Origin: Candidatus Melainabacteria bacterium | GTDB lineage: Bacteria > Cyanobacteriota > Vampirovibrionia > 2-02-FULL-35-15 | Direction: 5' to 3' | Length of the DNA stretch: 58,522 bases | Assembly: GCA_016193285.1 (NCBI GenBank) | Contig: JACPSL010000025.1 | Coordinates: forward strand, 1 to 58,522 | Shown: positions 1 through 58,522 of the stretch, in pieces | Layout: every line of letters starts with the position of its first letter | How positions within the stretch are numbered: the first letter of the stretch is position 1 | Notes under the pieces: model-generated | What the model was told of the DNA's origin: nothing | Seen by the model: only the letters and a program-made list of their open reading frames with translations | The model's database searches: none | Program-made: the position numbers and the translations under genes

Positions 1-118
1 CATTTCTAAAGTTTGAAATTAACAGGCTTAAAAGAGGGATTTCCTTTAACGAGCAGAAACTTCTACCAGTACGTAATGAGATTAGGCTGTCAACCTGGCG
101 TCCTGCCTTCACTTGGGT

Positions 119-292
119 TTAATTTAAACCGTAAGTCCTATATCCAAGATTTTCTTTTAATTTTTTGCTGCTCGTTGGAAAAGGATTGTATTTTAGCTCT
201 TCAATTGCTTTTACTAGCCTTAATAAAAGTCTTTTATCATTTAACTTTTTTAGAAACTTTTGGGGATTTTCTAAAAGATTTAGCTGGTACAT
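119..292 (-). pseudogene. RelE/ParE-like toxin, C-terminally truncated
   Basis: This 57-codon frame starts at an ATG inside the 3' end of the antitoxin gene, in a different frame. It begins MYQLNLLENPQKFLKKL and continues through an IEELKYNPFPTSSKKLK segment to GYR. This matches the usual RelE/ParE order: an N-terminal strand, two helices, a 'NP.P..SKKLK' segment and then GYR. RelE proteins normally have about 85-90 residues, and the strands after GYR that carry the catalytic or ribosome-contacting residues are missing. The frame runs four more residues and stops. Neither other minus-strand frame down to position 1 restores a RelE ending. The sequence past the break is unrecognised, so a rearrangement or insertion probably removed the 3' end. 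It is likely an inactive toxin beside a retained antitoxin. Confidence 0.6.
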
Positions 293-542
293 TTTCAAAT
301 ATTTCTTTCTTTACATCTTCCCAATTATATCTAATACCGGTATCTTTCTTTAAAAGCTTTTTCATTAATTCAGACTCTTTTTGTAATTCCCATTCTTCAA
401 ACTTTTCATACTCGGAATAAGGTATTATTGCAGCTTGAGGCTTATTATATTTTTCAATAATTACACTATGGTTAGTCATCTTGATCTCTTCTATAATATC
501 AGCCAGCTTTTCTCGTACTTCTGACATGTTAAGTTCTTTCAT
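237..542 (-). CDS. Phd/YefM-type antitoxin of a toxin-antitoxin pair
   Basis: This 101-aa protein has the Phd/YefM layout. The N-terminus (MSEVREKLADIIEEI, then 'SVIIEKYNKPQAAIIPYSEYEKFEEW') forms the DNA-binding dimer fold, and a charged, probably disordered C-terminal tail would bind the toxin. The family neutralises RelE/Txe or Doc toxins and represses its own operon. The toxin frame overlaps the last 56 bases of this gene, the usual translationally coupled order, but that toxin is truncated. A purine-rich GATGGAGA lies just upstream of the ATG, and an inverted repeat suited to autoregulation sits about 30 bases further upstream. The antitoxin itself appears intact. Confidence 0.82.
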   Translation of the reverse strand: MKELNMSEVREKLADIIEEIKMTNHSVIIEKYNKPQAAIIPYSEYEKFEEWELQKESELMKKLLKKDTGIRYNWEDVKKEIFENVPAKSFRKSPKVSKKVK

Positions 543-562
543 TGCTTTTTCTCCATCATCTT

Positions 563-586
563 ACAACTATATAAAGTTGTACAACT
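563..586 (-). promoter_or_regulatory. Probable antitoxin operator (inverted repeats)
   Basis: Three ACAACT/AGTTGT half-sites lie just upstream of the antitoxin ATG: 563-568, 575-580 and 581-586. The last two form the perfect 12-bp palindrome AGTTGTACAACT. Phd/YefM antitoxins usually repress their own promoter through such palindromes. The operator role is inferred from position and symmetry. Confidence 0.55.
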
Positions 587-605
587 CTTAATAGATTATA
601 CCCAA

Positions 606-1586
606 TTATATTAATAAAGAGTTAAGGTAACACACTACCTTTCCTACAACTTTCTCACCATGATTTTTAATCTCACCTCTATAAATCTCTTCAAGTATAG
701 AGTCTTTAATTTCTTGTTTTTTAAGCCATCCGAGTTTTATAAGTAAGTTTAATACAACTAAGGAACGAATTTTGGAATTTCCATCTGTAATCTTTACTAC
801 TAGCGAGTTCCCTTCATAAGCAACAATTATTATTCCTTCAGCACCTACTTTTGAAATAAGTTTTCTGTTTGAGGCTTTTATAATTTCTGAATCAATTTGA
901 TCTTTACCACCCATAAGATATGGATAGGATTTCATTGAAGTAATTATTTTAAAGTATTTTTTATCAAGCGTAAAATTAGAAAATATCTTAGCAATATTGA
1001 TTATTGGTAGTGCAAATGTTGGAAGTCCACATCCATCTGTTGCTATATGAATATTCTTAGTCTCTGCTAATGCTTCAATATTTTTTAAAATTATTTTTTG
1101 AAGCGGATGATTTGGGCTTAAGTAAGTGTTAAAATCCCATTTCTTTTTTTTGCAAACTGATAACATTCCAAGATGTTTCCCTGAACAATTATTGTGTAAA
1201 GGACTTGGTTCTTTTTTACTTTGTAGTAATCTCTTTCTTTCATCTTCATCAAAAGGCAGATGTAAACCACATTTTAAGTTTTGAATAGTTAAATTGTTTT
1301 TCTTTAAGAAATTAGTTAATAATTCAATATGTTTTTTTGAGCCTGAATGTGAGCCAGATATAATTGCAAGTTCTTTTTCTGTAATATCTGGATTATTGTC
1401 AATTGTAGATATAGCTTGTATTGGTTTTGCACATGATCTTAAGAACGTTTGGTCAGTTATCTTACCTGATTTAAAAATTATCTTTTTATTTTTATCTAAG
1501 ACACAAATCCATCCATAGTGTAAATTTTCAGTTAACTCCCCTCTTTTAGATATTGCAAGAAGTGCTGGCTTTAGTAAATCACTCAT
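606..1586 (-). CDS. L-asparaginase II family protein
   Basis: This 326-aa protein matches the Asparaginase_II family (PF06089 type), which is unrelated in sequence to the classical AnsA/AnsB enzymes. Recognisable blocks in order are the N-terminal 'RGELTENLHYG', 'LRSCAKPIQA', 'SGSHSG', 'HNNCSGKHLGML', 'DGCGLPTFALP', and 'KVGAEGIIIV' near residue 245. The family is expected to hydrolyse L-asparagine to aspartate and ammonia in the cytosol. The length is normal. The ATG at 1586 leaves only 53 bases to the divergent gene at 1640, so the two promoters must lie back to back and leaders must be very short. The specific substrate is inferred from the family. Confidence 0.85.
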   Translation of the reverse strand: MSDLLKPALLAISKRGELTENLHYGWICVLDKNKKIIFKSGKITDQTFLRSCAKPIQAISTIDNNPDITEKELAIISGSHSGSKKHIELLTNFLKKNNLTIQNLKCGLHLPFDEDERKRLLQSKKEPSPLHNNCSGKHLGMLSVCKKKKWDFNTYLSPNHPLQKIILKNIEALAETKNIHIATDGCGLPTFALPIINIAKIFSNFTLDKKYFKIITSMKSYPYLMGGKDQIDSEIIKASNRKLISKVGAEGIIIVAYEGNSLVVKITDGNSKIRSLVVLNLLIKLGWLKKQEIKDSILEEIYRGEIKNHGEKVVGKVVCYLNSLLI

Positions 1587-1612
1587 TGTGTTATAAATTT
1601 ACAGTATATGAG

Positions 1613-1618
1613 TATAAT
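1613..1618 (+). promoter_or_regulatory. Candidate -10 box for the exported NTF2-like gene
   Basis: A perfect TATAAT lies 21 bases upstream of the ATG at 1640, inside the 53-base gap between two divergent genes. The AT-rich sequence TTATAA 16 bases further upstream is a weak -35 candidate. Assigned from sequence and position only. Confidence 0.4.
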
Positions 1619-1639
1619 AAGAAAGCAGTGGCACATAGA

Positions 1640-2662
1640 ATGAAAAACAAGTTATTAGTAATCATCTTGATAAGTTTTTTAATTTCACTAAAAGCTTTTT
1701 CATTTGATCTTCAAAGTGGTGCTTTCTCAATTAATGCTGAAACAAAAGATATTAATTCAATTAGTGAAGTAGAAAAAATAAATGAGCTTTTAGACAACCT
1801 GGAAAATAAATGGAACGAGCATAATATTGAAAAAGTTTTAAAGTGTTATTCTTACGATTTTATAAATGGGGATGGATTAGGCTTGGAATCAGTAAAAAAC
1901 CTTACCAAAGAACTTTGGGAAGCATATCCTGATATTAAAAGTAAGTCACAAGAAAGAACAGTTAGAATTTATGGTGAGTATGCAACAGTTGATAGCACTG
2001 ATTTATACCAAGGGACATCAAGCATGACAAGACAGGAGGTAGATTCAAAAGGTATATTAAAAGCAGTTTCAGTAGGTGAACTTTTTTTAAAGAAATTTGG
2101 TCCCACATGGAAAATAACAAGCGATAAAACAGTTTTTGAAAAAGTCAGCATAGGATATGGAATTGGAAGTGAACTAATTGATGAGAATAAAATTATGCTG
2201 TCAACTCCTGAACAAGTAGCTAGTGGACAGCAATATACAGCAAGACTTGACTTTGATCTTCCAAACGACATAAAGCCAGTAGCAGCTATTAGTAAAGAAA
2301 TTCTTGTTTACCCACAAGTTTCAGCAGAAGATAAGTTTAGACTAGTAACTGAGCCTAAATTAGAAAAGTTCTTATCAGCAAACAGAAGAAGTAAAAATGA
2401 ATTAATAACAGCTACAGTTGGGCTTACTGGCGGAGAGTTAAAACCAAAGCTATTAGGTTTAGTGTTTTTAACAAGGAGAGTTAATGTAATACCTGTATCA
2501 GACAATACAACAGATGAAATAAGTATAATTAAAACTCCAGCAAGTTCATCACTCACTAAGTCAGTAGACTTGTTAGATATTTATCCAACGGAGATAAATG
2601 ATAAAAAACAAGATAAAACAAAAGATAACGAAGACAACGAAGACAACGAAGATAAAAATTAA
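1640..2662 (+). CDS. Exported NTF2/SnoaL-like domain protein
   Basis: The 340-aa product starts with a clear signal peptide (MKNKLLVIILISFLISLKAFS). A region of about 120 residues follows ('NELLDNLENKWNEHNIEKVLKCYSYDF' through 'KKFGPTWKIT') with the helix and beta pattern of NTF2/SnoaL-like domains, which often bind small ligands. The second half is beta-rich, without a family I recognise. The C-terminus is acidic and ends in three DNE repeats encoded by a 9-bp tandem repeat. I chose 1640 rather than the frame's first ATG at 1553 because only 1640 gives a signal peptide. The last 65 bases overlap the start of tilS in another frame. Function unknown. Confidence 0.6.
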   Translation: MKNKLLVIILISFLISLKAFSFDLQSGAFSINAETKDINSISEVEKINELLDNLENKWNEHNIEKVLKCYSYDFINGDGLGLESVKNLTKELWEAYPDIKSKSQERTVRIYGEYATVDSTDLYQGTSSMTRQEVDSKGILKAVSVGELFLKKFGPTWKITSDKTVFEKVSIGYGIGSELIDENKIMLSTPEQVASGQQYTARLDFDLPNDIKPVAAISKEILVYPQVSAEDKFRLVTEPKLEKFLSANRRSKNELITATVGLTGGELKPKLLGLVFLTRRVNVIPVSDNTTDEISIIKTPASSSLTKSVDLLDIYPTEINDKKQDKTKDNEDNEDNEDKN

Positions 2663-3587
2663 TTCTTTAAAAAATAAAAACGGAGATAAAATTGGTTTAG
2701 CTGTTTCTGGTGGAATTGATTCCATGGTCTTATTAGATATTTTTAATAAGTTAAACGAAGATAAAGATAATTTTAATTTTCGTATTTATGTTTTGCACTA
2801 TAACCATAAATGGAGAAAGGATTCAAACTTGGACTTTAAACTAATTAAAAATTATTGTAGTAAGAAAAACATCAAACTTATATATAAAGAATCAAGTGGG
2901 AAAATAAAAAAAGATGAAGAAACTGCAAGAGAGCAAAGATATTCATTTTTTACTCAGCAAGCAAAAAAATATAAATTAAAATACATTTGTACTGCTCATC
3001 ATAAAGGCGATAAACTCGAAACAATTTTATTTAGACTAGCTAGAGGAACTGGTCCTAATGGGCTTTCCCCAATTAAAGGGTTTAGAGAACTTTCAGGCAA
3101 AGTAAAAATATTCAGACCACTTTTAAATGTATGGAAAAAAGATATTTTAAAGTATGCAATTAAAAACAAAGTTCCTTACAGGGAAGATAAAACAAACCTT
3201 GATGTAATTTATAAAAGGAATTTAGTCCGTAGAAAAATATTGCCTTTATTAAGAAAAATTAATCCAGAAGCAGAAAATAATATTTTAGCTTTTAGTGATT
3301 TAGTTTATTCTCAAAATACAACATTAAACAATTATTTTTCTTGGTTGTTAAAAAAAATACAAATTGATTCACCATTGTCATTAAACAGGAAAAAATTTCT
3401 TAAGCTTGATTACCACACTCAAACAGCTTTTATATACTGGTTTTTTACAATCAATGGCATTAAAGGAGCTGTAAGTAAAATAAACATTATTAGAGATGCA
3501 ATTCTAAATCAAAAGAAAATAGATTTAAGTAAAAAATATATTATGAATGTGACAGCAAATAAGATTATGTTTGATATAAAGAAATAA
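2598..3587 (+). CDS. tilS: tRNA(Ile)-lysidine synthetase TilS
   Basis: TilS converts C34 of the AUA-reading isoleucine tRNA to lysidine using ATP and lysine. The 329-aa protein has the PP-loop ATPase signature SGGIDS at residues 37-42, the 'HYNHKWR' block, and 'TAHHKGDKLETILFRLARGTG' around residues 130-150, all typical of the N-type ATP pyrophosphatase core. It is the short TilS form, with a reduced C-terminal part. The basic N-terminal extension (KITKTTKTTKIKI) is encoded by the same 9-bp repeat that encodes DNE repeats in the overlapping upstream gene. A later start near the PP-loop is therefore possible, but no other good ATG is seen. Confidence 0.88.
   Translation: MIKNKIKQKITKTTKTTKIKINSLKNKNGDKIGLAVSGGIDSMVLLDIFNKLNEDKDNFNFRIYVLHYNHKWRKDSNLDFKLIKNYCSKKNIKLIYKESSGKIKKDEETAREQRYSFFTQQAKKYKLKYICTAHHKGDKLETILFRLARGTGPNGLSPIKGFRELSGKVKIFRPLLNVWKKDILKYAIKNKVPYREDKTNLDVIYKRNLVRRKILPLLRKINPEAENNILAFSDLVYSQNTTLNNYFSWLLKKIQIDSPLSLNRKKFLKLDYHTQTAFIYWFFTINGIKGAVSKINIIRDAILNQKKIDLSKKYIMNVTANKIMFDIKK
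2627..2653 (+). repeat. 9-bp tandem repeat (AACGAAGAC x3) in a gene overlap
   Basis: Three consecutive copies of AACGAAGAY are read in two frames: as DNE repeats at the end of the exported protein and as KTT/KIK at the start of TilS. Related GAYAACGAA units occur in sbcD (38564-38586) and in the large surface protein (43696-43724). Confidence 0.8.
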
Positions 3588-3605
3588 GAGTTATAACATG
3601 AAAAC

Positions 3606-4136
3606 ATGAAAAATAATTTAAAAATCTTATACTCAAAGTCACAAATCCAAAAAATGGTTAAATCTATGGCAAGAAAAATTGATCGTGATTGTCTGAAAAG
3701 CAAGATTAAATCACTTGTTGTAATTTCTGTTTTAAAAGGAGCATTTATTTTTACAGCAGATCTTATAAGAGAAATTAAACTTCCTGTTCAGCTTGAGTTT
3801 GTAAGAATATCCAGCTATGGTTCAAAAAAAGTGTCAAGTGGAAAAGTAGAAGCACCACTTTTGCTTTTACCAAATTTAAATGGCAAAGATATTTTGATTG
3901 TTGAAGATATTGTTGATAGTGGAAGAACAATTCACTTTTTAAAAGACTACTTAAAAGATCAATTTAAACCAAAGAGTGTAAAAGTAGCATGTTTATTAAA
4001 TAAACAGTCCAGGAGGGAAGTAAATATAAAAGCAGATTATATTGGATTTGAGGTAGGTGATCATTTTCTAGTAGGATATGGTTTAGATAGCGGAGAAGAT
4101 TTTAGGCACTTACCTGTTTTAGCAATATGTGATTAA
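3606..4136 (+). CDS. hpt: Hypoxanthine phosphoribosyltransferase
   Basis: This 176-aa purine salvage enzyme transfers phosphoribose from PRPP to hypoxanthine (and usually guanine). The PRPP-binding motif VEDIVDSGRT is at residues 99-108, 'SVLKGAFIF' near residue 41 forms the PPi loop region, and 'YIGFEVGDHFLVGYGLDSGEDFRHLP' near the C-terminus is the base-binding segment. The length is typical. It sits between tilS and ftsH, the same tilS-hpt-ftsH order known from many Gram-positive bacteria and some other phyla, which suggests one transcript. Confidence 0.93.
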   Translation: MKNNLKILYSKSQIQKMVKSMARKIDRDCLKSKIKSLVVISVLKGAFIFTADLIREIKLPVQLEFVRISSYGSKKVSSGKVEAPLLLLPNLNGKDILIVEDIVDSGRTIHFLKDYLKDQFKPKSVKVACLLNKQSRREVNIKADYIGFEVGDHFLVGYGLDSGEDFRHLPVLAICD

Positions 4137-4167
4137 AACAAAACACTGGCTTTCTGCTAATATTAAT

Positions 4168-6102
4168 ATGAAAAAAATGAAAAAGTTTACAAACACATTA
4201 CCTTTTGTAATTTTATTTTTACTAATTACTTTGTTTGTTATCACAGTAATAGCTAAAAAGGAAAAAGGCAATGTGCTTACCTACAGTGAGTTTTTAAAGA
4301 TTACTTTGCTTGAAGAAGGACCTTCTCCTGTAAAAAAAGTCATATTTACCAATGAAGCTGACAATATTGTTGTGGTTTTTCCTGACAATTCAGAAAAAAT
4401 AGTTAGAGTACCAAACTCTGATGGCAAGTCTCTTAAAGAGTTAGCAGATAGTTTAGCCAGGAAACTAATTGAAGTAGAAGTTCATCCGCCAAGTGGTGGA
4501 GGTTTTTGGCTTAGTTTTCTTACATCAATCTTAGTACCTGCTTTGTTTTTAATAATGTTAGTTTTCATGATAAGGAGTGCTCAAAGTGGTGGTACACAAG
4601 CAATGAGTTTTGGAAAAAGCCGTGCAAAACTTCAACACGACAGTAAAGTTAAAATTACTTTTGCAGATGTGGCTGGTATTGATGAATCAAAACAAGAATT
4701 ACAAGAAGTTGTAGATTTTTTAAAAAATAGTGAAAAGTATCAAGCAATAGGAGCAAGAATTCCTAAAGGCGTGTTATTAGTTGGAGCTCCAGGAACTGGT
4801 AAAACTCTTTTAGCAAAAGCAGTTGCTGGTGAAGCTGCTGTTCCATTTTTTAGCATAAGTGGTTCTGATTTTGTTGAAATGTTTGTTGGTGTAGGAGCTT
4901 CAAGAGTAAGAGATTTATTTGATCAAGCAAAAAAAAATGCACCTTGTATTGTGTTTGTAGATGAAATTGATGCTGTTGGTCGCCAACGTGGTGCAGGTCT
5001 TGGTGGTGGTCATGATGAAAGAGAACAAACCTTAAATCAGCTTTTGGTAGAGATGGATGGTTTTGAGTCCACCACAGGAATAATAGTCTTAGCTGCTACT
5101 AATCGTCCTGATATTTTAGATAGTGCTTTGCTTCGACCAGGAAGATTTGACCGCCAGATAGTAATAGACAGGCCTGATATTGCTGGCAGAGAAGCTATTT
5201 TAAAAGTACATGCAAAAGGGAAACCTTTAGCTCAAGGTGTAGATCTAAAAGTTTTAGCAAGAAGAACACCTGGTTTTACAGGAGCAGATCTTTCAAATAT
5301 GTTAAATGAAGGCGCACTACTTGCTGCAAGAAAAAACAAACGTGAAATTTTTATGGATGACTTGGAACAAGCAATTGATAAAGTTCTTGCTGGTCCTGAA
5401 AAGAGAAGCAGGATTATTACTCCTAAAGATAAGGAAGTTACTGCATATCATGAAGTTGGACATTCATTAGTTGCTTACAATGAAAAACATTCAGATCCTC
5501 TTCATAAAGTTACAATTATTCCACGTGGCATGGCACTTGGAATTACAATGACTCTTCCAGAGGAAGATCATTTAAATCTAACAAAATCCCAACTCCTTGC
5601 AAGAATTAAAGTTTTATTAGGTGGTAGAGTTGCAGAAGAAATTGTATTTGGTGATATTACTACTGGGGCACAAAATGATTTACAAAAAGCAACTGAACTT
5701 TTAAGAAAAATGGTTACTCAATTTGGAATGAGTGAAAAATTAGGACCAATGACTTTTGGTCAAACTAATGAGCATATATTTTTAGGCCGTGATTTTGGAC
5801 ATATGAGAGATTATAGCGAAGATGTTGCTATTCAAATTGATTCAGAAATGAAGCGAATAGTAAATCAGTTATATGACGACTGTAAAAGACTATTGCTTGA
5901 AAGAAGAAAACATATGGATGCACTTGTCCAGATTCTTTTAGATAAAGAAACAATTGAAAAAGAAGAATTTGCTGAAATCATTAAACAAGTTAATAATGGA
6001 ACTTTTATTTTCCAAGAAAGAAAACCAAACGGAAACAATAAGATAAAACCAGAGGAAGCAAGTACTTTAACCCTATCGCCAGTCACCAATCAAATTAAAT
6101 AA
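4168..6102 (+). CDS. ftsH: ATP-dependent zinc metalloprotease FtsH
   Basis: FtsH is a hexameric inner-membrane AAA+ protease that degrades misfolded membrane proteins and some regulators. The 644-aa product has a first membrane helix at about residues 9-30 and a short external domain. A second helix follows near residue 120. The AAA module has Walker A GAPGTGKT (about 205), Walker B 'IVFVDEID' and the second region of homology '[20 protein letters not shown]'. The zinc motif HEVGH is at about 428. I placed the start at the ATG at 4168 rather than the GTG at 4129, since 4168 gives a compact KKMKK-then-hydrophobic N-terminus. Its last 30 bases overlap the end of the convergent CHAT gene. Confidence 0.96.
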
Positions 6103-8790
6103 CCCCCAGAATAACGGGTGGCTGTATTTGGGATTTTCTTTAACTTTTAATTCTGCTCTTCTTAAAGATTCTGCCTTATCAAGACCTGCTCTTATATTTT
6201 CATAAAAGTTCTGCATAATGATTTTAGTAGCTTCATCATGAGCTTTCCATAAACTTGCAAGTATTGTGTTTGCACCAGCTACTCTAAATGCCGTTGCTAA
6301 GCTGCCAACAACATCATCAGGTTCATTTGATAAGCTGCCTAATTTCCCTGTGTCACAACCACTTAAAACTACAAGTTTACTGTTGTTTAAGTTTAAATCA
6401 TAAATATCTTTTAAGTATAGTTTTTCCTGGAGCATTTGTTTTCCACTTGGTTTTTTACCTGATACTAAATAACTTGAACTAATATCTGAACTGTCCAAGT
6501 AACCATGAGTAGCAAGATGAAGAATATCTGCTTTTTTTGCTAATTGGTTTACAAGAGAAACATTAAATGGCTTTTGCACTAAAGTAGTTGTTGATTTGTT
6601 GAATAATTTAGTAATGATTTCTGCTTCTTTATTTGCTCCGCTTAAAGTTCCGTCAGGGTTTGCAAATACAGTAATTGCAGCCATATTTGAAAGTTTTGAT
6701 ATATGATCATTGTTTAATGCAATTACACTGTCTAAATAAACAATAGATTTATTAGAAATTAAGAAATTTAAATCACCATTTGACTTTAAGCTAGCTAATG
6801 ATTGGAAAGGTAAATATCTAAGCCAACCATTTGCAATAATTGCAACAACTTTTTTGTTTATAATATCTTTTTCAATTGGTTCTACCAATGCATTATACAA
6901 AAACACTGTTTTTTCTTTTAACGGACGAATGTCATTTTTATAAATGTTTGATTTGTCATTTTTCCAGCTTATTATTGGTGTTGTCCTGCCTGTAAGTTTT
7001 ATTTTTTCAATTTCTTGTTCAAGGAGTTGTCTGTATGCTTGAACTTCCCTATTTAAAATATCCTTAGAAATGTTTTTGTTTATTCTTGTTTTTAAATTAT
7101 TATTGTCTACTACAAAAATAATTAATCCTTCTTCAGTAGGAACATATTGTAAGATTACAGAATTACTAGGAATATTTGGCTGGACTGTTGCCAGATCAAA
7201 AGGTTTTTGTGTTAATAAGTTTTTTAATTGTGGTTTGTATTGTAATAAATTGTTTAAAAGAGTAAAAGTCTGGGACCTTGATTCAGCATTTGCATTTGCA
7301 AGGAGCCCCTCATATTTTGCAAGTTTCCTTAAGTCAGGTTTATTTTTTTGCTTTTCAATAGAAAGCATTTTTTCTAGTTCATCTACTTTAGCTCTTAAGG
7401 ATTCAGCCTTTTTAATTGTTTCAGAAAATTCTTGACTACTCTTTGCATCATCTAAGGCAATCATAATTAAATCTACTTGGTTTTTTATTTGTTTATTTTC
7501 TTCAATAGTAGAAATTAATTTGACAGGATTTTCATCAAGAGTAACTACCGGGGTTTCAATTGTTGAATTACTAAAAAGATATTGATTAATATTTGTTACA
7601 TTTTGAATTATATTTTTGTCTTCGGTTAGTTCAGTGTTTTGTAATGTAGGATTTTTTTGTGGGTTAGCAGTAATAGAAATTGATTCAGTCATATGTTGAC
7701 TTGCTTGATTACCTTCAGTAACTATTGAGCTTATTGTTGAAGCAGTAATATTAGCTGCAACAGTATTAAGGTCTATTCCTGTTATTGTGTGTTCTTTAAT
7801 ATCGTTATAAAGCAAGTCTAAATCAATGGTTTTAATATTACTTGATTTACCATCAAAATTAGATACAGCAAAACTAATTAATCCAGAATTACTTAAATCA
7901 AAATTATCTGGCAGATTTACTATGATTTCATTTTTATCAGAAGAAATAATTTCTACTTGTCTTGCAATTACAGTCCCATCATCATTTTCTAGAATGGTAA
8001 CTTTGTTTTTACTTGGATCAGGATCAAACATTGAACCTTTTAAAATGATTTGTTTTTTGTTTGTTGGATTTGATTCAAGAGAATAAATTCTTGAAGCAAG
8101 AGGGTCAACATTAGACAAATCAATATCCTTTGAAATAAAGTCTACAGTTGTTGCTCCACCTATGTTAGCTACTTCTAGCTTGTAAGTAAAATCAGGATTA
8201 AAGCTTTGAGTAAAGGTAGTTGAAACTGTAAGTAACTTACCATCCTGTGAATCTTCATAAGAATTAATTATGAGATCATCGCTATTACTTGAAATCTTGG
8301 TTACATTTGTAAGTTCTGTACCTGTTATTCGTAATATAGCTTCTGAGTCCTGTGTAGGTATTTTATTTGTAGTTATTCTTTCAATACTTGGCTTAAGAGG
8401 TGATTCAACAATTACTGGGATAGAGTCTTTAGTGCTGTTGTCTACGCTGCTAATTATAAATAACTCTCTTTCACCCAAGGAAGCAATAATATCTACATCA
8501 AATGTAACTGTTATAGAAGAGCCATCGGATTCTTCTTTTACTATAAATGCAATTACATTATCCCCATCCACACCAATTGCATTTCTTAAACCTAAATTAT
8601 TTCCTCGTATTGTAACTGTAGAAACTTTCCCTTGATGTAAGTAAATAGGATTTCTATCTAAAATTACAGGTGAGTTGTTTGTATCAGAAGTTTGGCCAAA
8701 TGTTTGTAATTGAAATAAAAAAATAATAAAACAAGCTTGGCTTATTACTTTAAGAAAAAAATTGTTTTTATTAAAATTTACCAAAGACAA
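6073..8790 (-). CDS. Exported IPT/TIG-domain protein with C-terminal CHAT peptidase domain
   Basis: The 905-aa product starts with a hydrophobic signal-like segment ending near 'LQTFGQ'. Residues of about 40-330 form repeated beta-sandwich units with IPT/TIG character ('PIYLHQGKVSTVTIRGNNLG', 'EAILRITGTELTNVTKI'). A helical, coiled-coil-like stretch occupies about 420-520. The C-terminal 300 residues are a CHAT domain (caspase family) with the catalytic pair visible as 'LHLATHG' (His about 762) and 'LSGCDTG' (Cys about 812), and the typical 'SLWKAHDEAT' and '[14 protein letters not shown]' ending. CHAT proteins usually carry TPR repeats; none are visible here. It overlaps the upstream BamE-like gene by 20 bases and so is probably co-translated with it. 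An extracytoplasmic protease role is inferred. Confidence 0.82.
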   Translation of the reverse strand: MSLVNFNKNNFFLKVISQACFIIFLFQLQTFGQTSDTNNSPVILDRNPIYLHQGKVSTVTIRGNNLGLRNAIGVDGDNVIAFIVKEESDGSSITVTFDVDIIASLGERELFIISSVDNSTKDSIPVIVESPLKPSIERITTNKIPTQDSEAILRITGTELTNVTKISSNSDDLIINSYEDSQDGKLLTVSTTFTQSFNPDFTYKLEVANIGGATTVDFISKDIDLSNVDPLASRIYSLESNPTNKKQIILKGSMFDPDPSKNKVTILENDDGTVIARQVEIISSDKNEIIVNLPDNFDLSNSGLISFAVSNFDGKSSNIKTIDLDLLYNDIKEHTITGIDLNTVAANITASTISSIVTEGNQASQHMTESISITANPQKNPTLQNTELTEDKNIIQNVTNINQYLFSNSTIETPVVTLDENPVKLISTIEENKQIKNQVDLIMIALDDAKSSQEFSETIKKAESLRAKVDELEKMLSIEKQKNKPDLRKLAKYEGLLANANAESRSQTFTLLNNLLQYKPQLKNLLTQKPFDLATVQPNIPSNSVILQYVPTEEGLIIFVVDNNNLKTRINKNISKDILNREVQAYRQLLEQEIEKIKLTGRTTPIISWKNDKSNIYKNDIRPLKEKTVFLYNALVEPIEKDIINKKVVAIIANGWLRYLPFQSLASLKSNGDLNFLISNKSIVYLDSVIALNNDHISKLSNMAAITVFANPDGTLSGANKEAEIITKLFNKSTTTLVQKPFNVSLVNQLAKKADILHLATHGYLDSSDISSSYLVSGKKPSGKQMLQEKLYLKDIYDLNLNNSKLVVLSGCDTGKLGSLSNEPDDVVGSLATAFRVAGANTILASLWKAHDEATKIIMQNFYENIRAGLDKAESLRRAELKVKENPKYSHPLFWGLFNLIGDWR

Positions 8791-9439
8791 GAACTCCTTG
8801 TACTAAAAGATTTTTTTTAGTTTTGTCCTGTCCAATAAGAAAGCCAATACCAGATCTTGGGTAAAGGTAATATAATCCCAAATATTGTTTGTTGTCTGGA
8901 TCTTCAATAAAATCTTTCTCATCAACTGGCTCCCCATAAAGTGATAGTACTTTATCAATTGGATCACCTATGTTTACACCAATATTTTCTACAATACTCT
9001 TTGGATTAAATGAAGTGATCCCAATTACATGTTCAACTTTATCATCAAAAAAGACTTCCAAAGGTTCCAAGTAGGTCCCGTCTTCTAATTTTTTCCCATA
9101 AACCCATATTTTTCCTTTGTTTTTTATTTCTGTGGGATTGCTTAATCTTTGCTTGACTTCTCGAGGCGTGTTTCCAATCTTAATCTTTGCAAGACTTTCA
9201 AATGGTTTTTGAACTTTTTCCCTAACTTTAATTTCTTTATCCCAATTTTCAGGATCAACAACCCAACTACCTCTGAAATTACTATCTACAATGCTCAGTA
9301 AAAGATTCCTAGCATAGTTAACTACAGTAGTGCTTGTAGCAGCTTTGTAGCTTACATCTTGTGAAGCTGAAATAGCCGGACAAGCTACAAAAATTAAAAT
9401 AAAGAAAATCAAAAATAAAGTTTTAAAATATTTTTTCAT
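8771..9439 (-). CDS. Exported protein with two BamE/SmpA-like repeats
   Basis: The 222-aa product has a signal peptide (MKKYFKTLFLIFFILIFVACPAISA) with a cysteine that could be lipidated, although the lipobox is poor. Two similar segments follow: 'KIKIGNTPREVKQRLSNPTEIKNKGKIWVYG' near residue 85 and 'VNIGDPIDKVLSLYGEPVDEKDF' near residue 155. This is the G-x-T/D-...-V...LG-P pattern of the BamE/SmpA fold, which is a protein-protein contact module in the cell envelope. It lies between a response regulator gene (3-base gap upstream) and the CHAT gene (20-base overlap downstream). A role as partner or anchor for the CHAT protein is a guess from that context. Confidence 0.6.
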   Translation of the reverse strand: MKKYFKTLFLIFFILIFVACPAISASQDVSYKAATSTTVVNYARNLLLSIVDSNFRGSWVVDPENWDKEIKVREKVQKPFESLAKIKIGNTPREVKQRLSNPTEIKNKGKIWVYGKKLEDGTYLEPLEVFFDDKVEHVIGITSFNPKSIVENIGVNIGDPIDKVLSLYGEPVDEKDFIEDPDNKQYLGLYYLYPRSGIGFLIGQDKTKKNLLVQGVLVFGKF

Positions 9440-9442
9440 AAA

Positions 9443-10153
9443 TTAGTGATTTTCCTTTTCATAAGCTTCTTTTAAATCCTGATGATCAATTAATCCTTTT
9501 AAAAGAGATACACAGACAACTTCATTTCTTGGATTAACTTTTTTAGCTGCACTGTTTATACCTAATTTATCATAAATAGAATAAAGATGGTATTGTATAG
9601 TTTTGTTACTCATGTAAAGTTTTTCAGCTATCCAATCATTTGTTTTCCCTATTGACACTGCTGTTAGGATCTTATGTTGAATTTCAGTTAACTGTGTACT
9701 TCTTTTATTAGAGTTTAATTTCCAAACAACTTGTTGTACATCAGGATGCAACCATACTTCACCAGAATAAACTTGTTTAATAGCCTGAGTAAATTGTTCT
9801 TGGGTTGCAGTTTTTAATACATATGCAAATGCTCTATCTACAGGAACTGTTTGTCTGATTTTTCTAACATAGACTTCATCACCATAGTTTGAATAAATTA
9901 CTACTCCAGTTTGTGGCAAGCTTTGGACAATTTTTTGTGTAGCTTCAATACCATCCAAGTCAGGCATTGCAATATCCATAATTACAAGTGCAGGTTTATT
10001 TTTTAAACTAAGTTCTATAGCTCTGGAACCTGTTTCAGCTTCTAATACATTACAAGAAGGAAAATTTTCTTCTAAGATTCTTCTGCTAAATGATCTAATT
10101 GGCGGATGATCATCAACTACTACAAATGTATCTTTAGTTTGTAAATCATTCAT
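9443..10153 (-). CDS. NarL/LuxR-type response regulator
   Basis: The 236-aa product has an N-terminal receiver domain with the acidic pair DD at 14-15, the phospho-acceptor Asp at 60 ('LVIMDIAMPDLDG') and the conserved Lys in 'YVLKTAT'. It ends in a LuxR-type helix-turn-helix ('LTEIQHKILTAVSIGKTNDWIAEKLYMSNKTIQYHLYSIYDKLGI'). The HTH differs from consensus in starting LTEIQ instead of LTxRE. No histidine kinase is adjacent. It is the first gene of the regulator-BamE-like-CHAT operon and has a good Shine-Dalgarno (TTAGGATATTA) before the ATG. It may control its own operon or the adjacent surface protein gene. Confidence 0.88.
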   Translation of the reverse strand: MNDLQTKDTFVVVDDHPPIRSFSRRILEENFPSCNVLEAETGSRAIELSLKNKPALVIMDIAMPDLDGIEATQKIVQSLPQTGVVIYSNYGDEVYVRKIRQTVPVDRAFAYVLKTATQEQFTQAIKQVYSGEVWLHPDVQQVVWKLNSNKRSTQLTEIQHKILTAVSIGKTNDWIAEKLYMSNKTIQYHLYSIYDKLGINSAAKKVNPRNEVVCVSLLKGLIDHQDLKEAYEKENH

Positions 10154-10248
10154 ATTAATATCCTAATACAAAACTATTAGTTATACTGGTTTGAGCCTAG
10201 AAACTACTACTAGCAAAAATCCTAGTATTTTTCATAACAAACAAAAAC

Positions 10249-10284
10249 AAAAAAGCCCCTTTATTTTTTAAAGAGGCTTTTTAA
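10249..10284 (-). terminator. Bidirectional rho-independent terminator
   Basis: AAAAAGCCCCTTT and AAAGAGGCTTTTT pair around a T-rich loop, with A and T runs on both sides. It lies 32 bases past the stop of the Pro/Gly-rich gene, so it ends that minus-strand transcript and separates it from the response regulator operon. Confidence 0.75.
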
Positions 10285-10315
10285 CTTTTTATGTTTTTAC
10301 CCGCAAAAGGCTAAG

Positions 10316-10626
10316 TTAGTAGCCAGAAGGAGGAACAAATACAGGCTCCGGAGGTGGAACAAATACAGGAGGTGGAACAAATACAGGCTCCGGAGGTGGA
10401 ACAAATACAGGAGGTGGTGCCTCTGGAGGAGGAGCAACATATCCACCTGGAGGTGGTGTACCACCAGTTGGTGGTGGCATTCCGCCTGTTGTAGCACCTT
10501 CAGTGAATCCGCCTGGTGGTGGCATTCCGCCTGTTGTTGTTGTACCTCCAGTGAATCCGCCTGGTGGTGGCATTCCGCCTGTTGTTGTTGTACCTCCAGT
10601 GAATCCGCCTGGTGGTGGCATTCCGC
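10316..10626 (-). pseudogene. Displaced C-terminal tail of the Pro/Gly-rich surface protein
   Basis: Past the 7-bp duplication at about 10626-10632 the original reading frame of the large gene is continued here: two further copies of the GMPPPGGFTGGTTTTG repeat. After those comes a proline-rich tail of 'PPPVFVPPPEPVFVPP' units ending in SGY and a stop. Without the extra 7 bases the whole gene (10316-13085) would read as one 920-codon frame. The tail looks like a cell-wall or envelope spanning segment. As sequenced it is not translated in frame. Confidence 0.7.
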
Positions 10627-13085
10627 ATTCCGCCTGTTGTTGTTGTACCTCCAGTGAATCCGCCTGGTGGTGGCATTCCGCCTGTTGTTGTTGTACCTCC
10701 AGTGAATCCGCCTGGTGGTGGCATTCCGCCTGTTGTTGTACCTTCAGTGAATCCACCTGGACCACTTGTGCCACCTGCTGTTGTACCCATACCAGAAAAT
10801 GGACTACCATTAGATCCACCAGTAAATATTCCAAAATCAAACCCACCAGGGAATGCCCCATCTGTTGCGCCGCCACCAGGGAATGTTCCACCTGTTGCGC
10901 CGCCACCAGGGAATCCGCTTGATGGGCCACCTGTAGAAGTTGGTGGTGTAAATGAACCTATTACATCTCCTAACCCAACTGTTGCAGGACTAGCTGTAAA
11001 CTGACCAGTGTCAAACGATGCCATTGCTAAGTCAAATATTCCTTGTGGAAGAAATGAAGGTGGACCTTGCATGCCACCACCTGATGAAGGAGTTCCTTGA
11101 TTAAATGCACCAGCAAGATACACTGCTGCTCCTTCGAAATATTGCGTGGCATTACTTCCAAGACTGCTAAATGCATCAGCCAATTTACTTGCATGTTGCA
11201 TAGGATCAAAAAATTGTATAGAGCCGGTTGGTGGGGGTAATGTATCTCCTTGCCTACCAGTATTTAAGGCAAATACATTTCCTTGAACTTGCTCAATACC
11301 CATTGAACCAAAAATTCCAAAGCTTCCTTGATTAAAGTTTTGAGCAATTGTTGGTGGCATAAAAGATGCTGTGAACTCTCCATTTTGCCCTTCAGTAGGA
11401 GGCACAAAGCCAGATGGATACTGGAATTGCCTATCACTCGATTGAAGCTGTGCTGTACCTGCAATATTAGGAGGCATAAAGGCACCAGGATATGCAAAAA
11501 GCTCGAATCCTTCTTGTGATTCAAAATCTCCTTCTAGAAAACTACCAGGAGCTGCTTCAAAAGTAAAAGCTTGCCCTTGAAATGCAAGTCCCATTGCTTG
11601 TTCTGCTAGTCCTGTAAGATTTGCTTGTATACCTGGAGGAATAGGAATCTTGTTGAATTGTGATGCATTAAATGTTCCTAGCTCTCCTTGTTTTGCAAGA
11701 TTTACTAACTCACCAAAATTTTGTAATGCTTCTTGTCTAAAAACTGCTGGTGGAAAGCTCCCGCTTTTCAATGCTGCTACTAGAGTTTCTTCACTTGTAG
11801 CTTCTATAGAACCAGGTATAACACCAGCTTCTATATAAGCCAAAGCTTGAATCTCTGGAGGAGGAGGAGGAACACCCTCTCCTAATTCTCCTTCGTTAAA
11901 AAATCCAGTCGCATAAGTATTAAAAGGAATATTACTTATTCCTTGTTCCGCAATTTGAGTTGGATCTTCTCCAACTATTTCAGGTGCTTTCCATGCAACT
12001 TCTGATGCAATTTCTGCGATTTGTTCAGGATTATTTAGGACAGATGCAAGATCATCAACTATTCCTCCATATATTTCAGTTGAATGTACTGCACATGCAG
12101 TTTCTACTGATTGTAAGGCTTCGTCAACAGTTTCTGCATTTTCAGTTGCTGGTTCTACTTGTGCAACAATTGTATCGTATGTATCTTGAAGAGGTATCTC
12201 AGCCTTTGGTGCTGCATCTTCAAGTTCACCAACTGTTGCAGTAGCAATATTTACTGCTGCAGTTGTTGCAGCATCCACTACATTATTAATTACATTGTTT
12301 GCAGTTGCATCTTCAGTAAATGCAATTGCTGATAATGTAACTTCTTCTGTTCCAGTAGAAGTTGGAGCTTCGATCTGTGCCTTTATTACTGGATTTTCAA
12401 CTTCTTCTGCAACACTATCAGGTATTTCAGATATAAGTTGATAATAAAGAACAGGATTACCATTTTCATCTAGTGCTTCTGTTCCAGGAACCTCTACTGT
12501 TGCAACATCCTCTATTGGCTCATGATTTATGTCATACAATGCAACTTCAGCATCAGGTATTTCACTAGCTGTTGTTTCTTCTGTTATTGGCTCTCCACTT
12601 GCAACAGCTTCTTGATGTCTTAAAATCCTTGCCTTTACTTCACCAGTTGTATCTGGAATAGGAACTTTTGCTCTTCCTATTATTAAGGTAGGTGGGTTTA
12701 ATACTACTTGACCTTTTAATTTTTTCTTTCCACTTGTTGCAGTAATTTGATAAGTACCTTTTGGAAGTAAGTTAGCTGGGCCAAGAGTACTTAAGTCAAT
12801 TTCAAGGGCACCATCATCATTTAATGTTCCTTGTATTTTAATTGGCTTACCATTTCGTAATGTTTTTGGAGCAGGCTTAATTGTAATTGTGTTACTAAGT
12901 CTGCTTGCATTTAAAATATGTAACTTATTCTTGGATGGATCAATAACACTTAAGTCCATTGTTGATTTTTCAAGTGTTAGTGTTGTAGATCTTGCACCAG
13001 CATAAGCTACTTGGAAATTTTGTCCGGTTAACAAAACTGAAAACAAAATTGATAAAAATATACGAATGCGTTTATTCTTTAACAT
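10500..13085 (-). CDS. Large exported Pro/Gly-rich repeat protein (frameshifted near its C-terminus)
   Basis: The 861-aa frame begins with a signal peptide (MLKNKRIRIFLSILFSVLL to AYA), and a strong AGAGGTGA ribosome site precedes the ATG. Residues 31-160 are beta-rich ('GKPIKIQGTLNDDGALEIDLS'). The next 300 are Ala/Glu/Val-rich with an acidic bias. The region from about 480 is Gly/Pro/Phe-rich with 'PGGFxGG' motifs, ending in 16-residue repeats of the type GMPPPGGFTGGTTTTG. After two full repeats the frame shifts: a 7-bp tandem duplication sends translation into an Arg/Asn-rich ending (NATTRRIHWRYNNN) that is a frame artefact. It is likely a secreted or surface structural protein. I recognise no known family. 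Confidence 0.72.
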   Translation of the reverse strand: MLKNKRIRIFLSILFSVLLTGQNFQVAYAGARSTTLTLEKSTMDLSVIDPSKNKLHILNASRLSNTITIKPAPKTLRNGKPIKIQGTLNDDGALEIDLSTLGPANLLPKGTYQITATSGKKKLKGQVVLNPPTLIIGRAKVPIPDTTGEVKARILRHQEAVASGEPITEETTASEIPDAEVALYDINHEPIEDVATVEVPGTEALDENGNPVLYYQLISEIPDSVAEEVENPVIKAQIEAPTSTGTEEVTLSAIAFTEDATANNVINNVVDAATTAAVNIATATVGELEDAAPKAEIPLQDTYDTIVAQVEPATENAETVDEALQSVETACAVHSTEIYGGIVDDLASVLNNPEQIAEIASEVAWKAPEIVGEDPTQIAEQGISNIPFNTYATGFFNEGELGEGVPPPPPEIQALAYIEAGVIPGSIEATSEETLVAALKSGSFPPAVFRQEALQNFGELVNLAKQGELGTFNASQFNKIPIPPGIQANLTGLAEQAMGLAFQGQAFTFEAAPGSFLEGDFESQEGFELFAYPGAFMPPNIAGTAQLQSSDRQFQYPSGFVPPTEGQNGEFTASFMPPTIAQNFNQGSFGIFGSMGIEQVQGNVFALNTGRQGDTLPPPTGSIQFFDPMQHASKLADAFSSLGSNATQYFEGAAVYLAGAFNQGTPSSGGGMQGPPSFLPQGIFDLAMASFDTGQFTASPATVGLGDVIGSFTPPTSTGGPSSGFPGGGATGGTFPGGGATDGAFPGGFDFGIFTGGSNGSPFSGMGTTAGGTSGPGGFTEGTTTGGMPPPGGFTGGTTTTGGMPPPGGFTGGTTTTGGMRNATTRRIHWRYNNNRRNATTRRIHWRYNNNRRNATTRRIH
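10515..10766 (-). repeat. 48-bp tandem repeats with one 55-bp unit
   Basis: Five near-identical units start at 10515, 10563, 10611, 10666 and 10714. Four spacings are 48, 48, 55 and 48 bases; the odd one contains ATTCCGC twice in a row. A degenerate unit flanks the array near 10470. Each 48-bp unit encodes 16 residues (GMPPPGGFTGGTTTTG), so the array is coding, and only the 55-bp unit breaks the frame. Confidence 0.92.
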
Positions 13086-13538
13086 ATTTCACCTCTTAAG
13101 ATTTTTTAACCCAAAGAAAATATTCGATACAGTGACTAAAGTTCCCTGAAGTAGAATTTTTGGACCATAGCTTGCCCTAGATTTTTATAAAATTTTCGAT
13201 TAGCATTTTTTTGTTGAATTGTTAAAAATTCACGGATTTAGATGTTTTTGAGGGTTTACCAGGGGTTAATTTTTAATTTTTGTTAGTGCTGCCACTTGCT
13301 TGTAGATAAAGAAAGAGCTTCAAGTAGGACAGCTCCTAAGATTTAAATTAATAAAAATGTTGAATTTTTCACTGATAAGAAAAATTTAATAAAAGATTTT
13401 ATTTTTTCATTACTTTCTATTAACCATTGACAGGCTTAATGTAGCTCATACAGCAAGTAAGGAAAATAACTTATTTGCAAAAAAAAAGTGGAGAGCTAGC
13501 AAAGCTAGACACTACAAAAATAAGGAGGCAAGAAAACC
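13086..13538. other. 453-base divergent intergenic region
   Basis: This is the control region between the Pro/Gly-rich gene (minus) and the small-protein cluster (plus). It is AT-rich and has no frame I can support. On the plus strand TTGACA at 13427-13432 is followed 16 bases later by TACAGC, a weak -10. A strong Shine-Dalgarno (AAGGAGG) lies at about 13521-13527 before the ATG at 13539. No tRNA or known RNA element is recognised. Confidence 0.5.
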
Positions 13539-13910
13539 ATGAGTACAATACCAAGACCATTACCAACAGGATCAAATACCAGTGAAAATCCAACACAACG
13601 TTTATCTGAAATCAGAAGTAAGATTTTCTCTGCAGAAACGAGATTGCAAGATTTAGAAGCACTTTACTCAGCAACTCTCTTGGAGCAACCATTACTACCG
13701 GGCAACGGAGTTACTATAGATGGTGAAGATTGGTTCGGTGTCGCCATCAGGATAGGTGTTGGCAACGATCTAAATAGAGTCAGAGATGAATTGGGCAAAA
13801 CACAAGAATATCTAGGCATCTTAAGAACTCAAGAAAACTTGTGGGTCACCGCATTATCAGAAAACAAGAAACTAGAAAAAGAAACTCAAAAAGCTGTAGA
13901 AAAAGCATAA
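13539..13910 (+). CDS. Small helical protein of unknown function (123 aa)
   Basis: I do not recognise this protein. It has no signal peptide, a Ser/Thr/Pro-rich first 18 residues, a helix-forming segment (RLSEIRSKIFSAETRLQDLEAL), a short loop containing 'GEDWFGVAIRIG', and a long C-terminal charged helix. Its C-terminal 'QENLWVTALSENKKLEKE' resembles 'REEFWMTVLKGEKDSMKK' in the next gene, suggesting that the two are distantly related. A consensus ribosome site (AAGGAGG) is present and a strong terminator follows, so it is a single-gene transcript. Small helical proteins of this kind include secreted substrates, but nothing here proves export. Confidence 0.7.
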   Translation: MSTIPRPLPTGSNTSENPTQRLSEIRSKIFSAETRLQDLEALYSATLLEQPLLPGNGVTIDGEDWFGVAIRIGVGNDLNRVRDELGKTQEYLGILRTQENLWVTALSENKKLEKETQKAVEKA

Positions 13911-13936
13911 ATAATATTTCACCAGCTTGTAAAAAG

Positions 13937-13980
13937 AAAACTGCACATACTTTCAAAGGTATGTGCAGTTTTTTGTTTTG
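13937..13980 (+). terminator. Strong rho-independent terminator
   Basis: AAAACTGCACATAC (13937-13950) pairs perfectly with GTATGTGCAGTTTT (13959-13972) around an 8-base loop and is followed by TTGTTTTG. It ends the 123-aa gene's transcript 26 bases after the stop. Confidence 0.9.
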
Positions 13981-14065
13981 CATAAGGAGAAAAATAGTAA
14001 GTTCATCTTTTATAAATTTTATTTTTTATAACTTTCTTTTAACAATCATATGAGTTAATACTATT

Positions 14066-14083
14066 GTTCGTTATACAACGAAC
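14066..14083. promoter_or_regulatory. Inverted repeat GTTCGTT-ATAC-AACGAAC upstream of the 89-aa gene
   Basis: Seven-base arms are separated by 4 bases, 37 bases upstream of the ATG at 14120. The arms are GC-richer than their surroundings. The size and symmetry fit a dimeric repressor or activator operator; no cognate regulator is identified. Confidence 0.45.
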
Positions 14084-14119
14084 GTGAGAAATCTTTAGAG
14101 TTAAGTGGAGGATAAATAT

Positions 14120-14389
14120 ATGGCTACTACAATAAGTTATATAAACCCAGTAGCAGAAGTTGCAAGTGCACAAGAGGGTATTTCACAAGCATTCCAAGAT
14201 AACAGTTTTGCTGAACAATTAAGCCGGTTAGCAATTATGGGTTATGGCGATCCAAACGTAGCAAGACATTTACTAGGAATTGCAAGATCAATGGTTGGGA
14301 ATGAATACCAACGAGAAGAATTCTGGATGACTGTACTTAAAGGGGAAAAAGACAGCATGAAAAAAGGCTGGGAATTAATGAAAGATTAG
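14120..14389 (+). CDS. Small helical protein of unknown function (89 aa)
   Basis: The family is unrecognised. The start is placed at the ATG at 14120 because GTGGAGG at 14105-14111 is the ribosome site, 8 bases upstream, rather than a GTG start. The protein is mostly helical, with 'QAFQDNSFAEQLSRLAIMGYGDPNVARHLLGIARSM' followed by 'YQREEFWMTVLKGEKDSMKKGWELM'. The latter segment resembles the end of the neighbouring 123-aa protein (W, T, L and the Lys-rich helix align). It has no signal peptide and no cysteine. It is followed after 11 bases by the glycine-zipper gene, so the two form a bicistronic unit separate from the upstream terminated gene. Confidence 0.68.
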   Translation: MATTISYINPVAEVASAQEGISQAFQDNSFAEQLSRLAIMGYGDPNVARHLLGIARSMVGNEYQREEFWMTVLKGEKDSMKKGWELMKD

Positions 14390-14400
14390 GAGTACTAAAG

Positions 14401-14862
14401 ATGTATATTGCAAATCCAATAAATCTTACAGCAATGTATGTAGAGAATGACTCTAACAGAAATATGCACAGAGGTTTGCTTAATGCAAATTTTCAAGACT
14501 ATATGGATTCATTAAAACAAGGCGGCCAGCTTCAAACGAGTGCAGGGAGATTAAGACAAAAAGTCTCTGCTCTAGCATCAAGTCTTGGACTAGCAGCTGG
14601 AGTATTTGGCGGACCTATGGGGTTGTCATTAGGTTACGCGGTAGGAAATGCTGTAGGTAAATATGTAGGCAACGTACTAAGCAATAGGATTTATGGCCAA
14701 GCAATGGCAGATATGAATGATATTGCTCATGAAGCAAGAGTCAGACATACTCAGTTAGCAGCTTCTGTAGCTTTTATAGATCAAATTGATGGTGCACTTG
14801 ATACCTTACGTCAAAATGAAAATAAACGTAAGAAAGATGATCTGGGAGCAATGTCAGTCTAA
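14401..14862 (+). CDS. Small protein with glycine-zipper membrane segment (153 aa)
   Basis: No known family is recognised. The N-terminal 50 residues are polar. Residues of about 55-100 (ASSLGLAAGVFGGPMGLSLG, then YAVGNAVGKYVGN) form a glycine-zipper-like hydrophobic stretch, common in proteins that insert in or cross membranes. A charged helix follows to the C-terminus (RQNENKRKKDD). A TAGGAG ribosome site precedes the ATG. Tight coupling with the 89-aa gene suggests that they act together; a membrane partner or pore-like role is possible but unproven. Confidence 0.68.
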   Translation: MYIANPINLTAMYVENDSNRNMHRGLLNANFQDYMDSLKQGGQLQTSAGRLRQKVSALASSLGLAAGVFGGPMGLSLGYAVGNAVGKYVGNVLSNRIYGQAMADMNDIAHEARVRHTQLAASVAFIDQIDGALDTLRQNENKRKKDDLGAMSV

Positions 14863-14930
14863 ATCTTAATAATTTAAGCTATCAACTTTTTATAGCTACA
14901 TCCTTTATATAATCGTACAGATATGGTGTA

Positions 14931-14949
14931 TGGTTAAATTAAGGTTAAA
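14931..14949 (-). promoter_or_regulatory. Pho-box-like direct repeat
   Basis: On the minus strand this reads TTTAACCT, a 3-base spacer, then TTTAACCA. That fits the cyanobacterial Pho box, 8-bp direct repeats of YTTAAYYW spaced by 3 bp and bound by the SphR/PhoB-type regulator. TATACT (14950-14955) adjoins it on the plus strand as a possible -10. It sits upstream of the 84-aa gene and within 600 bases of a PstS-domain gene. The orientation is opposite to the usual one, and the sequence is AT-rich, so chance is possible. Confidence 0.4.
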
Positions 14950-15007
14950 TATACTATAGAGTCGGAGTTACTCTGACTAAGACTAAAAAGAGAAAGAGGA
15001 TAAAGCT

Positions 15008-15262
15008 ATGTCAGTTGAAAAACCAAGCAATTTTAATAATATAGAAATTGGAAAACCATCTCCAGTTAAACAATCTAAAAGTCCAGGAGAGATTAAACCA
15101 GCTCCAATTGTGCCAGATACAGACCAGTTTCAATCTCAAGGTATTAAAAATTTAAAAGCTGCGGTAGCAAGTTGGCCAATATCACCAAAAGCTCAAGAAC
15201 TATTATTAAGCCTTGTGCTAAATGAACATAAAACTGGCCCAGATGAAGTTGCTAAAGCATAA
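15008..15262 (+). CDS. Small protein of unknown function (84 aa)
   Basis: Unrecognised. The first half is polar, Ser/Pro/Lys-rich and probably disordered ('KPSPVKQSKSPGEIKPAP'); the second half is one or two helices ('IKNLKAAVASWPISPKAQELLLSLVL'). No signal peptide or membrane segment is present. An AGAGGA ribosome site precedes the ATG. A disordered N-terminus ahead of a helical body is common in secretion substrates and chaperone partners, but I cannot assign a role. It is the first gene after the Pho-box-like site. Confidence 0.6.
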   Translation: MSVEKPSNFNNIEIGKPSPVKQSKSPGEIKPAPIVPDTDQFQSQGIKNLKAAVASWPISPKAQELLLSLVLNEHKTGPDEVAKA

Positions 15263-15277
15263 GGGATTTCTTAAACA

Positions 15278-15463
15278 GTGATTTCCATTTCCAGAAAAGT
15301 AGTAGAAGAATTTTATGAAAAAGAATGGCAAGAAATGATTTCAGAAGCTTGTCGTAAATTTCTAATTGAACTTACATGTAAAGAATATCGTTTAAATGAA
15401 ATGCCAAAACTTTCTTTTACAAAAGAAAAAGAATTAAGACCAAATGCTTTAGGTAAAATTTAA
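15278..15463 (+). CDS. Possible small protein, GTG start (61 aa)
   Basis: A 61-codon frame begins with GTG 15 bases after the 84-aa gene and ends 40 bases before the sigma/PstS fusion. The composition is protein-like (EEFYEKEWQEMISEACRKF, then a basic tail) and predicts one amphipathic helix. There is no clear ribosome site, and no family is recognised. It may be translated through coupling with the upstream gene. Confidence 0.45.
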   Translation: MISISRKVVEEFYEKEWQEMISEACRKFLIELTCKEYRLNEMPKLSFTKEKELRPNALGKI

Positions 15464-15503
15464 CTCTAGCACTCAAGCTCTTTTTGCTAAAATATAACCT
15501 AAC

Positions 15504-16898
15504 ATGAATGATGTCAGGCCTTTTGATGTGTTAAATGAAAAAGCTTTAGAGATTATTTTAAACTTTAAAGAAGATAGAAATAGCAAAAAGCTTGACAAAA
15601 CCTTACAAGCTGAGCTATTAAAATTAAAAGATGATATAAAAAAGATAATTACCTTACTTCCAAAAGAAGAACAAGATATTTTGGATTTAAGGTTTTTTCA
15701 AAATTTGTCAGTTGACGAGATTGCTAAAAAGATTGACAAACCAAGAGATGAAGTGTCAAAAAATCTTTTAGAAGGAATAAACTCAATTAAAGAAAATCTT
15801 AAAACAAGTGTGTCTACCATGAACAAAAGTCAAAGTGTTAAAGATATAGCTAAAACCATTACGGTTAAAAATAAAAACATCGTCTTTCCACCAAAACCCA
15901 AGGTACTAAGAAGATCTTCTTTTACAGCTAGTTTATTTAGCTTGTTATTTTGGCTTATAATTTTTTGTAGTTTTTACTTTTTAACACAAAAATATTTTTT
16001 ACTTAAGTTGCCTACTATAAATCAAATATATGGCAATGTAAGCAATGTTGTAAGTAGCTTAAAGATAAATGAAAAATCAGATAAGGTAAAGCCAAGTAAG
16101 GGTTATATAAAAATCTCTGGCTCATCAAGTTTACTTCCATTATCACAAAGGTGGAAGAACTCTTTTAGTACTGAATATCCACAATACAACGTCAAATTAG
16201 TTGCTTCAGATTCTGATCAAGGAATAAAAAATTTAATTGACAGCAAAGTAGATATAGCAAATTCAAGTAGACCTATATCATTCCTAGAAAAGAAAAAAGC
16301 AGCTGAGAAAGGGTTGGAACTAATAGAAGAGAGGGTAGCTCTTGATGCACTTATTATTATTGTAAATAAGAAGAATTCTCTTAATGAAATTAGTTTAGAT
16401 GGTTTAGAAGGAATATTTAGCAATAAAATTAAAAACTGGCAAGAGTTAGTTTCTTATAACAAACCAGTTATAGTAGTCATTAGAGAAGAAGGAAGTGGGA
16501 CTAATGAATTTGTTAAAGACAGAATTTTACAAGGGACAAAATTTCCTTCTTTATTTTTACGATTAAAATCTAATCAAGAAATAATAAAATTTGTATCTGA
16601 GAATGAAGCTGCTATTAGCTTTGTAAACTCTACTAATTATCCATGGGAAAATAATAATATTAAATTTCTTAAAGTAAACAATTATGATAATTCTCTTAGT
16701 GTTTCACCATTTGATAATAAAAAGTTAGATGAACAAGCAATTAGATATGGTGATTATCCACTTGCACATTATTTGTATTTAGTTGTACAAACTAATGCTT
16801 CTCGTAAAGTAAAAGATTTTACTGAGTGGGTACTTGAGCCAAAAGGACAAGAAGTTGTTGAACACTCAGGCTTACTACCTGTAGTTACTGAAGACTAA
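15504..16898 (+). CDS. Sigma-region-4 HTH / transmembrane / PstS-like phosphate-binding fusion
   Basis: The 464-aa product joins three parts. Residues of about 50-98 (LLPKEEQDILDLRFFQNLSV, DEIAKKI, EVSKNLLEGINSIKENL) match sigma-70 region 4, the -35-binding helix-turn-helix. Residues 141-165 form one membrane helix (SLFSLLFWLIIFCSFYFL). Residues 200-464 match periplasmic phosphate-binding proteins of the PstS family: 'ISGSSSLLPLSQRW', 'DSDQGIKNL', 'DIANSSRPIS' and 'REEGSGTNEFV', the last being the phosphate-loop signature. The topology predicts a cytoplasmic DNA-binding end and an external phosphate-sensing end in one chain. No sigma region 2 is visible, so it is not a complete sigma factor. 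The nearest regulatory site upstream is the Pho-box-like repeat. Confidence 0.8.
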   Translation: MNDVRPFDVLNEKALEIILNFKEDRNSKKLDKTLQAELLKLKDDIKKIITLLPKEEQDILDLRFFQNLSVDEIAKKIDKPRDEVSKNLLEGINSIKENLKTSVSTMNKSQSVKDIAKTITVKNKNIVFPPKPKVLRRSSFTASLFSLLFWLIIFCSFYFLTQKYFLLKLPTINQIYGNVSNVVSSLKINEKSDKVKPSKGYIKISGSSSLLPLSQRWKNSFSTEYPQYNVKLVASDSDQGIKNLIDSKVDIANSSRPISFLEKKKAAEKGLELIEERVALDALIIIVNKKNSLNEISLDGLEGIFSNKIKNWQELVSYNKPVIVVIREEGSGTNEFVKDRILQGTKFPSLFLRLKSNQEIIKFVSENEAAISFVNSTNYPWENNNIKFLKVNNYDNSLSVSPFDNKKLDEQAIRYGDYPLAHYLYLVVQTNASRKVKDFTEWVLEPKGQEVVEHSGLLPVVTED

Positions 16899-16903
16899 AA
16901 AAG

Positions 16904-17290
16904 ATGAATTACCAACTTAATGAAAATATAAAGCCTTTTGAAATAGAAATAGATAAATACAGGCCGTATTATTATGCAGGTGCTTCAGGTGATTTTAATC
17001 CTATTCACATAGACAATGACTTTGCAAAGATGGCTGGTCTTGGTGGAATTATTTTACAAGGCTTATGTACGATGGCATATGTATACCGCTCCGCGATAGA
17101 TAATAAAGATCCAGGTAAAATAAAAAAAATTAAAGTAAGGTTTAGAAACATGGTTAGACCACTTGATAAATTAACTATAAAAGGAAAGGTTTCAAAGGTT
17201 GAAAATAGTTTAGCTACTGTTGAACTATTAGCAGAAAACCAAAAAGGTGAACAAGTTATCACCAATGCTTTTGCAGTACTATCCTTTTAA
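16904..17290 (+). CDS. MaoC-like (R)-hydroxyacyl dehydratase, HadB type
   Basis: This 128-aa hot-dog-fold protein carries the hydratase 2 motif in 'YYYAGASGDFNPIHIDNDFAKMAGLGGIILQGLCTMAY', with the catalytic Asp and His in GDFNPIH. That single-domain form corresponds to the catalytic half of split (3R)-hydroxyacyl-ACP dehydratases such as mycobacterial HadB. The complementary non-catalytic half appears at 19752-20189. The start lies 5 bases after the PstS-fusion stop. Its 3' end overlaps the convergent RNase H gene by 12 bases. The likely role is fatty-acid elongation or a related lipid pathway; the exact substrate is unknown. Confidence 0.8.
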   Translation: MNYQLNENIKPFEIEIDKYRPYYYAGASGDFNPIHIDNDFAKMAGLGGIILQGLCTMAYVYRSAIDNKDPGKIKKIKVRFRNMVRPLDKLTIKGKVSKVENSLATVELLAENQKGEQVITNAFAVLSF

Positions 17291-18361
17291 TGCTTTATTT
17301 GCTAACTTATCTGCCCTAAGATTTTCCTCACGTGGCACATAAATAATTTTAAAAGAATGAAATTTTTCTATTAATGAATTTGCTTTGTCAAACAATTCTT
17401 TAATATCAGCATCTTTTACTTTATATCTTTTGTTTATTTGATTTACAACAAGCTCACTATCAGATCTAACTTCAATAGTATCAAATCCTTTATTTAAACT
17501 GGTTTCTAAAGCTCTTATTAAAGCTGTATATTCAGCAAAGTTATTTGTACAAATACCAATATGTTCAGACATCTCTTCAATTAACTCTTTATCTTTATAA
17601 AATGCAATGCCTATAGAAGCTGGGCCTGGATTACCTCTTGAAGCACCATCAATATTAATAGTAATTATTGGATTTTCTATACTCTCTTTAAAAGAAAGTA
17701 AATTTAAATCAGCTATAACTAGAACATTGTGTAAATCTTGCTTTTCATAAAAGTTTTTTAAAAAATCATTTTTAGTAATAAACAAAGAATTTGTTTCTAG
17801 AAGCTTAGTTAATTTCATTTTGTTTGTGTCTGTAATTAATTCTTGGAAGAAATTTTCCATGTGTCCTTCTTTAATAAAAAGATTATTATTTTCTTCTAAG
17901 TCATTTGTTATTAGAATATGTTTTGCTTTTTTATTTAATCCTTTAACTTTTTCTAAGCTTGTTTTCATTATTGAGTCTTTTATATAGATTTTATTTTCAT
18001 CAAGTACTTTCCCAACAATCAGATGAAATAAATCATTTAGTTCGTCAAGGGTTTTTTCACTTAAAAAATCTTTTAATCCAACTGCAAGCATTGATGAGAA
18101 AACACTTACAGGAAGGTTTAGTATTGGACTTGATAAGCAAGGAATACTATTTCCTGAATTAATGCCTAGAAGTTTAATTGTCTGATTTCTTATTTGATTA
18201 AACTTAGGCCAGTTTTCAGTAGTATTTTCAGCAACTCTTTGAGCTATACTTCCAACTAGTCTTACCCAGTAAATATTAAAATCAATAAAATATGAATCTC
18301 TATCCCATAAGATTATATTGGTTTTATATTCAATGCTTTTGTACTCAAGAACAATAGACAT
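17279..18361 (-). CDS. Fusion of an N-terminal HAD-like region with RNase HI
   Basis: The C-terminal 130 residues are RNase HI: 'ITINIDGASRGNPGPASIG' (first Asp), 'EYTALIRALE' (Glu), 'VRSDSELVVNQI' (Asp) and 'REENLRADKLANKAL' (last Asp). This is the compact archaeal/Rv2228c-like form that cuts the RNA strand of RNA/DNA hybrids. The preceding 230 residues contain 'IILWDRDSYFIDF' and 'HILITNDLEEN', which resemble HAD motifs I and II, but the rest is degenerate. I chose the ATG at 18361, outside the divergent der gene; earlier in-frame ATGs at 18397 and 18418 would overlap der. The fusion partner's activity is uncertain. Confidence 0.75.
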   Translation of the reverse strand: MSIVLEYKSIEYKTNIILWDRDSYFIDFNIYWVRLVGSIAQRVAENTTENWPKFNQIRNQTIKLLGINSGNSIPCLSSPILNLPVSVFSSMLAVGLKDFLSEKTLDELNDLFHLIVGKVLDENKIYIKDSIMKTSLEKVKGLNKKAKHILITNDLEENNNLFIKEGHMENFFQELITDTNKMKLTKLLETNSLFITKNDFLKNFYEKQDLHNVLVIADLNLLSFKESIENPIITINIDGASRGNPGPASIGIAFYKDKELIEEMSEHIGICTNNFAEYTALIRALETSLNKGFDTIEVRSDSELVVNQINKRYKVKDADIKELFDKANSLIEKFHSFKIIYVPREENLRADKLANKALKG

Positions 18362-18384
18362 AGTTCTAATTGTAGCGTTATAAT
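18355..18384 (+). promoter_or_regulatory. Promoter of der, giving a near-leaderless transcript
   Basis: TAGACA (18355-18360) and TATAAT (18379-18384) are spaced 18 bases. The -10 ends only 11 bases before the der ATG, so transcription would start at or just before the start codon. The ATG of the divergent RNase H gene is at 18361, inside this promoter. Confidence 0.6.
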
Positions 18385-18395
18385 TTAAAATCTTC

Positions 18396-19730
18396 ATGAC
18401 TACTAAAACCAAAAACATAACAGTTGCTATTATTGGAAGACAAAATGTTGGTAAGTCTACATTGTTTAACAGGCTTATAAAAGAAAGAAGGTCAATAGTT
18501 GATGATCTTCCTGGTGTTACAAGAGACAGGCTTTATGCAGATCTTGAATGGAATGGTAAAAATATTACTTTAATAGATACTGGCGGCTTAGTTGAAGATT
18601 CAAAACTTAAAAGTAATGAAATTATTTCAGGAGTAAGAAAGCATGTTTACTTAGCAATTAATGAAGCTGATTTTATTATTTTTATGGTAGATGGAACAAG
18701 TGGCATAACTTCTGAAGATGAAAGAATTGCAAGGTTCTTTAGAAAAATCAAAGATAAAAAAAAATTATTTCTTGCAGTCAACAAAATTGATACTGAAAAA
18801 CAGTTAAGTTATATTTATGAATTTTATTCTTTAGGTTTAGGTGAACCATATCCGATTTCTGCACTTTCTGGATCTAGTGGCCTTGCTGACATATTAGATG
18901 TGATTACATCCGGCAGAGACGCCCAAATGAGGCGTCTCTATAACATTGAAAACGAAATTAAAACCTCAATTGTTGGTAAACCAAACGTTGGCAAATCTAG
19001 CATATTAAATTGTTTGGTTGGAAAAGAAAGAGCAATAGTTACACCTGTACCTGGTACAACAAGAGATGTTCTTGATACGAAAGTTACATTTAATAAGAAA
19101 GATTATTTATTAATTGATACTGCAGGTTTAAGGAGAAAATCAAAAGTATCTTCTAATATTGAAAGATATGCAACCACAAGAACTGTAGAAGCAATTGAAA
19201 GATCTGACATTGTTTTGTTAGTAGTAGATGCTACAGAAAGAATCTCTGATCAAGATCAAAAAATTGCTTCGTTAATAAAAAGACGGAATAAAGCCTCAAT
19301 TATTTTAATTAATAAATGTGATTTGATTGGTGAAAATGTCAAAGAAGAAACAATCTTACATGATCTTCATTTTATAAATTATTCAAAGACATTATTTACA
19401 AGTGCAACAGAAAACAAAAATATTAAAAAGATATGGGCTTTAATAGATGAAGTAAATAAAAACTATCAAAACAGAATTTCAACTGGTAAATTAAATAAAG
19501 TATTAGAAGACATTATTCATGCAACATCTCCACCAGCAAAAAAAGGCAAACAATTAAAAATTTATTATGCTACTCAAGCAAATATAAGACCCCCGGAAAT
19601 AGTTTTATTTGTAAATGATTCAGAATTAGTAAATGAGCAATATTTAAAATTTCTAGAAAAGGAGATTCGCAAAAACTTCGAATTCTCTGGAAGCCCTTTA
19701 AAATTTGTATTTAGGAATAAAAAGAAGTAG
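18396..19730 (+). CDS. der: Ribosome-assembly GTPase Der (EngA)
   Basis: Der is an essential double-GTPase in 50S subunit maturation. The 444-aa protein has G domain 1 (GRQNVGKST near residue 14, DTGG, NKID), G domain 2 (GKPNVGKSS near 195, DTAG, NKCD) and the C-terminal KH-like domain ('HATSPPAKKGKQLKIYYATQ'). The linker between the G domains contains the in-frame palindromic element at 18915-18939, read as 'RDAQMRRLYN'. The stop codon lies in a second copy of that palindrome. Start: the ATG at 18396, close behind a TATAAT. Length is normal. Confidence 0.95.
   Translation: MTTKTKNITVAIIGRQNVGKSTLFNRLIKERRSIVDDLPGVTRDRLYADLEWNGKNITLIDTGGLVEDSKLKSNEIISGVRKHVYLAINEADFIIFMVDGTSGITSEDERIARFFRKIKDKKKLFLAVNKIDTEKQLSYIYEFYSLGLGEPYPISALSGSSGLADILDVITSGRDAQMRRLYNIENEIKTSIVGKPNVGKSSILNCLVGKERAIVTPVPGTTRDVLDTKVTFNKKDYLLIDTAGLRRKSKVSSNIERYATTRTVEAIERSDIVLLVVDATERISDQDQKIASLIKRRNKASIILINKCDLIGENVKEETILHDLHFINYSKTLFTSATENKNIKKIWALIDEVNKNYQNRISTGKLNKVLEDIIHATSPPAKKGKQLKIYYATQANIRPPEIVLFVNDSELVNEQYLKFLEKEIRKNFEFSGSPLKFVFRNKKK
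18915..18939. repeat. TAGAGACGC-type palindrome inside der
   Basis: AGAGACGCC and GGCGTCTCT are separated by 7 bases. The element adds no stop and falls in the linker between the two GTPase domains. Related elements are at 19729-19753 and 53040-53073. Confidence 0.8.
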
Positions 19731-19753
19731 AGACGCTCCGTCGGAGCGTCTCT
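19729..19753. repeat. TAGAGACGC palindrome supplying two stop codons
   Basis: AGAGACGCTCCG and CGGAGCGTCTCT form 12-bp perfect arms around a single T. The flanking T and A make TAG on each strand: der stops in it on the plus strand and the HadA-like gene stops in it on the minus strand. It could also act as a hairpin between the convergent transcripts, although there is no U tract. Confidence 0.85.
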
Positions 19754-20189
19754 AGCCACGAACAATAAATGTCCAAAGTCCTTCAACAACTAATTCATCC
19801 TTTTGATTAAAAGATTTTGTTTCTAATTCTATAAAGTCATTATTATTTTTTTGATGTATATTTTTAATTTTTGAATTTGTTTTTATAATATCATTTACTT
19901 TAACAATTTTATGAAAGTTGAATTCTTGTTCTCCATGAACAAGCCTAAGCATATCAAGCTTTAACTTACCATCACTAAAAAGATTTACAAGTACTTCCTT
20001 GGCAAATACAACTACAAACATTGGAGGAGCAATAACACAGCCATATCTAGACTTTTTTGCAAAATCAGAATCTAAATATAAAGGATTTAAGTCACCAACA
20101 GCAAGAGCATATTCTTTTATTTTTTCTTCACCAACTACATAAGTAACTGGCTTGTATTCCCTTCCAATAAATTTTGTATCAACTGGCAT
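19752..20189 (-). CDS. MaoC N-terminal-type dehydratase subunit, HadA type
   Basis: The 145-aa hot-dog protein resembles the FAS1-like dehydratase domain (MaoC_dehydrat_N), seen as 'VTYVVGEEKIKEYALAVGDLNPLYLDSDFAKKSRYGCVIAPPMFVVVF'. The usual catalytic Asp-x(4)-His is not complete here (GDLNPLYLD has no His), as in the structural HadA/HadC subunits that pair with HadB. The likely partner is the MaoC protein at 16904. I chose the ATG at 20189 (MPVDTKFIG), which overlaps rsmD by 11 bases; the longer frame from 20216 would overlap by 38. The stop comes from the palindrome shared with der. Confidence 0.75.
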   Translation of the reverse strand: MPVDTKFIGREYKPVTYVVGEEKIKEYALAVGDLNPLYLDSDFAKKSRYGCVIAPPMFVVVFAKEVLVNLFSDGKLKLDMLRLVHGEQEFNFHKIVKVNDIIKTNSKIKNIHQKNNNDFIELETKSFNQKDELVVEGLWTFIVRG

Positions 20190-20724
20190 ATAACAAGTAT
20201 ACTCTAGTACTTCCAAATTTTTTTTCTCTGTAAATCTTCAGTGGATGTGGAATTAAAAATTTACTTTTTGTTTCAGACTCAATTGAAATAAGTCCGCTTT
20301 TTGCAAGGATCTTATTTGAGGTAATAATTTCAAGAATGTTTTCAATCACATTACAAGAACCATAAGGAGGATCAATAAAAATCAAATCAAACTCTTGAGC
20401 TAATATCTGTTTTTTATGTAATATCTTTGGTAATTCCCCAAATATAACTTTTGCTTCTAAGTTACAAATTTCAAGATTTTTATTTATTAGTCTAATAGCA
20501 TCTTTATTAGAATCAATCAAAGTTAGTTCTTTTGCTCCTCTGCTTAGTGATTCAATTCCAAGCACACCACTACCACTAAACAAATCTAGAACTTTTGCTC
20601 CTTGTATGTGATTACTAATTGTGTCAAAAATTGATTTTCTTACAAGAGCCATTGCTGGCCTTATTGATCTTGTTTTATAGTTTGCAAGTTTTCTTCCTTT
20701 TAGTTTTCCGCCTAAAATGTACAT
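20179..20724 (-). CDS. rsmD: 16S rRNA (guanine966-N2)-methyltransferase RsmD
   Basis: RsmD methylates G966 of 16S rRNA. The 181-aa product has the family N-terminus ('MYILGGKLKGRKL', 'TRSIRPAMALVRKSIFDTI'), the SAM-binding 'VLDLFSGSGVLGIESLSRGA' and the catalytic 'LIFIDPPYG'. The length is typical. It lies five bases downstream of the GH57-like gene and overlaps the HadA-like gene, so these minus-strand genes probably share a transcript. Confidence 0.93.
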   Translation of the reverse strand: MYILGGKLKGRKLANYKTRSIRPAMALVRKSIFDTISNHIQGAKVLDLFSGSGVLGIESLSRGAKELTLIDSNKDAIRLINKNLEICNLEAKVIFGELPKILHKKQILAQEFDLIFIDPPYGSCNVIENILEIITSNKILAKSGLISIESETKSKFLIPHPLKIYREKKFGSTRVYLLYAS

Positions 20725-20729
20725 TAAAA

Positions 20730-22715
20730 CTATATTTCTTCTTGAGAACTATTAATTTCTTGTTTAATTGAAAGCTCCCATGGAATGCTTGGTTCAGGTT
20801 CAAGCTTGACAAGCCAAGTTGGTAATAAAGTTATTCCTTGTATAATTTTTTCTAGCTTTTGATCTTTAAGTATGATTGTCTCAAGTGGATATTGGAACAA
20901 AGTAGACTCCTTGGTCCAGGAAATTGAGAAGTTGATTTTATGTAGTTTATTTTGGATTAAAAATTGTTTTATATTTTTGCTCTCTTGTGAGTTATTTGGC
21001 TCTCCATCAATATAACAATTACATTCATTAATAGGTGATAAGTTTATGTTAAACTCTACCCCAAAGATAAAACTAATTGATTCTGTGCTTTTATTAATTA
21101 AGGCATAGTCTATAAGTACTGACGAATCACCCGATCTAGTACTTATTTGTTTTTGTAACTGGACTTCTGGATTGCCTGTAATTTTTATTAGCTTAATATC
21201 AGACAAAAAGCTTATTTTACATGTTTCTTCTTTAGCTTTTATTTTTTCAACAATATAAGGAGAAAATATTTTTTTTGTTAAATGATCTAATTCATTTGAT
21301 TTGCATTTTTTAAGACTTATATCAGTTGATAAAAAATGGTCAATTAAACTTAATTTTAAATATTTATCGTAAATTAAATTTCCATTCGTTGTCTTAACTT
21401 CTGTATTATGATATGGTTCTTCTTTTCTTGAAATTGTACTTGTGATGTTTATATTTCTTGGCCTATAATCATGTTCAAGAATAGTTCCTCCTAAAGCAGG
21501 AGAAATATAAATATTTTGTGTCTCAGTTTCTATGATAATTTCATCGTTTCCATCACAGTCATAATCTATTTCTGACAGTTGAATCCATTTTGTACCTTGT
21601 CTAGAAGCACTATCTATAAGATTTTCAGCTTTAATTAAATTTGCATATGTATTTTGTCTTTCTTCAGGCAAATAAATTCCTCCAAACAAGCTATCCCAAT
21701 ACACATCATTGCTTTGCCCTTGTAGTAATAAATCCTGAGCTTGATTTATCATTTCCTTAATCACCTTAAATCTTGATTTTCCTTCCTTGGCAGAATTAAT
21801 TTTTTTACTTACTCTTAGCATTTTTTTATGTAATAAGTTTGCTTCTGGATGTCTTAATAAGAAATGTTTTAATAACTTAGAACCATTATGAAGATCTACA
21901 TCTTGAAATGCACCCAAATAAATTCTTCCTTTAGGCTTAGTCTTTGTAAAATAATTATTTAATAACTTAGTCTCAATTAAATCTGATTTCTTGTCTATAT
22001 TTTGTATAAAGCTTTTTAGCCAATTAAGTTTACTCATCTCTAATATTGGATTGTTATAAAATAAGACAATAGCTGAGTCTGACTCTGTATCTTGATGATT
22101 GTATGACTTAAGTAGATCATTAATTGCTTCTTCTGGAGTAAACCTTTCAGTTAGACTGTTTAAGCAATAAGAAATTGGAAAAATTGCAAGCTTTCTTCCT
22201 TCTTCTTCTGTTATGTAATATCCAGTAAGTTCCTTTTCATTTATGCCTAATGGAGTGAAATATTCTTTTGAAAGGCAGGTATACTGCATCCTTGATTTTG
22301 CTAAATCTAAAGCAAGTGTAGGCTCCCATACAAACTTAGGAATCCATGCACCACTAGGAGTATAGCCAAACAAATGAGCTAATATCCTGTTCATTAAAAG
22401 AAGCTGTACTTGCCTATCTTCCTTAGGTATAAAAGGGAAAACGGGTTCATATATTCCTCCACCTAAAAGTTCAAGTTGGTTTAAATCAAGAAGACTTCTT
22501 ATGTTTTGTGAAAAGCTCTCAGAATATTTGTCTAAGTATGTAATTAAGCTACCACTAAAATGAAAGTTGGTTTTAATTGATTTAAAACTTTTTAAAAACT
22601 CAATTATGCCTAAGTAATTTCTTATTGTTTCATGGTATGTATTATCTTTTAAAACTCTAAGTGGAATATGGGAGTGGAAACCAAGGATTAAGTTTAACTT
22701 TTCACCAGCCATCAT
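20730..22715 (-). CDS. GH57-like protein with substituted catalytic residues
   Basis: The 661-aa product follows the glycoside hydrolase 57 4-alpha-glucanotransferase layout: region 1 'FHSHIP', region 2 'LNQLELLGGGIYEPVFPFIPKEDR', region 3 'AWIPKFVWEP', region 4 'TEEEGRKLAIFP' and region 5 'GQSNDVYWDSLFGGIYLP' near residue 340. A DUF1926-type beta domain occupies the last 270 residues. In characterised enzymes region 3 reads WLTERV, with Glu as nucleophile, and region 4 reads HDDGEKFGVWP, with Asp as acid. Here Lys replaces the Glu and Glu replaces the Asp. It is therefore probably inactive as a transferase or has changed function, perhaps binding glucans. Length and domain order are otherwise normal. 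Confidence 0.82.
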   Translation of the reverse strand: MMAGEKLNLILGFHSHIPLRVLKDNTYHETIRNYLGIIEFLKSFKSIKTNFHFSGSLITYLDKYSESFSQNIRSLLDLNQLELLGGGIYEPVFPFIPKEDRQVQLLLMNRILAHLFGYTPSGAWIPKFVWEPTLALDLAKSRMQYTCLSKEYFTPLGINEKELTGYYITEEEGRKLAIFPISYCLNSLTERFTPEEAINDLLKSYNHQDTESDSAIVLFYNNPILEMSKLNWLKSFIQNIDKKSDLIETKLLNNYFTKTKPKGRIYLGAFQDVDLHNGSKLLKHFLLRHPEANLLHKKMLRVSKKINSAKEGKSRFKVIKEMINQAQDLLLQGQSNDVYWDSLFGGIYLPEERQNTYANLIKAENLIDSASRQGTKWIQLSEIDYDCDGNDEIIIETETQNIYISPALGGTILEHDYRPRNINITSTISRKEEPYHNTEVKTTNGNLIYDKYLKLSLIDHFLSTDISLKKCKSNELDHLTKKIFSPYIVEKIKAKEETCKISFLSDIKLIKITGNPEVQLQKQISTRSGDSSVLIDYALINKSTESISFIFGVEFNINLSPINECNCYIDGEPNNSQESKNIKQFLIQNKLHKINFSISWTKESTLFQYPLETIILKDQKLEKIIQGITLLPTWLVKLEPEPSIPWELSIKQEINSSQEEI

Positions 22716-22821
22716 TGTTAATTATCTCAAATAAGTAAAATATATCAATTTACACTCCAAAAGTCATTTTTGGATAATCAGAAACTGTTTTGTGGTAGTT
22801 ATAATAAGAAGAGGTAGTAAT

Positions 22822-23220
22822 ATGCCAAAGATATTAATTGCAGATGATGAACCTTCTTTAAGGCTTTTGGTAAGAGCTACCTTAAGTGCTAACAAGTCTT
22901 TTGAAATTATTGAATCATCTGATGGAACTGAAACTTTGTCAAAAGCTCAAAGTGAAATGCCTGATTTAATCTTGCTTGACGTAATGATGCCAGGATTAAG
23001 TGGCTTTGAGGTTTGTGAAAGACTAAAGAATGATTCCAAGACAAAAAAAATTACTATAATTATGCTTACAGCAAAAGGCCAACAATCTGATCGTGATTGG
23101 GCAATCTCAGTAGGAACAGATTACTTCTTAACAAAGCCTTTTAGTCCTATTGAATTATTTAATTTAATTGAAAAAATATTGTTAAAATCAAATAGTGATA
23201 AACAAACAAAAACCTCATAA
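22822..23220 (+). CDS. Single-domain CheY-like response regulator
   Basis: The 132-aa product is a lone receiver domain with acidic residues DDE at 8-10, phospho-acceptor Asp 53 ('LILLDVMMPG'), Thr in 'IIMLTAKGQ' and Lys in 'YFLTKPFSP'. There is no output domain. The ATG at 22822 has an AGAGGTAG ribosome site; the GTG at 22792 would add a non-conserved leader. Its 3' end overlaps the SpoU methyltransferase start by 26 bases. No kinase is adjacent, so its partner is unknown; the lone histidine kinase at 55.9-57.1 kb is one candidate. Confidence 0.9.
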   Translation: MPKILIADDEPSLRLLVRATLSANKSFEIIESSDGTETLSKAQSEMPDLILLDVMMPGLSGFEVCERLKNDSKTKKITIIMLTAKGQQSDRDWAISVGTDYFLTKPFSPIELFNLIEKILLKSNSDKQTKTS

Positions 23221-24001
23221 AGAAGCACTTTTAGAAATAACAAGCAGGCAAAATTCTATATATAAGAAATTAAAAAAAATCTCCAAGGAGAAAACTAATT
23301 TAATTTTTATAGAAGGTAGAAAATTACTAATCGAAGCTATAAACAGTCCTATTAAACTTACAGAGGTTTATCTTGATAAAAAAAACAAGGACTTGTATTT
23401 AAATATTTTAAATACTAAGAAGCATGATTTAATTTTTATTAATAATGAACTTTTATCTTCTTTATATAACACTGAAAGTAAGCCTACTCAAGATGACTTA
23501 GTTATTGCACTTGCTCAAAGACCTACTTTTGAATTATCTAATTTATTTACGGATGAAAAAAATTTAATCTTTCTAGAAAACATTCAAAATCCTGGTAACT
23601 TAGGATTAGTAATAAGGGAAGCATTAGCATTCGGAGCTGGTGGAGTAATTTTATCGAGTAACTCAGTTGACCCATATAGTTCAAAAGTAGTTCGTTCCAG
23701 TGCTGGTGCTTTATTTAATTTACCAGTAGTAAGTCTTAAAGACATTGATAATCTTAAGAAGATTGTAAAGGAAAAAAAATATAAAATCATAGCAACAAGC
23801 TCTAAAAAAGGTAAAGCAATTCAAGAACTAGACTTAAACCAGCCTCTTCTTTATTTATTTGGAAATGAAGGAAGAGGTCTTTCGCAAGAATTATTAGAAA
23901 TAGCAGATGAAGTAGTTACAATACCTCACAGTGGTAAAGTAGAATCTTTAAATTTGGGAGTTGCTGTAAGTATAGTATTATGGGTTGCATTTTATCAATA
24001 G
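23195..24001 (+). CDS. SpoU/TrmH-family RNA 2'-O-methyltransferase
   Basis: The 268-aa product has the substrate-binding N-terminal domain ('ITSRQNSIYKKLKKI', 'IFIEGRKLLIEA') and the knotted SPOUT domain with 'ENIQNPGNLGLVIREALAFGAGGVIL', 'SSAGALFNLPV', 'FGNEGRGL' and 'IPHSGKVESLNLGVAVSIVLW'. This is the RlmB/TsnR-like class that methylates a ribose in rRNA or tRNA. The start is a GTG inside the response regulator gene; the true start could be slightly later. The 3' end overlaps the RuvX-BtuR gene by 22 bases. Confidence 0.88.
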   Translation: MINKQKPHKEALLEITSRQNSIYKKLKKISKEKTNLIFIEGRKLLIEAINSPIKLTEVYLDKKNKDLYLNILNTKKHDLIFINNELLSSLYNTESKPTQDDLVIALAQRPTFELSNLFTDEKNLIFLENIQNPGNLGLVIREALAFGAGGVILSSNSVDPYSSKVVRSSAGALFNLPVVSLKDIDNLKKIVKEKKYKIIATSSKKGKAIQELDLNQPLLYLFGNEGRGLSQELLEIADEVVTIPHSGKVESLNLGVAVSIVLWVAFYQ

Positions 24002-24951
24002 ACTATGGATTAAAAAGAATTGGACTTGCAATTTCTGACGAGAATAAGTCTTTTGCTTTTCCTTATGGAGTAATTGAAAATAAAGAAATAAATTATGTGA
24101 TTTCTCATATAAATAAAATAATCATTGAAAAAGATGTAGAGTTGATTATTATTGGCATGGCCTACAATATGGATAAATCAAAGGGCAAAATGGCTAACAA
24201 TATAGAAGCTTTTATTAAAAAATTAAAGACACAAATAAATATTTCAATTCAAACTATTGATGAAAGATTAAGTAGTTTTATTGCTGAAGAAAATTTAAGA
24301 GAAGCTGGTCTTTCTAGTAAGGAAATAAAATCTAAGATAGATGTAGAAGCTAGCAGATTGTTGCTTGAGGAATACCTTAAACAAAATTCTTTAGAAAAAA
24401 AAGAAAAGATAAGGCTTTATTTAGGATATGCTCCAGGTAAAACAACAGCACTTAATGGAATTATATTAAGAGCTTTAGGTGCTAATTTAAAAGTAAAGAT
24501 TATATTATTTTCAAAATGTCCAGAAAATACAAGCGAGTCAAAAATTTATGAAATACTAAAATTACAATTTCCATACCACTTTGATTTTTTCTTTGCAGGC
24601 ACATCACGAATAAGAGATGATGGTAGTTTTAGGTTTTTTGGAGATCCAGACGGCTGGACACTTAATGATCAATTAAAACTTGATCAAGGCATAAAACAAT
24701 TTTCAATAGATATAGCATCTGGTAAATATGACGTTCTCTGTATAGATGAAATTACAGATCTTCTTTATCATAAAGAACAAAGAATATCAGAAAAAATAGC
24801 TACACCAATTTTTAAATCCTTAAACCCTAAAACATCCCTTATAGTAACTGGACACTTATGTCCAGATTGGCTAGTAGACATGGCATCTACAGTTGTTAAA
24901 GGTAAAGCATACAAACATTACAAAGGATATACCAAAGGTATAGAGTGGTAG
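23980..24951 (+). CDS. RuvX (YqgF) nuclease fused to BtuR/CobA cobalamin adenosyltransferase
   Basis: This is one 323-aa frame. Residues 1-137 are RuvX/YqgF: 'LSIDYGLKRIGLAISD' (first acidic residue), 'TIDERLSS' (second) and 'KIDVEASRLLLEEYL' (third), the RNase H-like nuclease that processes pre-16S rRNA or Holliday junctions. Residues of about 145-323 are the ATP:cob(I)alamin adenosyltransferase BtuR/CobA: P-loop-like 'GYAPGKTTALNGIILRALG', Walker B 'VLCIDEITDLL', and 'LIVTGHLCPDWLVDMAS' then 'KGIEW'. There is no stop or frameshift between the domains. Both halves look complete. I know of no standard pairing of these functions. It overlaps the methyltransferase gene by 22 bases. Confidence 0.85.
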   Translation: MGCILSIDYGLKRIGLAISDENKSFAFPYGVIENKEINYVISHINKIIIEKDVELIIIGMAYNMDKSKGKMANNIEAFIKKLKTQINISIQTIDERLSSFIAEENLREAGLSSKEIKSKIDVEASRLLLEEYLKQNSLEKKEKIRLYLGYAPGKTTALNGIILRALGANLKVKIILFSKCPENTSESKIYEILKLQFPYHFDFFFAGTSRIRDDGSFRFFGDPDGWTLNDQLKLDQGIKQFSIDIASGKYDVLCIDEITDLLYHKEQRISEKIATPIFKSLNPKTSLIVTGHLCPDWLVDMASTVVKGKAYKHYKGYTKGIEW

Positions 24952-25019
24952 CAAACAAATCGTGTTTTATAATATTGGTGGTGAAAAGATATAACAACCC
25001 AAACAATATAATTCATGCA

Positions 25020-25406
25020 ATGATCATTACTTCACAGAAGCTTATTGATTTCTTAGGAAAAGATTTATACGAGCTTTTTATCAATTACAAAGTTATTTTA
25101 ATAAATATTGCACCAGCTTTAGCTTATGGACCAGATTCAGTTTCACTGATTCTTTCAGGTCAAGAAACAAATATTAAAAAATGCTTAAGTCATTTAAGAA
25201 AAATATGTTATGGAAAAGAAATTGGAATTGAATCAAAACCAATTAAATCATTGCCACCTGTTTTAAAAGGTTATTTATCTGATATGGAAAACAAAAGTAA
25301 ATTTGAAAAAATATTTTCTTACTGCTCAAAAGAATATTTAGATTATTGCAAGACAAACAATATCAAGCCACATCCTGAAGTGGTAGAAACAATAACAGGA
25401 AATTAG
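25020..25406 (+). CDS. Conserved-looking hypothetical protein
   Basis: The family is not recognised. From the ATG at 25020 the product is 128 aa ('MIITSQKLIDFLGKDLYELFINYKVILINIAPALAYGPDSVSLIL') with an alternating helix/strand pattern and no signal peptide. A GTG at 24945, overlapping the RuvX-BtuR stop, would give 153 aa. The extra residues look untranslated (VVKRYNNPNN), so I prefer 25020, although no ribosome site is clear. The 3' end stops 8 bases before the convergent HEAT-like gene. Probably soluble and cytoplasmic. Confidence 0.6.
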   Translation: MIITSQKLIDFLGKDLYELFINYKVILINIAPALAYGPDSVSLILSGQETNIKKCLSHLRKICYGKEIGIESKPIKSLPPVLKGYLSDMENKSKFEKIFSYCSKEYLDYCKTNNIKPHPEVVETITGN

Positions 25407-25414
25407 ATTAAGAT

Positions 25415-25786
25415 TTATTTTTTTACTGCCTTCAACAACTTTTTAATCTCTAACTTTACTTCACCTTTTGTTTCATTTGTCTTAATTTCAAGCAGTTCTA
25501 TTATTTCTTGGTAAACATCTAGGTTTGTTACTACATCTTTAATAATTTTAGCTACTATTTCTCGAACTAATTTATCTGGATCAACTATTGTGTCAATAAG
25601 ATAATTAAACAAAAATGAATCATAGATTTTTGATTCTTTAATAAGATTTTTAATTGCAATAAGTGCACCAATTTTTATTTCTTTTGTTTGAGCTGGGTTA
25701 AGCCTGTGGACAAAATTATCACAAAGTTCTACTGAAAGACGTTTTCTTAAATCTTCTTCTTGTTCATAGATAATGGTCTTTATCAT
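25415..25786 (-). CDS. Small all-helical protein, HEAT-like
   Basis: The 123-aa product consists of short amphipathic helices ('KIGALIAIKNLIKESKIYDSF', 'LVREIVAKIIKDVVTNL') with the spacing and Ile/Leu/Ala pattern of HEAT repeats, ending in a Lys-rich tail. HEAT-like helices mediate protein contacts, so no catalytic role is expected. It is monocistronic between two plus-strand genes. A second, larger HEAT-like protein lies at 33.4-34.6 kb, but I cannot show homology between them. Confidence 0.6.
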   Translation of the reverse strand: MIKTIIYEQEEDLRKRLSVELCDNFVHRLNPAQTKEIKIGALIAIKNLIKESKIYDSFLFNYLIDTIVDPDKLVREIVAKIIKDVVTNLDVYQEIIELLEIKTNETKGEVKLEIKKLLKAVKK

Positions 25787-25833
25787 TAATTAATATTTTA
25801 CATTGTAATACTTCTTTGATAAACTAAAAAACA

Positions 25834-26820
25834 ATGCACAATACAATTAAAAAAGTTTCTATTGTCATACCTACATACAACGAAGAAACTAGTTTAAAAG
25901 TCTTGCTTGATGAGCTAGAAGATTTTTTAAAAAGTTTTCAGTACAACTATGAAGTGGTTTTTGTAGATGATGGGAGTAAGGACAATTCTTTTAGCCTCTT
26001 AAAAGAAGCAGCTTTAAAAAATTCAAACATAAAAGTAATAAGACTAAGAAGAAATTACGGTCAAAGTGCAGCTTTATTAGCAGCAATTGATGAGTCAATT
26101 GGTGATGTAATCATCCCACTTGATGCGGATTTACAAAACGATCCAAATGACATACCAAAGTTATTAAACTTAATTGAAGAAGGATATGACTTAGTAAGTG
26201 GCTGGAGAAAAAACAGACAGGATAGAACATTAGACAGAAAGATTCCTTCTATGCTTGCCAACAAATTAATTTCCTGGGTTACAGGAATAAAATTACATGA
26301 TTATGGTTGTTCTTTAAAAGCATACAAAAGAGATGTTTTACATGGAGTTAGATTATATGGAGAGTTACACAGGTTCTTACCTATATGTGCCTCATGGAAC
26401 GGAGCAAAAGTTGCTGAAATTGAGGTTAATCATAGATCAAGAATTTTTGGAAAATCAAAATATGGATTAAATAGAACTTATAAAGTTGTACTAGATCTTT
26501 TAGTACTAAAGTTTTTATCTGACTTTTCAACAAAACCAATTTACTTTTTTGGAGGATTTTCACTAAGTTCATTTGTATTTTCTTTTGTACTTATAATGTG
26601 GTCATTGTATTTAAAGGCCTTTAAAAATATTGATTTAGACCATACCCCACTTTTAATTTTTGCTAGTGTGTTTATTATTGTTGGAATGCAACTGTTACTT
26701 ATGGGAATACTTGCTGACTTACTTATGAGAACATACTTTGAATCTCAGAACAAAAAGACTTACCAAATAAAAGAATCAGTAAATGTTAATGAAGAGCTAC
26801 CCCTAGGGATAAATCGATGA
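25834..26820 (+). CDS. Family 2 glycosyltransferase with two membrane helices (DPM1/ArnC/GtrB-like)
   Basis: The 328-aa product begins with the GT-A fold ('VSIVIPTYNEETSLKVLL', 'VVFVDDGSKDNS', 'RRNYGQSAALLAAIDES', 'IIPLDADLQNDPNDI'), with the metal-binding DAD. The acceptor region contains 'HDYGCSLKAYKRD' and 'NHRSRIFGKSKYGL', typical of transferases that load polyprenyl phosphate. Two membrane helices are near residues 238-258 and 272-300. The expected role is to make a lipid-linked sugar for surface glycans or glycoproteins at the cytoplasmic membrane face. No glycan operon surrounds it. Confidence 0.88.
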   Translation: MHNTIKKVSIVIPTYNEETSLKVLLDELEDFLKSFQYNYEVVFVDDGSKDNSFSLLKEAALKNSNIKVIRLRRNYGQSAALLAAIDESIGDVIIPLDADLQNDPNDIPKLLNLIEEGYDLVSGWRKNRQDRTLDRKIPSMLANKLISWVTGIKLHDYGCSLKAYKRDVLHGVRLYGELHRFLPICASWNGAKVAEIEVNHRSRIFGKSKYGLNRTYKVVLDLLVLKFLSDFSTKPIYFFGGFSLSSFVFSFVLIMWSLYLKAFKNIDLDHTPLLIFASVFIIVGMQLLLMGILADLLMRTYFESQNKKTYQIKESVNVNEELPLGINR

Positions 26821-26968
26821 TTTAAGGCAAATTTGATGATAAAACCACTTCTTTTAAACATTTTATTACCTTCATATTATTAGATTATTAGATGCCTAAC
26901 AATAACAAGGTAATATGAATCTTGAGAATTAGGTATAAGACTTATAAGTGGAAGGTTGTAAGTCTTGA

Positions 26969-26990
26969 AACTTGTAACTTAAAACTTAAA
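26969..26990 (+). repeat. 7-bp tandem repeat upstream of flhA
   Basis: AACTTGT, AACTTAA and AACTTAA follow one another directly before the GTG start of flhA. This is one of several 7-9 bp short tandem repeats in the window's intergenic gaps. Confidence 0.7.
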
Positions 26991-26992
26991 TT

Positions 26993-29080
26993 GTGTATAG
27001 AAAAAATCTTATAAGTGAAGTTATAGTTGGTGGAGTAGTATTTGGATTACTCTTACTAATACTTGTTCCATTACCTCCTTGGCTAATGGATATTTCATTA
27101 GCTACTAATATTTCTTTTGCAATTGTTACTTTAGGTATTGCTTTGTATATTGCAAGGCCACTTGATTATGCTGTTTTACCATCAGTACTTTTAATTACAA
27201 CTTTATTACGTTTATCTTTAAACATTGCTGTTACAAGATTAATTTTGTCACAAGGCTATGCAGGAGAAGTTGTAAATGCTTTTGGACAATTCGTAGCAGG
27301 TGGAAACTTAGTAGTAGGTATCATTATCTTTATTATTATTACTGTTGTACAGTTTATTGTTGTTACTAAAGGTGCTGAAAGAATTGCTGAAGTATCAGCA
27401 AGATTTGCATTAGATGCAATGCCTGGAAAGCAAATGTCTATTGATGCAGATTTTAATGCAGGACTAATTACAAGTGATCAAGCAAGGCAACGAAGAGCAG
27501 ACTTAGAAAGAGAATCTTCATTTTATGGAGCAATGGATGGTGCAAGTAAGTTTATAAAAGGAGATGCAATTGCAGGTATTGTAATAACTATTGTAAATAT
27601 TACTGCAGGTTTAACTATTGGAGTTACACAAAGAGGTTTAGATCTTGCCCAAGCTGCAAATAAATATTCATTACTAACTGTTGGTGATGCACTATCTGCT
27701 CAAGTTCCTGCACTAATTTTATCTATTGCAGCTGGCCTTATTGTAACCAGATCTACATCAAGTGCTGAAAGTTTAGGACAAGATATTGGTACACAAATTA
27801 TGAACAGGCCAAATGCATTAGCACTTGCATCCGGACTTTTATTTTTAATTGGATTTTTACCAGGTTTGCCAACTCCTGCTTTTATAGTTCTCTCATTAAT
27901 CGTTGGCAGTATGGCTGCTTATGTTTTTACTCAAAGAGCACAAGCTCTAAAAGCAACAGAAGAACAAGCTGCATCTGAACCAAAAGTAAATCCAAGTAGT
28001 CCTGATATGATGTATTCATTATTAGAAGTAGACAATCTTGCTATTTGGGTTGGAAGAAATTTACTAGACATAGCAGACCCAGCCAGGCAGGGTACTCTTG
28101 TTCCTGAAATAGCCTCGCTTAGACACCAGCTAACTTTAAACCTTGGATATATTTTACCTTCAGTAAGAATTATGGATGCTCCAAGTTTAAGTCCAAACGA
28201 GTACAGGATTGTCATAAGAGATACAACTGTTGCTTCAAGTGAAGCTTATCCAGACAGGATGTTAGTGCTCAGGGAATATTGGGACAGGATTTATTCAGAA
28301 CCACCTCCAGGCGCACTTCCTGGATGGGATCCAGCATTACAAGAACCAGCTTACTGGATTGATCCAGACTATCTTGAACAAATTGACTGGCAGTTTCCAG
28401 CAACACCATCAGTAAGAGTAATAACTGCCCACCTGGCCGAAGTTACAAGAAGAAATATTGATGAGCTTTTAACTAAAGCAGACGTAAAGAAAATACTTGA
28501 GCAAGCAAAACAAAGAGATTCACAAATAGTAGATAGTTTAGTACCAAACTTAATTAGCCTTGGTGACTTAAGACGTGTTTTTGTAAACTTACTTAAAGAA
28601 AGAGTTTCAGTTAGAGATGTTCAATATATTTTAGAACGCTTAGAAGATTTATGTGTTGGAATTAAAGATCCTGATCTTTTGTCAGAAAAATTAAGAATTA
28701 CTTTAGGTAGACAAATTTGTCTTGAGTTTGCAACACCTGAAAAACAAATTTACTCAATGGCATTCCATCCAGCAACAGAACGTAAACTTGAAGAGTCATT
28801 GCAAAGAGTTGAAAATAATCTTGTCTTAATTTTAGATCCACTTCAAATTCAACAATTAGTTACAATGATTTCAAAAGCCTCTAAAAGAATTAACGAAAGA
28901 TATGGTAGAAAACCAGTTTTAATTTGTGGGCCTGGTTTAAGACTGCCATTATACAGATTGCTTGAACAGTTTGATCCACACATACATGTTTTGTCTTATG
29001 CAGAGCTTTCTCCTGACTTTAATGTTCAAGTATTAGAAACAATTGGTGCTGAAGCTCAACAGACAGCATCAGCCGCATAA
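26993..29080 (+). CDS. flhA: Flagellar/type III export gate protein FlhA
   Basis: The 695-aa product has about eight N-terminal membrane helices and the FHIPEP-family core 'SARFALDAMPGKQMSIDADFNAGLI', 'FYGAMDGASKFIKGDAIAG' and 'KYSLLTVGDALSAQVPALI'. A cytoplasmic domain of about 340 residues follows ('VPNLISLGDLRRVFVNLLKERVSVRD' and the ending 'VLSYAELSPDF'). It forms the nonameric gate of the flagellar export apparatus. The next gene encodes the export ATPase. Some stretches also resemble non-flagellar SctV; I favour FlhA because of the FliI-like neighbour. The start is a GTG at 26993 without a clear ribosome site. Confidence 0.88.
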   Translation: MYRKNLISEVIVGGVVFGLLLLILVPLPPWLMDISLATNISFAIVTLGIALYIARPLDYAVLPSVLLITTLLRLSLNIAVTRLILSQGYAGEVVNAFGQFVAGGNLVVGIIIFIIITVVQFIVVTKGAERIAEVSARFALDAMPGKQMSIDADFNAGLITSDQARQRRADLERESSFYGAMDGASKFIKGDAIAGIVITIVNITAGLTIGVTQRGLDLAQAANKYSLLTVGDALSAQVPALILSIAAGLIVTRSTSSAESLGQDIGTQIMNRPNALALASGLLFLIGFLPGLPTPAFIVLSLIVGSMAAYVFTQRAQALKATEEQAASEPKVNPSSPDMMYSLLEVDNLAIWVGRNLLDIADPARQGTLVPEIASLRHQLTLNLGYILPSVRIMDAPSLSPNEYRIVIRDTTVASSEAYPDRMLVLREYWDRIYSEPPPGALPGWDPALQEPAYWIDPDYLEQIDWQFPATPSVRVITAHLAEVTRRNIDELLTKADVKKILEQAKQRDSQIVDSLVPNLISLGDLRRVFVNLLKERVSVRDVQYILERLEDLCVGIKDPDLLSEKLRITLGRQICLEFATPEKQIYSMAFHPATERKLEESLQRVENNLVLILDPLQIQQLVTMISKASKRINERYGRKPVLICGPGLRLPLYRLLEQFDPHIHVLSYAELSPDFNVQVLETIGAEAQQTASAA

Positions 29081-29087
29081 GAACGAA

Positions 29088-29119
29088 ACGGCGAGACGGC
29101 GAGATAGCGAGACGGGGAT
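29088..29119 (+). repeat. 8-bp tandem repeat between flhA and fliI
   Basis: ACGGCGAG, ACGGCGAG, ATAGCGAG and ACGGGGAT in a row. The last unit, with GGGGATAGGA, also serves as the ribosome site of fliI. Confidence 0.75.
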
Positions 29120-29126
29120 AGGACTA

Positions 29127-30470
29127 ATGGATAATTTAGTTAATGAAAATTATATAAAAGATTTGAATCGAGAAGTTCAAGACTTGCTTAGTAAGAACGA
29201 GCTTCGTAAGTGGACTGGTTATGTAAATAAAGTAGTTGGTTTACTTTTAGAAGCAAAACTTCCTGGTGCAATGGTTGGAGAATTATGTCATGTGATTACG
29301 GATCGTGGTGAAATAAAAGCTAGTGAAGTTGTTGGCTTCAGAGGAGAAACTTCACTCTTACTTTTATTAGTTGATGGTGCTGGTGTGCATCAAGGAAGCA
29401 GAATAATTCAAACAGGCAGACCAATAGAAGTACTTGTTGGGGAAAGTTTACTTGGACGTGTAATTGATACTTTTGGGAAACCAATAGATGGTAAAGAATT
29501 AGATGGAACTTTAGTACCAAGAGCTTTAGATGCAAAGCCACCAGAAGCTTATGGCCGCCCAAGGATTGATACAGTTTTTGCTACAGGTATAAGAGCTATT
29601 GATGGACTTTTAACTCTTGGTGTTGGACAAAGAATTGGAATATTTTCTGGCTCAGGAGTTGGAAAAAGTACTACCTTAGGTATGATTGCAAGATATGGAG
29701 ATGCTGATGTTAATGTTATTGCACTAGTTGGTGAAAGAGGAAGAGAAGTTCAGGATTTTATTGAAGTAAGTTTAGGTGAAGAAGGTTTAAAAAAATCTGT
29801 TGTTGTTGTTGCTACATCAGATCAACCTGCAATGTTACGTGTTAAATGTCTTTCTACTGCAACTTCAATTGCAGAATATTTCAGGGATCAAGGGAAAAAT
29901 GTTCTTCTTATGGCAGACTCAGTTACAAGACTTGCAATGTCAGCAAGAGATGTTGGCCTTTCAGTCGGTGAACCACCAACTATGAAAGGTTATACACCTT
30001 CTGTTTTTGCAATGCTGCCAAAAATATTAGAAAGATCAGGCAGATCTAAGGCAGGAGCAATTACAGCAATTTATACAGTACTTGTTGAAGGAGATGATTT
30101 TAATGAACCAATTGCTGATGCAGTTCGTGGAATATTAGATGGTCATATTATTTTATCTAGAACAATTGCAGCTAGAAATCATTATCCTTCTATAGACATT
30201 TTAAACAGTGTAAGCAGGCTTTTCCCAGAGTTAGCTAATAAGGAACATCAAGAAGCTAGTGCATTTATACGTAACATGATGGCTACTTACAATAGTGCTG
30301 AAGATTTAGTTGCAATTGGTGCATATGAAAAAGGCTCAGATCCTAGAATTGATAAAGCTATTTTATTAAAACCTGTAATAGATTCATTTTTACAACAAGG
30401 CATATATGAAACCTCCGGTTTTGAAGAAACAATAAAATTACTAATCGACATTTATCAACAAGGAAAATAA
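29127..30470 (+). CDS. fliI: Flagellar export ATPase FliI
   Basis: The 447-aa product is an F1-beta-like ATPase: Walker A 'GIFSGSGVGKSTTLG', the family block 'NVIALVGERGREVQDFIEVSLG', 'VVVATSDQPAMLR', Walker B 'VLLMADSVTRLAM' and 'GEPPTMKGYTPSVFAMLPKILERSG'. FliI unfolds and delivers export substrates at the FlhA gate. The frame is open from 29043, but the ATG at 29127 has a proper GGGGATAGGA ribosome site and family-like length. The 46-base gap from flhA holds a tandem repeat. Other flagellar genes are not in the window. Confidence 0.88.
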   Translation: MDNLVNENYIKDLNREVQDLLSKNELRKWTGYVNKVVGLLLEAKLPGAMVGELCHVITDRGEIKASEVVGFRGETSLLLLLVDGAGVHQGSRIIQTGRPIEVLVGESLLGRVIDTFGKPIDGKELDGTLVPRALDAKPPEAYGRPRIDTVFATGIRAIDGLLTLGVGQRIGIFSGSGVGKSTTLGMIARYGDADVNVIALVGERGREVQDFIEVSLGEEGLKKSVVVVATSDQPAMLRVKCLSTATSIAEYFRDQGKNVLLMADSVTRLAMSARDVGLSVGEPPTMKGYTPSVFAMLPKILERSGRSKAGAITAIYTVLVEGDDFNEPIADAVRGILDGHIILSRTIAARNHYPSIDILNSVSRLFPELANKEHQEASAFIRNMMATYNSAEDLVAIGAYEKGSDPRIDKAILLKPVIDSFLQQGIYETSGFEETIKLLIDIYQQGK

Positions 30471-30546
30471 CTGACAATTTAGTTCTATCTTTCTAATGTC
30501 TAAAATGTATTTATAAAAATCTTTTAGTCTTTAAAGGTAAACTATT

Positions 30547-33156
30547 ATGGCTATGAGATTTGCCACTAGTGAAAAAAGTGAAAAACAAGAAAATTTTATC
30601 CAGGAAGAATTTTTCCCAAATGTTGATGAGCTTCTCTTAAAAGCAAGACGTGCTTGTGCAGTTTTTACTCAATACACACAAGAACAAGTAGACAAAATAG
30701 TTCTTAATGTAACTAAAGCTGCAATTAATCATTCAAAAGATTTTGCAAAACTTGCTGCTTGTGAAACAAGAATGGGGTTATTTGAAGATAAAGTTTTAAA
30801 AAATATAGTTGCTAGTGAATTTTTATATCATCAGATTAAAGACAAAAAAACAGTAGGCGTAATTAAGGAAATTAAAGATGAAAAAATGGTTGAAGTTGCA
30901 GAACCAATTGGTGTTATTGGTGCTTTAACACCTGTTACAAATCCAACTAGTACAGTTATTTATAAATCTTTAATCTCATTAAAAACTAGAAATACAATTA
31001 TTTTTAGTCCGCACTTAATGTCTAGTAAATGTGTTGCATACACAGCTGAAATTTTATATAAAGCAGCTTTAGAAGCAGGTGCACCAGAAGGTTGTATAGG
31101 CTGGTTAAAAAGAAATTCAAAACTTAGAAAACAAACAAATTATTTAATGCAGCATAGGGAAGTAGATCTAATTTTTGCAACAGGCGGAACTACAATGGTT
31201 AAAGTTGCATACAGTAGTGGAAAACCAGCTATTGGAGTAGGTTCCGGGAATACACCTGTTTATGTTCACAAATCTTGTGATATTGCAAGTACAGCTATGG
31301 ATATTTGCATTTCAAAAACATTTGATAATGGTACTGAGTGTCCTTCTGAACAAACTCTAGTAGTTGATAAAGAGATCTATGATTTTTTACTAAATGAGTT
31401 TAAAAAATTAAATTGTTACATTTGTACAGAAGAAGAAATGAAAAAATTAACCCCTACTGTTATTGACATCGAAACTGAAAAAATGAATTATAAGTTTGTT
31501 GGAAAAGAAGCTCATAAAATTGCTTTAGCTAGTGGTTTTTCTGTACCTAAAGAAACAAAAATTTTACTTTGTGAGATAGATTCATTTCAAAAAAATCATC
31601 TTCTTTTACAAGAAAAATTAATGCCAGTCCTTGGAGTTTTAAAAGCCACTTCAGAAGAAGATGCATTAGATAAATGCTTGCTTGTAAACCATGCTGGAGG
31701 TACAGGTCATACAGCAGGTATTTTTGCAAAAGATGAAAAAGTAATTACAAAGTTTCAAGAACTAATTAATGCTGGAAGAATTATTGTTAACCAGCCAACT
31801 TCACTTGGAGGACTTGGGGGTTTTTATAATAATCTTTCTACTACTTTAAGTTTTGGTTGTGGAACAGGTGGTGGTAATAGTACTACCGACAATGTTAATA
31901 TCTATAACCTCTTAAATATAAAAAGAGTTCCTCAAAGACAAATCATGTCAATGTGGTTTAGAATCCCAAATCAAGTTCATTTTAACTCAGGAGCATTATC
32001 AGTACTAAAAACGTTAGATGCTAAAAATGCTTTTATTGTAACTGACAACACAATGGAAAAATTAGGCCTGTTAAAAAGAGTAATTGAAAGTTTACCACCT
32101 GCTTGTAATTTTAAAGTCTTTAGTGAGGTAGAACCAGAACCTAGTAAAGATATTATTGACAAAGGCTTAAAATATCTTACAAATTTTGCACCAGATTATT
32201 TTATTGCATTTGGTGGTGGTTCAGTAATTGATGCTTGTAAAGCAATTAGATTATTTTTTGAGTGCCCGGATATAAAATTTGAAGACCTGGCAGTTGATTT
32301 TGTTGATTTTAGAAAACGAGCAATTAATTTCCCCTTACTTGGAAAAACAAGGTTGGTTGCAATACCTACTACAAGTGGAACTGGCAGTGAAGTTAGTCCG
32401 GCATGTGTTATCACTGATAAAAAAAATAATTTAAAAGTATCTCTTTTTGATTACAATTTAACACCTGATATAGCAATTGTTGATTCCGAGTTAGTAAAAA
32501 ATTTACCAATAAAAGCCACAGCAGACACAGGAATTGATGCATTTACTCATGCATTAGAAGCTTTTGTTTCAATTTTTTCATCAGACTTTACTGATGCACT
32601 TTGCTTAAGAGCAATAAAAATAATAAACAAATGGTTGCCAATTGCTGTAGAAAATCCAAACAACTTAGAAGCAAGACAAAAAATGCATAATGCAGCAACT
32701 TTAGCAGGTATGGCATTTAGCAATGCTTCTGTTGGAATTAATCATGCACTTGCACATGCTTTAGGTGCACAATTTGGCATACCACATGGTAGAGCAAATG
32801 CAGTATTTCTTTTAAGTACAATTGACTACAATTCTGGAATGCCAAAAAAATTCATGCCTTTTTCTAATTACAGAAAATATATTGCACATGAAAAATATGC
32901 TGAGATAGCAAGATATCTTGATTGTACAGAAGACAATGTAAAACAACTAGTAAATTCATTAAAAGAAAAGGTAAAAGATCTTCTTACAAAATCACTTTTA
33001 CCAAGGTGTGTTTCAGAGTTAGGAATAAAATTAAATGAATACTTAGCAGCTATTCCAGACTTAGTAAATAAAACTATAAATGATCTAAGTTTAAGAACAA
33101 ATCCACGAATGCCACTTATAGAAGAATTAGAGGAAATTTTTAAAAATGCTTATTAG
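30547..33156 (+). CDS. adhE: Bifunctional acetaldehyde/alcohol dehydrogenase AdhE
   Basis: The 869-aa product joins an acetaldehyde dehydrogenase (residues 1-450; 'AEPIGVIGALTPVTNPTS', catalytic Cys in 'FDNGTECPSEQ') to an iron-dependent alcohol dehydrogenase (residues 455-869; 'AFGGGSVIDACKAI', 'IPTTSGTGSEVSP', metal-binding 'DAFTHALEAF' and 'NHALAHALGAQFGIPHGRAN'). It reduces acetyl-CoA to ethanol and re-oxidises two NADH, which points to fermentation. It overlaps the STAS gene by 11 bases. Confidence 0.95.
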   Translation: MAMRFATSEKSEKQENFIQEEFFPNVDELLLKARRACAVFTQYTQEQVDKIVLNVTKAAINHSKDFAKLAACETRMGLFEDKVLKNIVASEFLYHQIKDKKTVGVIKEIKDEKMVEVAEPIGVIGALTPVTNPTSTVIYKSLISLKTRNTIIFSPHLMSSKCVAYTAEILYKAALEAGAPEGCIGWLKRNSKLRKQTNYLMQHREVDLIFATGGTTMVKVAYSSGKPAIGVGSGNTPVYVHKSCDIASTAMDICISKTFDNGTECPSEQTLVVDKEIYDFLLNEFKKLNCYICTEEEMKKLTPTVIDIETEKMNYKFVGKEAHKIALASGFSVPKETKILLCEIDSFQKNHLLLQEKLMPVLGVLKATSEEDALDKCLLVNHAGGTGHTAGIFAKDEKVITKFQELINAGRIIVNQPTSLGGLGGFYNNLSTTLSFGCGTGGGNSTTDNVNIYNLLNIKRVPQRQIMSMWFRIPNQVHFNSGALSVLKTLDAKNAFIVTDNTMEKLGLLKRVIESLPPACNFKVFSEVEPEPSKDIIDKGLKYLTNFAPDYFIAFGGGSVIDACKAIRLFFECPDIKFEDLAVDFVDFRKRAINFPLLGKTRLVAIPTTSGTGSEVSPACVITDKKNNLKVSLFDYNLTPDIAIVDSELVKNLPIKATADTGIDAFTHALEAFVSIFSSDFTDALCLRAIKIINKWLPIAVENPNNLEARQKMHNAATLAGMAFSNASVGINHALAHALGAQFGIPHGRANAVFLLSTIDYNSGMPKKFMPFSNYRKYIAHEKYAEIARYLDCTEDNVKQLVNSLKEKVKDLLTKSLLPRCVSELGIKLNEYLAAIPDLVNKTINDLSLRTNPRMPLIEELEEIFKNAY

Positions 33157-33412
33157 TGATGAAACGACTTCAAGAGAGGTTATCTGTTCTACCTTTAACA
33201 GTTTAGAAAATCAATTACTTGATAAAAGAGAAATCTCATTAAACTTTGAAAAGATTAATTTCATTTCTGTTTATTTTTTAGAGAGATTAGAAAACTTTGT
33301 AAATAAAGCTAAAAGTTTAGATGTAAAAATTCAAATCATTAATGTACACCCTTCAGTTTATAAAGTGTTCCAGGTAAGTAGAATTAAAGATATTTTAAAT
33401 ACTTGTGTTTAA
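33146..33412 (+). CDS. STAS-domain protein
   Basis: The 88-aa product matches the STAS fold of anti-anti-sigma factors: 'LLDKREISLNFEKINFISVYFLERLENFVNKAKSLDVKIQIINVHPSVYKVFQV'. The usual phosphorylatable Ser/Thr position (D-S-S/T) is replaced by 'FISVYF', in which Ser is still present. It is translationally coupled to adhE. Its stop codon lies in the left copy of the 29-bp repeat that bounds accessory island A. No kinase or sigma factor is adjacent. Confidence 0.78.
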   Translation: MLISDETTSREVICSTFNSLENQLLDKREISLNFEKINFISVYFLERLENFVNKAKSLDVKIQIINVHPSVYKVFQVSRIKDILNTCV

Positions 33413-33432
33413 ACCATGCATGCAATTAGACC
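33404..33432. repeat. Left 29-bp direct repeat of island A
   Basis: It differs from the copy at 36780-36808 at one position. It contains the STAS stop codon and, on the minus strand, a remnant of the pgeF 3' end (GLIACMV then stop; the intact gene reads GLIACLV). The two copies bound about 3.3 kb. Confidence 0.88.
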
Positions 33433-34595
33433 GTCTCAAACATATCAAAGTTTCTTTCTATTGTTTTTTTAACTTCTCTCCATGAAAGTGCCTCAGGTAA
33501 TCCAAAACTTTTTTGTATTGGTCCCTTAACTGTGTAGCCAATAATTAACTTAGCTCTTAAATCATTTATCATCCTTGGGATATAAAAACCATGCTCTTTG
33601 AGACAACGCTCAAGGAGCCACAATATTACCTTTGAGCCCATTTTACTTGAAGTCTTATTAGAAGGGTTATAAATATTGTAAAGCTGATCGTATCTCATTG
33701 CCAATGAAGTTAATGTTTGTTCTAGTTTTTGTCTTATTTCTCTTTCTCTTTGTAACTTTAATTCTAAAGTAAGATTCATTGCCTGAAGAGATTTAATCGT
33801 TTCACCAGCTGTTAAAAGTTCTCGGTATAAATCATTTGCTCTTAAAGATATTTGCTTTATAGCACCCTTGTGTAATTCATCTCTAATCGCAAAGCGTTTT
33901 AAAGCTAGAGCAGAAGGTACACTTTCTTGCACCACAGACATTTTCCACAGTTCAAATCTTTGTTCTGAGATGCTTAAAGCCAGTTTAATACTTCTATCAT
34001 AATTATCATCTTCCTCAGGCAAGCAACCACCAAAAATTGTACACAGTATTTCAATTCTATCTTCGTACTCTACTCTTTCAGTTTTACTTATATCTTTATT
34101 TACTACTACTGACAAAGCATAAGTTGCTGCTCTTGCTGGTTCATAAGTATCTCTAGAAGCAATATGCAACAATAATTCCACATCGCCAGGTTGCAGATCA
34201 AAAACAGGCAACCTAATAAAGGCATTGCCATAAGCATAAAGAGCATTTGTTCGAACTGATTCATCTCTGTCATGTACGTTATTTCTAATCAGCTGTTCTA
34301 GATTTGGTTCAGACATACATACTTGCTCTAAATAATGTTTAACTCCTAGTAAGGCACTTGCTCTTACTGCAGCATGCTGATCCGAAATATTAGTAACTAA
34401 CAAGCCAGATAACTCTGGAACAATTCCCCACTTAATGTTGTTTGCAATTGCTAGAAGTGCATTTGCTTTTATACTTATGTCATTAGAGCTAGTGCATTTA
34501 ATTAGTGCTGGATTTAATTCGAAGTTCACTATACACCTAAGCATGGGAGTTGGCTGAACCAAGCAGAGATTGCTATTAACATGTATGCAAGACAA
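33426..34595 (-). CDS. HEAT-repeat / coiled-coil protein with chimeric N-terminus
   Basis: The 389-aa frame contains HEAT-like helical repeats at about residues 35-170 ('DISIKANALLAIANNIKWG', 'DQHAAVRASALLGVKHYLEQ', 'DRDESVRTNALYAYGN'). A linker follows, then a coiled coil at about 265-315 ('LELKLQREREIRQKLEQTL') and a conserved-looking C-terminal helical domain. The first 26 codons are antisense to an IS630 transposase remnant at 34518-34769, so the original 5' end was probably lost and the present ATG is fortuitous. Function unknown; the layout suggests a scaffold. It ends inside the 29-bp repeat. Confidence 0.65.
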   Translation of the reverse strand: MSCIHVNSNLCLVQPTPMLRCIVNFELNPALIKCTSSNDISIKANALLAIANNIKWGIVPELSGLLVTNISDQHAAVRASALLGVKHYLEQVCMSEPNLEQLIRNNVHDRDESVRTNALYAYGNAFIRLPVFDLQPGDVELLLHIASRDTYEPARAATYALSVVVNKDISKTERVEYEDRIEILCTIFGGCLPEEDDNYDRSIKLALSISEQRFELWKMSVVQESVPSALALKRFAIRDELHKGAIKQISLRANDLYRELLTAGETIKSLQAMNLTLELKLQREREIRQKLEQTLTSLAMRYDQLYNIYNPSNKTSSKMGSKVILWLLERCLKEHGFYIPRMINDLRAKLIIGYTVKGPIQKSFGLPEALSWREVKKTIERNFDMFETV

Positions 34596-34769
34596 TGCTT
34601 AGGTAAATCACGAATTCCAGATATTGAATCTTTGAAAAAGAAAACAAAAGCTTGGAATACTTATGTTAATGAAAAGAAGGTCACTATTAATTGGAGATTT
34701 TCAACTAAAGATGCCAGAACTAAATTTAAATATGAGCGGGTAAAAAATATGGAAGAAATTAAATTGTAG
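34518..34769 (+). mobile_element. IS630-family transposase C-terminal remnant
   Basis: An 84-codon frame encodes 'FEVHYTPKHGSWLNQAEI' (the third acidic residue of the DDE triad with its HYTPKHGSWLN context) and 'RQCLGKSRIPDIESLKKKTKAW', 'TINWRFSTKDARTKFKY' and a stop. This is the standard end of IS630-type transposases. It is preceded in frame by a stop, and the first three quarters of the gene and both inverted ends are missing. It therefore marks an old insertion followed by deletion. It separates two truncated genes. Confidence 0.85.
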
Positions 34770-34770
34770 T

Positions 34771-35502
34771 TATACTAGGGAATGTGATCGTGGCTTTAGC
34801 GTTACTCCAGAAGGTGCTCAGAAAAATCTTACAGGATATTTTCTAAGCACTCTTTCAGATAGAGATAAGAAGTTTATACCTGTAATTATCACATCCGAGC
34901 CATCTTTGAGTGAAGAAGAAATTAATTCAATTGATGAGGGGGGGCACAGCTTAAAAGCAGAGCTAAAATTATATACAAAAATTAGCGAGGCTATGCTAGG
35001 ACCACATAGATTTAGTCATCATTTTTATTCTTTTCATAAACCACTTGATGCACAACAAGGAGAAGCTTTAGCAAGGCACTTTTTAGAGCCCTATGTGATT
35101 TCCGGGAAAGTAGATAGGCCTGAGAATTATGCTGCAGTAGGACAAGTTGTTAAAGATTATACTCCTGCGGTTATTACAAGTACATTTAATCAAGTTGCAA
35201 ACAGCACTCAAGATAAAGTAAGCATTGAAGATATGCTTAATCCATTAAAAATGGAAATGAGCAGAAGTAAATTGCGTGAAAATACTGAGCTGATTGAATC
35301 ACTACGAGGTAGGATTACATATTTGGTTGATCTAGATCAAGTGAAAAAAATAAACGGTGAACTTAATTATTCATCTCTTGCCTTAGCTGCAAAAGATTTA
35401 AGTCCACGACAAATAAAAGATGCTATTGAAAAACATGCACCAGAAGTTTTAACCCAAGAAAACATAATTGCTGCATTTGAAAAAGTTAAGGGAGAAGGTT
35501 AA
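34771..35502 (+). pseudogene. 5'-truncated AAA-like ATPase fragment
   Basis: The frame is open from just after the IS630 remnant. It reads 'RECDRGFSVTPEGAQKNL', 'KKFIPVIITSE' (sensor-1-like strand), 'RFSHHFYSFHKPLDAQQGEALARHFL' and 'YAAVGQVVKDYTPAVITSTFNQVAN', an order like the lid domain of AAA+ ATPases. No ATG lies near the start; the first usable start is TTG at 34906. Walker A and B are absent. I read it as the C-terminal remainder of an AAA+ gene interrupted by the IS630 element. The AAA assignment is moderate; the truncation is clear. Confidence 0.5.
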
Positions 35503-35524
35503 ACATTTCAAACGAAATGTTTTC
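35502..35524 (+). terminator. Hairpin after the AAA-like fragment
   Basis: AACATTTC and GAAATGTT pair around AAAC, followed by TTTC. It overlaps the end of the fragment's stop codon. A short U tract makes it a modest terminator. Confidence 0.55.
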
Positions 35525-35626
35525 AGGATATTAATAAATCACTTTGTTCTAGAGATTGGGCTACTGTGATGTCTGCTTAATTTATTGGATTGAAATTAAT
35601 CAACCGAAAAATTGAGAAATACAACA

Positions 35627-35646
35627 AGTATGTGTTTAAACTAAGC
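35627..35646 (+). repeat. 20-bp direct repeat upstream of fic
   Basis: It matches 36776-36795, directly after the fic stop codon, at 19 of 20 positions (AGTATGTGTTTAAAC then C or T then AAGC). The pair brackets fic and its promoter. Confidence 0.78.
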
Positions 35647-35664
35647 GGAAGTAGCTTAAACCAC

Positions 35665-35708
35665 AATCTTATATAATCCTATATAATCTTATATAGTCAG
35701 GGTATAAT
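35665..35708 (+). promoter_or_regulatory. fic promoter with three 10-bp tandem sites
   Basis: AATCTTATAT, AATCCTATAT and AATCTTATAT (35665-35694) repeat with a 10-bp, one-helical-turn period across the -35 region. TATAAT is at 35703-35708. The ATG follows 11 bases later, so the transcript would be nearly leaderless. The Fic protein ends in a winged helix that could bind these sites; that is inference. Confidence 0.5.
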
Positions 35709-35719
35709 TACATTAGATT

Positions 35720-36775
35720 ATGCTAAAACAAAGGTTTGACAATAGAATAAGTAATTTACCATCTTCAATATGGTCAAAAATAGCTAAGATTGATGAACTA
35801 AAAGGTAGATGGTTAGGTGGGGTCAATTTAAATCCTCAAATACTTGGAAGACTAAAAAAGTCAGTCCTAGTTACATCAACTGGTGCATCTACAAGGATTG
35901 AAGGAGCAAAATTAACAGACAAAGACATAGAAAAACTTCTTAGGGGTCTTTCAATGCAAAAATTCTCTGACAGAGATAAGCAAGAAGTAAAAAGCTATTA
36001 TGAACTTTTAGAAAATATATTTAATTCTTGGGAAACCATCGGGTTTAGTGAAAGTGCAATTAAGCATTTTCATAAAGAACTTCTAAAATATGTTGAAAAA
36101 GATAAATTACACAGAGGTGAATATAAGAAAACTGAAAATAAAGTTCTAATGATAAATGAAGCTGGAGAATCAGTAGGAATATTATTTAATACTACATCAG
36201 CTTATTTAACCCCAAAAGAAATGCTTGAGTTAGTTGAATGGACAAAAGAAAGTTTAAAAAGTGAGTCTTTTCATCCGCTTTTAGTAACAGGAAATTTCAT
36301 AGTAGAGTTTCTTCAAATACACCCATTCCAAGATGGTAATGGAAGGATTTCTAGAATATTAACTAATTTACTTCTTTTAAGAGCAGGATATTTATACATG
36401 CCTTATGTTTCACATGAAAAGATAATTGAAGACAACAAACCTGATTATTATTTGGCTTTAAGAAAAACTCAAAAGACTTTTAAAACTAAGAGGGAAAATA
36501 TATTGCCTTGGTTAGATTTCTTTTTTGACGTTTTGCTTGAACAGTCTAATCAAGCAATTAGTTTACTTTCAGAAGATAATATAGAAGTTATTCTTTCAGA
36601 GAAACAAATGAAAGTTTGGCAGTTTATTCAAAAACAAGGGGAAGTTACACCACTTATGATAGAAAGTAAACTTAAGATTCCTAGACCTACAGTAAATCAA
36701 ATACTCACCAAGTTGCTAGATTTAAAAAGAGTTAACAGAATTGGTATGGGAAGAGCAACAAGATATCAAATATGA
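35720..36775 (+). CDS. Fic-domain AMP transferase with C-terminal winged helix
   Basis: The 351-aa product has an N-terminal inhibitory motif (STRIEG, residues 57-62, fitting [S/T]xxxE[G/N] of class II Fic proteins) and the active-site loop HPFQDGNGR at 201-209. It ends in a winged-helix DNA-binding domain ('KQMKVWQFIQKQGEVTPLMIESKLKIPRPTVNQILTKL'). All active-site residues (His, Asp, Asn, Arg) are present, so it should transfer AMP to a target protein Thr, Ser or Tyr. The family is widespread as a self-regulated post-translational modifier. It is flanked by 20-bp direct repeats inside island A. Confidence 0.92.
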   Translation: MLKQRFDNRISNLPSSIWSKIAKIDELKGRWLGGVNLNPQILGRLKKSVLVTSTGASTRIEGAKLTDKDIEKLLRGLSMQKFSDRDKQEVKSYYELLENIFNSWETIGFSESAIKHFHKELLKYVEKDKLHRGEYKKTENKVLMINEAGESVGILFNTTSAYLTPKEMLELVEWTKESLKSESFHPLLVTGNFIVEFLQIHPFQDGNGRISRILTNLLLLRAGYLYMPYVSHEKIIEDNKPDYYLALRKTQKTFKTKRENILPWLDFFFDVLLEQSNQAISLLSEDNIEVILSEKQMKVWQFIQKQGEVTPLMIESKLKIPRPTVNQILTKLLDLKRVNRIGMGRATRYQI

Positions 36776-36808
36776 AGTATGTGTTTAAACCAAGCATGCA
36801 ATTAGACC
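36776..36808. repeat. Right direct repeat of island A and of the fic cassette
   Basis: Positions 36776-36795 match the repeat upstream of fic. Positions 36780-36808 match the left island repeat at 33404-33432. It contains the last codons and stop of pgeF on the minus strand. Confidence 0.88.
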
Positions 36809-37570
36809 TTGCCTGCCAGCTCTTTTGCCTTGAATCCTTTGAGAGTAAAATAAACTATGATGAAGAGCTGTGTCTAATTCAGAAGTAAAGATTTTCATAA
36901 CTCCTGCTTGTTCTAGTTGAATGTAGTTTGCTAGTTTTAAATCTACTTTAGGTTTAAGTCCTTCTGTGTTAACTATTTCATCTGCTTCACATGCTTCTAT
37001 TAAAAGATTTGCAACATCTTCACCTACTTCATAATTTTTTTGACCTATTGCAGGTCCTATTGCTGCAATAATTTGTGATGGTCTAGCTAGGTAATTTTCT
37101 TGCATAGCAATAACAGCTTTTTCAACAATTCTTTTACTGGTTCCTTTCCATCCTGCATGCACTAAACCAACTAATCTTTTTTCATGACAATAAAGAAGTA
37201 CTGGTACACAATCTGCAGCTGTTATTAAAATTGGAATGTTAATAAGATTAGTGACTACAGCATCTGATTCAGTAACTTCTTTAGTATTTTTTTCTAAAAC
37301 TAAGACATTATCTGAATGAACAATTGGAAGTACTACTAAAGATTCAAAACTTAAGTCCAGGCTTTTACACAATACTTCCCTGTTTTTGTCAACACTTTTT
37401 TCAGGAAATACAGTTGGTTGATGTTTACCTAAATTTAAGTCATTTGATTTACCGGTAAATAAGTGTTTTAAGTTATTAAATTCTAATAGATCATTACATT
37501 GCCATCCTTTTACTTGTCCAAAATTTACTTCTTCCCAGTCTTTCTTTTGTAATTTTTTTAAAAACATCAT
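36785..37570 (-). CDS. pgeF: YfiH/PgeF-type laccase-domain protein
   Basis: This 261-aa member of the Cu-oxidase_4 family has 'VHSDNVLVL', 'TAADCVPVLLY', 'LVGLVHAGWKGT' (metal-binding His and Cys set), 'IGPAIGQKNYEVG' and 'FYSQR' near the end. Members act on purine nucleosides or on misincorporated peptidoglycan (PgeF, polyphenol-oxidase-like). The frame is open from 37615, but the upstream codons overlap a tandem repeat and do not fit the family. The ATG at 37570 or 37567 is preferred. The final seven codons are duplicated at the far end of island A. Confidence 0.85.
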   Translation of the reverse strand: MMFLKKLQKKDWEEVNFGQVKGWQCNDLLEFNNLKHLFTGKSNDLNLGKHQPTVFPEKSVDKNREVLCKSLDLSFESLVVLPIVHSDNVLVLEKNTKEVTESDAVVTNLINIPILITAADCVPVLLYCHEKRLVGLVHAGWKGTSKRIVEKAVIAMQENYLARPSQIIAAIGPAIGQKNYEVGEDVANLLIEACEADEIVNTEGLKPKVDLKLANYIQLEQAGVMKIFTSELDTALHHSLFYSQRIQGKRAGRQGLIACLV

Positions 37571-37595
37571 AAGGTAAAATATAGCATATGAGAAA

Positions 37596-37634
37596 GACCA
37601 TAGACCATAGACCATAGACTATAGACTATAGACC
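37596..37634 (+). repeat. 7-bp tandem repeat (GACCATA/GACTATA)
   Basis: Three GACCATA units and two GACTATA units, followed by GACC, lie between the divergent pgeF and sbcD starts. They are too regular for chance and are non-coding for either gene as annotated. Confidence 0.9.
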
Positions 37635-37642
37635 AGCAACTA

Positions 37643-38887
37643 ATGATAAAAATTGTTCATTTTAGTGATCTTCATTTTGGCTCTGGAGAAAGATATGGCT
37701 CTTTAAATCCAGAGACTGGACTACATAGAAGGTTTGAAGATTTTATTTCTGCTTTAGATAAACCTGTAAACTTTGCAATTGATAAAAAAGTAGATATGGT
37801 TATTTTTACAGGAGATACATATAAACATGCTACTCCTGAACCTGTGTATCAACGAGAGTTTGCAAAAAGGATTAAAAAACTTTCCAAAAATAAAATATTA
37901 ACAATTTTGCTTGTAGGTAATCATGACATTTTATACAGGATTGATGGATCGGATACCCTTGATATTTACAGTACATTATCAATTGAGCATGTAACAGTAT
38001 TTAATAAAATTGAATTAAAAAATATTGAAACAAGAAATGGAATTGTTCAAGTAATTACTCTACCTCACATTACAAAGAGCAGATTATTAATAAAGGATGA
38101 ATATAGAAACTTAAATTTAAAAGAGCAAGATAAATTAATGATTCAAAAAGTAAAAGAAGCAATTAGCGCAATGATTGAAAAATTAGATCCTAAATCTCCT
38201 TCTATTTTAATTGGACACGGGACTATAGAAACTGCACAATTTGGTTCAGAGCAGGATTTATCCATTGGTAAAGTTCTAAGTTACCCATTAAGTATTTTTC
38301 AAAATACACAAGTTGACTATGTAGGCTTTGGGCATATTCACCGTCATCAGGTTTTACAAAAAGAAAATCCACTAATTTTATATGCAGGCTCCTTGGAAAG
38401 GGTAGATTTTAGCGAAGAAAACGAGGATAAAGGTTTTATATATTTAGAACTAGAAAAAGGTAAAGTAAACCACAAGTTTATTTCTACAAATCCAAGGAAA
38501 TTTATAACTATAAATTGTGATTTAACAAATAGCAAAAATCCACAATTAGATTTTGAAAATAAAGTTAACGAAGTCAACGAAGTTAAAAGCAAAAAAGAAG
38601 CAGGAGCTATTGTTAGGGTTAAATATAAAATAAATGAAGAAAATGCTGGTTTAATTAATCAAACACAAATAAAAAAATTACTAAGTGACAGTTTTGCATT
38701 TTTAATTCAGAGTGAAATTGTTAATAAGGAAAGGACTTATAGAATTTCAGAACTTGATTCTAATTTAATTACAAACCCGCTTTCTACTCTAGAAAAGTAT
38801 TTGTTTGAGTATAAGGATGAAGAAAAAAATATTTTGCTTGAGAAAGCTAAAGAGATTGTGAAATCCCTGCCCCACTTAACTCACTAG
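37643..38887 (+). CDS. sbcD: SbcD/Mre11-like DNA repair nuclease
   Basis: The 414-aa product is a calcineurin-like phosphoesterase with the full metal set: 'IVHFSDLHFG', 'MVIFTGDTY', 'LVGNHD', 'ILIGHG' and 'YVGFGHIHRHQ'. These are Mre11/SbcD features for double-strand-break end processing with SbcC. No sbcC lies in the window. A 9-bp tandem repeat (38564-38586) encodes 'NEVNEV'. The last 14 codons form the left 57-bp repeat that is shared with the 3' end of pilT. Confidence 0.86.
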   Translation: MIKIVHFSDLHFGSGERYGSLNPETGLHRRFEDFISALDKPVNFAIDKKVDMVIFTGDTYKHATPEPVYQREFAKRIKKLSKNKILTILLVGNHDILYRIDGSDTLDIYSTLSIEHVTVFNKIELKNIETRNGIVQVITLPHITKSRLLIKDEYRNLNLKEQDKLMIQKVKEAISAMIEKLDPKSPSILIGHGTIETAQFGSEQDLSIGKVLSYPLSIFQNTQVDYVGFGHIHRHQVLQKENPLILYAGSLERVDFSEENEDKGFIYLELEKGKVNHKFISTNPRKFITINCDLTNSKNPQLDFENKVNEVNEVKSKKEAGAIVRVKYKINEENAGLINQTQIKKLLSDSFAFLIQSEIVNKERTYRISELDSNLITNPLSTLEKYLFEYKDEEKNILLEKAKEIVKSLPHLTH

Positions 38888-38899
38888 CTATCAATTTTT
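38843..38899. repeat. Left 57-bp direct repeat of island B
   Basis: It differs from 45196-45252 at one position. It encodes the sbcD C-terminus (AKEIVKSLPHLTH) on the plus strand and, on the minus strand, a copy of the last 17 codons of PilT (KLIASELSGAGISQSL). The single difference is synonymous in the PilT frame. The two copies bound about 6.3 kb. Confidence 0.93.
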
Positions 38900-39010
38900 A
38901 AAAAGGAATTTCTTCAGCAGTAGTAATTACTTCATCAAGATTTTTGCTTGATTTTTTTCATTAATAATCTCTGCACCAAGGGGTAAGGTTTTTACTGTAT
39001 TGCAATTAAG
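38898..39010 (-). pseudogene. Possible ssb 3'-end remnant
   Basis: On the minus strand 'SSKNLDEVITTAEEIPF' and a stop have the acidic tail ending IPF that is diagnostic of single-stranded DNA-binding protein. The upstream part is in another frame across an A-rich run (TLPLGAEIINEK). No OB domain remains next to it. The tail's stop codon sits exactly at the island boundary. Short, so moderate confidence. Confidence 0.4.
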
Positions 39011-39156
39011 ACGCGTTAATCAAGTTTCACAGTTTTTATTCATTAATTAATTCCACAAATATTAAATTTTCAATTCCCATACCTTGCCTGATTAAAAAAC
39101 AAAATTCTTTGTGGTATTGTAGTTGCAATTATTTAATACTGCCTGAAGTTACAACT

Positions 39157-40707
39157 ATGATTACAGCAATTAGTAAAACTTCTGAATTACAACCGACTAG
39201 AGGTAAAACTCATGTTCATATCCCAAGAAGATATTTAGTAAATGAAGAAACCTTTGAAAGATTTAAACAAAGACAATTTACAAGATTTAAACCAGAACAA
39301 ATAATAAACGAAGATAATTTAATTCTTCCGCAAACTATTCTTCCTCAAAAACCAAATGCACTTCCAATAGATTTTGCTCAAAGAATAGTTTTAGATCCTT
39401 CACTTAAATCTAAGGCTATAAGGATATTAATCAAAAATGGCATTCCTAAAGATGAAGCTAAATGGGAAATTGCTGGAGCCCAGGATCGCTTTCAAGAAGC
39501 ATGTGATTGGGCAGAGAGAAATAAAACTTATGGTGAAAGCGGAGCTAATGCTGCTCTTATTGCTACTATAACTGGAATATTTCTCTCAGTTTTAAATAAT
39601 CTTGATTCCGTTCCATCTTTTGTAAAAACAGGAATAAATATTCTTCATAATTTTGCATTAGGAAAACGTGGTCATGACCTCTATACCATCTATAAACAAC
39701 CTGATGATGATTTAGGAGTAAAGCTTTACCAGAAAGAACATTATGGTAATCATGTCACTGGTGATCTTGCAGATCTTTCTTGTAAGATTGAAACTAAAGT
39801 TAAACCTTTTGTTTTACCTTTCCTTTCTTTCCTTGACTCTGATAAACAAGAATCTTTAATTCAATTACTTACACTTCCAACAACTCTTTTTTGGAGAGGG
39901 CAATACGTTGGTTACCTTGACCAAAGATTTTTAACACATCTGATGAAGTATGTAGCAAATTGTCCCTTTGCACTATTTGGTAATGAAGCAAGTAAGAAAG
40001 TATTGGAAGAAATAAATAAAGATGATTTATTGACAGTTAATTTTATGAAAGAAAGATTAAAATCCTTGCTTGAACTTAAAAGAGGTGAAACAGTATCAAA
40101 AAAATTAACTTATTTAGTTAAAGGATTATTTTCAAAAGACATAACGAGAGTAGAAGAATCAGCAGGGATACTTAATGAAGCATTAGCACCACTTTTAGGA
40201 TTACCTGGATTTGCAGTATCACTTATAGGAGTACCACTGAAAGCAATAAGTACATTTTTATTTTCTGAAGATACTATAAGTGATTCAGTAAGAAGAAAAA
40301 TAGATTCACTTGCCAGTATAGGAGTAGCAACGCAACAGCTTCTTTATAGTCTTAGGTTTAGTATTAAGGAGCATATTGAGGGTGAAAGAATTCTTGAAAA
40401 ATTAAAACTTCCAAACAATTATACAGAAGAACAAAAACAAGAGCTTCTAAGAATAGCAAATGAGAGATGCAAGCTCTCAATGATAGGTTTATTTGTAAAT
40501 AACTTAAATATAATTATGCCATTTGTAAGACTATTTGATGATAGCAATCCATTTATGAAAACAACAAAATCAATTTTATATGAAATATCAAATGGATTAA
40601 GTTTATATTTTTTCCCAAAAAGAAGACAACTTAGAGGAGAACGCTTCCTCATTGAAGAAAAAGGGGCATCTGAAAAAGTTAAAAGTGAAAAAGCAATGAA
40701 AGATTAA
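39157..40707 (+). CDS. Large protein of unknown function (516 aa)
   Basis: Unrecognised. There is no signal peptide. The polar N-terminal 100 residues are followed by a mostly helical body with several hydrophobic stretches ('NAALIATITGIFLSVLNNL', 'ALAPLLGLPGFAVSLIGVPLKAI', 'LSMIGLFVNNLNIIMPF') that could associate with a membrane, and a basic C-terminal tail. I start it at the ATG at 39157; the frame extends to 39109 through codons that do not look translated. It occupies much of island B and has no neighbour on its strand. A host-interaction or effector-like role is possible but unsupported by any motif. Confidence 0.62.
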   Translation: MITAISKTSELQPTRGKTHVHIPRRYLVNEETFERFKQRQFTRFKPEQIINEDNLILPQTILPQKPNALPIDFAQRIVLDPSLKSKAIRILIKNGIPKDEAKWEIAGAQDRFQEACDWAERNKTYGESGANAALIATITGIFLSVLNNLDSVPSFVKTGINILHNFALGKRGHDLYTIYKQPDDDLGVKLYQKEHYGNHVTGDLADLSCKIETKVKPFVLPFLSFLDSDKQESLIQLLTLPTTLFWRGQYVGYLDQRFLTHLMKYVANCPFALFGNEASKKVLEEINKDDLLTVNFMKERLKSLLELKRGETVSKKLTYLVKGLFSKDITRVEESAGILNEALAPLLGLPGFAVSLIGVPLKAISTFLFSEDTISDSVRRKIDSLASIGVATQQLLYSLRFSIKEHIEGERILEKLKLPNNYTEEQKQELLRIANERCKLSMIGLFVNNLNIIMPFVRLFDDSNPFMKTTKSILYEISNGLSLYFFPKRRQLRGERFLIEEKGASEKVKSEKAMKD

Positions 40708-40964
40708 TAATCAGTAGTTCGTGGTTCCACTTGCCTGAGCTCAATTAGGCTGCAAGTTGCTGCACTCATAGCTTCCACTTCTCGATCATAAGCAGCAAGT
40801 TCTTCTGGAGATAGCGAGTCTCTAAATGCTTGTTGCCGGGCTAACATCTCTTCTACTTTTTTACGAGTGTCTGGAAAAAAAGATGTCCTAACATCAATAC
40901 CTAGTGCCCTCATTTCTGGAAGTGAAAGTCCTGAATTATTTACTGGCTCAACCATGCCAAGCAT
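40704..40964 (-). CDS. Small hypothetical protein (86 aa)
   Basis: The family is unrecognised. 'EMRALGIDVRTSFFPDTRKKVEEMLARQQAFRDSLSPEELAAYDREVEAM' is a charged helical pair. It overlaps the end of the unknown 516-aa gene by 4 bases (tail to tail). It has a weak ribosome site (GTGAG) and, 23 bases upstream, one of two copies of an 18-bp palindrome-containing site. Its composition is GC-richer and more Ala/Arg-rich than its neighbours, so it may be a late arrival. Confidence 0.55.
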   Translation of the reverse strand: MLGMVEPVNNSGLSLPEMRALGIDVRTSFFPDTRKKVEEMLARQQAFRDSLSPEELAAYDREVEAMSAATCSLIELRQVEPRTTDY

Positions 40965-40986
40965 TTAATCTCACTTCTTAACTGAT

Positions 40987-41004
40987 ATACAGTAAATGTA
41001 TTAG
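40987..41004. promoter_or_regulatory. 18-bp inverted operator-like site, copy 1
   Basis: ATACAGTAAATGTATTAG occurs here and as a perfect reverse complement at 45064-45081. The core ATACA-n5-TGTAT is palindromic. One copy lies upstream of the 86-aa gene and the other upstream of the large surface protein. No regulator is identified. Confidence 0.5.
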
Positions 41005-41165
41005 TTTCTTAACCAAAATTTATGTAAAAATTAGTTAAGTTGAAGTTTTTGAGGTTTTTTTAATCAAAAGAGATACTAAAAATAATTGTAGTCGGGTTTT
41101 GGTAAAAAAGAAAAGTTAGTCAGGAATTTCTAAAATGGTTTTTAGTTCTGTAAGTAAGGTTTAAC

Positions 41166-41456
41166 TTATTCAATAATCTCTTCAATCGCAAAAGCTATAT
41201 TTCCAAAACCAGTTTTATCTAAACGACCTTTAAGTGTTAGCAGTTCACTCTTTCCTATGTGTGGCTTTAAAGATTCAAATATTTTTTTTGTTGCAGGAAC
41301 TGCTTCAAGTATCCCCGTTTCATCTTCTAGTATGGTGTATTTGACTAATGGGTCTTCAGGGATGAAAGTTGCTCTTACATTAAGCTGTATGTCCCTTGCT
41401 AAAATTGTGTCATTTTTTGCATTTTTGAATTTGTCTAATATTTCTTTAATAGTCAT
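41166..41456 (-). CDS. OB-fold protein (96 aa)
   Basis: The 96-aa product fits a single OB fold of the RPA/anticodon-binding type: 'ARDIQLNVRATFIPEDPLVKYTILEDETGILEAVPATKKIFESLKPHIGKSELLTLKGRLDKTGFGNIAFAIEEI'. It has no signal peptide and starts inside the stop of the large surface protein gene (4-base overlap), so it is co-translated with it. Such pairing of an OB protein with a surface protein is odd; nucleic-acid binding is inferred from the fold only. Confidence 0.6.
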   Translation of the reverse strand: MTIKEILDKFKNAKNDTILARDIQLNVRATFIPEDPLVKYTILEDETGILEAVPATKKIFESLKPHIGKSELLTLKGRLDKTGFGNIAFAIEEIIE

Positions 41457-44400
41457 GGGATGCCTAACTTGTCAATTAAGATGAAAGGTGATAACTCACC
41501 GGGATTGCCAAATGATATTGGGGAAGATGGTACAACAAATTGTAATGGGAAGTAATTATTATGGTCTAAGTAAATCTCTTTTGTATTAACTGCTAAGTCA
41601 ATAAAAGCTTTAGCTCTTTCAGGTTCTAATTCACCTTTGCTGTTTGGATCGCCAAGTTCAAAAGTGCCTGACTTGTATAATCTTAGTGCTTCTGCAATTT
41701 CTGAAGTTGAAGCTTCTAAATCTGGCTTAAGAGATAAGTTAGTTAAGTATGCACCAGAGCCAGTAGGGTTGAGAACTGATCTTACATCACCTTCTGAACT
41801 GCTGAAGATTGATTTTGAATCTATAATTTTAGGAATTGCTGTTAATGTCCCATACTTCCTAAACACTCCACCAACAAATGGCTCAACAAATATTGGCAGA
41901 GAAGTTCTAGGCACAGTAACACTCATACTAAAAGTATTTTGTCCGTTAAATTGCAGAGTGATTGTATGAGATCCTTCAGGTAAACATGTAGAATAAAATC
42001 CAGGATATTGAGGAATATGTGGAAATGGTTCTGTCACATTTACTTTAAAGGTTGATGAATTGTCTATTGATATTCCTGCCATTGTATTTGTTCTCATTCT
42101 GTCTAAGTTATTTAGATCTTTCCCGATTATAAATCTTCTGTCAATTGTTCCGCTAACTCTTGTACATGTTGAATCTTTTACTTGCTCAAAGTAATCTAAT
42201 TTTGTTTTTTGGTTATTTAACGTGGCAGCTACAATGTAAGCTCCAAGACCTAAAGCTACTTTAACCCATGGTGGTAGAGGTAAAAGTGCTTCTTCGTTTG
42301 CAAACGCTTTAAATAAAATACTATCTGGTAAATTAGAATCTACTAGAGGACTTTGTAATCCTATTGGCTTTAAAACATTTGTAAGTCCTTTTATTAAAAT
42401 TACATAAGGAAGATTTTGTTTAATTGAACTTAAAATATATTCCTGATAATTTGATGTGGATATTCCACATTGAAATGTAGTGGTTGTAACTTGTGATTTA
42501 AGATTTTGATCTAAGATTTGATTTTGATTACATCTTAAATCATCAATAATTTTTAGAAGTTCATACGTCGCCTCCTGTGTCTCAAGATCATATCCATTAT
42601 TATTGTCTTCACTTAAAAGTTTTAGGTCTTTCAGTAATTGTTTGAAATCTTTTAAGGTAAGCTCTTCACTAAATGGAAAGCTTACTGATTTTATGTTTAG
42701 TGCTAGATCATCTAGAATCGTTGCTGTTCCATTTGTTACAAATGGAAGTTTAATTTTGTCTTCTTCTTTACTTGATTCAGTAAAGAAAGTTTTGTCTCCA
42801 ATTTTTAATTCACAACTGTCACTTTCATCTCCTGATGTTATTGTGAAGGAGACCTTGTCAAAATTATTCCATTCATCTGGAATTAGAAATGAAATCGTTC
42901 CACTCATTGCACCGGTAAGTCTATTTGTTGGATCTATTATTTCGTTTAGGTTTAGTATTGGAACTACTTCTATTGGTTCACTTGTTAAATAACCTTCTGC
43001 ACTTATTCCTGGTGTCTTCCCGGATTTTTGTGAGTAACTAAATATTACGTTTTTATTTCCCTCATTTTCTCTTTCTACATCACAAAACGTTACTACTTCA
43101 CCATCTACTTTGTATTCTGCCTTGTCTGCTATTTTGTATCTTGGATCATTTAATTTACTTGCTGCTAAATCTCCAAACTCTTCTTTTACTCTTTGTTTTA
43201 GGTCAGTAAGAAAATTGTTACTTCTTTCTAGAGTTACTTTTACAAGCTCTGTTTCTTTTGGTAATCCTGTTATGGTTACTTGCTTACTTAGTTCTTCATT
43301 AGTTAATTTCACTTTTTTAGTTTGCGTGGTTAGTAAATTATTCAAAGCATCATACATCTCTAATTTTAATTCAAGTGTATATTTCTCAGGTGTTTTTGTA
43401 TTGTTTGAAATACTAAGTGTTAATTCCTTTGTCTCCGTTGTTTCTTCTTGTGTTTTCTTGTCTATTTTTCTTTTTAGTTTTCCACTCCCACTATTTATCC
43501 TTGGTTTATCTAAAAGAATTAATTTTTGTGGAGTACTATACGAAAATCTTGTTTCATCTTCAGAGGCACTTGAGAAAGCTGTATAAAAATATATTGGTCC
43601 AAATACATTCCCACTTTCAAAATCTTTATTAAAGCTTTCGTTAGTTAATAAATTAAAGTTTAATTTAGTAGTTGCTACAATTTGTGGTTTACCTCCATTG
43701 TCTTCGTTATCTTTGTTATCTCCATTTTCTTCTGGAAACTCTACAGGAATATTTAATATGTAAGGTTTTTCTTCTTTTGTATATTCTTTTGGCGTGTATT
43801 TGAATGTACAATCATAAGTTAATTTTCTATTTGGCAAAGTCTGATTTGGTGTCAGATTACAGTTTAGGTTTAAATTATTTTCTTTTTCACCACTTGGAGT
43901 TTCAATATTTGCAGCAGCATTTTTAATTTGTGGTTTTTTATCTTCTGTAAAGGGAGCACTGTCTTCTGTTTGTAGTTTGAATGTTATTGTATTTTCTTTG
44001 TCGTAAATTAGATTTTTTGGTTCTACTTTCTGTATGGATGCTTCTACATCGCGGATTACTTGAATACTGTAAGTAAGTGTTGTACTAAGTGAGTTGTTTT
44101 CGAAAGTTGTACCATAGAGGTTTGAATACCCTGGATTAGCTGTTAGTGTTTGAGTTATTGTATAAGTTCTAAGTGGCCAGTAAAGAGTTGGGTTATTCCC
44201 AATTAAATTAGGATTAAAAAGATCAGTTACTGTATTATTACTATTTAAAATAATGCTCTCAAAGACACTTGGATACAGTCTACAACCGTCTAATTTTCCA
44301 ATTGTAGATGTTGTAATTAATCCACTCCCAAGTAAACTTCCTCCTATGTTTATATTACTAGAGCTATTATTTATCATAAAAACATTGGAGTTTATTACTA

Positions 44401-44941
44401 GTTTTGCCTGACCATCATTTTGAGATTTTTGTATATCATCACAAATTACCAAATCTCCAATAAGTTCAAATGGTTCTCCTTGTCTTACTTGATATGTCAT
44501 TCCATCATTTTTTATTATTCTTACTCCGTTTATTTCACTCACTTTGTTTATTCCATTTATTTCATTATTTTGGCTCTGTTTTTTTAATGTTACTACTTTA
44601 TTTCCTACAACTTCAAATATTTTACTTGTTTTATTTCCTGCTTTATCTTTTGCAATTATTTCTACTTTTGTTATTGGGGTTATTTGTGTATCTAATATTA
44701 TTTCAAATGCTTTTTTATTATCGCCAAGATCTTCCAATTCTGTTTCATTTATTGTTTTAATTTCAGTTTCATTATTTATCCTGTATGAAATTGAATCAAA
44801 ATGTTCATCTTCAACAACACCAGAGATTACAAGTTTATCTTGTACAATTTCTTGAGCATTTACTGGAAGAGCAAAAACACAAATGTTGTTTAATAAACAA
44901 ATGATACAGAGAAAAGAAATTGTTTTTCTTTTAGTTATCAT
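41453..44941 (-). CDS. Very large exported surface protein (1162 aa)
   Basis: A signal peptide (MITKRKTISFLCIICLLNNICVFALPVNA) is followed by Ig-like beta domains ('VISGVVEDEHFDSISYRINNETEIKTINETELEDLGDNKKAFEIIL', 'ITKVEIIAKDKAGNKTSKIFEV'). A long middle of beta-rich segments comes next ('KNLIYDKENTITFKLQTED'). A Thr/Lys/Glu-rich stretch includes 'GDNKDNEDNGG' from the 9-bp repeat. The C-terminal half has a hydrophobic segment ('WVKVALGLGAYIVAATL'). It ends without a sorting motif. I chose the ATG at 44941 for the signal peptide. An adhesin or envelope structure role is inferred. Confidence 0.72.
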   Translation of the reverse strand: MITKRKTISFLCIICLLNNICVFALPVNAQEIVQDKLVISGVVEDEHFDSISYRINNETEIKTINETELEDLGDNKKAFEIILDTQITPITKVEIIAKDKAGNKTSKIFEVVGNKVVTLKKQSQNNEINGINKVSEINGVRIIKNDGMTYQVRQGEPFELIGDLVICDDIQKSQNDGQAKLVINSNVFMINNSSSNINIGGSLLGSGLITTSTIGKLDGCRLYPSVFESIILNSNNTVTDLFNPNLIGNNPTLYWPLRTYTITQTLTANPGYSNLYGTTFENNSLSTTLTYSIQVIRDVEASIQKVEPKNLIYDKENTITFKLQTEDSAPFTEDKKPQIKNAAANIETPSGEKENNLNLNCNLTPNQTLPNRKLTYDCTFKYTPKEYTKEEKPYILNIPVEFPEENGDNKDNEDNGGKPQIVATTKLNFNLLTNESFNKDFESGNVFGPIYFYTAFSSASEDETRFSYSTPQKLILLDKPRINSGSGKLKRKIDKKTQEETTETKELTLSISNNTKTPEKYTLELKLEMYDALNNLLTTQTKKVKLTNEELSKQVTITGLPKETELVKVTLERSNNFLTDLKQRVKEEFGDLAASKLNDPRYKIADKAEYKVDGEVVTFCDVERENEGNKNVIFSYSQKSGKTPGISAEGYLTSEPIEVVPILNLNEIIDPTNRLTGAMSGTISFLIPDEWNNFDKVSFTITSGDESDSCELKIGDKTFFTESSKEEDKIKLPFVTNGTATILDDLALNIKSVSFPFSEELTLKDFKQLLKDLKLLSEDNNNGYDLETQEATYELLKIIDDLRCNQNQILDQNLKSQVTTTTFQCGISTSNYQEYILSSIKQNLPYVILIKGLTNVLKPIGLQSPLVDSNLPDSILFKAFANEEALLPLPPWVKVALGLGAYIVAATLNNQKTKLDYFEQVKDSTCTRVSGTIDRRFIIGKDLNNLDRMRTNTMAGISIDNSSTFKVNVTEPFPHIPQYPGFYSTCLPEGSHTITLQFNGQNTFSMSVTVPRTSLPIFVEPFVGGVFRKYGTLTAIPKIIDSKSIFSSSEGDVRSVLNPTGSGAYLTNLSLKPDLEASTSEIAEALRLYKSGTFELGDPNSKGELEPERAKAFIDLAVNTKEIYLDHNNYFPLQFVVPSSPISFGNPGELSPFILIDKLGIP
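43696..43724 (-). repeat. 9-bp repeat (GATAACAAA/GATAACGAA) in the surface protein gene
   Basis: On the minus strand GATAACAAA, GATAACGAA and GACAATGG follow one another. The unit matches the AACGAAGAC repeat in the exported NTF2-like gene and the GTTAACGAA repeat in sbcD. Confidence 0.65.
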
Positions 44942-45063
44942 GAGAGATACATTCAACCAAAAGATTTAAATTTCTTGTATCGGGAAAAACCTTAGATTCA
45001 AATGCAACTTATGGTTATATTTACTGCAAAAACAAAATATTTTTTTAATTGTAGAGTTTTTGT

Positions 45064-45081
45064 CTAATACATTTACTGTAT
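45064..45081. promoter_or_regulatory. 18-bp inverted operator-like site, copy 2
   Basis: CTAATACATTTACTGTAT is the exact reverse complement of the site at 40987-41004 and lies 123 bases upstream of the surface protein start. The region 44942-45195 otherwise holds only a hairpin (AAGGTTA at 45155-45161 with TAACCTT at 45173-45179) and no gene. Confidence 0.5.
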
Positions 45082-45195
45082 TGATGATATTTTTGGTATC
45101 AAAACTTTTTATTTTTTTAATATTTCAAGACACCTTTTATGAAGAGATATTGAGAAGGTTAAATATTTCATGTAACCTTTGGTTGCATTGAAGGC

Positions 45196-45252
45196 AAAGC
45201 TAAAGAGATTGTGAAATCCCTGCCCCACTTAACTCACTAGCTATTAATTTTT
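45196..45252. repeat. Right 57-bp direct repeat of island B
   Basis: Partner of 38843-38899, one mismatch. It contains the PilT C-terminus and stop on the minus strand and a complete copy of the last sbcD codons on the plus strand, so both convergent genes are intact at their own end of the island. Confidence 0.93.
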
Positions 45253-46294
45253 CTAGATCTTCTGCTCTGGAGCTTTTAGCAAGTGCATCTTCTGGCCTTA
45301 TTAATTTTTTCTTTACAAGATCTGCCAAGCCGTTTTCTAAAGTAACCATTCCCAGTCTTCCACCAGTTTGAATAGAAGAATATATTTGTGCAGTCTTGCC
45401 TTCTCTTATTAAGTTTGCTATTGCAGGTGTGTTAACTAAAATTTCCATAGCCATAACTCTGCCGTCAATTTGTCCTTGGGAATTTAATTTGGGGATGAGT
45501 GTCTGACTAAACACTGCAACAAGTCCATTGCTTAACTGAATTCTAATTTGTTGTTGTTGCTCTGGTGGAAATACATCAACAACACGATCTATAGTTTGTG
45601 CTGCTGAACTTGTATGTAATGTACCAAAAACCAAGTGTCCTGTTTCAGCTGCTTTTAAAGCAAGAGCAATTGTTTCAAGATCCCTCATTTCACCAATTAA
45701 AATTACATCCGGATCTTCTCTTAAAGCTGCTCTTAATGCATTATCAAAACTATGTGTGTCAGCACCAAGTTCTCTTTGGTTTACAAGTGATCTTTTGCTT
45801 GAATGAATGTACTCAATAGGATCTTCAATAGTAAGAATGTGATCTGATCTATTTTCATTTATCCAACCTACCATTGCAGCAAGAGTCGTGCTTTTACCTG
45901 AACCAGTTGGTCCAGTTACAAGGACTAAACCCCTTGGTTTTGTACAAACTTGCTGACAAACTTTTGGAAGATTTAATTGTTCAAAGGTAGGTATTTTTGT
46001 AGTAATTGTTCTCAATGCAGCTGCAAAGCCTTGCCTGTCTTTATAGACATTCACCCTGAATCTACCAACTCCTTCAATACCATAACTACAATCCAGTTCA
46101 AGTTTTTGTTCTAGAATTTTTTTTTGTTCAAGAGTTAATATGCTGTAAATCAAAGCTTTTGTATCTTGTGGTGTTAATGTTTCATATTCTGTTGGTACTA
46201 GCTTTCCATCAATTCTTAGAATTGGAGAAGAACCTACACTAATGTGCAAATCACTTGCTTTTTTTTGGATGACTAATTCAATTAATTCTCTCAT
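45200..46294 (-). CDS. pilT: Type IV pilus retraction ATPase PilT
   Basis: The 364-aa product has the N-terminal 'KASDLHISVGSSPILRIDGKLVP', Walker A 'GPTGSGKSTT', the Asp box 'LTIEDPIEYIHSSKRSLVNQRELG', Walker B 'REDPDVILIGEMRDLETI' and the His box 'ETGHLVFGTLHTSSA'. PilT pulls pili back into the cell for twitching and DNA uptake. It follows the Roadblock membrane protein by 15 bases on the same strand. Its final codons are those duplicated at the far end of island B. Confidence 0.95.
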   Translation of the reverse strand: MRELIELVIQKKASDLHISVGSSPILRIDGKLVPTEYETLTPQDTKALIYSILTLEQKKILEQKLELDCSYGIEGVGRFRVNVYKDRQGFAAALRTITTKIPTFEQLNLPKVCQQVCTKPRGLVLVTGPTGSGKSTTLAAMVGWINENRSDHILTIEDPIEYIHSSKRSLVNQRELGADTHSFDNALRAALREDPDVILIGEMRDLETIALALKAAETGHLVFGTLHTSSAAQTIDRVVDVFPPEQQQQIRIQLSNGLVAVFSQTLIPKLNSQGQIDGRVMAMEILVNTPAIANLIREGKTAQIYSSIQTGGRLGMVTLENGLADLVKKKLIRPEDALAKSSRAEDLEKLIASELSGAGISQSL

Positions 46295-46309
46295 TTTTAA
46301 AACTTAATT

Positions 46310-47776
46310 TTAATTTTCTTCAATTGAAGATATTGCCCTTAGAATTTGACCTGAATTGTTTTCACCTGTTCCTTTTGTGTTAATAGCTAGTATTTTATCT
46401 TTTAATTTTGCTAGTGCTAAGGTACCATTTTCAGATTCTAGCAGGATATGGAACAAAGATCCTTGATTTGTTTTATTTATTTCTTTACTTACTATACGAA
46501 ATAACTGCGTTATTGATTTATAAGCAGATTCCTGTAAGACTTGTTTTTCTCTCCACTCTTCAGCTAGCAAGTTTCCTTCTTTACTTAATATAAACGAACC
46601 AGCAATTTTTAGTTCTTTATTATTTAAAGTTGCTAGTTTTCCTTTTAAAGTATTTATGTCCTCCTGTGAAACTTCTTTTGTTTTCTCTACTAACTCTTTT
46701 TTAATTTCTTCTTTTAAGCTTTCAATAAGTTCTTCTTTTATTGTTTTTATGCTTTTGTCGGGGATCTCTTGTGTTAATTTTGCTTTTAATTCTTCTTGTA
46801 GTTCTTTTTTTAATTCTTCCCTGATTTCTTCTAGCTTTTCTGTTTCACTAATTTGTCTGAAGCTAGCATCATGAATGTCTTCTCCTTCCACATGAACTTC
46901 TATTTGTCTTCTCTTTCTTTCCTGTTCTTTTTGATCATCAAGAATTTTCTTACTCTTATCAAAAGTTAATTTTCTTACAGCATTTAATGAAGAATATTGT
47001 TCAAAAATTGCAGCTAGATCCTTTTTTATGTCTGAAGATTGAAATGGAGTAAGTTGTATTGGTTTAGGCTTTTCAAGGGTTTTTTTAACTAGGCTAGTTG
47101 TCTCACCATCATCAAAGAATTCTGAAGGTGTTTGAGTTTCTTCCTCTTTGTGTGAAAATAGCTTTCCTGAACTTTCTTCTGGAAGATCTTTTGTAGAAAT
47201 TTCTATTTCAGGTTCAAACTCAAATGGTTTTATAAGATCTTCATCTAAGGCATCTTTTTTACTGCTATATGATTCCACCTTTTTTACATGTTCTGGTTGT
47301 TTTAATAATGGTTTCTGAAAACCAACAAACTTAGGCCTATCTTTACTGTAGCCTTTATCTTTTTTTGTACTTTTACTTTCTTCCTGATAAACAAGTTTAA
47401 AACTTAAGATTAATGCCAGTAGTGAGAAAATATTTGAAACAAATAAAGCATGAGTGTTAATTTGGAATTCTCCATCTTTTATTAAAAAAGCATAATCACT
47501 TGTTATTCCAAAGCTATTTATTCCCCAAGCAGCAAAGCATATTAGAAAGGTTGTAAAAAAATAAACAGTGGCAAGTGTTATTGCTTGTGTAATGCTAGCT
47601 TTAGGGTAAAAAGCTAAAACAGGGATAAAGCTTAATCCTGCTTCACCAATGAGTAATGCTGTTATAGATAGTATCCGTGTAGTAGTAAAGTAGTTAGGAG
47701 TAATAGCACAAAGGATTATACCTATAGTTACAATTGGTATAAATATAATTTGTACTGGTTTATTAATCTTATACAC
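46310..47776 (-). CDS. Membrane protein with coiled coil and C-terminal Roadblock-like domain
   Basis: The 488-aa product has about four N-terminal membrane helices (to about residue 130). A long acidic, disordered stretch follows, then a coiled coil at about 330-395 ('LEEIREELKKELQEELKAKL', then 'ELIESLKEEIKKELVEK'). The C-terminal 100 residues resemble Roadblock/LC7 domains ('LKIAGSFILSKEGNLLAEEW', 'LESENGTLALAKLKDKILAINTKGTGENNSG'). Roadblock proteins such as MglB act on Ras-like GTPases that set pilus polarity in other bacteria. Close coupling to pilT makes a pilus-control role plausible. No MglA-like GTPase is in the window. Confidence 0.62.
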   Translation of the reverse strand: MYKINKPVQIIFIPIVTIGIILCAITPNYFTTTRILSITALLIGEAGLSFIPVLAFYPKASITQAITLATVYFFTTFLICFAAWGINSFGITSDYAFLIKDGEFQINTHALFVSNIFSLLALILSFKLVYQEESKSTKKDKGYSKDRPKFVGFQKPLLKQPEHVKKVESYSSKKDALDEDLIKPFEFEPEIEISTKDLPEESSGKLFSHKEEETQTPSEFFDDGETTSLVKKTLEKPKPIQLTPFQSSDIKKDLAAIFEQYSSLNAVRKLTFDKSKKILDDQKEQERKRRQIEVHVEGEDIHDASFRQISETEKLEEIREELKKELQEELKAKLTQEIPDKSIKTIKEELIESLKEEIKKELVEKTKEVSQEDINTLKGKLATLNNKELKIAGSFILSKEGNLLAEEWREKQVLQESAYKSITQLFRIVSKEINKTNQGSLFHILLESENGTLALAKLKDKILAINTKGTGENNSGQILRAISSIEEN

Positions 47777-47789
47777 AGTGTACTTCCTA

Positions 47790-50249
47790 TTAAACCCTGA
47801 ATTTACCCCCCAGGCAAGAACTTAAATGATTTTTTATTTTATTTACTTCTTCATCAGCTTGAGAACTAGTTAAGGTTTCTTTTAATTCTTGCATTTTAAG
47901 TCTGTAAGTTAAACTCACATTTTCATTGTCAAGCTCATATGTATTAATTAAGTTGGTATCCACAACAAAGCTTGATACTACTTTTTCAATTTCAAATTTT
48001 ACCTTGCTTGAGTTAATTGATTTTAAAACATCAACTGTTATATCTCTTTCAATCATTGGTTGGGAAGAAATTTTTCTAAATGTTTTTATCTTTTCTAATT
48101 CTGTAATAATTGGGTCAAGGAATAATTCAAAAACCATTACTGGTTTAAAAAGTAAAAGTTTATGCTTTTTTATTATTTTGGGGTGTAAGCATCCCATAAC
48201 ACCAATATCTTGATTGTTTAAGATTACCTTTAAGGATAAGTTAGGTTGAAGATAGCCCTCACTTGTAAAATTAAATATGACTTTAGTAGCTACTAAGCAA
48301 AACAATCTTTCAAGAATACCTTTCATAGTAAAAAATGCAAGCTCAAGTAAGCTATTACTTTCAGTTTGGTTTTTGTTTGAGAACCAGTTTTCTTCAAATC
48401 CTGACATTATACCTGCAATTTTTAATTTTTCAGTAACACCTGTTTCTTTAATACTTGTAGCAGTTTTGTTTAAATAATATATTTTCCCAATCTCAAAAAG
48501 CCTTACTGCATAATTTTTATAGCTTTGGTTTAACTTTAATGCTTCTAATAACCCAGGCAAAAGATATTGTCTTAGTACACAATGTTCCTTTGAAAGAGGG
48601 TTAACCATGCTTATAGACTTAGAGTTATCAAACGGGAATTCTATATTACTTAAAATTTGTTCTCCAATAAGACTACTTAAATAAGTTTCAGAAAAACCAG
48701 CTCCTAAAAAATAGTTCCTAATCTTGTTTATTGAGCTGTGTATTCTACTTGCTGAAATAGATGAAGGTGGAGGAAAAGCAGGTATTTTATCATACCCATA
48801 AATCCTTGCAACTTCTTCTACTAAGTCTATAGATCGAGTTACATCATTTACTCTACTTGAAGGCACTACTACTTCTAAGGAATCTTTTCCTTGTTTCTTA
48901 GTTTTAAATTCTATTGAATTAAGTATCCTTTCAGTTTCATTTATATCTAGCTCAATGCCAAGAACTCTTTTAATTTCTTTTACTTCTAAGTTAATTTGAG
49001 CCTCTTTTTTTAAGGGTTGTCCAGCTATTTGTATCTGCCCAACCTTAGGCACTGTATTATCTTTTCTTGCAAACTCTTCAATCATATTTATGGCGTACAA
49101 CAAGGCCTTATATGTAAAATTACTGTCCACCCCACGCTCAAATCGTTTTGAAGCTTCTGTAGATAAACCAATAGTTCTTGAGCCTTTTCTAACCTTTATG
49201 TGGCTAAATACTGCAGCTTCTAAAACAATATCAGTTGTATTTTCACTTACTTCAGACTCCTTGCCACCCATAATTCCAGCTACAGCAACTGGTTTACTAC
49301 TATCACTTATTACTAAGATTCCTTTATCTAGCTTTCTATTTTTTCCATCAATTGTAATAATTTCTTCACCTTTTCTAGCAGATCTAGCAGTTAAAACATT
49401 GCCATCTAACTTTTTCCTGTCATAAGCGTGGAGAGGTTGCCCAAAAGAAAAATTAATATAATTTGTAATATCTACAATATTATTTACTGGCTTAATCCCA
49501 CATGATAGTAGTAAGTTTTTTAACCAGTGTGGGCTTTCTGAAATCTCTATATCTTCAATTGTTGCAGCATAAAAAATACAGGTGTCTTTATTGTCCTCAA
49601 TCTTGCTTTTAATGGTTTGAACTGTTTTATCTTCAAAAGGAGGCTTAATTTTTATTTCTTTAAGTTTTTTACCTGTTAGTGCACTAATTTCCTTGCTAAG
49701 TCCATAAACTGAAAGTGCATCTCCCCTGTTTGAACGAGCTGCTACTTCAAGAACTGTATCTTGGCTAAGTGAAAGATAATTAATTACATCAGCACCAACT
49801 TTTGTGTTGTCAGAAAGGATTAAAATGCTATTTGGGTCAGTAGTTTCTAAACCTAGTTCACTTGGTGATAAGAGCATTCCATTAGACTCTGCTCCTCTTA
49901 TATTTGAAGTCTTAATTCCTAATTTAGACCCGTCCTGGCGGTTTATGACCATAGCTCCTGGAAGTGAAACAGGAATTAACTGACCAATTTTTATATTTTT
50001 TGCCCCACAAACTATCTGTAGCTGATTTTTTCCATCAGTAGTAACCCTTGCTACTAAAAGTCTGTCAGCATTAGGGTGCTTTTGAACCTCTAGAATCTTG
50101 CCAACAACAATTGGACCTTTGAGCTCTGGACCAATTTTGTGAACTTCTTCTACTTCAAAGGAGTGCAAAGTAAGCTTTTTAGCAACTTCTTCAGGGCTAG
50201 TTCCGTCTAACGGTACAAAATTCTCAAGCCATTTAATTGATAGTTTCAT
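47790..50249 (-). CDS. pheT: Phenylalanyl-tRNA synthetase beta subunit
   Basis: The 819-aa product has an N-terminal tRNA-binding (EMAP-like) domain ('VVGKILEVQKHPNADRLLVARV') and the B3/B4 editing region ('PVNNIVDITNYINFSFGQPLHAYD'). It continues with B5 and catalytic-like domains ('DLVEEVARIYGYDKIPAFPPP') and the C-terminal ferredoxin-like anticodon-binding domain ('ISSQPMIERDITVDV'). It pairs with PheS to charge tRNA-Phe. Start: the ATG at 50249 (MKLSIKWLENFVPLDG), which matches the family; the open frame upstream to 50351 encodes unrelated residues across an A/T-rich repeat. pheS is not adjacent in this window. Confidence 0.94.
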   Translation of the reverse strand: MKLSIKWLENFVPLDGTSPEEVAKKLTLHSFEVEEVHKIGPELKGPIVVGKILEVQKHPNADRLLVARVTTDGKNQLQIVCGAKNIKIGQLIPVSLPGAMVINRQDGSKLGIKTSNIRGAESNGMLLSPSELGLETTDPNSILILSDNTKVGADVINYLSLSQDTVLEVAARSNRGDALSVYGLSKEISALTGKKLKEIKIKPPFEDKTVQTIKSKIEDNKDTCIFYAATIEDIEISESPHWLKNLLLSCGIKPVNNIVDITNYINFSFGQPLHAYDRKKLDGNVLTARSARKGEEIITIDGKNRKLDKGILVISDSSKPVAVAGIMGGKESEVSENTTDIVLEAAVFSHIKVRKGSRTIGLSTEASKRFERGVDSNFTYKALLYAINMIEEFARKDNTVPKVGQIQIAGQPLKKEAQINLEVKEIKRVLGIELDINETERILNSIEFKTKKQGKDSLEVVVPSSRVNDVTRSIDLVEEVARIYGYDKIPAFPPPSSISASRIHSSINKIRNYFLGAGFSETYLSSLIGEQILSNIEFPFDNSKSISMVNPLSKEHCVLRQYLLPGLLEALKLNQSYKNYAVRLFEIGKIYYLNKTATSIKETGVTEKLKIAGIMSGFEENWFSNKNQTESNSLLELAFFTMKGILERLFCLVATKVIFNFTSEGYLQPNLSLKVILNNQDIGVMGCLHPKIIKKHKLLLFKPVMVFELFLDPIITELEKIKTFRKISSQPMIERDITVDVLKSINSSKVKFEIEKVVSSFVVDTNLINTYELDNENVSLTYRLKMQELKETLTSSQADEEVNKIKNHLSSCLGGKFRV

Positions 50250-50252
50250 AAA

Positions 50253-50310
50253 ATCCAAAAAAAAATATCCAAGCAAAATTATGGCACACTTTATCCAAAA
50301 AAAAATATCC
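50253..50310. repeat. 18-bp direct repeat upstream of pheT
   Basis: ATCCAAAAAAAAATATCC occurs at 50253-50270 and 50293-50310, exactly 40 bases apart, directly before the pheT start. Each copy is followed by AAGCAA (with an extra CC-A in the second). It may be a local duplication or part of the leader. Confidence 0.7.
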
Positions 50311-50740
50311 ACCAAGCAACAAATGTTAGAAATAAGCTTAATTTCAAACAATTTCGCCCATTTAGCAATTTCTAGCTTTCAGGTTTTCTTTGTCACAAGA
50401 AATATTTTTTTTGCCAAGAAAAGTTTATAAAAAAATGTGAAAGGAGCTTCGTTGCATAAGATAATCTGCTGTTATAATCTAAAGCTTGTTAAAAGATTTT
50501 TTGTAGTAGAAAAAATGAAAAAAGGGAATAAATGAAATTAGTGAAATTAGTGAAGAGCCAAAGAAAAAAATTAAAAATAAAAAAAAATGAAAGGAGGAAA
50601 TTAAGATAGTTACTAGCACCTAAACGGTGACTGCCCAATTCCGGCCAAACAAAAAAAATTTTGGAAATTAAACTGGGCAAATAATCAAGATTCGAAAATC
50701 GAAAATCGAAATTAAGTAAAAAGGCTGGAGGAAGAAAGGA
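50311..50740 (+). other. speD leader region with promoter, hairpins and two tandem repeats
   Basis: The plus-strand gap before speD holds an extended -10 (TG-T-TATAAT, TATAAT at 50473-50478) with TTGCAT 15 bases upstream. A 9-bp tandem repeat TGAAATTAG follows at 50533-50550. Next is an AAGGAGG at 50590-50596 without a start codon close by. A hairpin CACC-TAAAC-GGTG is at 50617-50629. A second, larger stem-loop is closed by TGCCCA (50632-50637) and TGGGCA (50674-50679), with an inner CCAAA/TTTTGG pairing. A 7-bp repeat TCGAAAA lies at 50692-50712. The leader would be about 250 bases long. No known riboswitch class is recognised. Confidence 0.5.
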
Positions 50741-51169
50741 ATGTTTGGACCACATTTATTGTTAGAAGCATATGGATCACCAAGAGAGAAATTAATAGAC
50801 GTTGGAAAAATTAGTGGATTACTTGATATATTACCTGAAAAGTTAGAAATGACAAAAATAATGCCACCTTATGTATTTAAGTATGATGGTGGAAACATAA
50901 AAGAAGACTGGGGTATTAGCGGAGTAGTATTAATTGCAGAGTCACATATTGCTTTACATACTTTTCCAGAAAAGGAGTTTTTTACCTTAGATATTTTTTC
51001 GTGTAAGGATTTTGATGTTAGATTTGCTGTTGATTTTGTTTTAGACACACTTGAACCAGTTCATTTTGACGAAACAGTTTTAACTAGAGGAAGAGAATTC
51101 CCAAGATCTATTGGACGTGCAGCAAAGATCGTTCACGGGGAAAGAAGACGCATTGCTAGCGTAAAATAA
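50741..51169 (+). CDS. speD: S-adenosylmethionine decarboxylase proenzyme
   Basis: The 142-aa prokaryotic type SpeD makes decarboxylated SAM for spermidine synthesis. It self-cleaves before Ser68 in 'AESHIALHTFPE', creating the pyruvoyl cofactor; the acidic and His residues of this motif are present. 'FSCKDFD' holds the usual Cys. The length and ending are normal. A strong GGAGGAAGAAAGGA precedes the ATG. The long structured leader suggests post-transcriptional control. It meets convergent lysS with no gap. No speE is in the window. Confidence 0.93.
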   Translation: MFGPHLLLEAYGSPREKLIDVGKISGLLDILPEKLEMTKIMPPYVFKYDGGNIKEDWGISGVVLIAESHIALHTFPEKEFFTLDIFSCKDFDVRFAVDFVLDTLEPVHFDETVLTRGREFPRSIGRAAKIVHGERRRIASVK

Positions 51170-52612
51170 TCAAGCTAGTGGCTTCATTGTTGGAAAAGCT
51201 ATTACATCTCGAATACTAGCTGAGTTAGTAAGTAACATAACTAATCTGTCTACGCCAATCCCCAGTCCTCCTGTTGGTGGTAAGCCATATTCAAGTGCAG
51301 TAATAAAGTCTATGTCTAATGGATGAGCTTCGTGATTACCTGCTAGTTTTCTCTTTGCTTGTTCTTCTAATCTTTTTCTCTGATCAAGTGGGTCAGTTAA
51401 TTCTGAAAAACTATTTGCAATTTCCCAACCATTTATATAAAGTTCAAACCTTTCAACCATGCCTTCTATAGAACGATGTTTTTTTGCAAGAGGTGAAACC
51501 ATAAGTGGATAATCTTTTACAAAGATGGGCTCAATTAATTTTGATTCTACATTTTCATCAAATACTTCAATAATTTTTTCACCCGGAGAATTTGATAAGT
51601 CTAATTTTGCATGTTCTTTTATAAGATCAAGCATTGAAACTCTTTTCCATGGCTTTTTAAAATCAATTGTTTTACCTTGGAACTCTATTTGTAACTTACC
51701 TAATGTTTTTAAACAAATAGTCTCAATTAAATCTTCTGTTAAATCCATCATGTTATTGTAATCAGTATAGGCCTCGTATAATTCAAGTGAAGTAAACTCA
51801 GGATTATGTTTTGTAGATATTCCTTCATTTCTAAAAACTCGTCCAAGTTCATATACTTTTTCAAGTCCACCTACAACAAGTCTTTTTAAATGAAGTTCAG
51901 TTGCAATTCGTAAATAAAGATCCAGATCTAAAGCATTATGATGTGTAACAAAAGGCCTGGCTTCTGCACCACCTGCTTCTGTTTGTAAAACTGGTGTTTC
52001 AATTTCAATGTATCCTTTTAAATCTAAGTAATTTCTAATCTCTGAAATTATTTTTGCTCTTTTTTTTAAAGTTTCTTTTGGTACTGGATTTACAATTAAA
52101 TCTAAGTATCTTTGTCTATATCTTGTTTCAATGTCATGAATTCCTAAGTGCCTTTTTTTTCCTTCTATAATTTCAGGAAGCGGTAACAAAGATTTACAAA
52201 GAAGTGTAAGTTCACTAACTTTAACAGATAACTCTCCACGTGGTGTTCTAAATATATTGCCACTTGCACCAATAAAATCTCCTTTATCTAAGAGTGGCAA
52301 TAATTCAGTAATTCTCTTGTCTAACTTTTCTTTTTCAAGGTACAGTTGAATCTTTCCAGAATCATCATATAAATCAATAAACATCCAGTCATTTCTTTCA
52401 TTATGAATCCTTCCACATACAATAACTCTGTCATTAGTTTCTTGACCATAAGTCAGATCTTTATATTTTATTTGAAGGTCAGATGCCTTGTGGGTTCTTT
52501 TAAATTTATAAGGATAAGGATTAATCCCTAGACTTTTTATTCTTTCTAATTTTTCAAGACGCTGGTTTCTAATCCTCGGAGATATTTCTTGAGTAGATTC
52601 TGCTTGTGTCAT
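51170..52612 (-). CDS. lysS: Class II lysyl-tRNA synthetase
   Basis: The 480-aa product has the OB-fold anticodon domain ('[32 protein letters not shown]'), motif 2 '[25 protein letters not shown]' and motif 3 '[15 protein letters not shown]'. It charges tRNA-Lys. The start at 52612 gives a short polar N-terminus. It follows the ycf23-like gene by 20 bases on the same strand. Confidence 0.96.
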
Positions 52613-52632
52613 TTAAATATTATAAAGGTAAA

Positions 52633-53436
52633 CTAAATTCTTATGGGTGTCATTTTTAAAGTTGTAGCATAACTGGATAGAACACATTCCATTATTTCTT
52701 TTACTTTTTCAGTCATTTCTATCTGACTTACAATTGAATTAATATAATTTCCAACTCCAATACCACTTGCTCCACAAGATAAAGCAAGAGGGACTGTTGT
52801 TAAAGTAATCCCGCTTGCACAAATAATGTTTACATTTGGCAAAGCTTTTCTAAGCTCAATTGTGTTTGCTAATGTGGAAGCAGCTTTTAAAACATCATTA
52901 TAAGTTTGTTCCTTACTATCAGAAACAGGTGTAAGAAATGCAAAGCCTTCGGTTTGTAATATGTCGACACCAAGATCCAACAATTTTTTAGCTAGTTTAA
53001 TTTGATTTTTAATTTCAAGTGTTGCAGGAATAGTGCAACACAGTAGAGGCGCATAGCTATGCGTCTCTACTGTAATTGATTTCTTTATAAATTTTACAAT
53101 CTCAAGAATTTCAGATGGGGTAAACATTTTACCTTCTTTATAAAAGCTTTCATAATTACCAATTTCTAAAACATCAGCACCAAGGTATTGAGCTCCAATT
53201 AGCTTTAGAGGATCCACACTTGAAACAAAAAGTGGAAGCTGAACAGAAGCCCGGATTGCTTTTATAATTTCAGGAGCATCACAAATATCAAGTGCAGTTG
53301 CTTCTCCAAGTTCAGCTGCAATTGCTATGTTCAATGTTTTTTGCTTGTCGTAGTTTCTAATTCCAGAAATAATTTTTACTAGCTTCTTACTCTTTAATGC
53401 ATTTAATATTTTTTCTTTGTTTGAAATATTTAACAT
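52633..53436 (-). CDS. Ycf23-like DUF561 TIM-barrel protein
   Basis: The 267-aa product matches DUF561, known from cyanobacteria and algal plastids as Ycf23: 'LVKIISGIRNYDKQ', 'ATALDICDAPEIIKAI', 'LPLFVSSVDPLKL', 'DILQTEGFAFLTP' and 'VPLALSCGASGIGVGNYIN'. The function is unknown, and the fold suggests an enzyme. A perfect 34-bp palindrome (53040-53073) is read in frame as 'TVETHSYAPLLCC' and appears inserted in a conserved region. The gene's presence supports a cyanobacterial-lineage origin. Confidence 0.85.
   Translation of the reverse strand: MLNISNKEKILNALKSKKLVKIISGIRNYDKQKTLNIAIAAELGEATALDICDAPEIIKAIRASVQLPLFVSSVDPLKLIGAQYLGADVLEIGNYESFYKEGKMFTPSEILEIVKFIKKSITVETHSYAPLLCCTIPATLEIKNQIKLAKKLLDLGVDILQTEGFAFLTPVSDSKEQTYNDVLKAASTLANTIELRKALPNVNIICASGITLTTVPLALSCGASGIGVGNYINSIVSQIEMTEKVKEIMECVLSSYATTLKMTPIRI
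53040..53073. repeat. 34-bp TAGAGACGC-type palindrome inside the ycf23-like gene
   Basis: ACAGTAGAGGCGCATAG pairs with CTATGCGTCTCTACTGT with one G-T mismatch and no loop. It is read through in frame, without stops, in the gene's minus-strand frame. It shares the GAGACGC/GCGTCTC core with the elements in and after der. Confidence 0.9.
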
Positions 53437-53458
53437 ATTTTTTAACCTTTCTGTAACT

Positions 53459-54235
53459 TTACAAAAACCTAACTTCTACTTTATCACCAATCTTTGCACC
53501 AATTTGTTTTGCAATATTACCTTTATTTACAAATAACTCAATATAACCACTGCTTCCTTTAACTGCAAAAAACTTATTAGGCTCACATTCAGAAAAGCTA
53601 GAAACTAACCCTTTAAAATCAATGTTTTTAATTTTTCCTTGGATCTTAGGTGGAATTATTGAATCAGGAATATTTGTAATAATATTTCCAAACCGATCTA
53701 TGTATTTTACAGTACCAGTACAACCTTTTTCAGTTCTTAAAAAACTGTTTGATGGTAGTTTAATTAAACCTTCTTTTGTAAGTGGTGTTCCAAAATCACC
53801 TGGAGAAACTCCTTTTGCTAAGTAAGCAGCAACTGGAGAAAAAATATCTCTAGCATGAAAAGTTTGACTAATAACTGACAGCCAATATTTACTTTCAGTA
53901 AGTTCTGTTATAGTTTTAATTTCTTCTTTTTCAAGAACACTTGTAAATATTCCATTGTCAGGTCCTATAAAAAAATAATTTCTACTTTCAATAAGCAAGG
54001 GCTTACGTAAACTTCCAACCCCAGGATCAACAACACAAACATGAATTGAACCACCTGGAAAATAAGAATATGAACTTTCAATGACCCAACTTGCTTGTAA
54101 TATATCTTGAGGAGAAATATTGTGAGTAATATCTACAATACGTACGTATGGATAAATAGCATGAATTACACCTTTCATTACACCACTATATGGATCTACA
54201 TCTCCAAAATCAGTTGTTAAAGTAATTATTTGCAT
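53459..54235 (-). CDS. SAM hydrolase (DUF62, SAM hydroxide adenosyltransferase family)
   Basis: The 258-aa product belongs to the fluorinase/chlorinase fold family, whose common members split SAM into adenosine and methionine using water. Signatures are the N-terminal 'ITLTTDFGDVDPYSGVMKGVI', 'HVCVVDPGVGS', 'FIGPDNGIFT', 'FHARDIFSPVAA' and 'YIDRFGNIITNI'. The Asp-Arg-His set of the hydrolase type (DFGD, FHARD) is present. The ATG at 54235 is preferred to the frame's first ATG at 54259, because the codons between overlap a tandem repeat. It may balance SAM with SpeD nearby, but that link is only contextual. Confidence 0.88.
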   Translation of the reverse strand: MQIITLTTDFGDVDPYSGVMKGVIHAIYPYVRIVDITHNISPQDILQASWVIESSYSYFPGGSIHVCVVDPGVGSLRKPLLIESRNYFFIGPDNGIFTSVLEKEEIKTITELTESKYWLSVISQTFHARDIFSPVAAYLAKGVSPGDFGTPLTKEGLIKLPSNSFLRTEKGCTGTVKYIDRFGNIITNIPDSIIPPKIQGKIKNIDFKGLVSSFSECEPNKFFAVKGSSGYIELFVNKGNIAKQIGAKIGDKVEVRFL

Positions 54236-54242
54236 TTTAAAA

Positions 54243-54276
54243 CAATTGTCAATCGTCAATCGTTAATTGTCAATTA
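54243..54276. repeat. 7-bp tandem repeat (CAATTGT/CAATCGT)
   Basis: CAATTGT, CAATCGT, CAATCGT, TAATTGT and CAATTA follow in a row just upstream of the SAM hydrolase start. Same class as the other short tandem repeats. Confidence 0.85.
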
Positions 54277-54322
54277 AGATATAGATTTTATTTAATAATT
54301 GTTTCCTTAAGAGGCTACATTG

Positions 54323-55027
54323 CTATTCAAGAAGAGTTAAATCTTGGTCTGAATCAAGTAATATTTCAAGTTCTTGACCTCGTGCAATCATAACTTCTTG
54401 TCCATGTTTTTTTAAGCCATATGCTAGTCCTGTTATTCCACCAATAACAGCTGTTGAAGTTACACTCCATCCACCACTAAAAATTGCAGTAGTTGCTGCT
54501 ACTCCAACAGCTGTAGTTCTTACTGCCTTCCTTCCTGGAATAAAAGTTAATGTTGCTCCTCTTAAAACTCCAATTCCAACCCCTTTTGCTAAACCATTAC
54601 CTTCACCTTTAAGCTTGTGATTTTTATTTGTATATTTTCTATCAGCAGCAAATCTTGCACCACTTAAAGGAAGGTACTTTCCCGAAGGTAAAACAATTTT
54701 ATCTAATGAAACCTCAATAGTTCCTTGCATACTTGCTTTACCTGCATGCATAATATCTTCAACATAACCAATTACAATACTTCCAACAGGAATTAAATCA
54801 ATATCGTTCACATTAAAGTCAGTTAAAACTGTTGCATTAAATTCATCACCTGCTTGATTCTTTAATGAATCAAGATCGTTATTTACAAATACTTTTAATT
54901 TAGTGTTTCTAGGTAAGATATCATTTACACTAGCCATGCCTTTTAAAATAGTATTGGACTTTGAGGGCAATGAAATATTTACTGATATTAAGAGGGCTGA
55001 TAAAAATATTAAAATAGCTTTATTCAT
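54323..55027 (-). CDS. Exported protein with beta domain and glycine-rich C-terminal helices
   Basis: The 234-aa product has a signal peptide (MNKAILIFLSALLISVNISLPSKS) and a beta-rich domain of about 100 residues ('KLKVFVNNDLDSLKNQAGDEFNATVLTDF', 'LIPVGSIVIGYVEDIMHAGKASMQGTIEVSLDKIVLPSGKYLPLSG'). A Gly/Ala-rich segment follows ('GVGIGVLRGATLTF', 'AVIGGITGLAYGL') that could enter a membrane. The beta part resembles secretion-related or envelope proteins with 'G-D-x-F' and 'I-P-x-G-S' turns, but I cannot name the family. Probable envelope location. Confidence 0.65.
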   Translation of the reverse strand: MNKAILIFLSALLISVNISLPSKSNTILKGMASVNDILPRNTKLKVFVNNDLDSLKNQAGDEFNATVLTDFNVNDIDLIPVGSIVIGYVEDIMHAGKASMQGTIEVSLDKIVLPSGKYLPLSGARFAADRKYTNKNHKLKGEGNGLAKGVGIGVLRGATLTFIPGRKAVRTTAVGVAATTAIFSGGWSVTSTAVIGGITGLAYGLKKHGQEVMIARGQELEILLDSDQDLTLLE

Positions 55028-55126
55028 GGACTTCTTAGTCTTTCTTAAGTGCTGTTTTAAGGTATGATTTATTATTTGTTATTTACATACCCTAAAACTA
55101 ATTCTTCTAACAAGATTTGGAACAAG

Positions 55127-55891
55127 ATGGTCTCAAAAAATTCTTTTAAAAAAATTGTTGTCTTGCTTTCAGGTGGGCTTGACTCTTCTACCTTAGCTTA
55201 TCTTGCAAGCTATAAAAAGAAGCCTTGCTTAAATATTAGGATTTACACATTAACTTTTAATTATGGACAAAGGCATAAGAGAGAGCTTAAGAGTGCATAT
55301 AAAATAGCTAAAAGAATTCAAGCAGTTCAACATAAAGTAATTAAGTTTGATTTAACTAGTTGGGGTGGTTCTTCTTTAACAGATATTAAAACTAAAGTAC
55401 CTCAAAATAGAAACCTTTTTAAGAGAAATAAAAAATCATTGTTGACAAACAAATCAATTCCAAATACTTATGTACCTGCAAGAAATACTATCTTTCTTTC
55501 GTTTGCCTTGGCATATGCTGAAGCATTAAGTGCAGATGAAATCTACATAGGGGTAAACTCAGTTGATTATTCAGGCTATGTAGACTGTCGTCGTAAGTTT
55601 ATAGATAAGTTTAGAGAATTAGCAAAGGTTGCAACTGTTAGTGGAGTTCAAGGTAAGTCAGTTAATATTAAGACACCATTAATAAAAATGACTAAGTCGG
55701 AGATTATAAAACTTGGTGAAAAGCTTGGCGTTGACTGGTCTTTAACCTGGAGCTGTTACTTAGGAGGTAAGTTGGCCTGTGGATTATGTGATAGCTGCCA
55801 ATTACGTTTAAAAGGTTTTGCTGAGGCTGGTATAAAGGACCCCTTGAAGTATAAACACTTACCTGACTTTTACAAATCAGGTAATTGGTAA
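55127..55891 (+). CDS. queC: 7-cyano-7-deazaguanine synthase
   Basis: QueC makes preQ0, a queuosine precursor, from 7-carboxy-7-deazaguanine. The 254-aa product has the PP-loop 'VVLLSGGLDSSTLAYL', 'YVPARNTIFLSFALAYAE' and the zinc-binding cysteines in 'CYLGGKLACGLCDSCQLR'. Start: the ATG at 55127 (MVSKNSFKK); the frame is open to 55064, but those codons encode a non-family hydrophobic segment. It overlaps the convergent kinase gene by 15 bases. Other queuosine genes are not in the window. Confidence 0.92.
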   Translation: MVSKNSFKKIVVLLSGGLDSSTLAYLASYKKKPCLNIRIYTLTFNYGQRHKRELKSAYKIAKRIQAVQHKVIKFDLTSWGGSSLTDIKTKVPQNRNLFKRNKKSLLTNKSIPNTYVPARNTIFLSFALAYAEALSADEIYIGVNSVDYSGYVDCRRKFIDKFRELAKVATVSGVQGKSVNIKTPLIKMTKSEIIKLGEKLGVDWSLTWSCYLGGKLACGLCDSCQLRLKGFAEAGIKDPLKYKHLPDFYKSGNW

Positions 55892-57097
55892 TGTAAATGT
55901 AAAAGCGCTGCCTTTGTTTACTACACTTTCAGCTTTTATGCTTCCATTTAATATAGAAAGAATTTCTTTACAGATTGCAAGGCCTAAACCTGAACCAGAA
56001 ATATTTTGAATTTTTGGATCACTTGCACGATAAAATCTGTCAAATATTTTATTTATTTCTTCTTTTTGAATTCCAATGCCTTCATCAGTTACAGAAATTT
56101 CTAAGTTTTGTTTTTCTGGTGGAAAGATTAAAGAAACTTTTACTTTTCCACCATCTGGAGAGTATTTAATTGCATTAGAAATTAAATTATCAAGCACTAC
56201 TCTTACTAATTTTGTGTCTGTCTTTAGAATAAGGCAATTGCTAGAAATATGATAAGTGATTTCATGTTTTTTATTTAAGTTGCTAAATTCTTTTACAGAA
56301 GTTTTAATTAGTTCACCTATGTCAGTTGGCTCAAGACTTACTGACCATCCTTCATAATCAGATTTATTAATTTGTAAAAAATCAGTTATTAAAGATGATA
56401 ACCGGTTTGCAGCTTGTGAAATTTGTTCAATTATTTCTTTAGTTGTAATTTGAGAAGGATTTTTAGTTAAAAGCATTTTACTGTAACCAAGAATGCTTAA
56501 AAGAGGAGTTCTAAATTCATGACTTATGTTGTTAATTAAATTTGTTCTACGATGATCTTGTTCTCTAAGGTTTATACTTTGGCTTTGAAGTCTTTTAAGT
56601 TCTTCAAGTGCTTTTTCATAATTTTTATTTTTTATAATTGATTGTTCAAGAAGATTTTTTAGTTCTATTAAAAATAATATTTCATTCTTACTTAATTTTT
56701 TAGTTTTTTCAGTAAAAGTTAAAATTAAAAAGTTTTTTGCTGTAGTATTTATTTTAAGTTCAAGACCAAGAAGGGAATTTATTTTATACCTAATTAAATA
56801 TTTGTCAGAAATATTAGTATATTCCCAGACATCCGATTGATTAATTTTTCTAAGGGACTCTTCAGGTAAATAAGGCATTCTTAGTTTAAGCATTGAAATA
56901 TCATTGCTAGTAAAACATTCAAATAAAACAGACATTTCATTTGTATCAAGAACTTCTTCCCAAATTTGAACCCTACTAGTATTAAATATTTTCTGAATAA
57001 TTTTAAAAGTCTCTATGCATAAAGTTTCAACATCCTGTGCTTTGTTAATCACCTCCAGAAAATTAATATATGTTTTTTCAAAATTACTTATTTCCAC
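55877..57097 (-). CDS. Soluble sensor histidine kinase (GAF-HisKA-HATPase)
   Basis: The 406-aa product has an N-terminal region of about 150 residues resembling a GAF sensor ('IFNTSRVQIWEEVLDTNEMSVLFECF'), a linker helix and the dimerisation/phosphoacceptor box 'NNISHEFRTPLLSILG'. The HATPase domain has N box 'DNLISNAIKYSPDGG', G1 'VTDEGIGI', F box 'IFDRFYRAS' and G2 'GSGLGLAICKEI'. No membrane helix is visible, so it senses something in the cytoplasm. No response regulator is adjacent; the lone CheY-like protein at 22.8 kb and the NarL type at 9.4 kb are candidates for partners. Confidence 0.9.
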   Translation of the reverse strand: MEISNFEKTYINFLEVINKAQDVETLCIETFKIIQKIFNTSRVQIWEEVLDTNEMSVLFECFTSNDISMLKLRMPYLPEESLRKINQSDVWEYTNISDKYLIRYKINSLLGLELKINTTAKNFLILTFTEKTKKLSKNEILFLIELKNLLEQSIIKNKNYEKALEELKRLQSQSINLREQDHRRTNLINNISHEFRTPLLSILGYSKMLLTKNPSQITTKEIIEQISQAANRLSSLITDFLQINKSDYEGWSVSLEPTDIGELIKTSVKEFSNLNKKHEITYHISSNCLILKTDTKLVRVVLDNLISNAIKYSPDGGKVKVSLIFPPEKQNLEISVTDEGIGIQKEEINKIFDRFYRASDPKIQNISGSGLGLAICKEILSILNGSIKAESVVNKGSAFTFTLPIT

Positions 57098-57122
57098 AGT
57101 TTATATTTTATATTTTACATGG

Positions 57123-57677
57123 TTACTTCTTTGAAACCGATAGATTATCTTTTATGTACCAACGCCATGGCAGGTGTGCTGCTTCTCTTATGCCTATTCT
57201 TTTTGCCTGAACAATTGAAAAATTTTTATAATAAGGATTGTTTACAACAATTAAAGGGCTATCTTCATTACAACAATTTATATTGTTATGAGCTTTTGTA
57301 ATTTTAAGATGTTCACAAAGTTTGCCAGGACCACTTGCTATACGAACATCATCATGATTTGGAATTTCAAGTGCTCTAATTAATACAGCACCTGGTATTC
57401 CTTTTTTCTCAGTAACAAAATTTAAACAATGATACATACCATAAATAAAATAAACATAACTATAACCTCCATGACTAAACATCACTTCATTTCTTGGAGT
57501 CTTTCCACGAGCTGCATGACATGCAGGATCATCTTTTGTATAAGCTTCAACTTCAACAATTATTCCTAATCTTTCTTTTTTATTTTTTCCTCTTAAGACA
57601 ATTGTTTTCCCTAATAACTCAGGTGCTACAGTTAACGTAGGTCTTTCAAAAAATGAGCATTTTAAAAGTTTAAGCAT
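57123..57677 (-). CDS. 3-methyladenine DNA glycosylase (AAG/MPG type)
   Basis: The 184-aa product removes alkylated purines from DNA. Recognisable blocks are 'APELLGKTIVLR', 'IVEVEAYTKDDPACHAARGKTPRNEVMF', 'GGYSYVYFIYGMYHCLNFV', 'AVLIRALEI' and 'ASGPGKLCEHLKI', the AAG/MPG set including the catalytic Glu of VEAY. I chose the ATG at 57677 (MLKLLKCSFFERPT) because the longer frame from 57776 runs through gatC. It is divergent from gatC with only 19 bases between start codons. Confidence 0.88.
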   Translation of the reverse strand: MLKLLKCSFFERPTLTVAPELLGKTIVLRGKNKKERLGIIVEVEAYTKDDPACHAARGKTPRNEVMFSHGGYSYVYFIYGMYHCLNFVTEKKGIPGAVLIRALEIPNHDDVRIASGPGKLCEHLKITKAHNNINCCNEDSPLIVVNNPYYKNFSIVQAKRIGIREAAHLPWRWYIKDNLSVSKK

Positions 57678-57696
57678 TTGATACAATATTATAGTA
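57678..57696. promoter_or_regulatory. 19-base divergent promoter of mpg-type gene and gatC
   Basis: TACAAT (57682-57687) on the plus strand is a -10 candidate for gatC. TATAAT on the minus strand (57694-57689) is one for the glycosylase gene. With only 19 bases between start codons both transcripts must start at or inside the start codon. Confidence 0.45.
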
Positions 57697-57981
57697 ATGA
57701 TTACTAAAGAACAAGTTGAACATGTAGCTAAACTAGCAAGATTAAGTTTAACTAAAGAAGAAAAAGAATTGTACACAAAACAACTTTCTAAAATTCTTGA
57801 TTATATAGATCAGTTAAATACAGTTAACACTAAAGATATTGAACCTATGACTCAACCAATACCAACAGTTAATGTTATGAGAGAAGATATTATTAAAAAA
57901 CAATTTGAAAGAGAGGAAATCTTAAAAAACGCACCACATGAAGAGTATGGGTTCTTTAGAGTACCAAAGATAGGAGAATGA
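57697..57981 (+). CDS. gatC: Asp-tRNA(Asn)/Glu-tRNA(Gln) amidotransferase subunit C
   Basis: The 94-aa product is GatC, the belt that holds GatA and GatB: 'ITKEQVEHVAKLARLSLTKEEKELYTKQLSKILDYIDQLNTVNT' and 'EREEILKNAPHEEYGFFRVPKIGE' match the family end to end. The complex makes Gln-tRNA(Gln) and Asn-tRNA(Asn) by transamidation. The pyrG start follows the stop codon with no gap. gatA and gatB are not in the window. Confidence 0.93.
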   Translation: MITKEQVEHVAKLARLSLTKEEKELYTKQLSKILDYIDQLNTVNTKDIEPMTQPIPTVNVMREDIIKKQFEREEILKNAPHEEYGFFRVPKIGE

Positions 57982-58522
57982 ATGACTAAGTACATATTTG
58001 TAACGGGCGGAGTAGTGAGTTCCCTCGGAAAAGGCATATTAGCTGCATCACTTGGTTGTCTCTTAAGAGCAAGAAAATTTTCAGTTACAATTCAAAAATT
58101 AGATCCTTATTTAAATGTTGATCCAGGTACAATGTCACCTTACCAACATGGAGAAGTTTTTGTCACTGAAGATGGTGCTGAAACAGATTTAGATCTTGGG
58201 CATTATGAAAGATTTATTGATACTGACTTAAGTCAAATAAATAATGTTACTGCAGGAAGCATTTATCAGTCTGTAATAAACCGTGAGCGAACAGGTGATT
58301 ATCTAGGTGGAACTGTTCAAATGGTTCCACATGTCTCTAATGAAATTAAAGAAAGAATTAGAAGAGCTGCAACAACCAGTGGCGCAGAAATTGTTATTGT
58401 AGAAGTTGGTGGGACAGTTGGGGATATTGAAGGTTTAATTTTTTTAGAAGCAATTAGACAATTTAGAAATGATGTTGGAAGAGAAAATGTTGCTTATGTT
58501 CATGCAACATTACTACCCAATT
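57982..58522 (+). CDS. pyrG: CTP synthase, 5' part (runs off the window)
   Basis: The reading frame starts at the ATG directly after the gatC stop and is open to the window edge (180 codons). It reads '[20 protein letters not shown]' (P-loop), '[42 protein letters not shown]', '[18 protein letters not shown]' and '[11 protein letters not shown]', all standard amidoligase-domain motifs. CTP synthase makes CTP from UTP, ATP and glutamine. The glutaminase domain lies beyond the window. Confidence 0.95.

Follow-up and report, generated by a model that had tools for sequence, protein, structure and literature searches.

A single-chain protein of Melainabacteria joining a sigma region-4-like domain, one membrane helix and a PstS-type domain: a possible phosphate receptor

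Results

The fusion gene and its domains

We analysed a 58,522-nucleotide contig of a Candidatus Melainabacteria bacterium (assembly GCA_016193285.1, contig JACPSL010000025.1) and refer to this whole stretch as the window. One open, uninterrupted frame encodes a 464-aa protein in which a sigma-70 region-4-like helix-turn-helix (HTH), a membrane helix and a PstS-type domain follow one another. The features of the locus are as follows:

13408–13441 and 14028–14061: 35-bp promoter-like element (direct repeat and -10-like box)
15278–15463, plus strand: 61-aa protein with no known function, encoded immediately ahead of the fusion gene in 11/11 family genomes
15504–16898, plus strand: HTH-TM-PstS fusion gene, 464 aa (frame, profile matches, relatives, AlphaFold2 model)
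15639–15803, plus strand: sigma-70 region-4-like HTH, residues about 46–100 (Pfam Sigma70_r4, SigF/FliA/WhiG matches, model helices)
15924–15998, plus strand: predicted single membrane helix, residues 141–165 (hydropathy in 16/16 members scanned, model helix 140–165)
16098–16895, plus strand: PstS-type phosphate-binding domain, residues 199–464 (PBP_like_2, fold match, conserved contacts)
16482–16502, plus strand: phosphate loop R327–T333 (REEGSGT), with R, G, S, G and T invariant in the family
16904–17290, plus strand: MaoC-like dehydratase, 6 bp downstream of the fusion gene

A first-pass annotation had described this gene as a 464-codon fusion of an HTH, a single helix and PstS, and the intact frame, Pfam matches, hydropathy and structural model confirmed it. 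The AlphaFold2 model (mean pLDDT 75.8) places HTH helices at residues 54–65, 70–77 and 81–106, the membrane helix at 140–165, and a two-lobed PBP fold behind it. When the model was compared with solved structures, the top matches were phosphate-binding proteins, with E down to 1e-22.

The HTH proposed at the N-terminus was borne out by Pfam. Sigma70_r4 matched residues 52–91 with 25.3 bits, above the cut-off of 24.1, and the score rose to 28.3 bits when the N-terminus was scanned alone. Only sigma region-4 profiles of Pfam and NCBIfam matched the N-terminus well, and the winged-helix profile Trans_reg_C of Pfam gave no match in the fusion. A profile built from the family matched region 4 of solved SigF/FliA/WhiG structures at the N-terminus (best E 3.1e-6). 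When 16 members were scanned with an E limit of 0.1, Sigma70_r4 was found in ten, these being the window-family members of the set. Within the genome, residues 11–99 have their closest BLAST relative in region 4 of a FliA/WhiG-type sigma factor of 261 aa, whose gene adjoins a FlhB/SctU gene on contig G000:C19. Since region 2 of sigma-70 had no match in the fusion with Pfam or NCBIfam, and only about 45 residues precede the HTH, the fusion is not a complete sigma factor.

The HTH core residues R63, F65, L68 and I73 are invariant in the alignment of the window's family. In an alignment with sigma-70 read by eye, an R/K-D/E pair stands at the positions of sigma R584/E585 in 7/10 members, and the equivalents of the DNA-contact arginines R586 and R588 are not kept. 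The recognition helix is also variable across members. With these arginines lost and the helix variable, recognition of the -35 element may be lost; DNA recognition by the inner domain is possible.

The fusion has one hydrophobic stretch (best 142–160), with more positive charge on its N-terminal side than after it. Hydropathy gave a single helix in 16/16 homologues, most of which also carry positive charge on the N-terminal side. There is no N-terminal secretion signal, and the membrane helix comes after an N-terminal domain of 140 residues. Hydropathy, charge and the model thus agree with the single membrane helix claimed earlier and predict that the N-terminus lies inside and the sensor outside.

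The C-terminal part matched PBP_like_2 of Pfam at 196–445 (E 3.7e-39) and the PstS family TIGR02136 of NCBIfam at E 1.7e-49, with a score of 168.6 bits that lies under the curated cut-off of 206.6. The solved structures nearest to it by sequence are annotated as phosphate-binding proteins. The phosphate loop REEGSGTNEF spans residues 327–336. Contacts were mapped on what we take to be the E. coli PstS sequence, in which 9/9 residues checked carry the expected letter. In E. coli PstS the phosphate contacts are T10, F11, S38, D56, R135, S139, G140 and T141 (PMC10846223). All eight aligned positions are conserved in 10/10 full-length members of the family, where they read S/T, S, S, S, R, S, G and T. 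The Ser at the Asp56 position is shared with the ordinary PstS of two family genomes (G003 and G005). The position of E. coli D137 is not conserved and holds E, K, N, S or G. These findings suggest phosphate as the presumed ligand of the outer domain.

Distribution and selection

The fusion was found in 11/11 genomes of the window's family as the same single frame, in no case split into two genes. Those members of the family that carry names are MAGs of Candidatus Melainabacteria and Candidatus Caenarcanales, and isolate names point to groundwater as the source of several. The other ten fusions are 43–56% identical to the window protein, and the copy in G008 is broken by a contig end. Against genome contigs, a single-sequence query gave no match and an alignment query gave matches. 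A second Melainabacteria family (f4) carries an orthologue with the same domain order in 8/9 genomes, which aligns full length to the fusion profile (E 2e-47). No other full-length fusions were found among 289 genomes of the class, nor any in a 117-genome sample of the phylum.

In the f4 orthologues both the HTH and the pocket are degenerate. Sigma70_r4 gave no match there in a scan at E up to 0.1, and the phosphate loop reads SKQSGT or KTFEHGT, with the arginine replaced by Lys or Leu. As f4 keeps the architecture with the phosphate contacts lost, it would be unsafe to take phosphate as the ligand of every such fusion, and the ligand in f4 may differ from that of the window's family. In a separate f4 protein (L136), PBP_like_2 is joined to a second periplasmic-binding domain, Peripla_BP_6.

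Between the closest pairs, dN was well below dS in the HTH and PBP parts alike, the ratios being approximate because silent sites are near saturation. Mean pairwise identity was 0.43 for the HTH versus 0.56 for the PBP domain. The linker and juxtamembrane stretches are poorly conserved, in contrast to the PBP domain and the core of the HTH. Judged by these sequences, the fusion is under purifying selection.

The sampled cyanobacteria have PBP_like_2 proteins that are anchored in the membrane without an HTH. Cyanobacteria also have fusions of PBP_like_2, with CHAT in L140 and with DUF4912 in L139.

pst and phoU genes elsewhere in the genome

As the first-pass annotation had stated, no pst or phoU gene lies beside the fusion; we found such genes elsewhere in the genome. 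pstC and pstA form a pair on a different contig, pstB is on a third and phoU on a fourth. In 7/9 family genomes that have the pstC/pstA pair, no pstS adjoins it. In each of these seven genomes we found one other PBP_like_2 protein, which is secreted and has the loop NDSSGNGT, where Asp replaces the Arg and Asn the Ser. Among the PBP_like_2 proteins found there, only the fusion has the phosphate-loop arginine and an intact site, which opens the way to a transport function. In the window genome, the secreted protein with this Asp/Asn loop lies at G000:C29:5900-7050 (L123); it is conserved in the family.

In G003 and G005 an ordinary pstS (loop RESGSGT) adjoins pstC, and the fusion is kept too. 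pstC was not detected in G001, a near-complete sister genome that carries the fusion; the fusion is thus not tied to the transporter alone. In the two f4 genomes tested, neither PhoU nor a PstC above the cut-off was found. With the PhoR profile, kinases matched everywhere below the cut-off, so that this profile does not discriminate.

Gene neighbourhood and an upstream promoter-like element

The MaoC-like gene follows the fusion in the family genomes wherever the contig continues, and is probably a transcriptional neighbour with no known functional link. Gene order is kept over much of the compared region, unrelated housekeeping genes included; as it spans so many unrelated genes, adjacency to the fusion says little about function. 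In f4 the fusion has different neighbours.

Upstream of the fusion, the window encodes three small conserved proteins without a database family (13539–14862; 123, 94 and 153 aa), two of which exceed the fusion in conservation (80% and 74% mean column identity). Both the 13539 gene and the 14105 gene have a conserved 35-bp element upstream, CATWACYTTNNNTTAAC-N9-GNTTAATA, an 11-bp direct repeat with a -10-like box some ten bases downstream of it. The element is rare genome-wide according to a sequence-only model. Just past the -10-like box of the 14105 gene lies an inverted repeat, TTCGT-N5/6-ACGAA (14061–14085), which is conserved in the sister genomes with varying loop length and is perhaps a 5′ leader hairpin. 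A strong two-way terminator-like hairpin lies between the 13539 and 14105 genes (13935–13974). For the product of the 14401–14862 gene, the predicted structure is one long helix and uninformative. A terminator-like hairpin follows the counterpart of this gene in two sister genomes, so the fusion may be transcribed separately from the small upstream proteins; none was found after the gene in the window or in L034. Further upstream (10316–13085), the minus-strand frame 10500–13085 breaks within a GGMPPPGGFTGGTTTT repeat tract, along which an overlapping frame carries on; the break is possibly due to a frameshift in the repeat or an assembly error.

In sister genomes the 35-bp element stands upstream of genes whose products are Ser/Asn-rich or coiled; inspected by eye, these proteins show no clear signal peptide, and they are possibly type III export substrates. 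FlhA/SctV-like and FliI/SctN-like proteins are encoded in the window at 26993–30470, and flagellin was not detectable in the window's family. A FliF-type ring protein is present in sister genomes and was not found in the window genome. Our results suggest that the element marks a type III export regulon, whose link to the fusion is proximity alone. A link of the element to the Pho regulon was rejected: a search with the element model found it absent from the pstC and phoU loci tested, which gives no support for control of pst.

Discussion

Bacteria are known to sense phosphate by way of the Pst transporter and PhoU, together with a kinase and its regulator. The reading that our analysis supports best, to which we give about an even chance, is that the fusion is a bitopic membrane receptor, in which phosphate is bound outside and an inner domain derived from a FliA/WhiG-type region 4 acts on transcription. 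The PstS-type outer domain would bind phosphate, and phosphate would close its two lobes. Lobe closure would then change how the inner HTH associates or is positioned at the membrane, and thereby how it touches promoter DNA or RNA polymerase, with no kinase involved. From the domains and their predicted placement we infer binding to DNA or polymerase, signal transfer and controlled genes. The first-pass annotation had read the protein as a phosphate sensor, and this is partly supported: anatomy, predicted topology and contacts speak for it, and the checks that the annotation had named (an HTH profile match, conserved contacts, an unsplit fusion in relatives) came out in its favour, whereas a transport role competes with it or adds to it, given the pstC/pstA pair without pstS. 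Its regulatory part is consistent with our results and plausible.

The strongest competing explanation, which we still regard as rather unlikely, is that the fusion is mainly the membrane-anchored binding protein of a PstCAB lacking an ordinary pstS, with the HTH as an anchor or a side function. The seven of nine genomes without pstS beside pstC/pstA would fit this, as would the Asp and Asn that replace the loop Arg and Ser in the other PBP_like_2 protein there, the presence of pstB and phoU, the ordinary RESGSGT pstS kept next to pstC in G003 and G005, and the anchored PBP_like_2 proteins without an HTH in the sampled cyanobacteria. However, G003 and G005 have the ordinary pstS and the fusion together, G001 has the fusion with pstC undetected, and f4 has it as well, with neither pstC over the cut-off nor phoU in the two genomes tested. 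A mere anchor would also not need a conserved HTH core. It is unlikely, in our view, that the inner domain is a region-4 mimic that works by protein contact, either as a competitor for the flap of RNA polymerase or by binding an anti-sigma or the FliA-type sigma system encoded with FlhB/SctU. FlgM-type anti-sigmas do bind FliA region 4, the nearest in-genome relative is the region 4 of the FliA-type sigma factor next to FlhB/SctU, and the recognition-helix arginines are lost; yet most members keep the R/K-D/E pair at two contact positions.

The outer domain could also serve another oxyanion or an organic phosphate instead of inorganic phosphate, still within a one-component receptor. D137 is not conserved, the f4 loops SKQSGT and KTFEHGT have lost the Arg, and PBP_like_2 serves many settings in the phylum, including the CHAT and DUF4912 fusions. 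Against this, the window's family has the full contact set and its nearest solved relatives are annotated as phosphate-binding proteins, and we consider a different ligand decidedly unlikely. That an assembly error or a frameshift joined two genes has a probability close to nil: the same stop-free frame occurs in 10 other assemblies with a shared gene neighbourhood, and its presence in 11 genomes excludes a chance or assembly fusion.

A receptor acting on transcription is compatible with a second role of the fusion as an anchored binding protein for the genome's PstC/PstA. That it is in fact both, the phosphate-binding subunit of PstCA and a membrane-bound transcription regulator, and so collapses the PstS-PstB-PhoU-PhoR-PhoB chain, we regard as quite unlikely; if true, the receptor would read phosphate at the transporter and act on RNA polymerase via a borrowed sigma region 4. 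A single chain with the phosphate site outside and region 4 inside would be a shorter sensing route. It would mean that sigma region 4 can be put to use on its own as an output domain, and it would account for the retention of pstC and pstA in a lineage that has no pstS beside them. The protein, which is small and conserved, lends itself to direct testing. The literature searched held no description of a PstS-HTH or sigma4-PstS fusion, which is not proof of novelty.

Comparison with known systems

Membrane one-component regulators of the ToxR/CadC type (PMC5936718), as well as VtrA/VtrC, which control a type III secretion system (PMC9214523), resemble the fusion in having a cytoplasmic N-terminal HTH, one membrane helix and an outer C-terminal sensor, with no phosphorelay. 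The fusion differs from these regulators in that its HTH is a sigma region 4 and not a winged helix, and its sensor is a two-lobed binding protein of the PstS type. The closest sigma-based counterparts are ECF sigma factors with a fused membrane extension, such as SCO4117 (ECF52) and IutY (ECF243) (PMC8999054). The fusion shares with both a sigma-type domain and a membrane helix in one chain, and with SCO4117 also a ligand-binding domain outside in the same chain; however, those two are complete ECF sigma factors, whereas the fusion has no region 2 and no zinc-finger anti-sigma domain.

With PstS (TIGR02136; the C. perfringens PBP 4gd5/4q8r; Synechocystis Sll0540 9l8j) the fusion shares the fold and the contact residues. 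Unlike PstS, it has no secretion signal, is predicted to be anchored behind a 140-residue cytoplasmic domain, and has no adjoining pstCAB. Like the cyanobacterial PBP_like_2 proteins (L137, L140, L139), it uses the domain outside a plain transporter, and some of those proteins also have one N-terminal membrane helix, but neither they nor the CHAT/DUF4912 fusions carry an HTH. We file the fusion as a variant of the membrane one-component regulator design, and not as a member of the ToxR, sigma-factor or classical PstS groups.

Follow-up and report, generated by a model that had tools for sequence, protein, structure and literature searches.

The window analysed here, a 58,522-nucleotide stretch from a draft genome of Candidatus Melainabacteria (G000; 39 contigs) that was compared with the family relatives G001–G010, contains an island between two convergent host genes. 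To the left lies a STAS-domain gene (33146–33412, forward strand; Pfam STAS), a neighbour of pgeF that is kept across the family, and to the right lies pgeF itself (36785–37615, reverse strand; Cu-oxidase_4, Pfam 1.5e-56). The island is bounded by direct repeats of 29 bp, of which the left copy, TGTGTTTAAACCATGCATGCAATTAGACC (33404–33432), and the right copy, TGTGTTTAAACCAAGCATGCAATTAGACC (36780–36808), are identical at 28 of 29 positions, exactly where the initial annotation had placed them. A 29-bp pair of this kind has a chance expectation of about 8e-7 in a 12.5-kb region at the base composition of the window, and a Markov null (5 x 118 kb) produced no repeat pairs of 20 bp or more; the repeat is real and far beyond chance. 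The only match to the 29 bp in its own genome is the partner copy, and the pair is therefore not a dispersed repeat, which had been raised from the outset as the observation that would count against an insertion.

The STAS gene ends in TGT GTT TAA, with its stop codon at 33410–33412 in the left copy, and pgeF ends on the opposite strand in GTT TAA, with its stop codon at 36785–36787 in the right copy, the two stops overlapping within TTTAAA. The functional STAS end and a relict of the pgeF end thus lie in the left copy, and the functional pgeF end lies in the right copy, as was first described for this locus. Both gene ends are contained in the 29 bp, so that both copies derive from the ancestral STAS/pgeF junction. 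Their sole mismatch falls in the unconstrained left copy, and the right copy retains the CCAAGC that is found in relative G007.

The first inserted segment (33433–35625; 2193 bp) comprises a HEAT fragment, an IS630 remnant and an AAA fragment. Its start as given by the repeat, 33433, lies within 4 bp of the point at which DNA homology to a HEAT paralogue on another contig of the same genome begins (33436). The gene previously described as a HEAT/coiled-coil gene (33426–34595, reverse strand; 87% DNA identity to G000:C10:4083-4901) proves to be the remainder of a longer gene, namely its C-terminal half, and ends at a stop codon that the left repeat provides: the intact paralogue on C10 encodes 796 aa and lies downstream of a gene for a 781-aa AAA protein (Pfam). 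The remaining gene content of the original description is supported, with a C-terminal remnant of an IS630-type transposase (34545–34769, forward strand) that gives a distant DNA match to an annotated IS630 transposase on a plasmid, a C-terminal remnant of an AAA protein (34906–35502, forward strand) that has no Pfam match of its own and is 37% identical over 202 aa to a 919-aa Walker-A protein (C8:92467-95226), and fic, which is identified by Pfam.

A third copy of the repeat, which had been missed earlier, is found just outside fic: AAGTATGTGTTTAAACTAAGC (35626–35646) matches 36775–36795 at 20 of 21 positions, beginning 5 bp further left than the 29-bp core and ending 13 bp before the right end of that core. 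It forms the left copy of a 21-bp duplication around fic, the right copy of which is 36775–36795. Between them lies a second inserted segment of 1128 bp (1.13 kb; 35647–36774), consisting of fic and its promoter region and showing 88% DNA homology to an unlinked fic locus in G008, a member of another genus. The gene itself is SoFic-like and encodes 351 aa (35720–36775, forward strand; Pfam Fic 3.5e-14, PADLOC SoFic 1e-42). The limits of the segment predicted from the repeats (35647/36774) compare with 35653/36769 from the homology to G008, and over both segments two separate sources of data give the same limits within 4–6 bp. The fic segment occupies the right margin of the first insert and is bounded by its own duplication, and from the middle copy it follows that two insertions, one nested in the edge of the other, make up the STAS/pgeF island: a decayed HEAT/IS630/AAA segment followed by a fic segment. 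The earlier reading as one island thus holds as regards insertion with target duplication, and the single event is replaced by two. In G008 the 88% fic homologue adjoins a likely tRNA gene (contig C92), and GGGAGTTTTTATTTTT seems, by eye, to be present on both sides of fic. As sources of the inserted DNA, a plasmid gave only weak matches, to fic and IS630, and a virus gave one distant match to fic in IMG/VR; both were set aside.

Across the family the gene order is fliI-adhE-STAS-pgeF-sbcD-pilT. STAS and pgeF follow each other without a large insert in seven of the ten relatives (G001, G002, G003, G007, G008, G009 and G010), with a gap of 6 to ~124 bp, which is the empty junction that the initial annotation had proposed to look for and which makes the island a gain. 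In G005, pgeF adjoins fliI and neither STAS nor adhE is matched. The relatives belong to other genera, with pgeF identities of 66–73%, so that the intact ancestral junction is seen across genera and the empty site is not that of a sister strain. Two relatives have inserts of their own at the STAS/pgeF junction, of 1.35 kb in G006 and 0.4 kb in G004, which contain a putative DUF4143-type ATPase and an acetyltransferase-like protein (assigned by eye), and the junction is therefore one that has been repeatedly occupied. No repeats above those of shuffled sequences flank the G006 and G004 inserts, and of the inserts that occupy these junctions in G006, G004, G001 and G008 none has repeats above chance; these inserts may be old, and the scars of earlier events may have disappeared.

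A sister island with the same layout lies nearby in the window, between sbcD and pilT, which are adjacent in most relatives. Its 57-bp duplication (56 of 57 positions identical) has a left copy at the sbcD end (38843–38899) and a right copy at the pilT end (45196–45252), enclosing an insert (38900–45195) with a multi-copy 532-aa gene unit at a site that is empty in most relatives. Both islands are thus insertions into an ancestral junction with duplication of the target, as had been claimed for them. The multi-copy unit consists of the 532-aa gene and a convergent 86-aa gene (38979–41234 and 45081–45193 in the window) and has matches at ~81–96% identity on contigs C32, C22, C21, C26 and C27, several of them at contig ends; the copy on C32 lacks a 3.8-kb part bearing a 1167-aa gene. 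The 532-aa protein has no Pfam or NCBIfam match.

The genome-wide search for comparable repeats that had been suggested was carried out on ~0.88 Mb of the 1.81 Mb of this genome and on 800 kb from three relatives; many of the pairs obtained were paralogous genes or palindromic (REP-like) dispersed repeats and were set aside, the latter occurring in G000:C19, G000:C8 and G009:C2 (e.g. TGTAGAGACGCATGGCCATGCGTCTCTAC). Two further cases were found in the own genome. In one, a 3.2-kb segment that holds a single 1001-aa gene lies between 33-bp copies (32 of 33 identical), close to the 3' end of the heptosyltransferase gene that adjoins rseP. At this locus (G000:C32:5532-6575) the heptosyltransferase frame runs into the insert, which provides a new C-terminus, and the native 3' end is left as a relict beside rseP. 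In the other, which separates truA from a ThiD2/TMP-TENI gene, 23-bp copies (23 of 23, and longer imperfectly by eye) enclose a gene for a DUF4143 ATPase. Relatives have the two genes of each pair side by side without these inserts, and truA in G001 has a different 0.6-kb insert. Candidates in the relatives are a 343-aa gene in G009 between identical 122-bp copies, both of which encode the same C-terminus and stop, and a 294-aa gene in G004 between 93-bp copies. The duplications therefore vary in length (21, 29, 33, 57 and 23 bp in the own genome, 93 and 122 bp in the candidates from relatives) and have no common target sequence, no shared 6-mer being above shuffled sequences; at the STAS/pgeF island itself both duplications, of 29 and 21 bp, consist of copies derived from the target. 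The additional cases of the same layout in the genome and in the family support a mechanism common to the insertions, as had been proposed. An error of assembly or gene prediction, or a similarity that arose by chance, would be very hard to reconcile with these data: this is a draft genome in 39 contigs, and contig ends hold some of the related units, but the borders of the inserts coincide with those of homology to independent sequence, the chance expectation is about 1e-6 and the same layout recurs in relatives that were assembled separately.

Gene 3' ends are classic att sites, and integrase-driven islands occupy them, as e14 does at icd, rebuilding the gene 3' end on both sides of the island in the manner seen here. 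In an alternative account, a tyrosine recombinase acting in trans would have put small cassettes at a core in the pgeF 3' end, in the way that islands enter tRNA genes or gene 3' ends, with the repeats as attL and attR and the middle copy as the att site of the second cassette; such a recombinase would leave a similar scar, and tyrosine recombinase-like genes are present at other places in the genome (C10, C2 and C19). The two insertions at STAS/pgeF also used the same 16-bp core, a hint of site preference, and a fic homologue in G007 (75%) lies between perfect repeats of 61 and 49 bp in an array. However, neither the island nor its immediate surroundings encode a recombinase, the duplications in the own genome vary from 21 to 57 bp without a common motif or a constant core across insertions (the 16 bp shared by fic and the first insert notwithstanding), and one of the target sites is a gene start. 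Nor does any integron integrase score above the cut-off, and the type of repeat found in G004 and G007 is not found in ~0.88 Mb of the own genome. Site-specific integration is accordingly regarded as unlikely.

The arrays in question (G004:C18, ~338.9–358.6 kb, and G007:C14) consist of repeats of ~100–140 bp spaced by single accessory genes, among them Fic, ATPase, DAM-like and restriction-like genes and a likely toxin-antitoxin pair. All repeats of the G004 array have one orientation, and several of those in G004 and G007 have a variable central palindrome. The arrays are integron-like, but their boxes are non-canonical. An integron as the source of the island was rejected, as these boxes deviate (by eye) from GTTRRRY/RYYYAAC, TIGR02249 has no match above cut-off in any of 31 genomes, and the attC-like repeat of the arrays was not found in ~0.88 Mb of the own genome.

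Movement of the segments by a transposase of the IS1634/IS1549 type is a further explanation, since elements of this family generate long and variable direct repeats upon insertion, with target duplications of 8–514 bp (PMC2266710), and a broken IS1634-family transposase is present at G000:C38:95011-95529 (132 bits, cut-off 100). That relict, however, is a fragment without a long flanking repeat, the island has IS debris of the IS630 type, and the inserts carry no such transposase; terminal inverted repeats above those of shuffled sequences were found at none of five inserts. This explanation is therefore considered improbable, more so than site-specific integration. Apart from the IS630 debris, no recombinase or transposase is encoded by the inserts, all island ORFs of at least 60 aa having been read.

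The initial annotation had also proposed that the mechanism prefers overlapping gene ends. Convergent junctions account for 4 of 6 targets, against ~9 of 45 (about 20%) in the window (binomial p 0.017, from a small count and post hoc). Two sites are co-directional, namely the truA/thiamine gene junction, where a gene start was duplicated, and heptosyltransferase/rseP, and selection would yield the same bias. Given the small post hoc count, the co-directional sites and the alternative of selection, the preference is not established. That the inserts sit at gene ends probably reflects survivorship, since neither gene escapes damage from an insertion there unless the duplication covers both ends.

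Taken together, the locus is best explained by two successive insertions of DNA that is not self-mobile into the STAS/pgeF convergent junction, each of which duplicated its target, and this account is considered likely. The HEAT/AAA-type segment would have entered first, producing the 29-bp duplication, and would then have decayed to IS630 debris and truncated genes; fic would have entered later, duplicating AAGTA from the end of the first insert together with 16 bp of the right repeat. The incoming DNA may have been acquired by transformation, and ComEC is present in the genome. The most likely route would be its capture at a break whose ends were staggered over a long distance, or through template switching, and fill-in of the stagger would give rise to the duplications. 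A search of the own genome and of seven family relatives found no Ku, which makes classical end joining unlikely, and Ku-dependent end joining was rejected on this ground. A more far-reaching proposal, that an unnamed mobility route operates throughout the family, placing single accessory genes (Fic, DUF4143 ATPases, HEAT/AAA proteins and large unknown proteins) at gene ends with duplications of 20–120 bp by means of a dedicated enzyme encoded elsewhere in the genome, is unlikely.

Insertions of this kind are known from restriction-modification genes of Helicobacter. Two papers that refer to Nobusato et al. 2000 and Furuta et al. 2010 describe restriction-modification units that insert with 'long and variable target duplications' (PMC3031569), the duplications being 'in the order of 100 bp' (PMC3874152). 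The scars at STAS/pgeF fit the class of insertion with long and variable target duplication. Set beside the insertions described there, the present ones are alike in having no transposase of their own, duplications that vary in length from tens to hundreds of bp and an empty site in relatives. They differ in host, a member of the Melainabacteria, in the length of the duplications (21–57 bp in this genome versus about 100 bp there) and in the relatives compared, which are genera and not strains. The cargo also differs, with fic, HEAT/AAA fragments, a DUF4143 ATPase and large unknown genes in place of the restriction-modification genes that are usual in the first reports, although such cargo does not define the scar.

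Reports of insertions with long target duplication go back to 2000 and chiefly concern restriction-modification genes. A genome that has at least five scars of this type, including a nested pair, that carries other accessory genes in them and that apparently lacks Ku would extend the phenomenon beyond restriction-modification systems and would offer material for resolving the mechanism by which these long target duplications arise.
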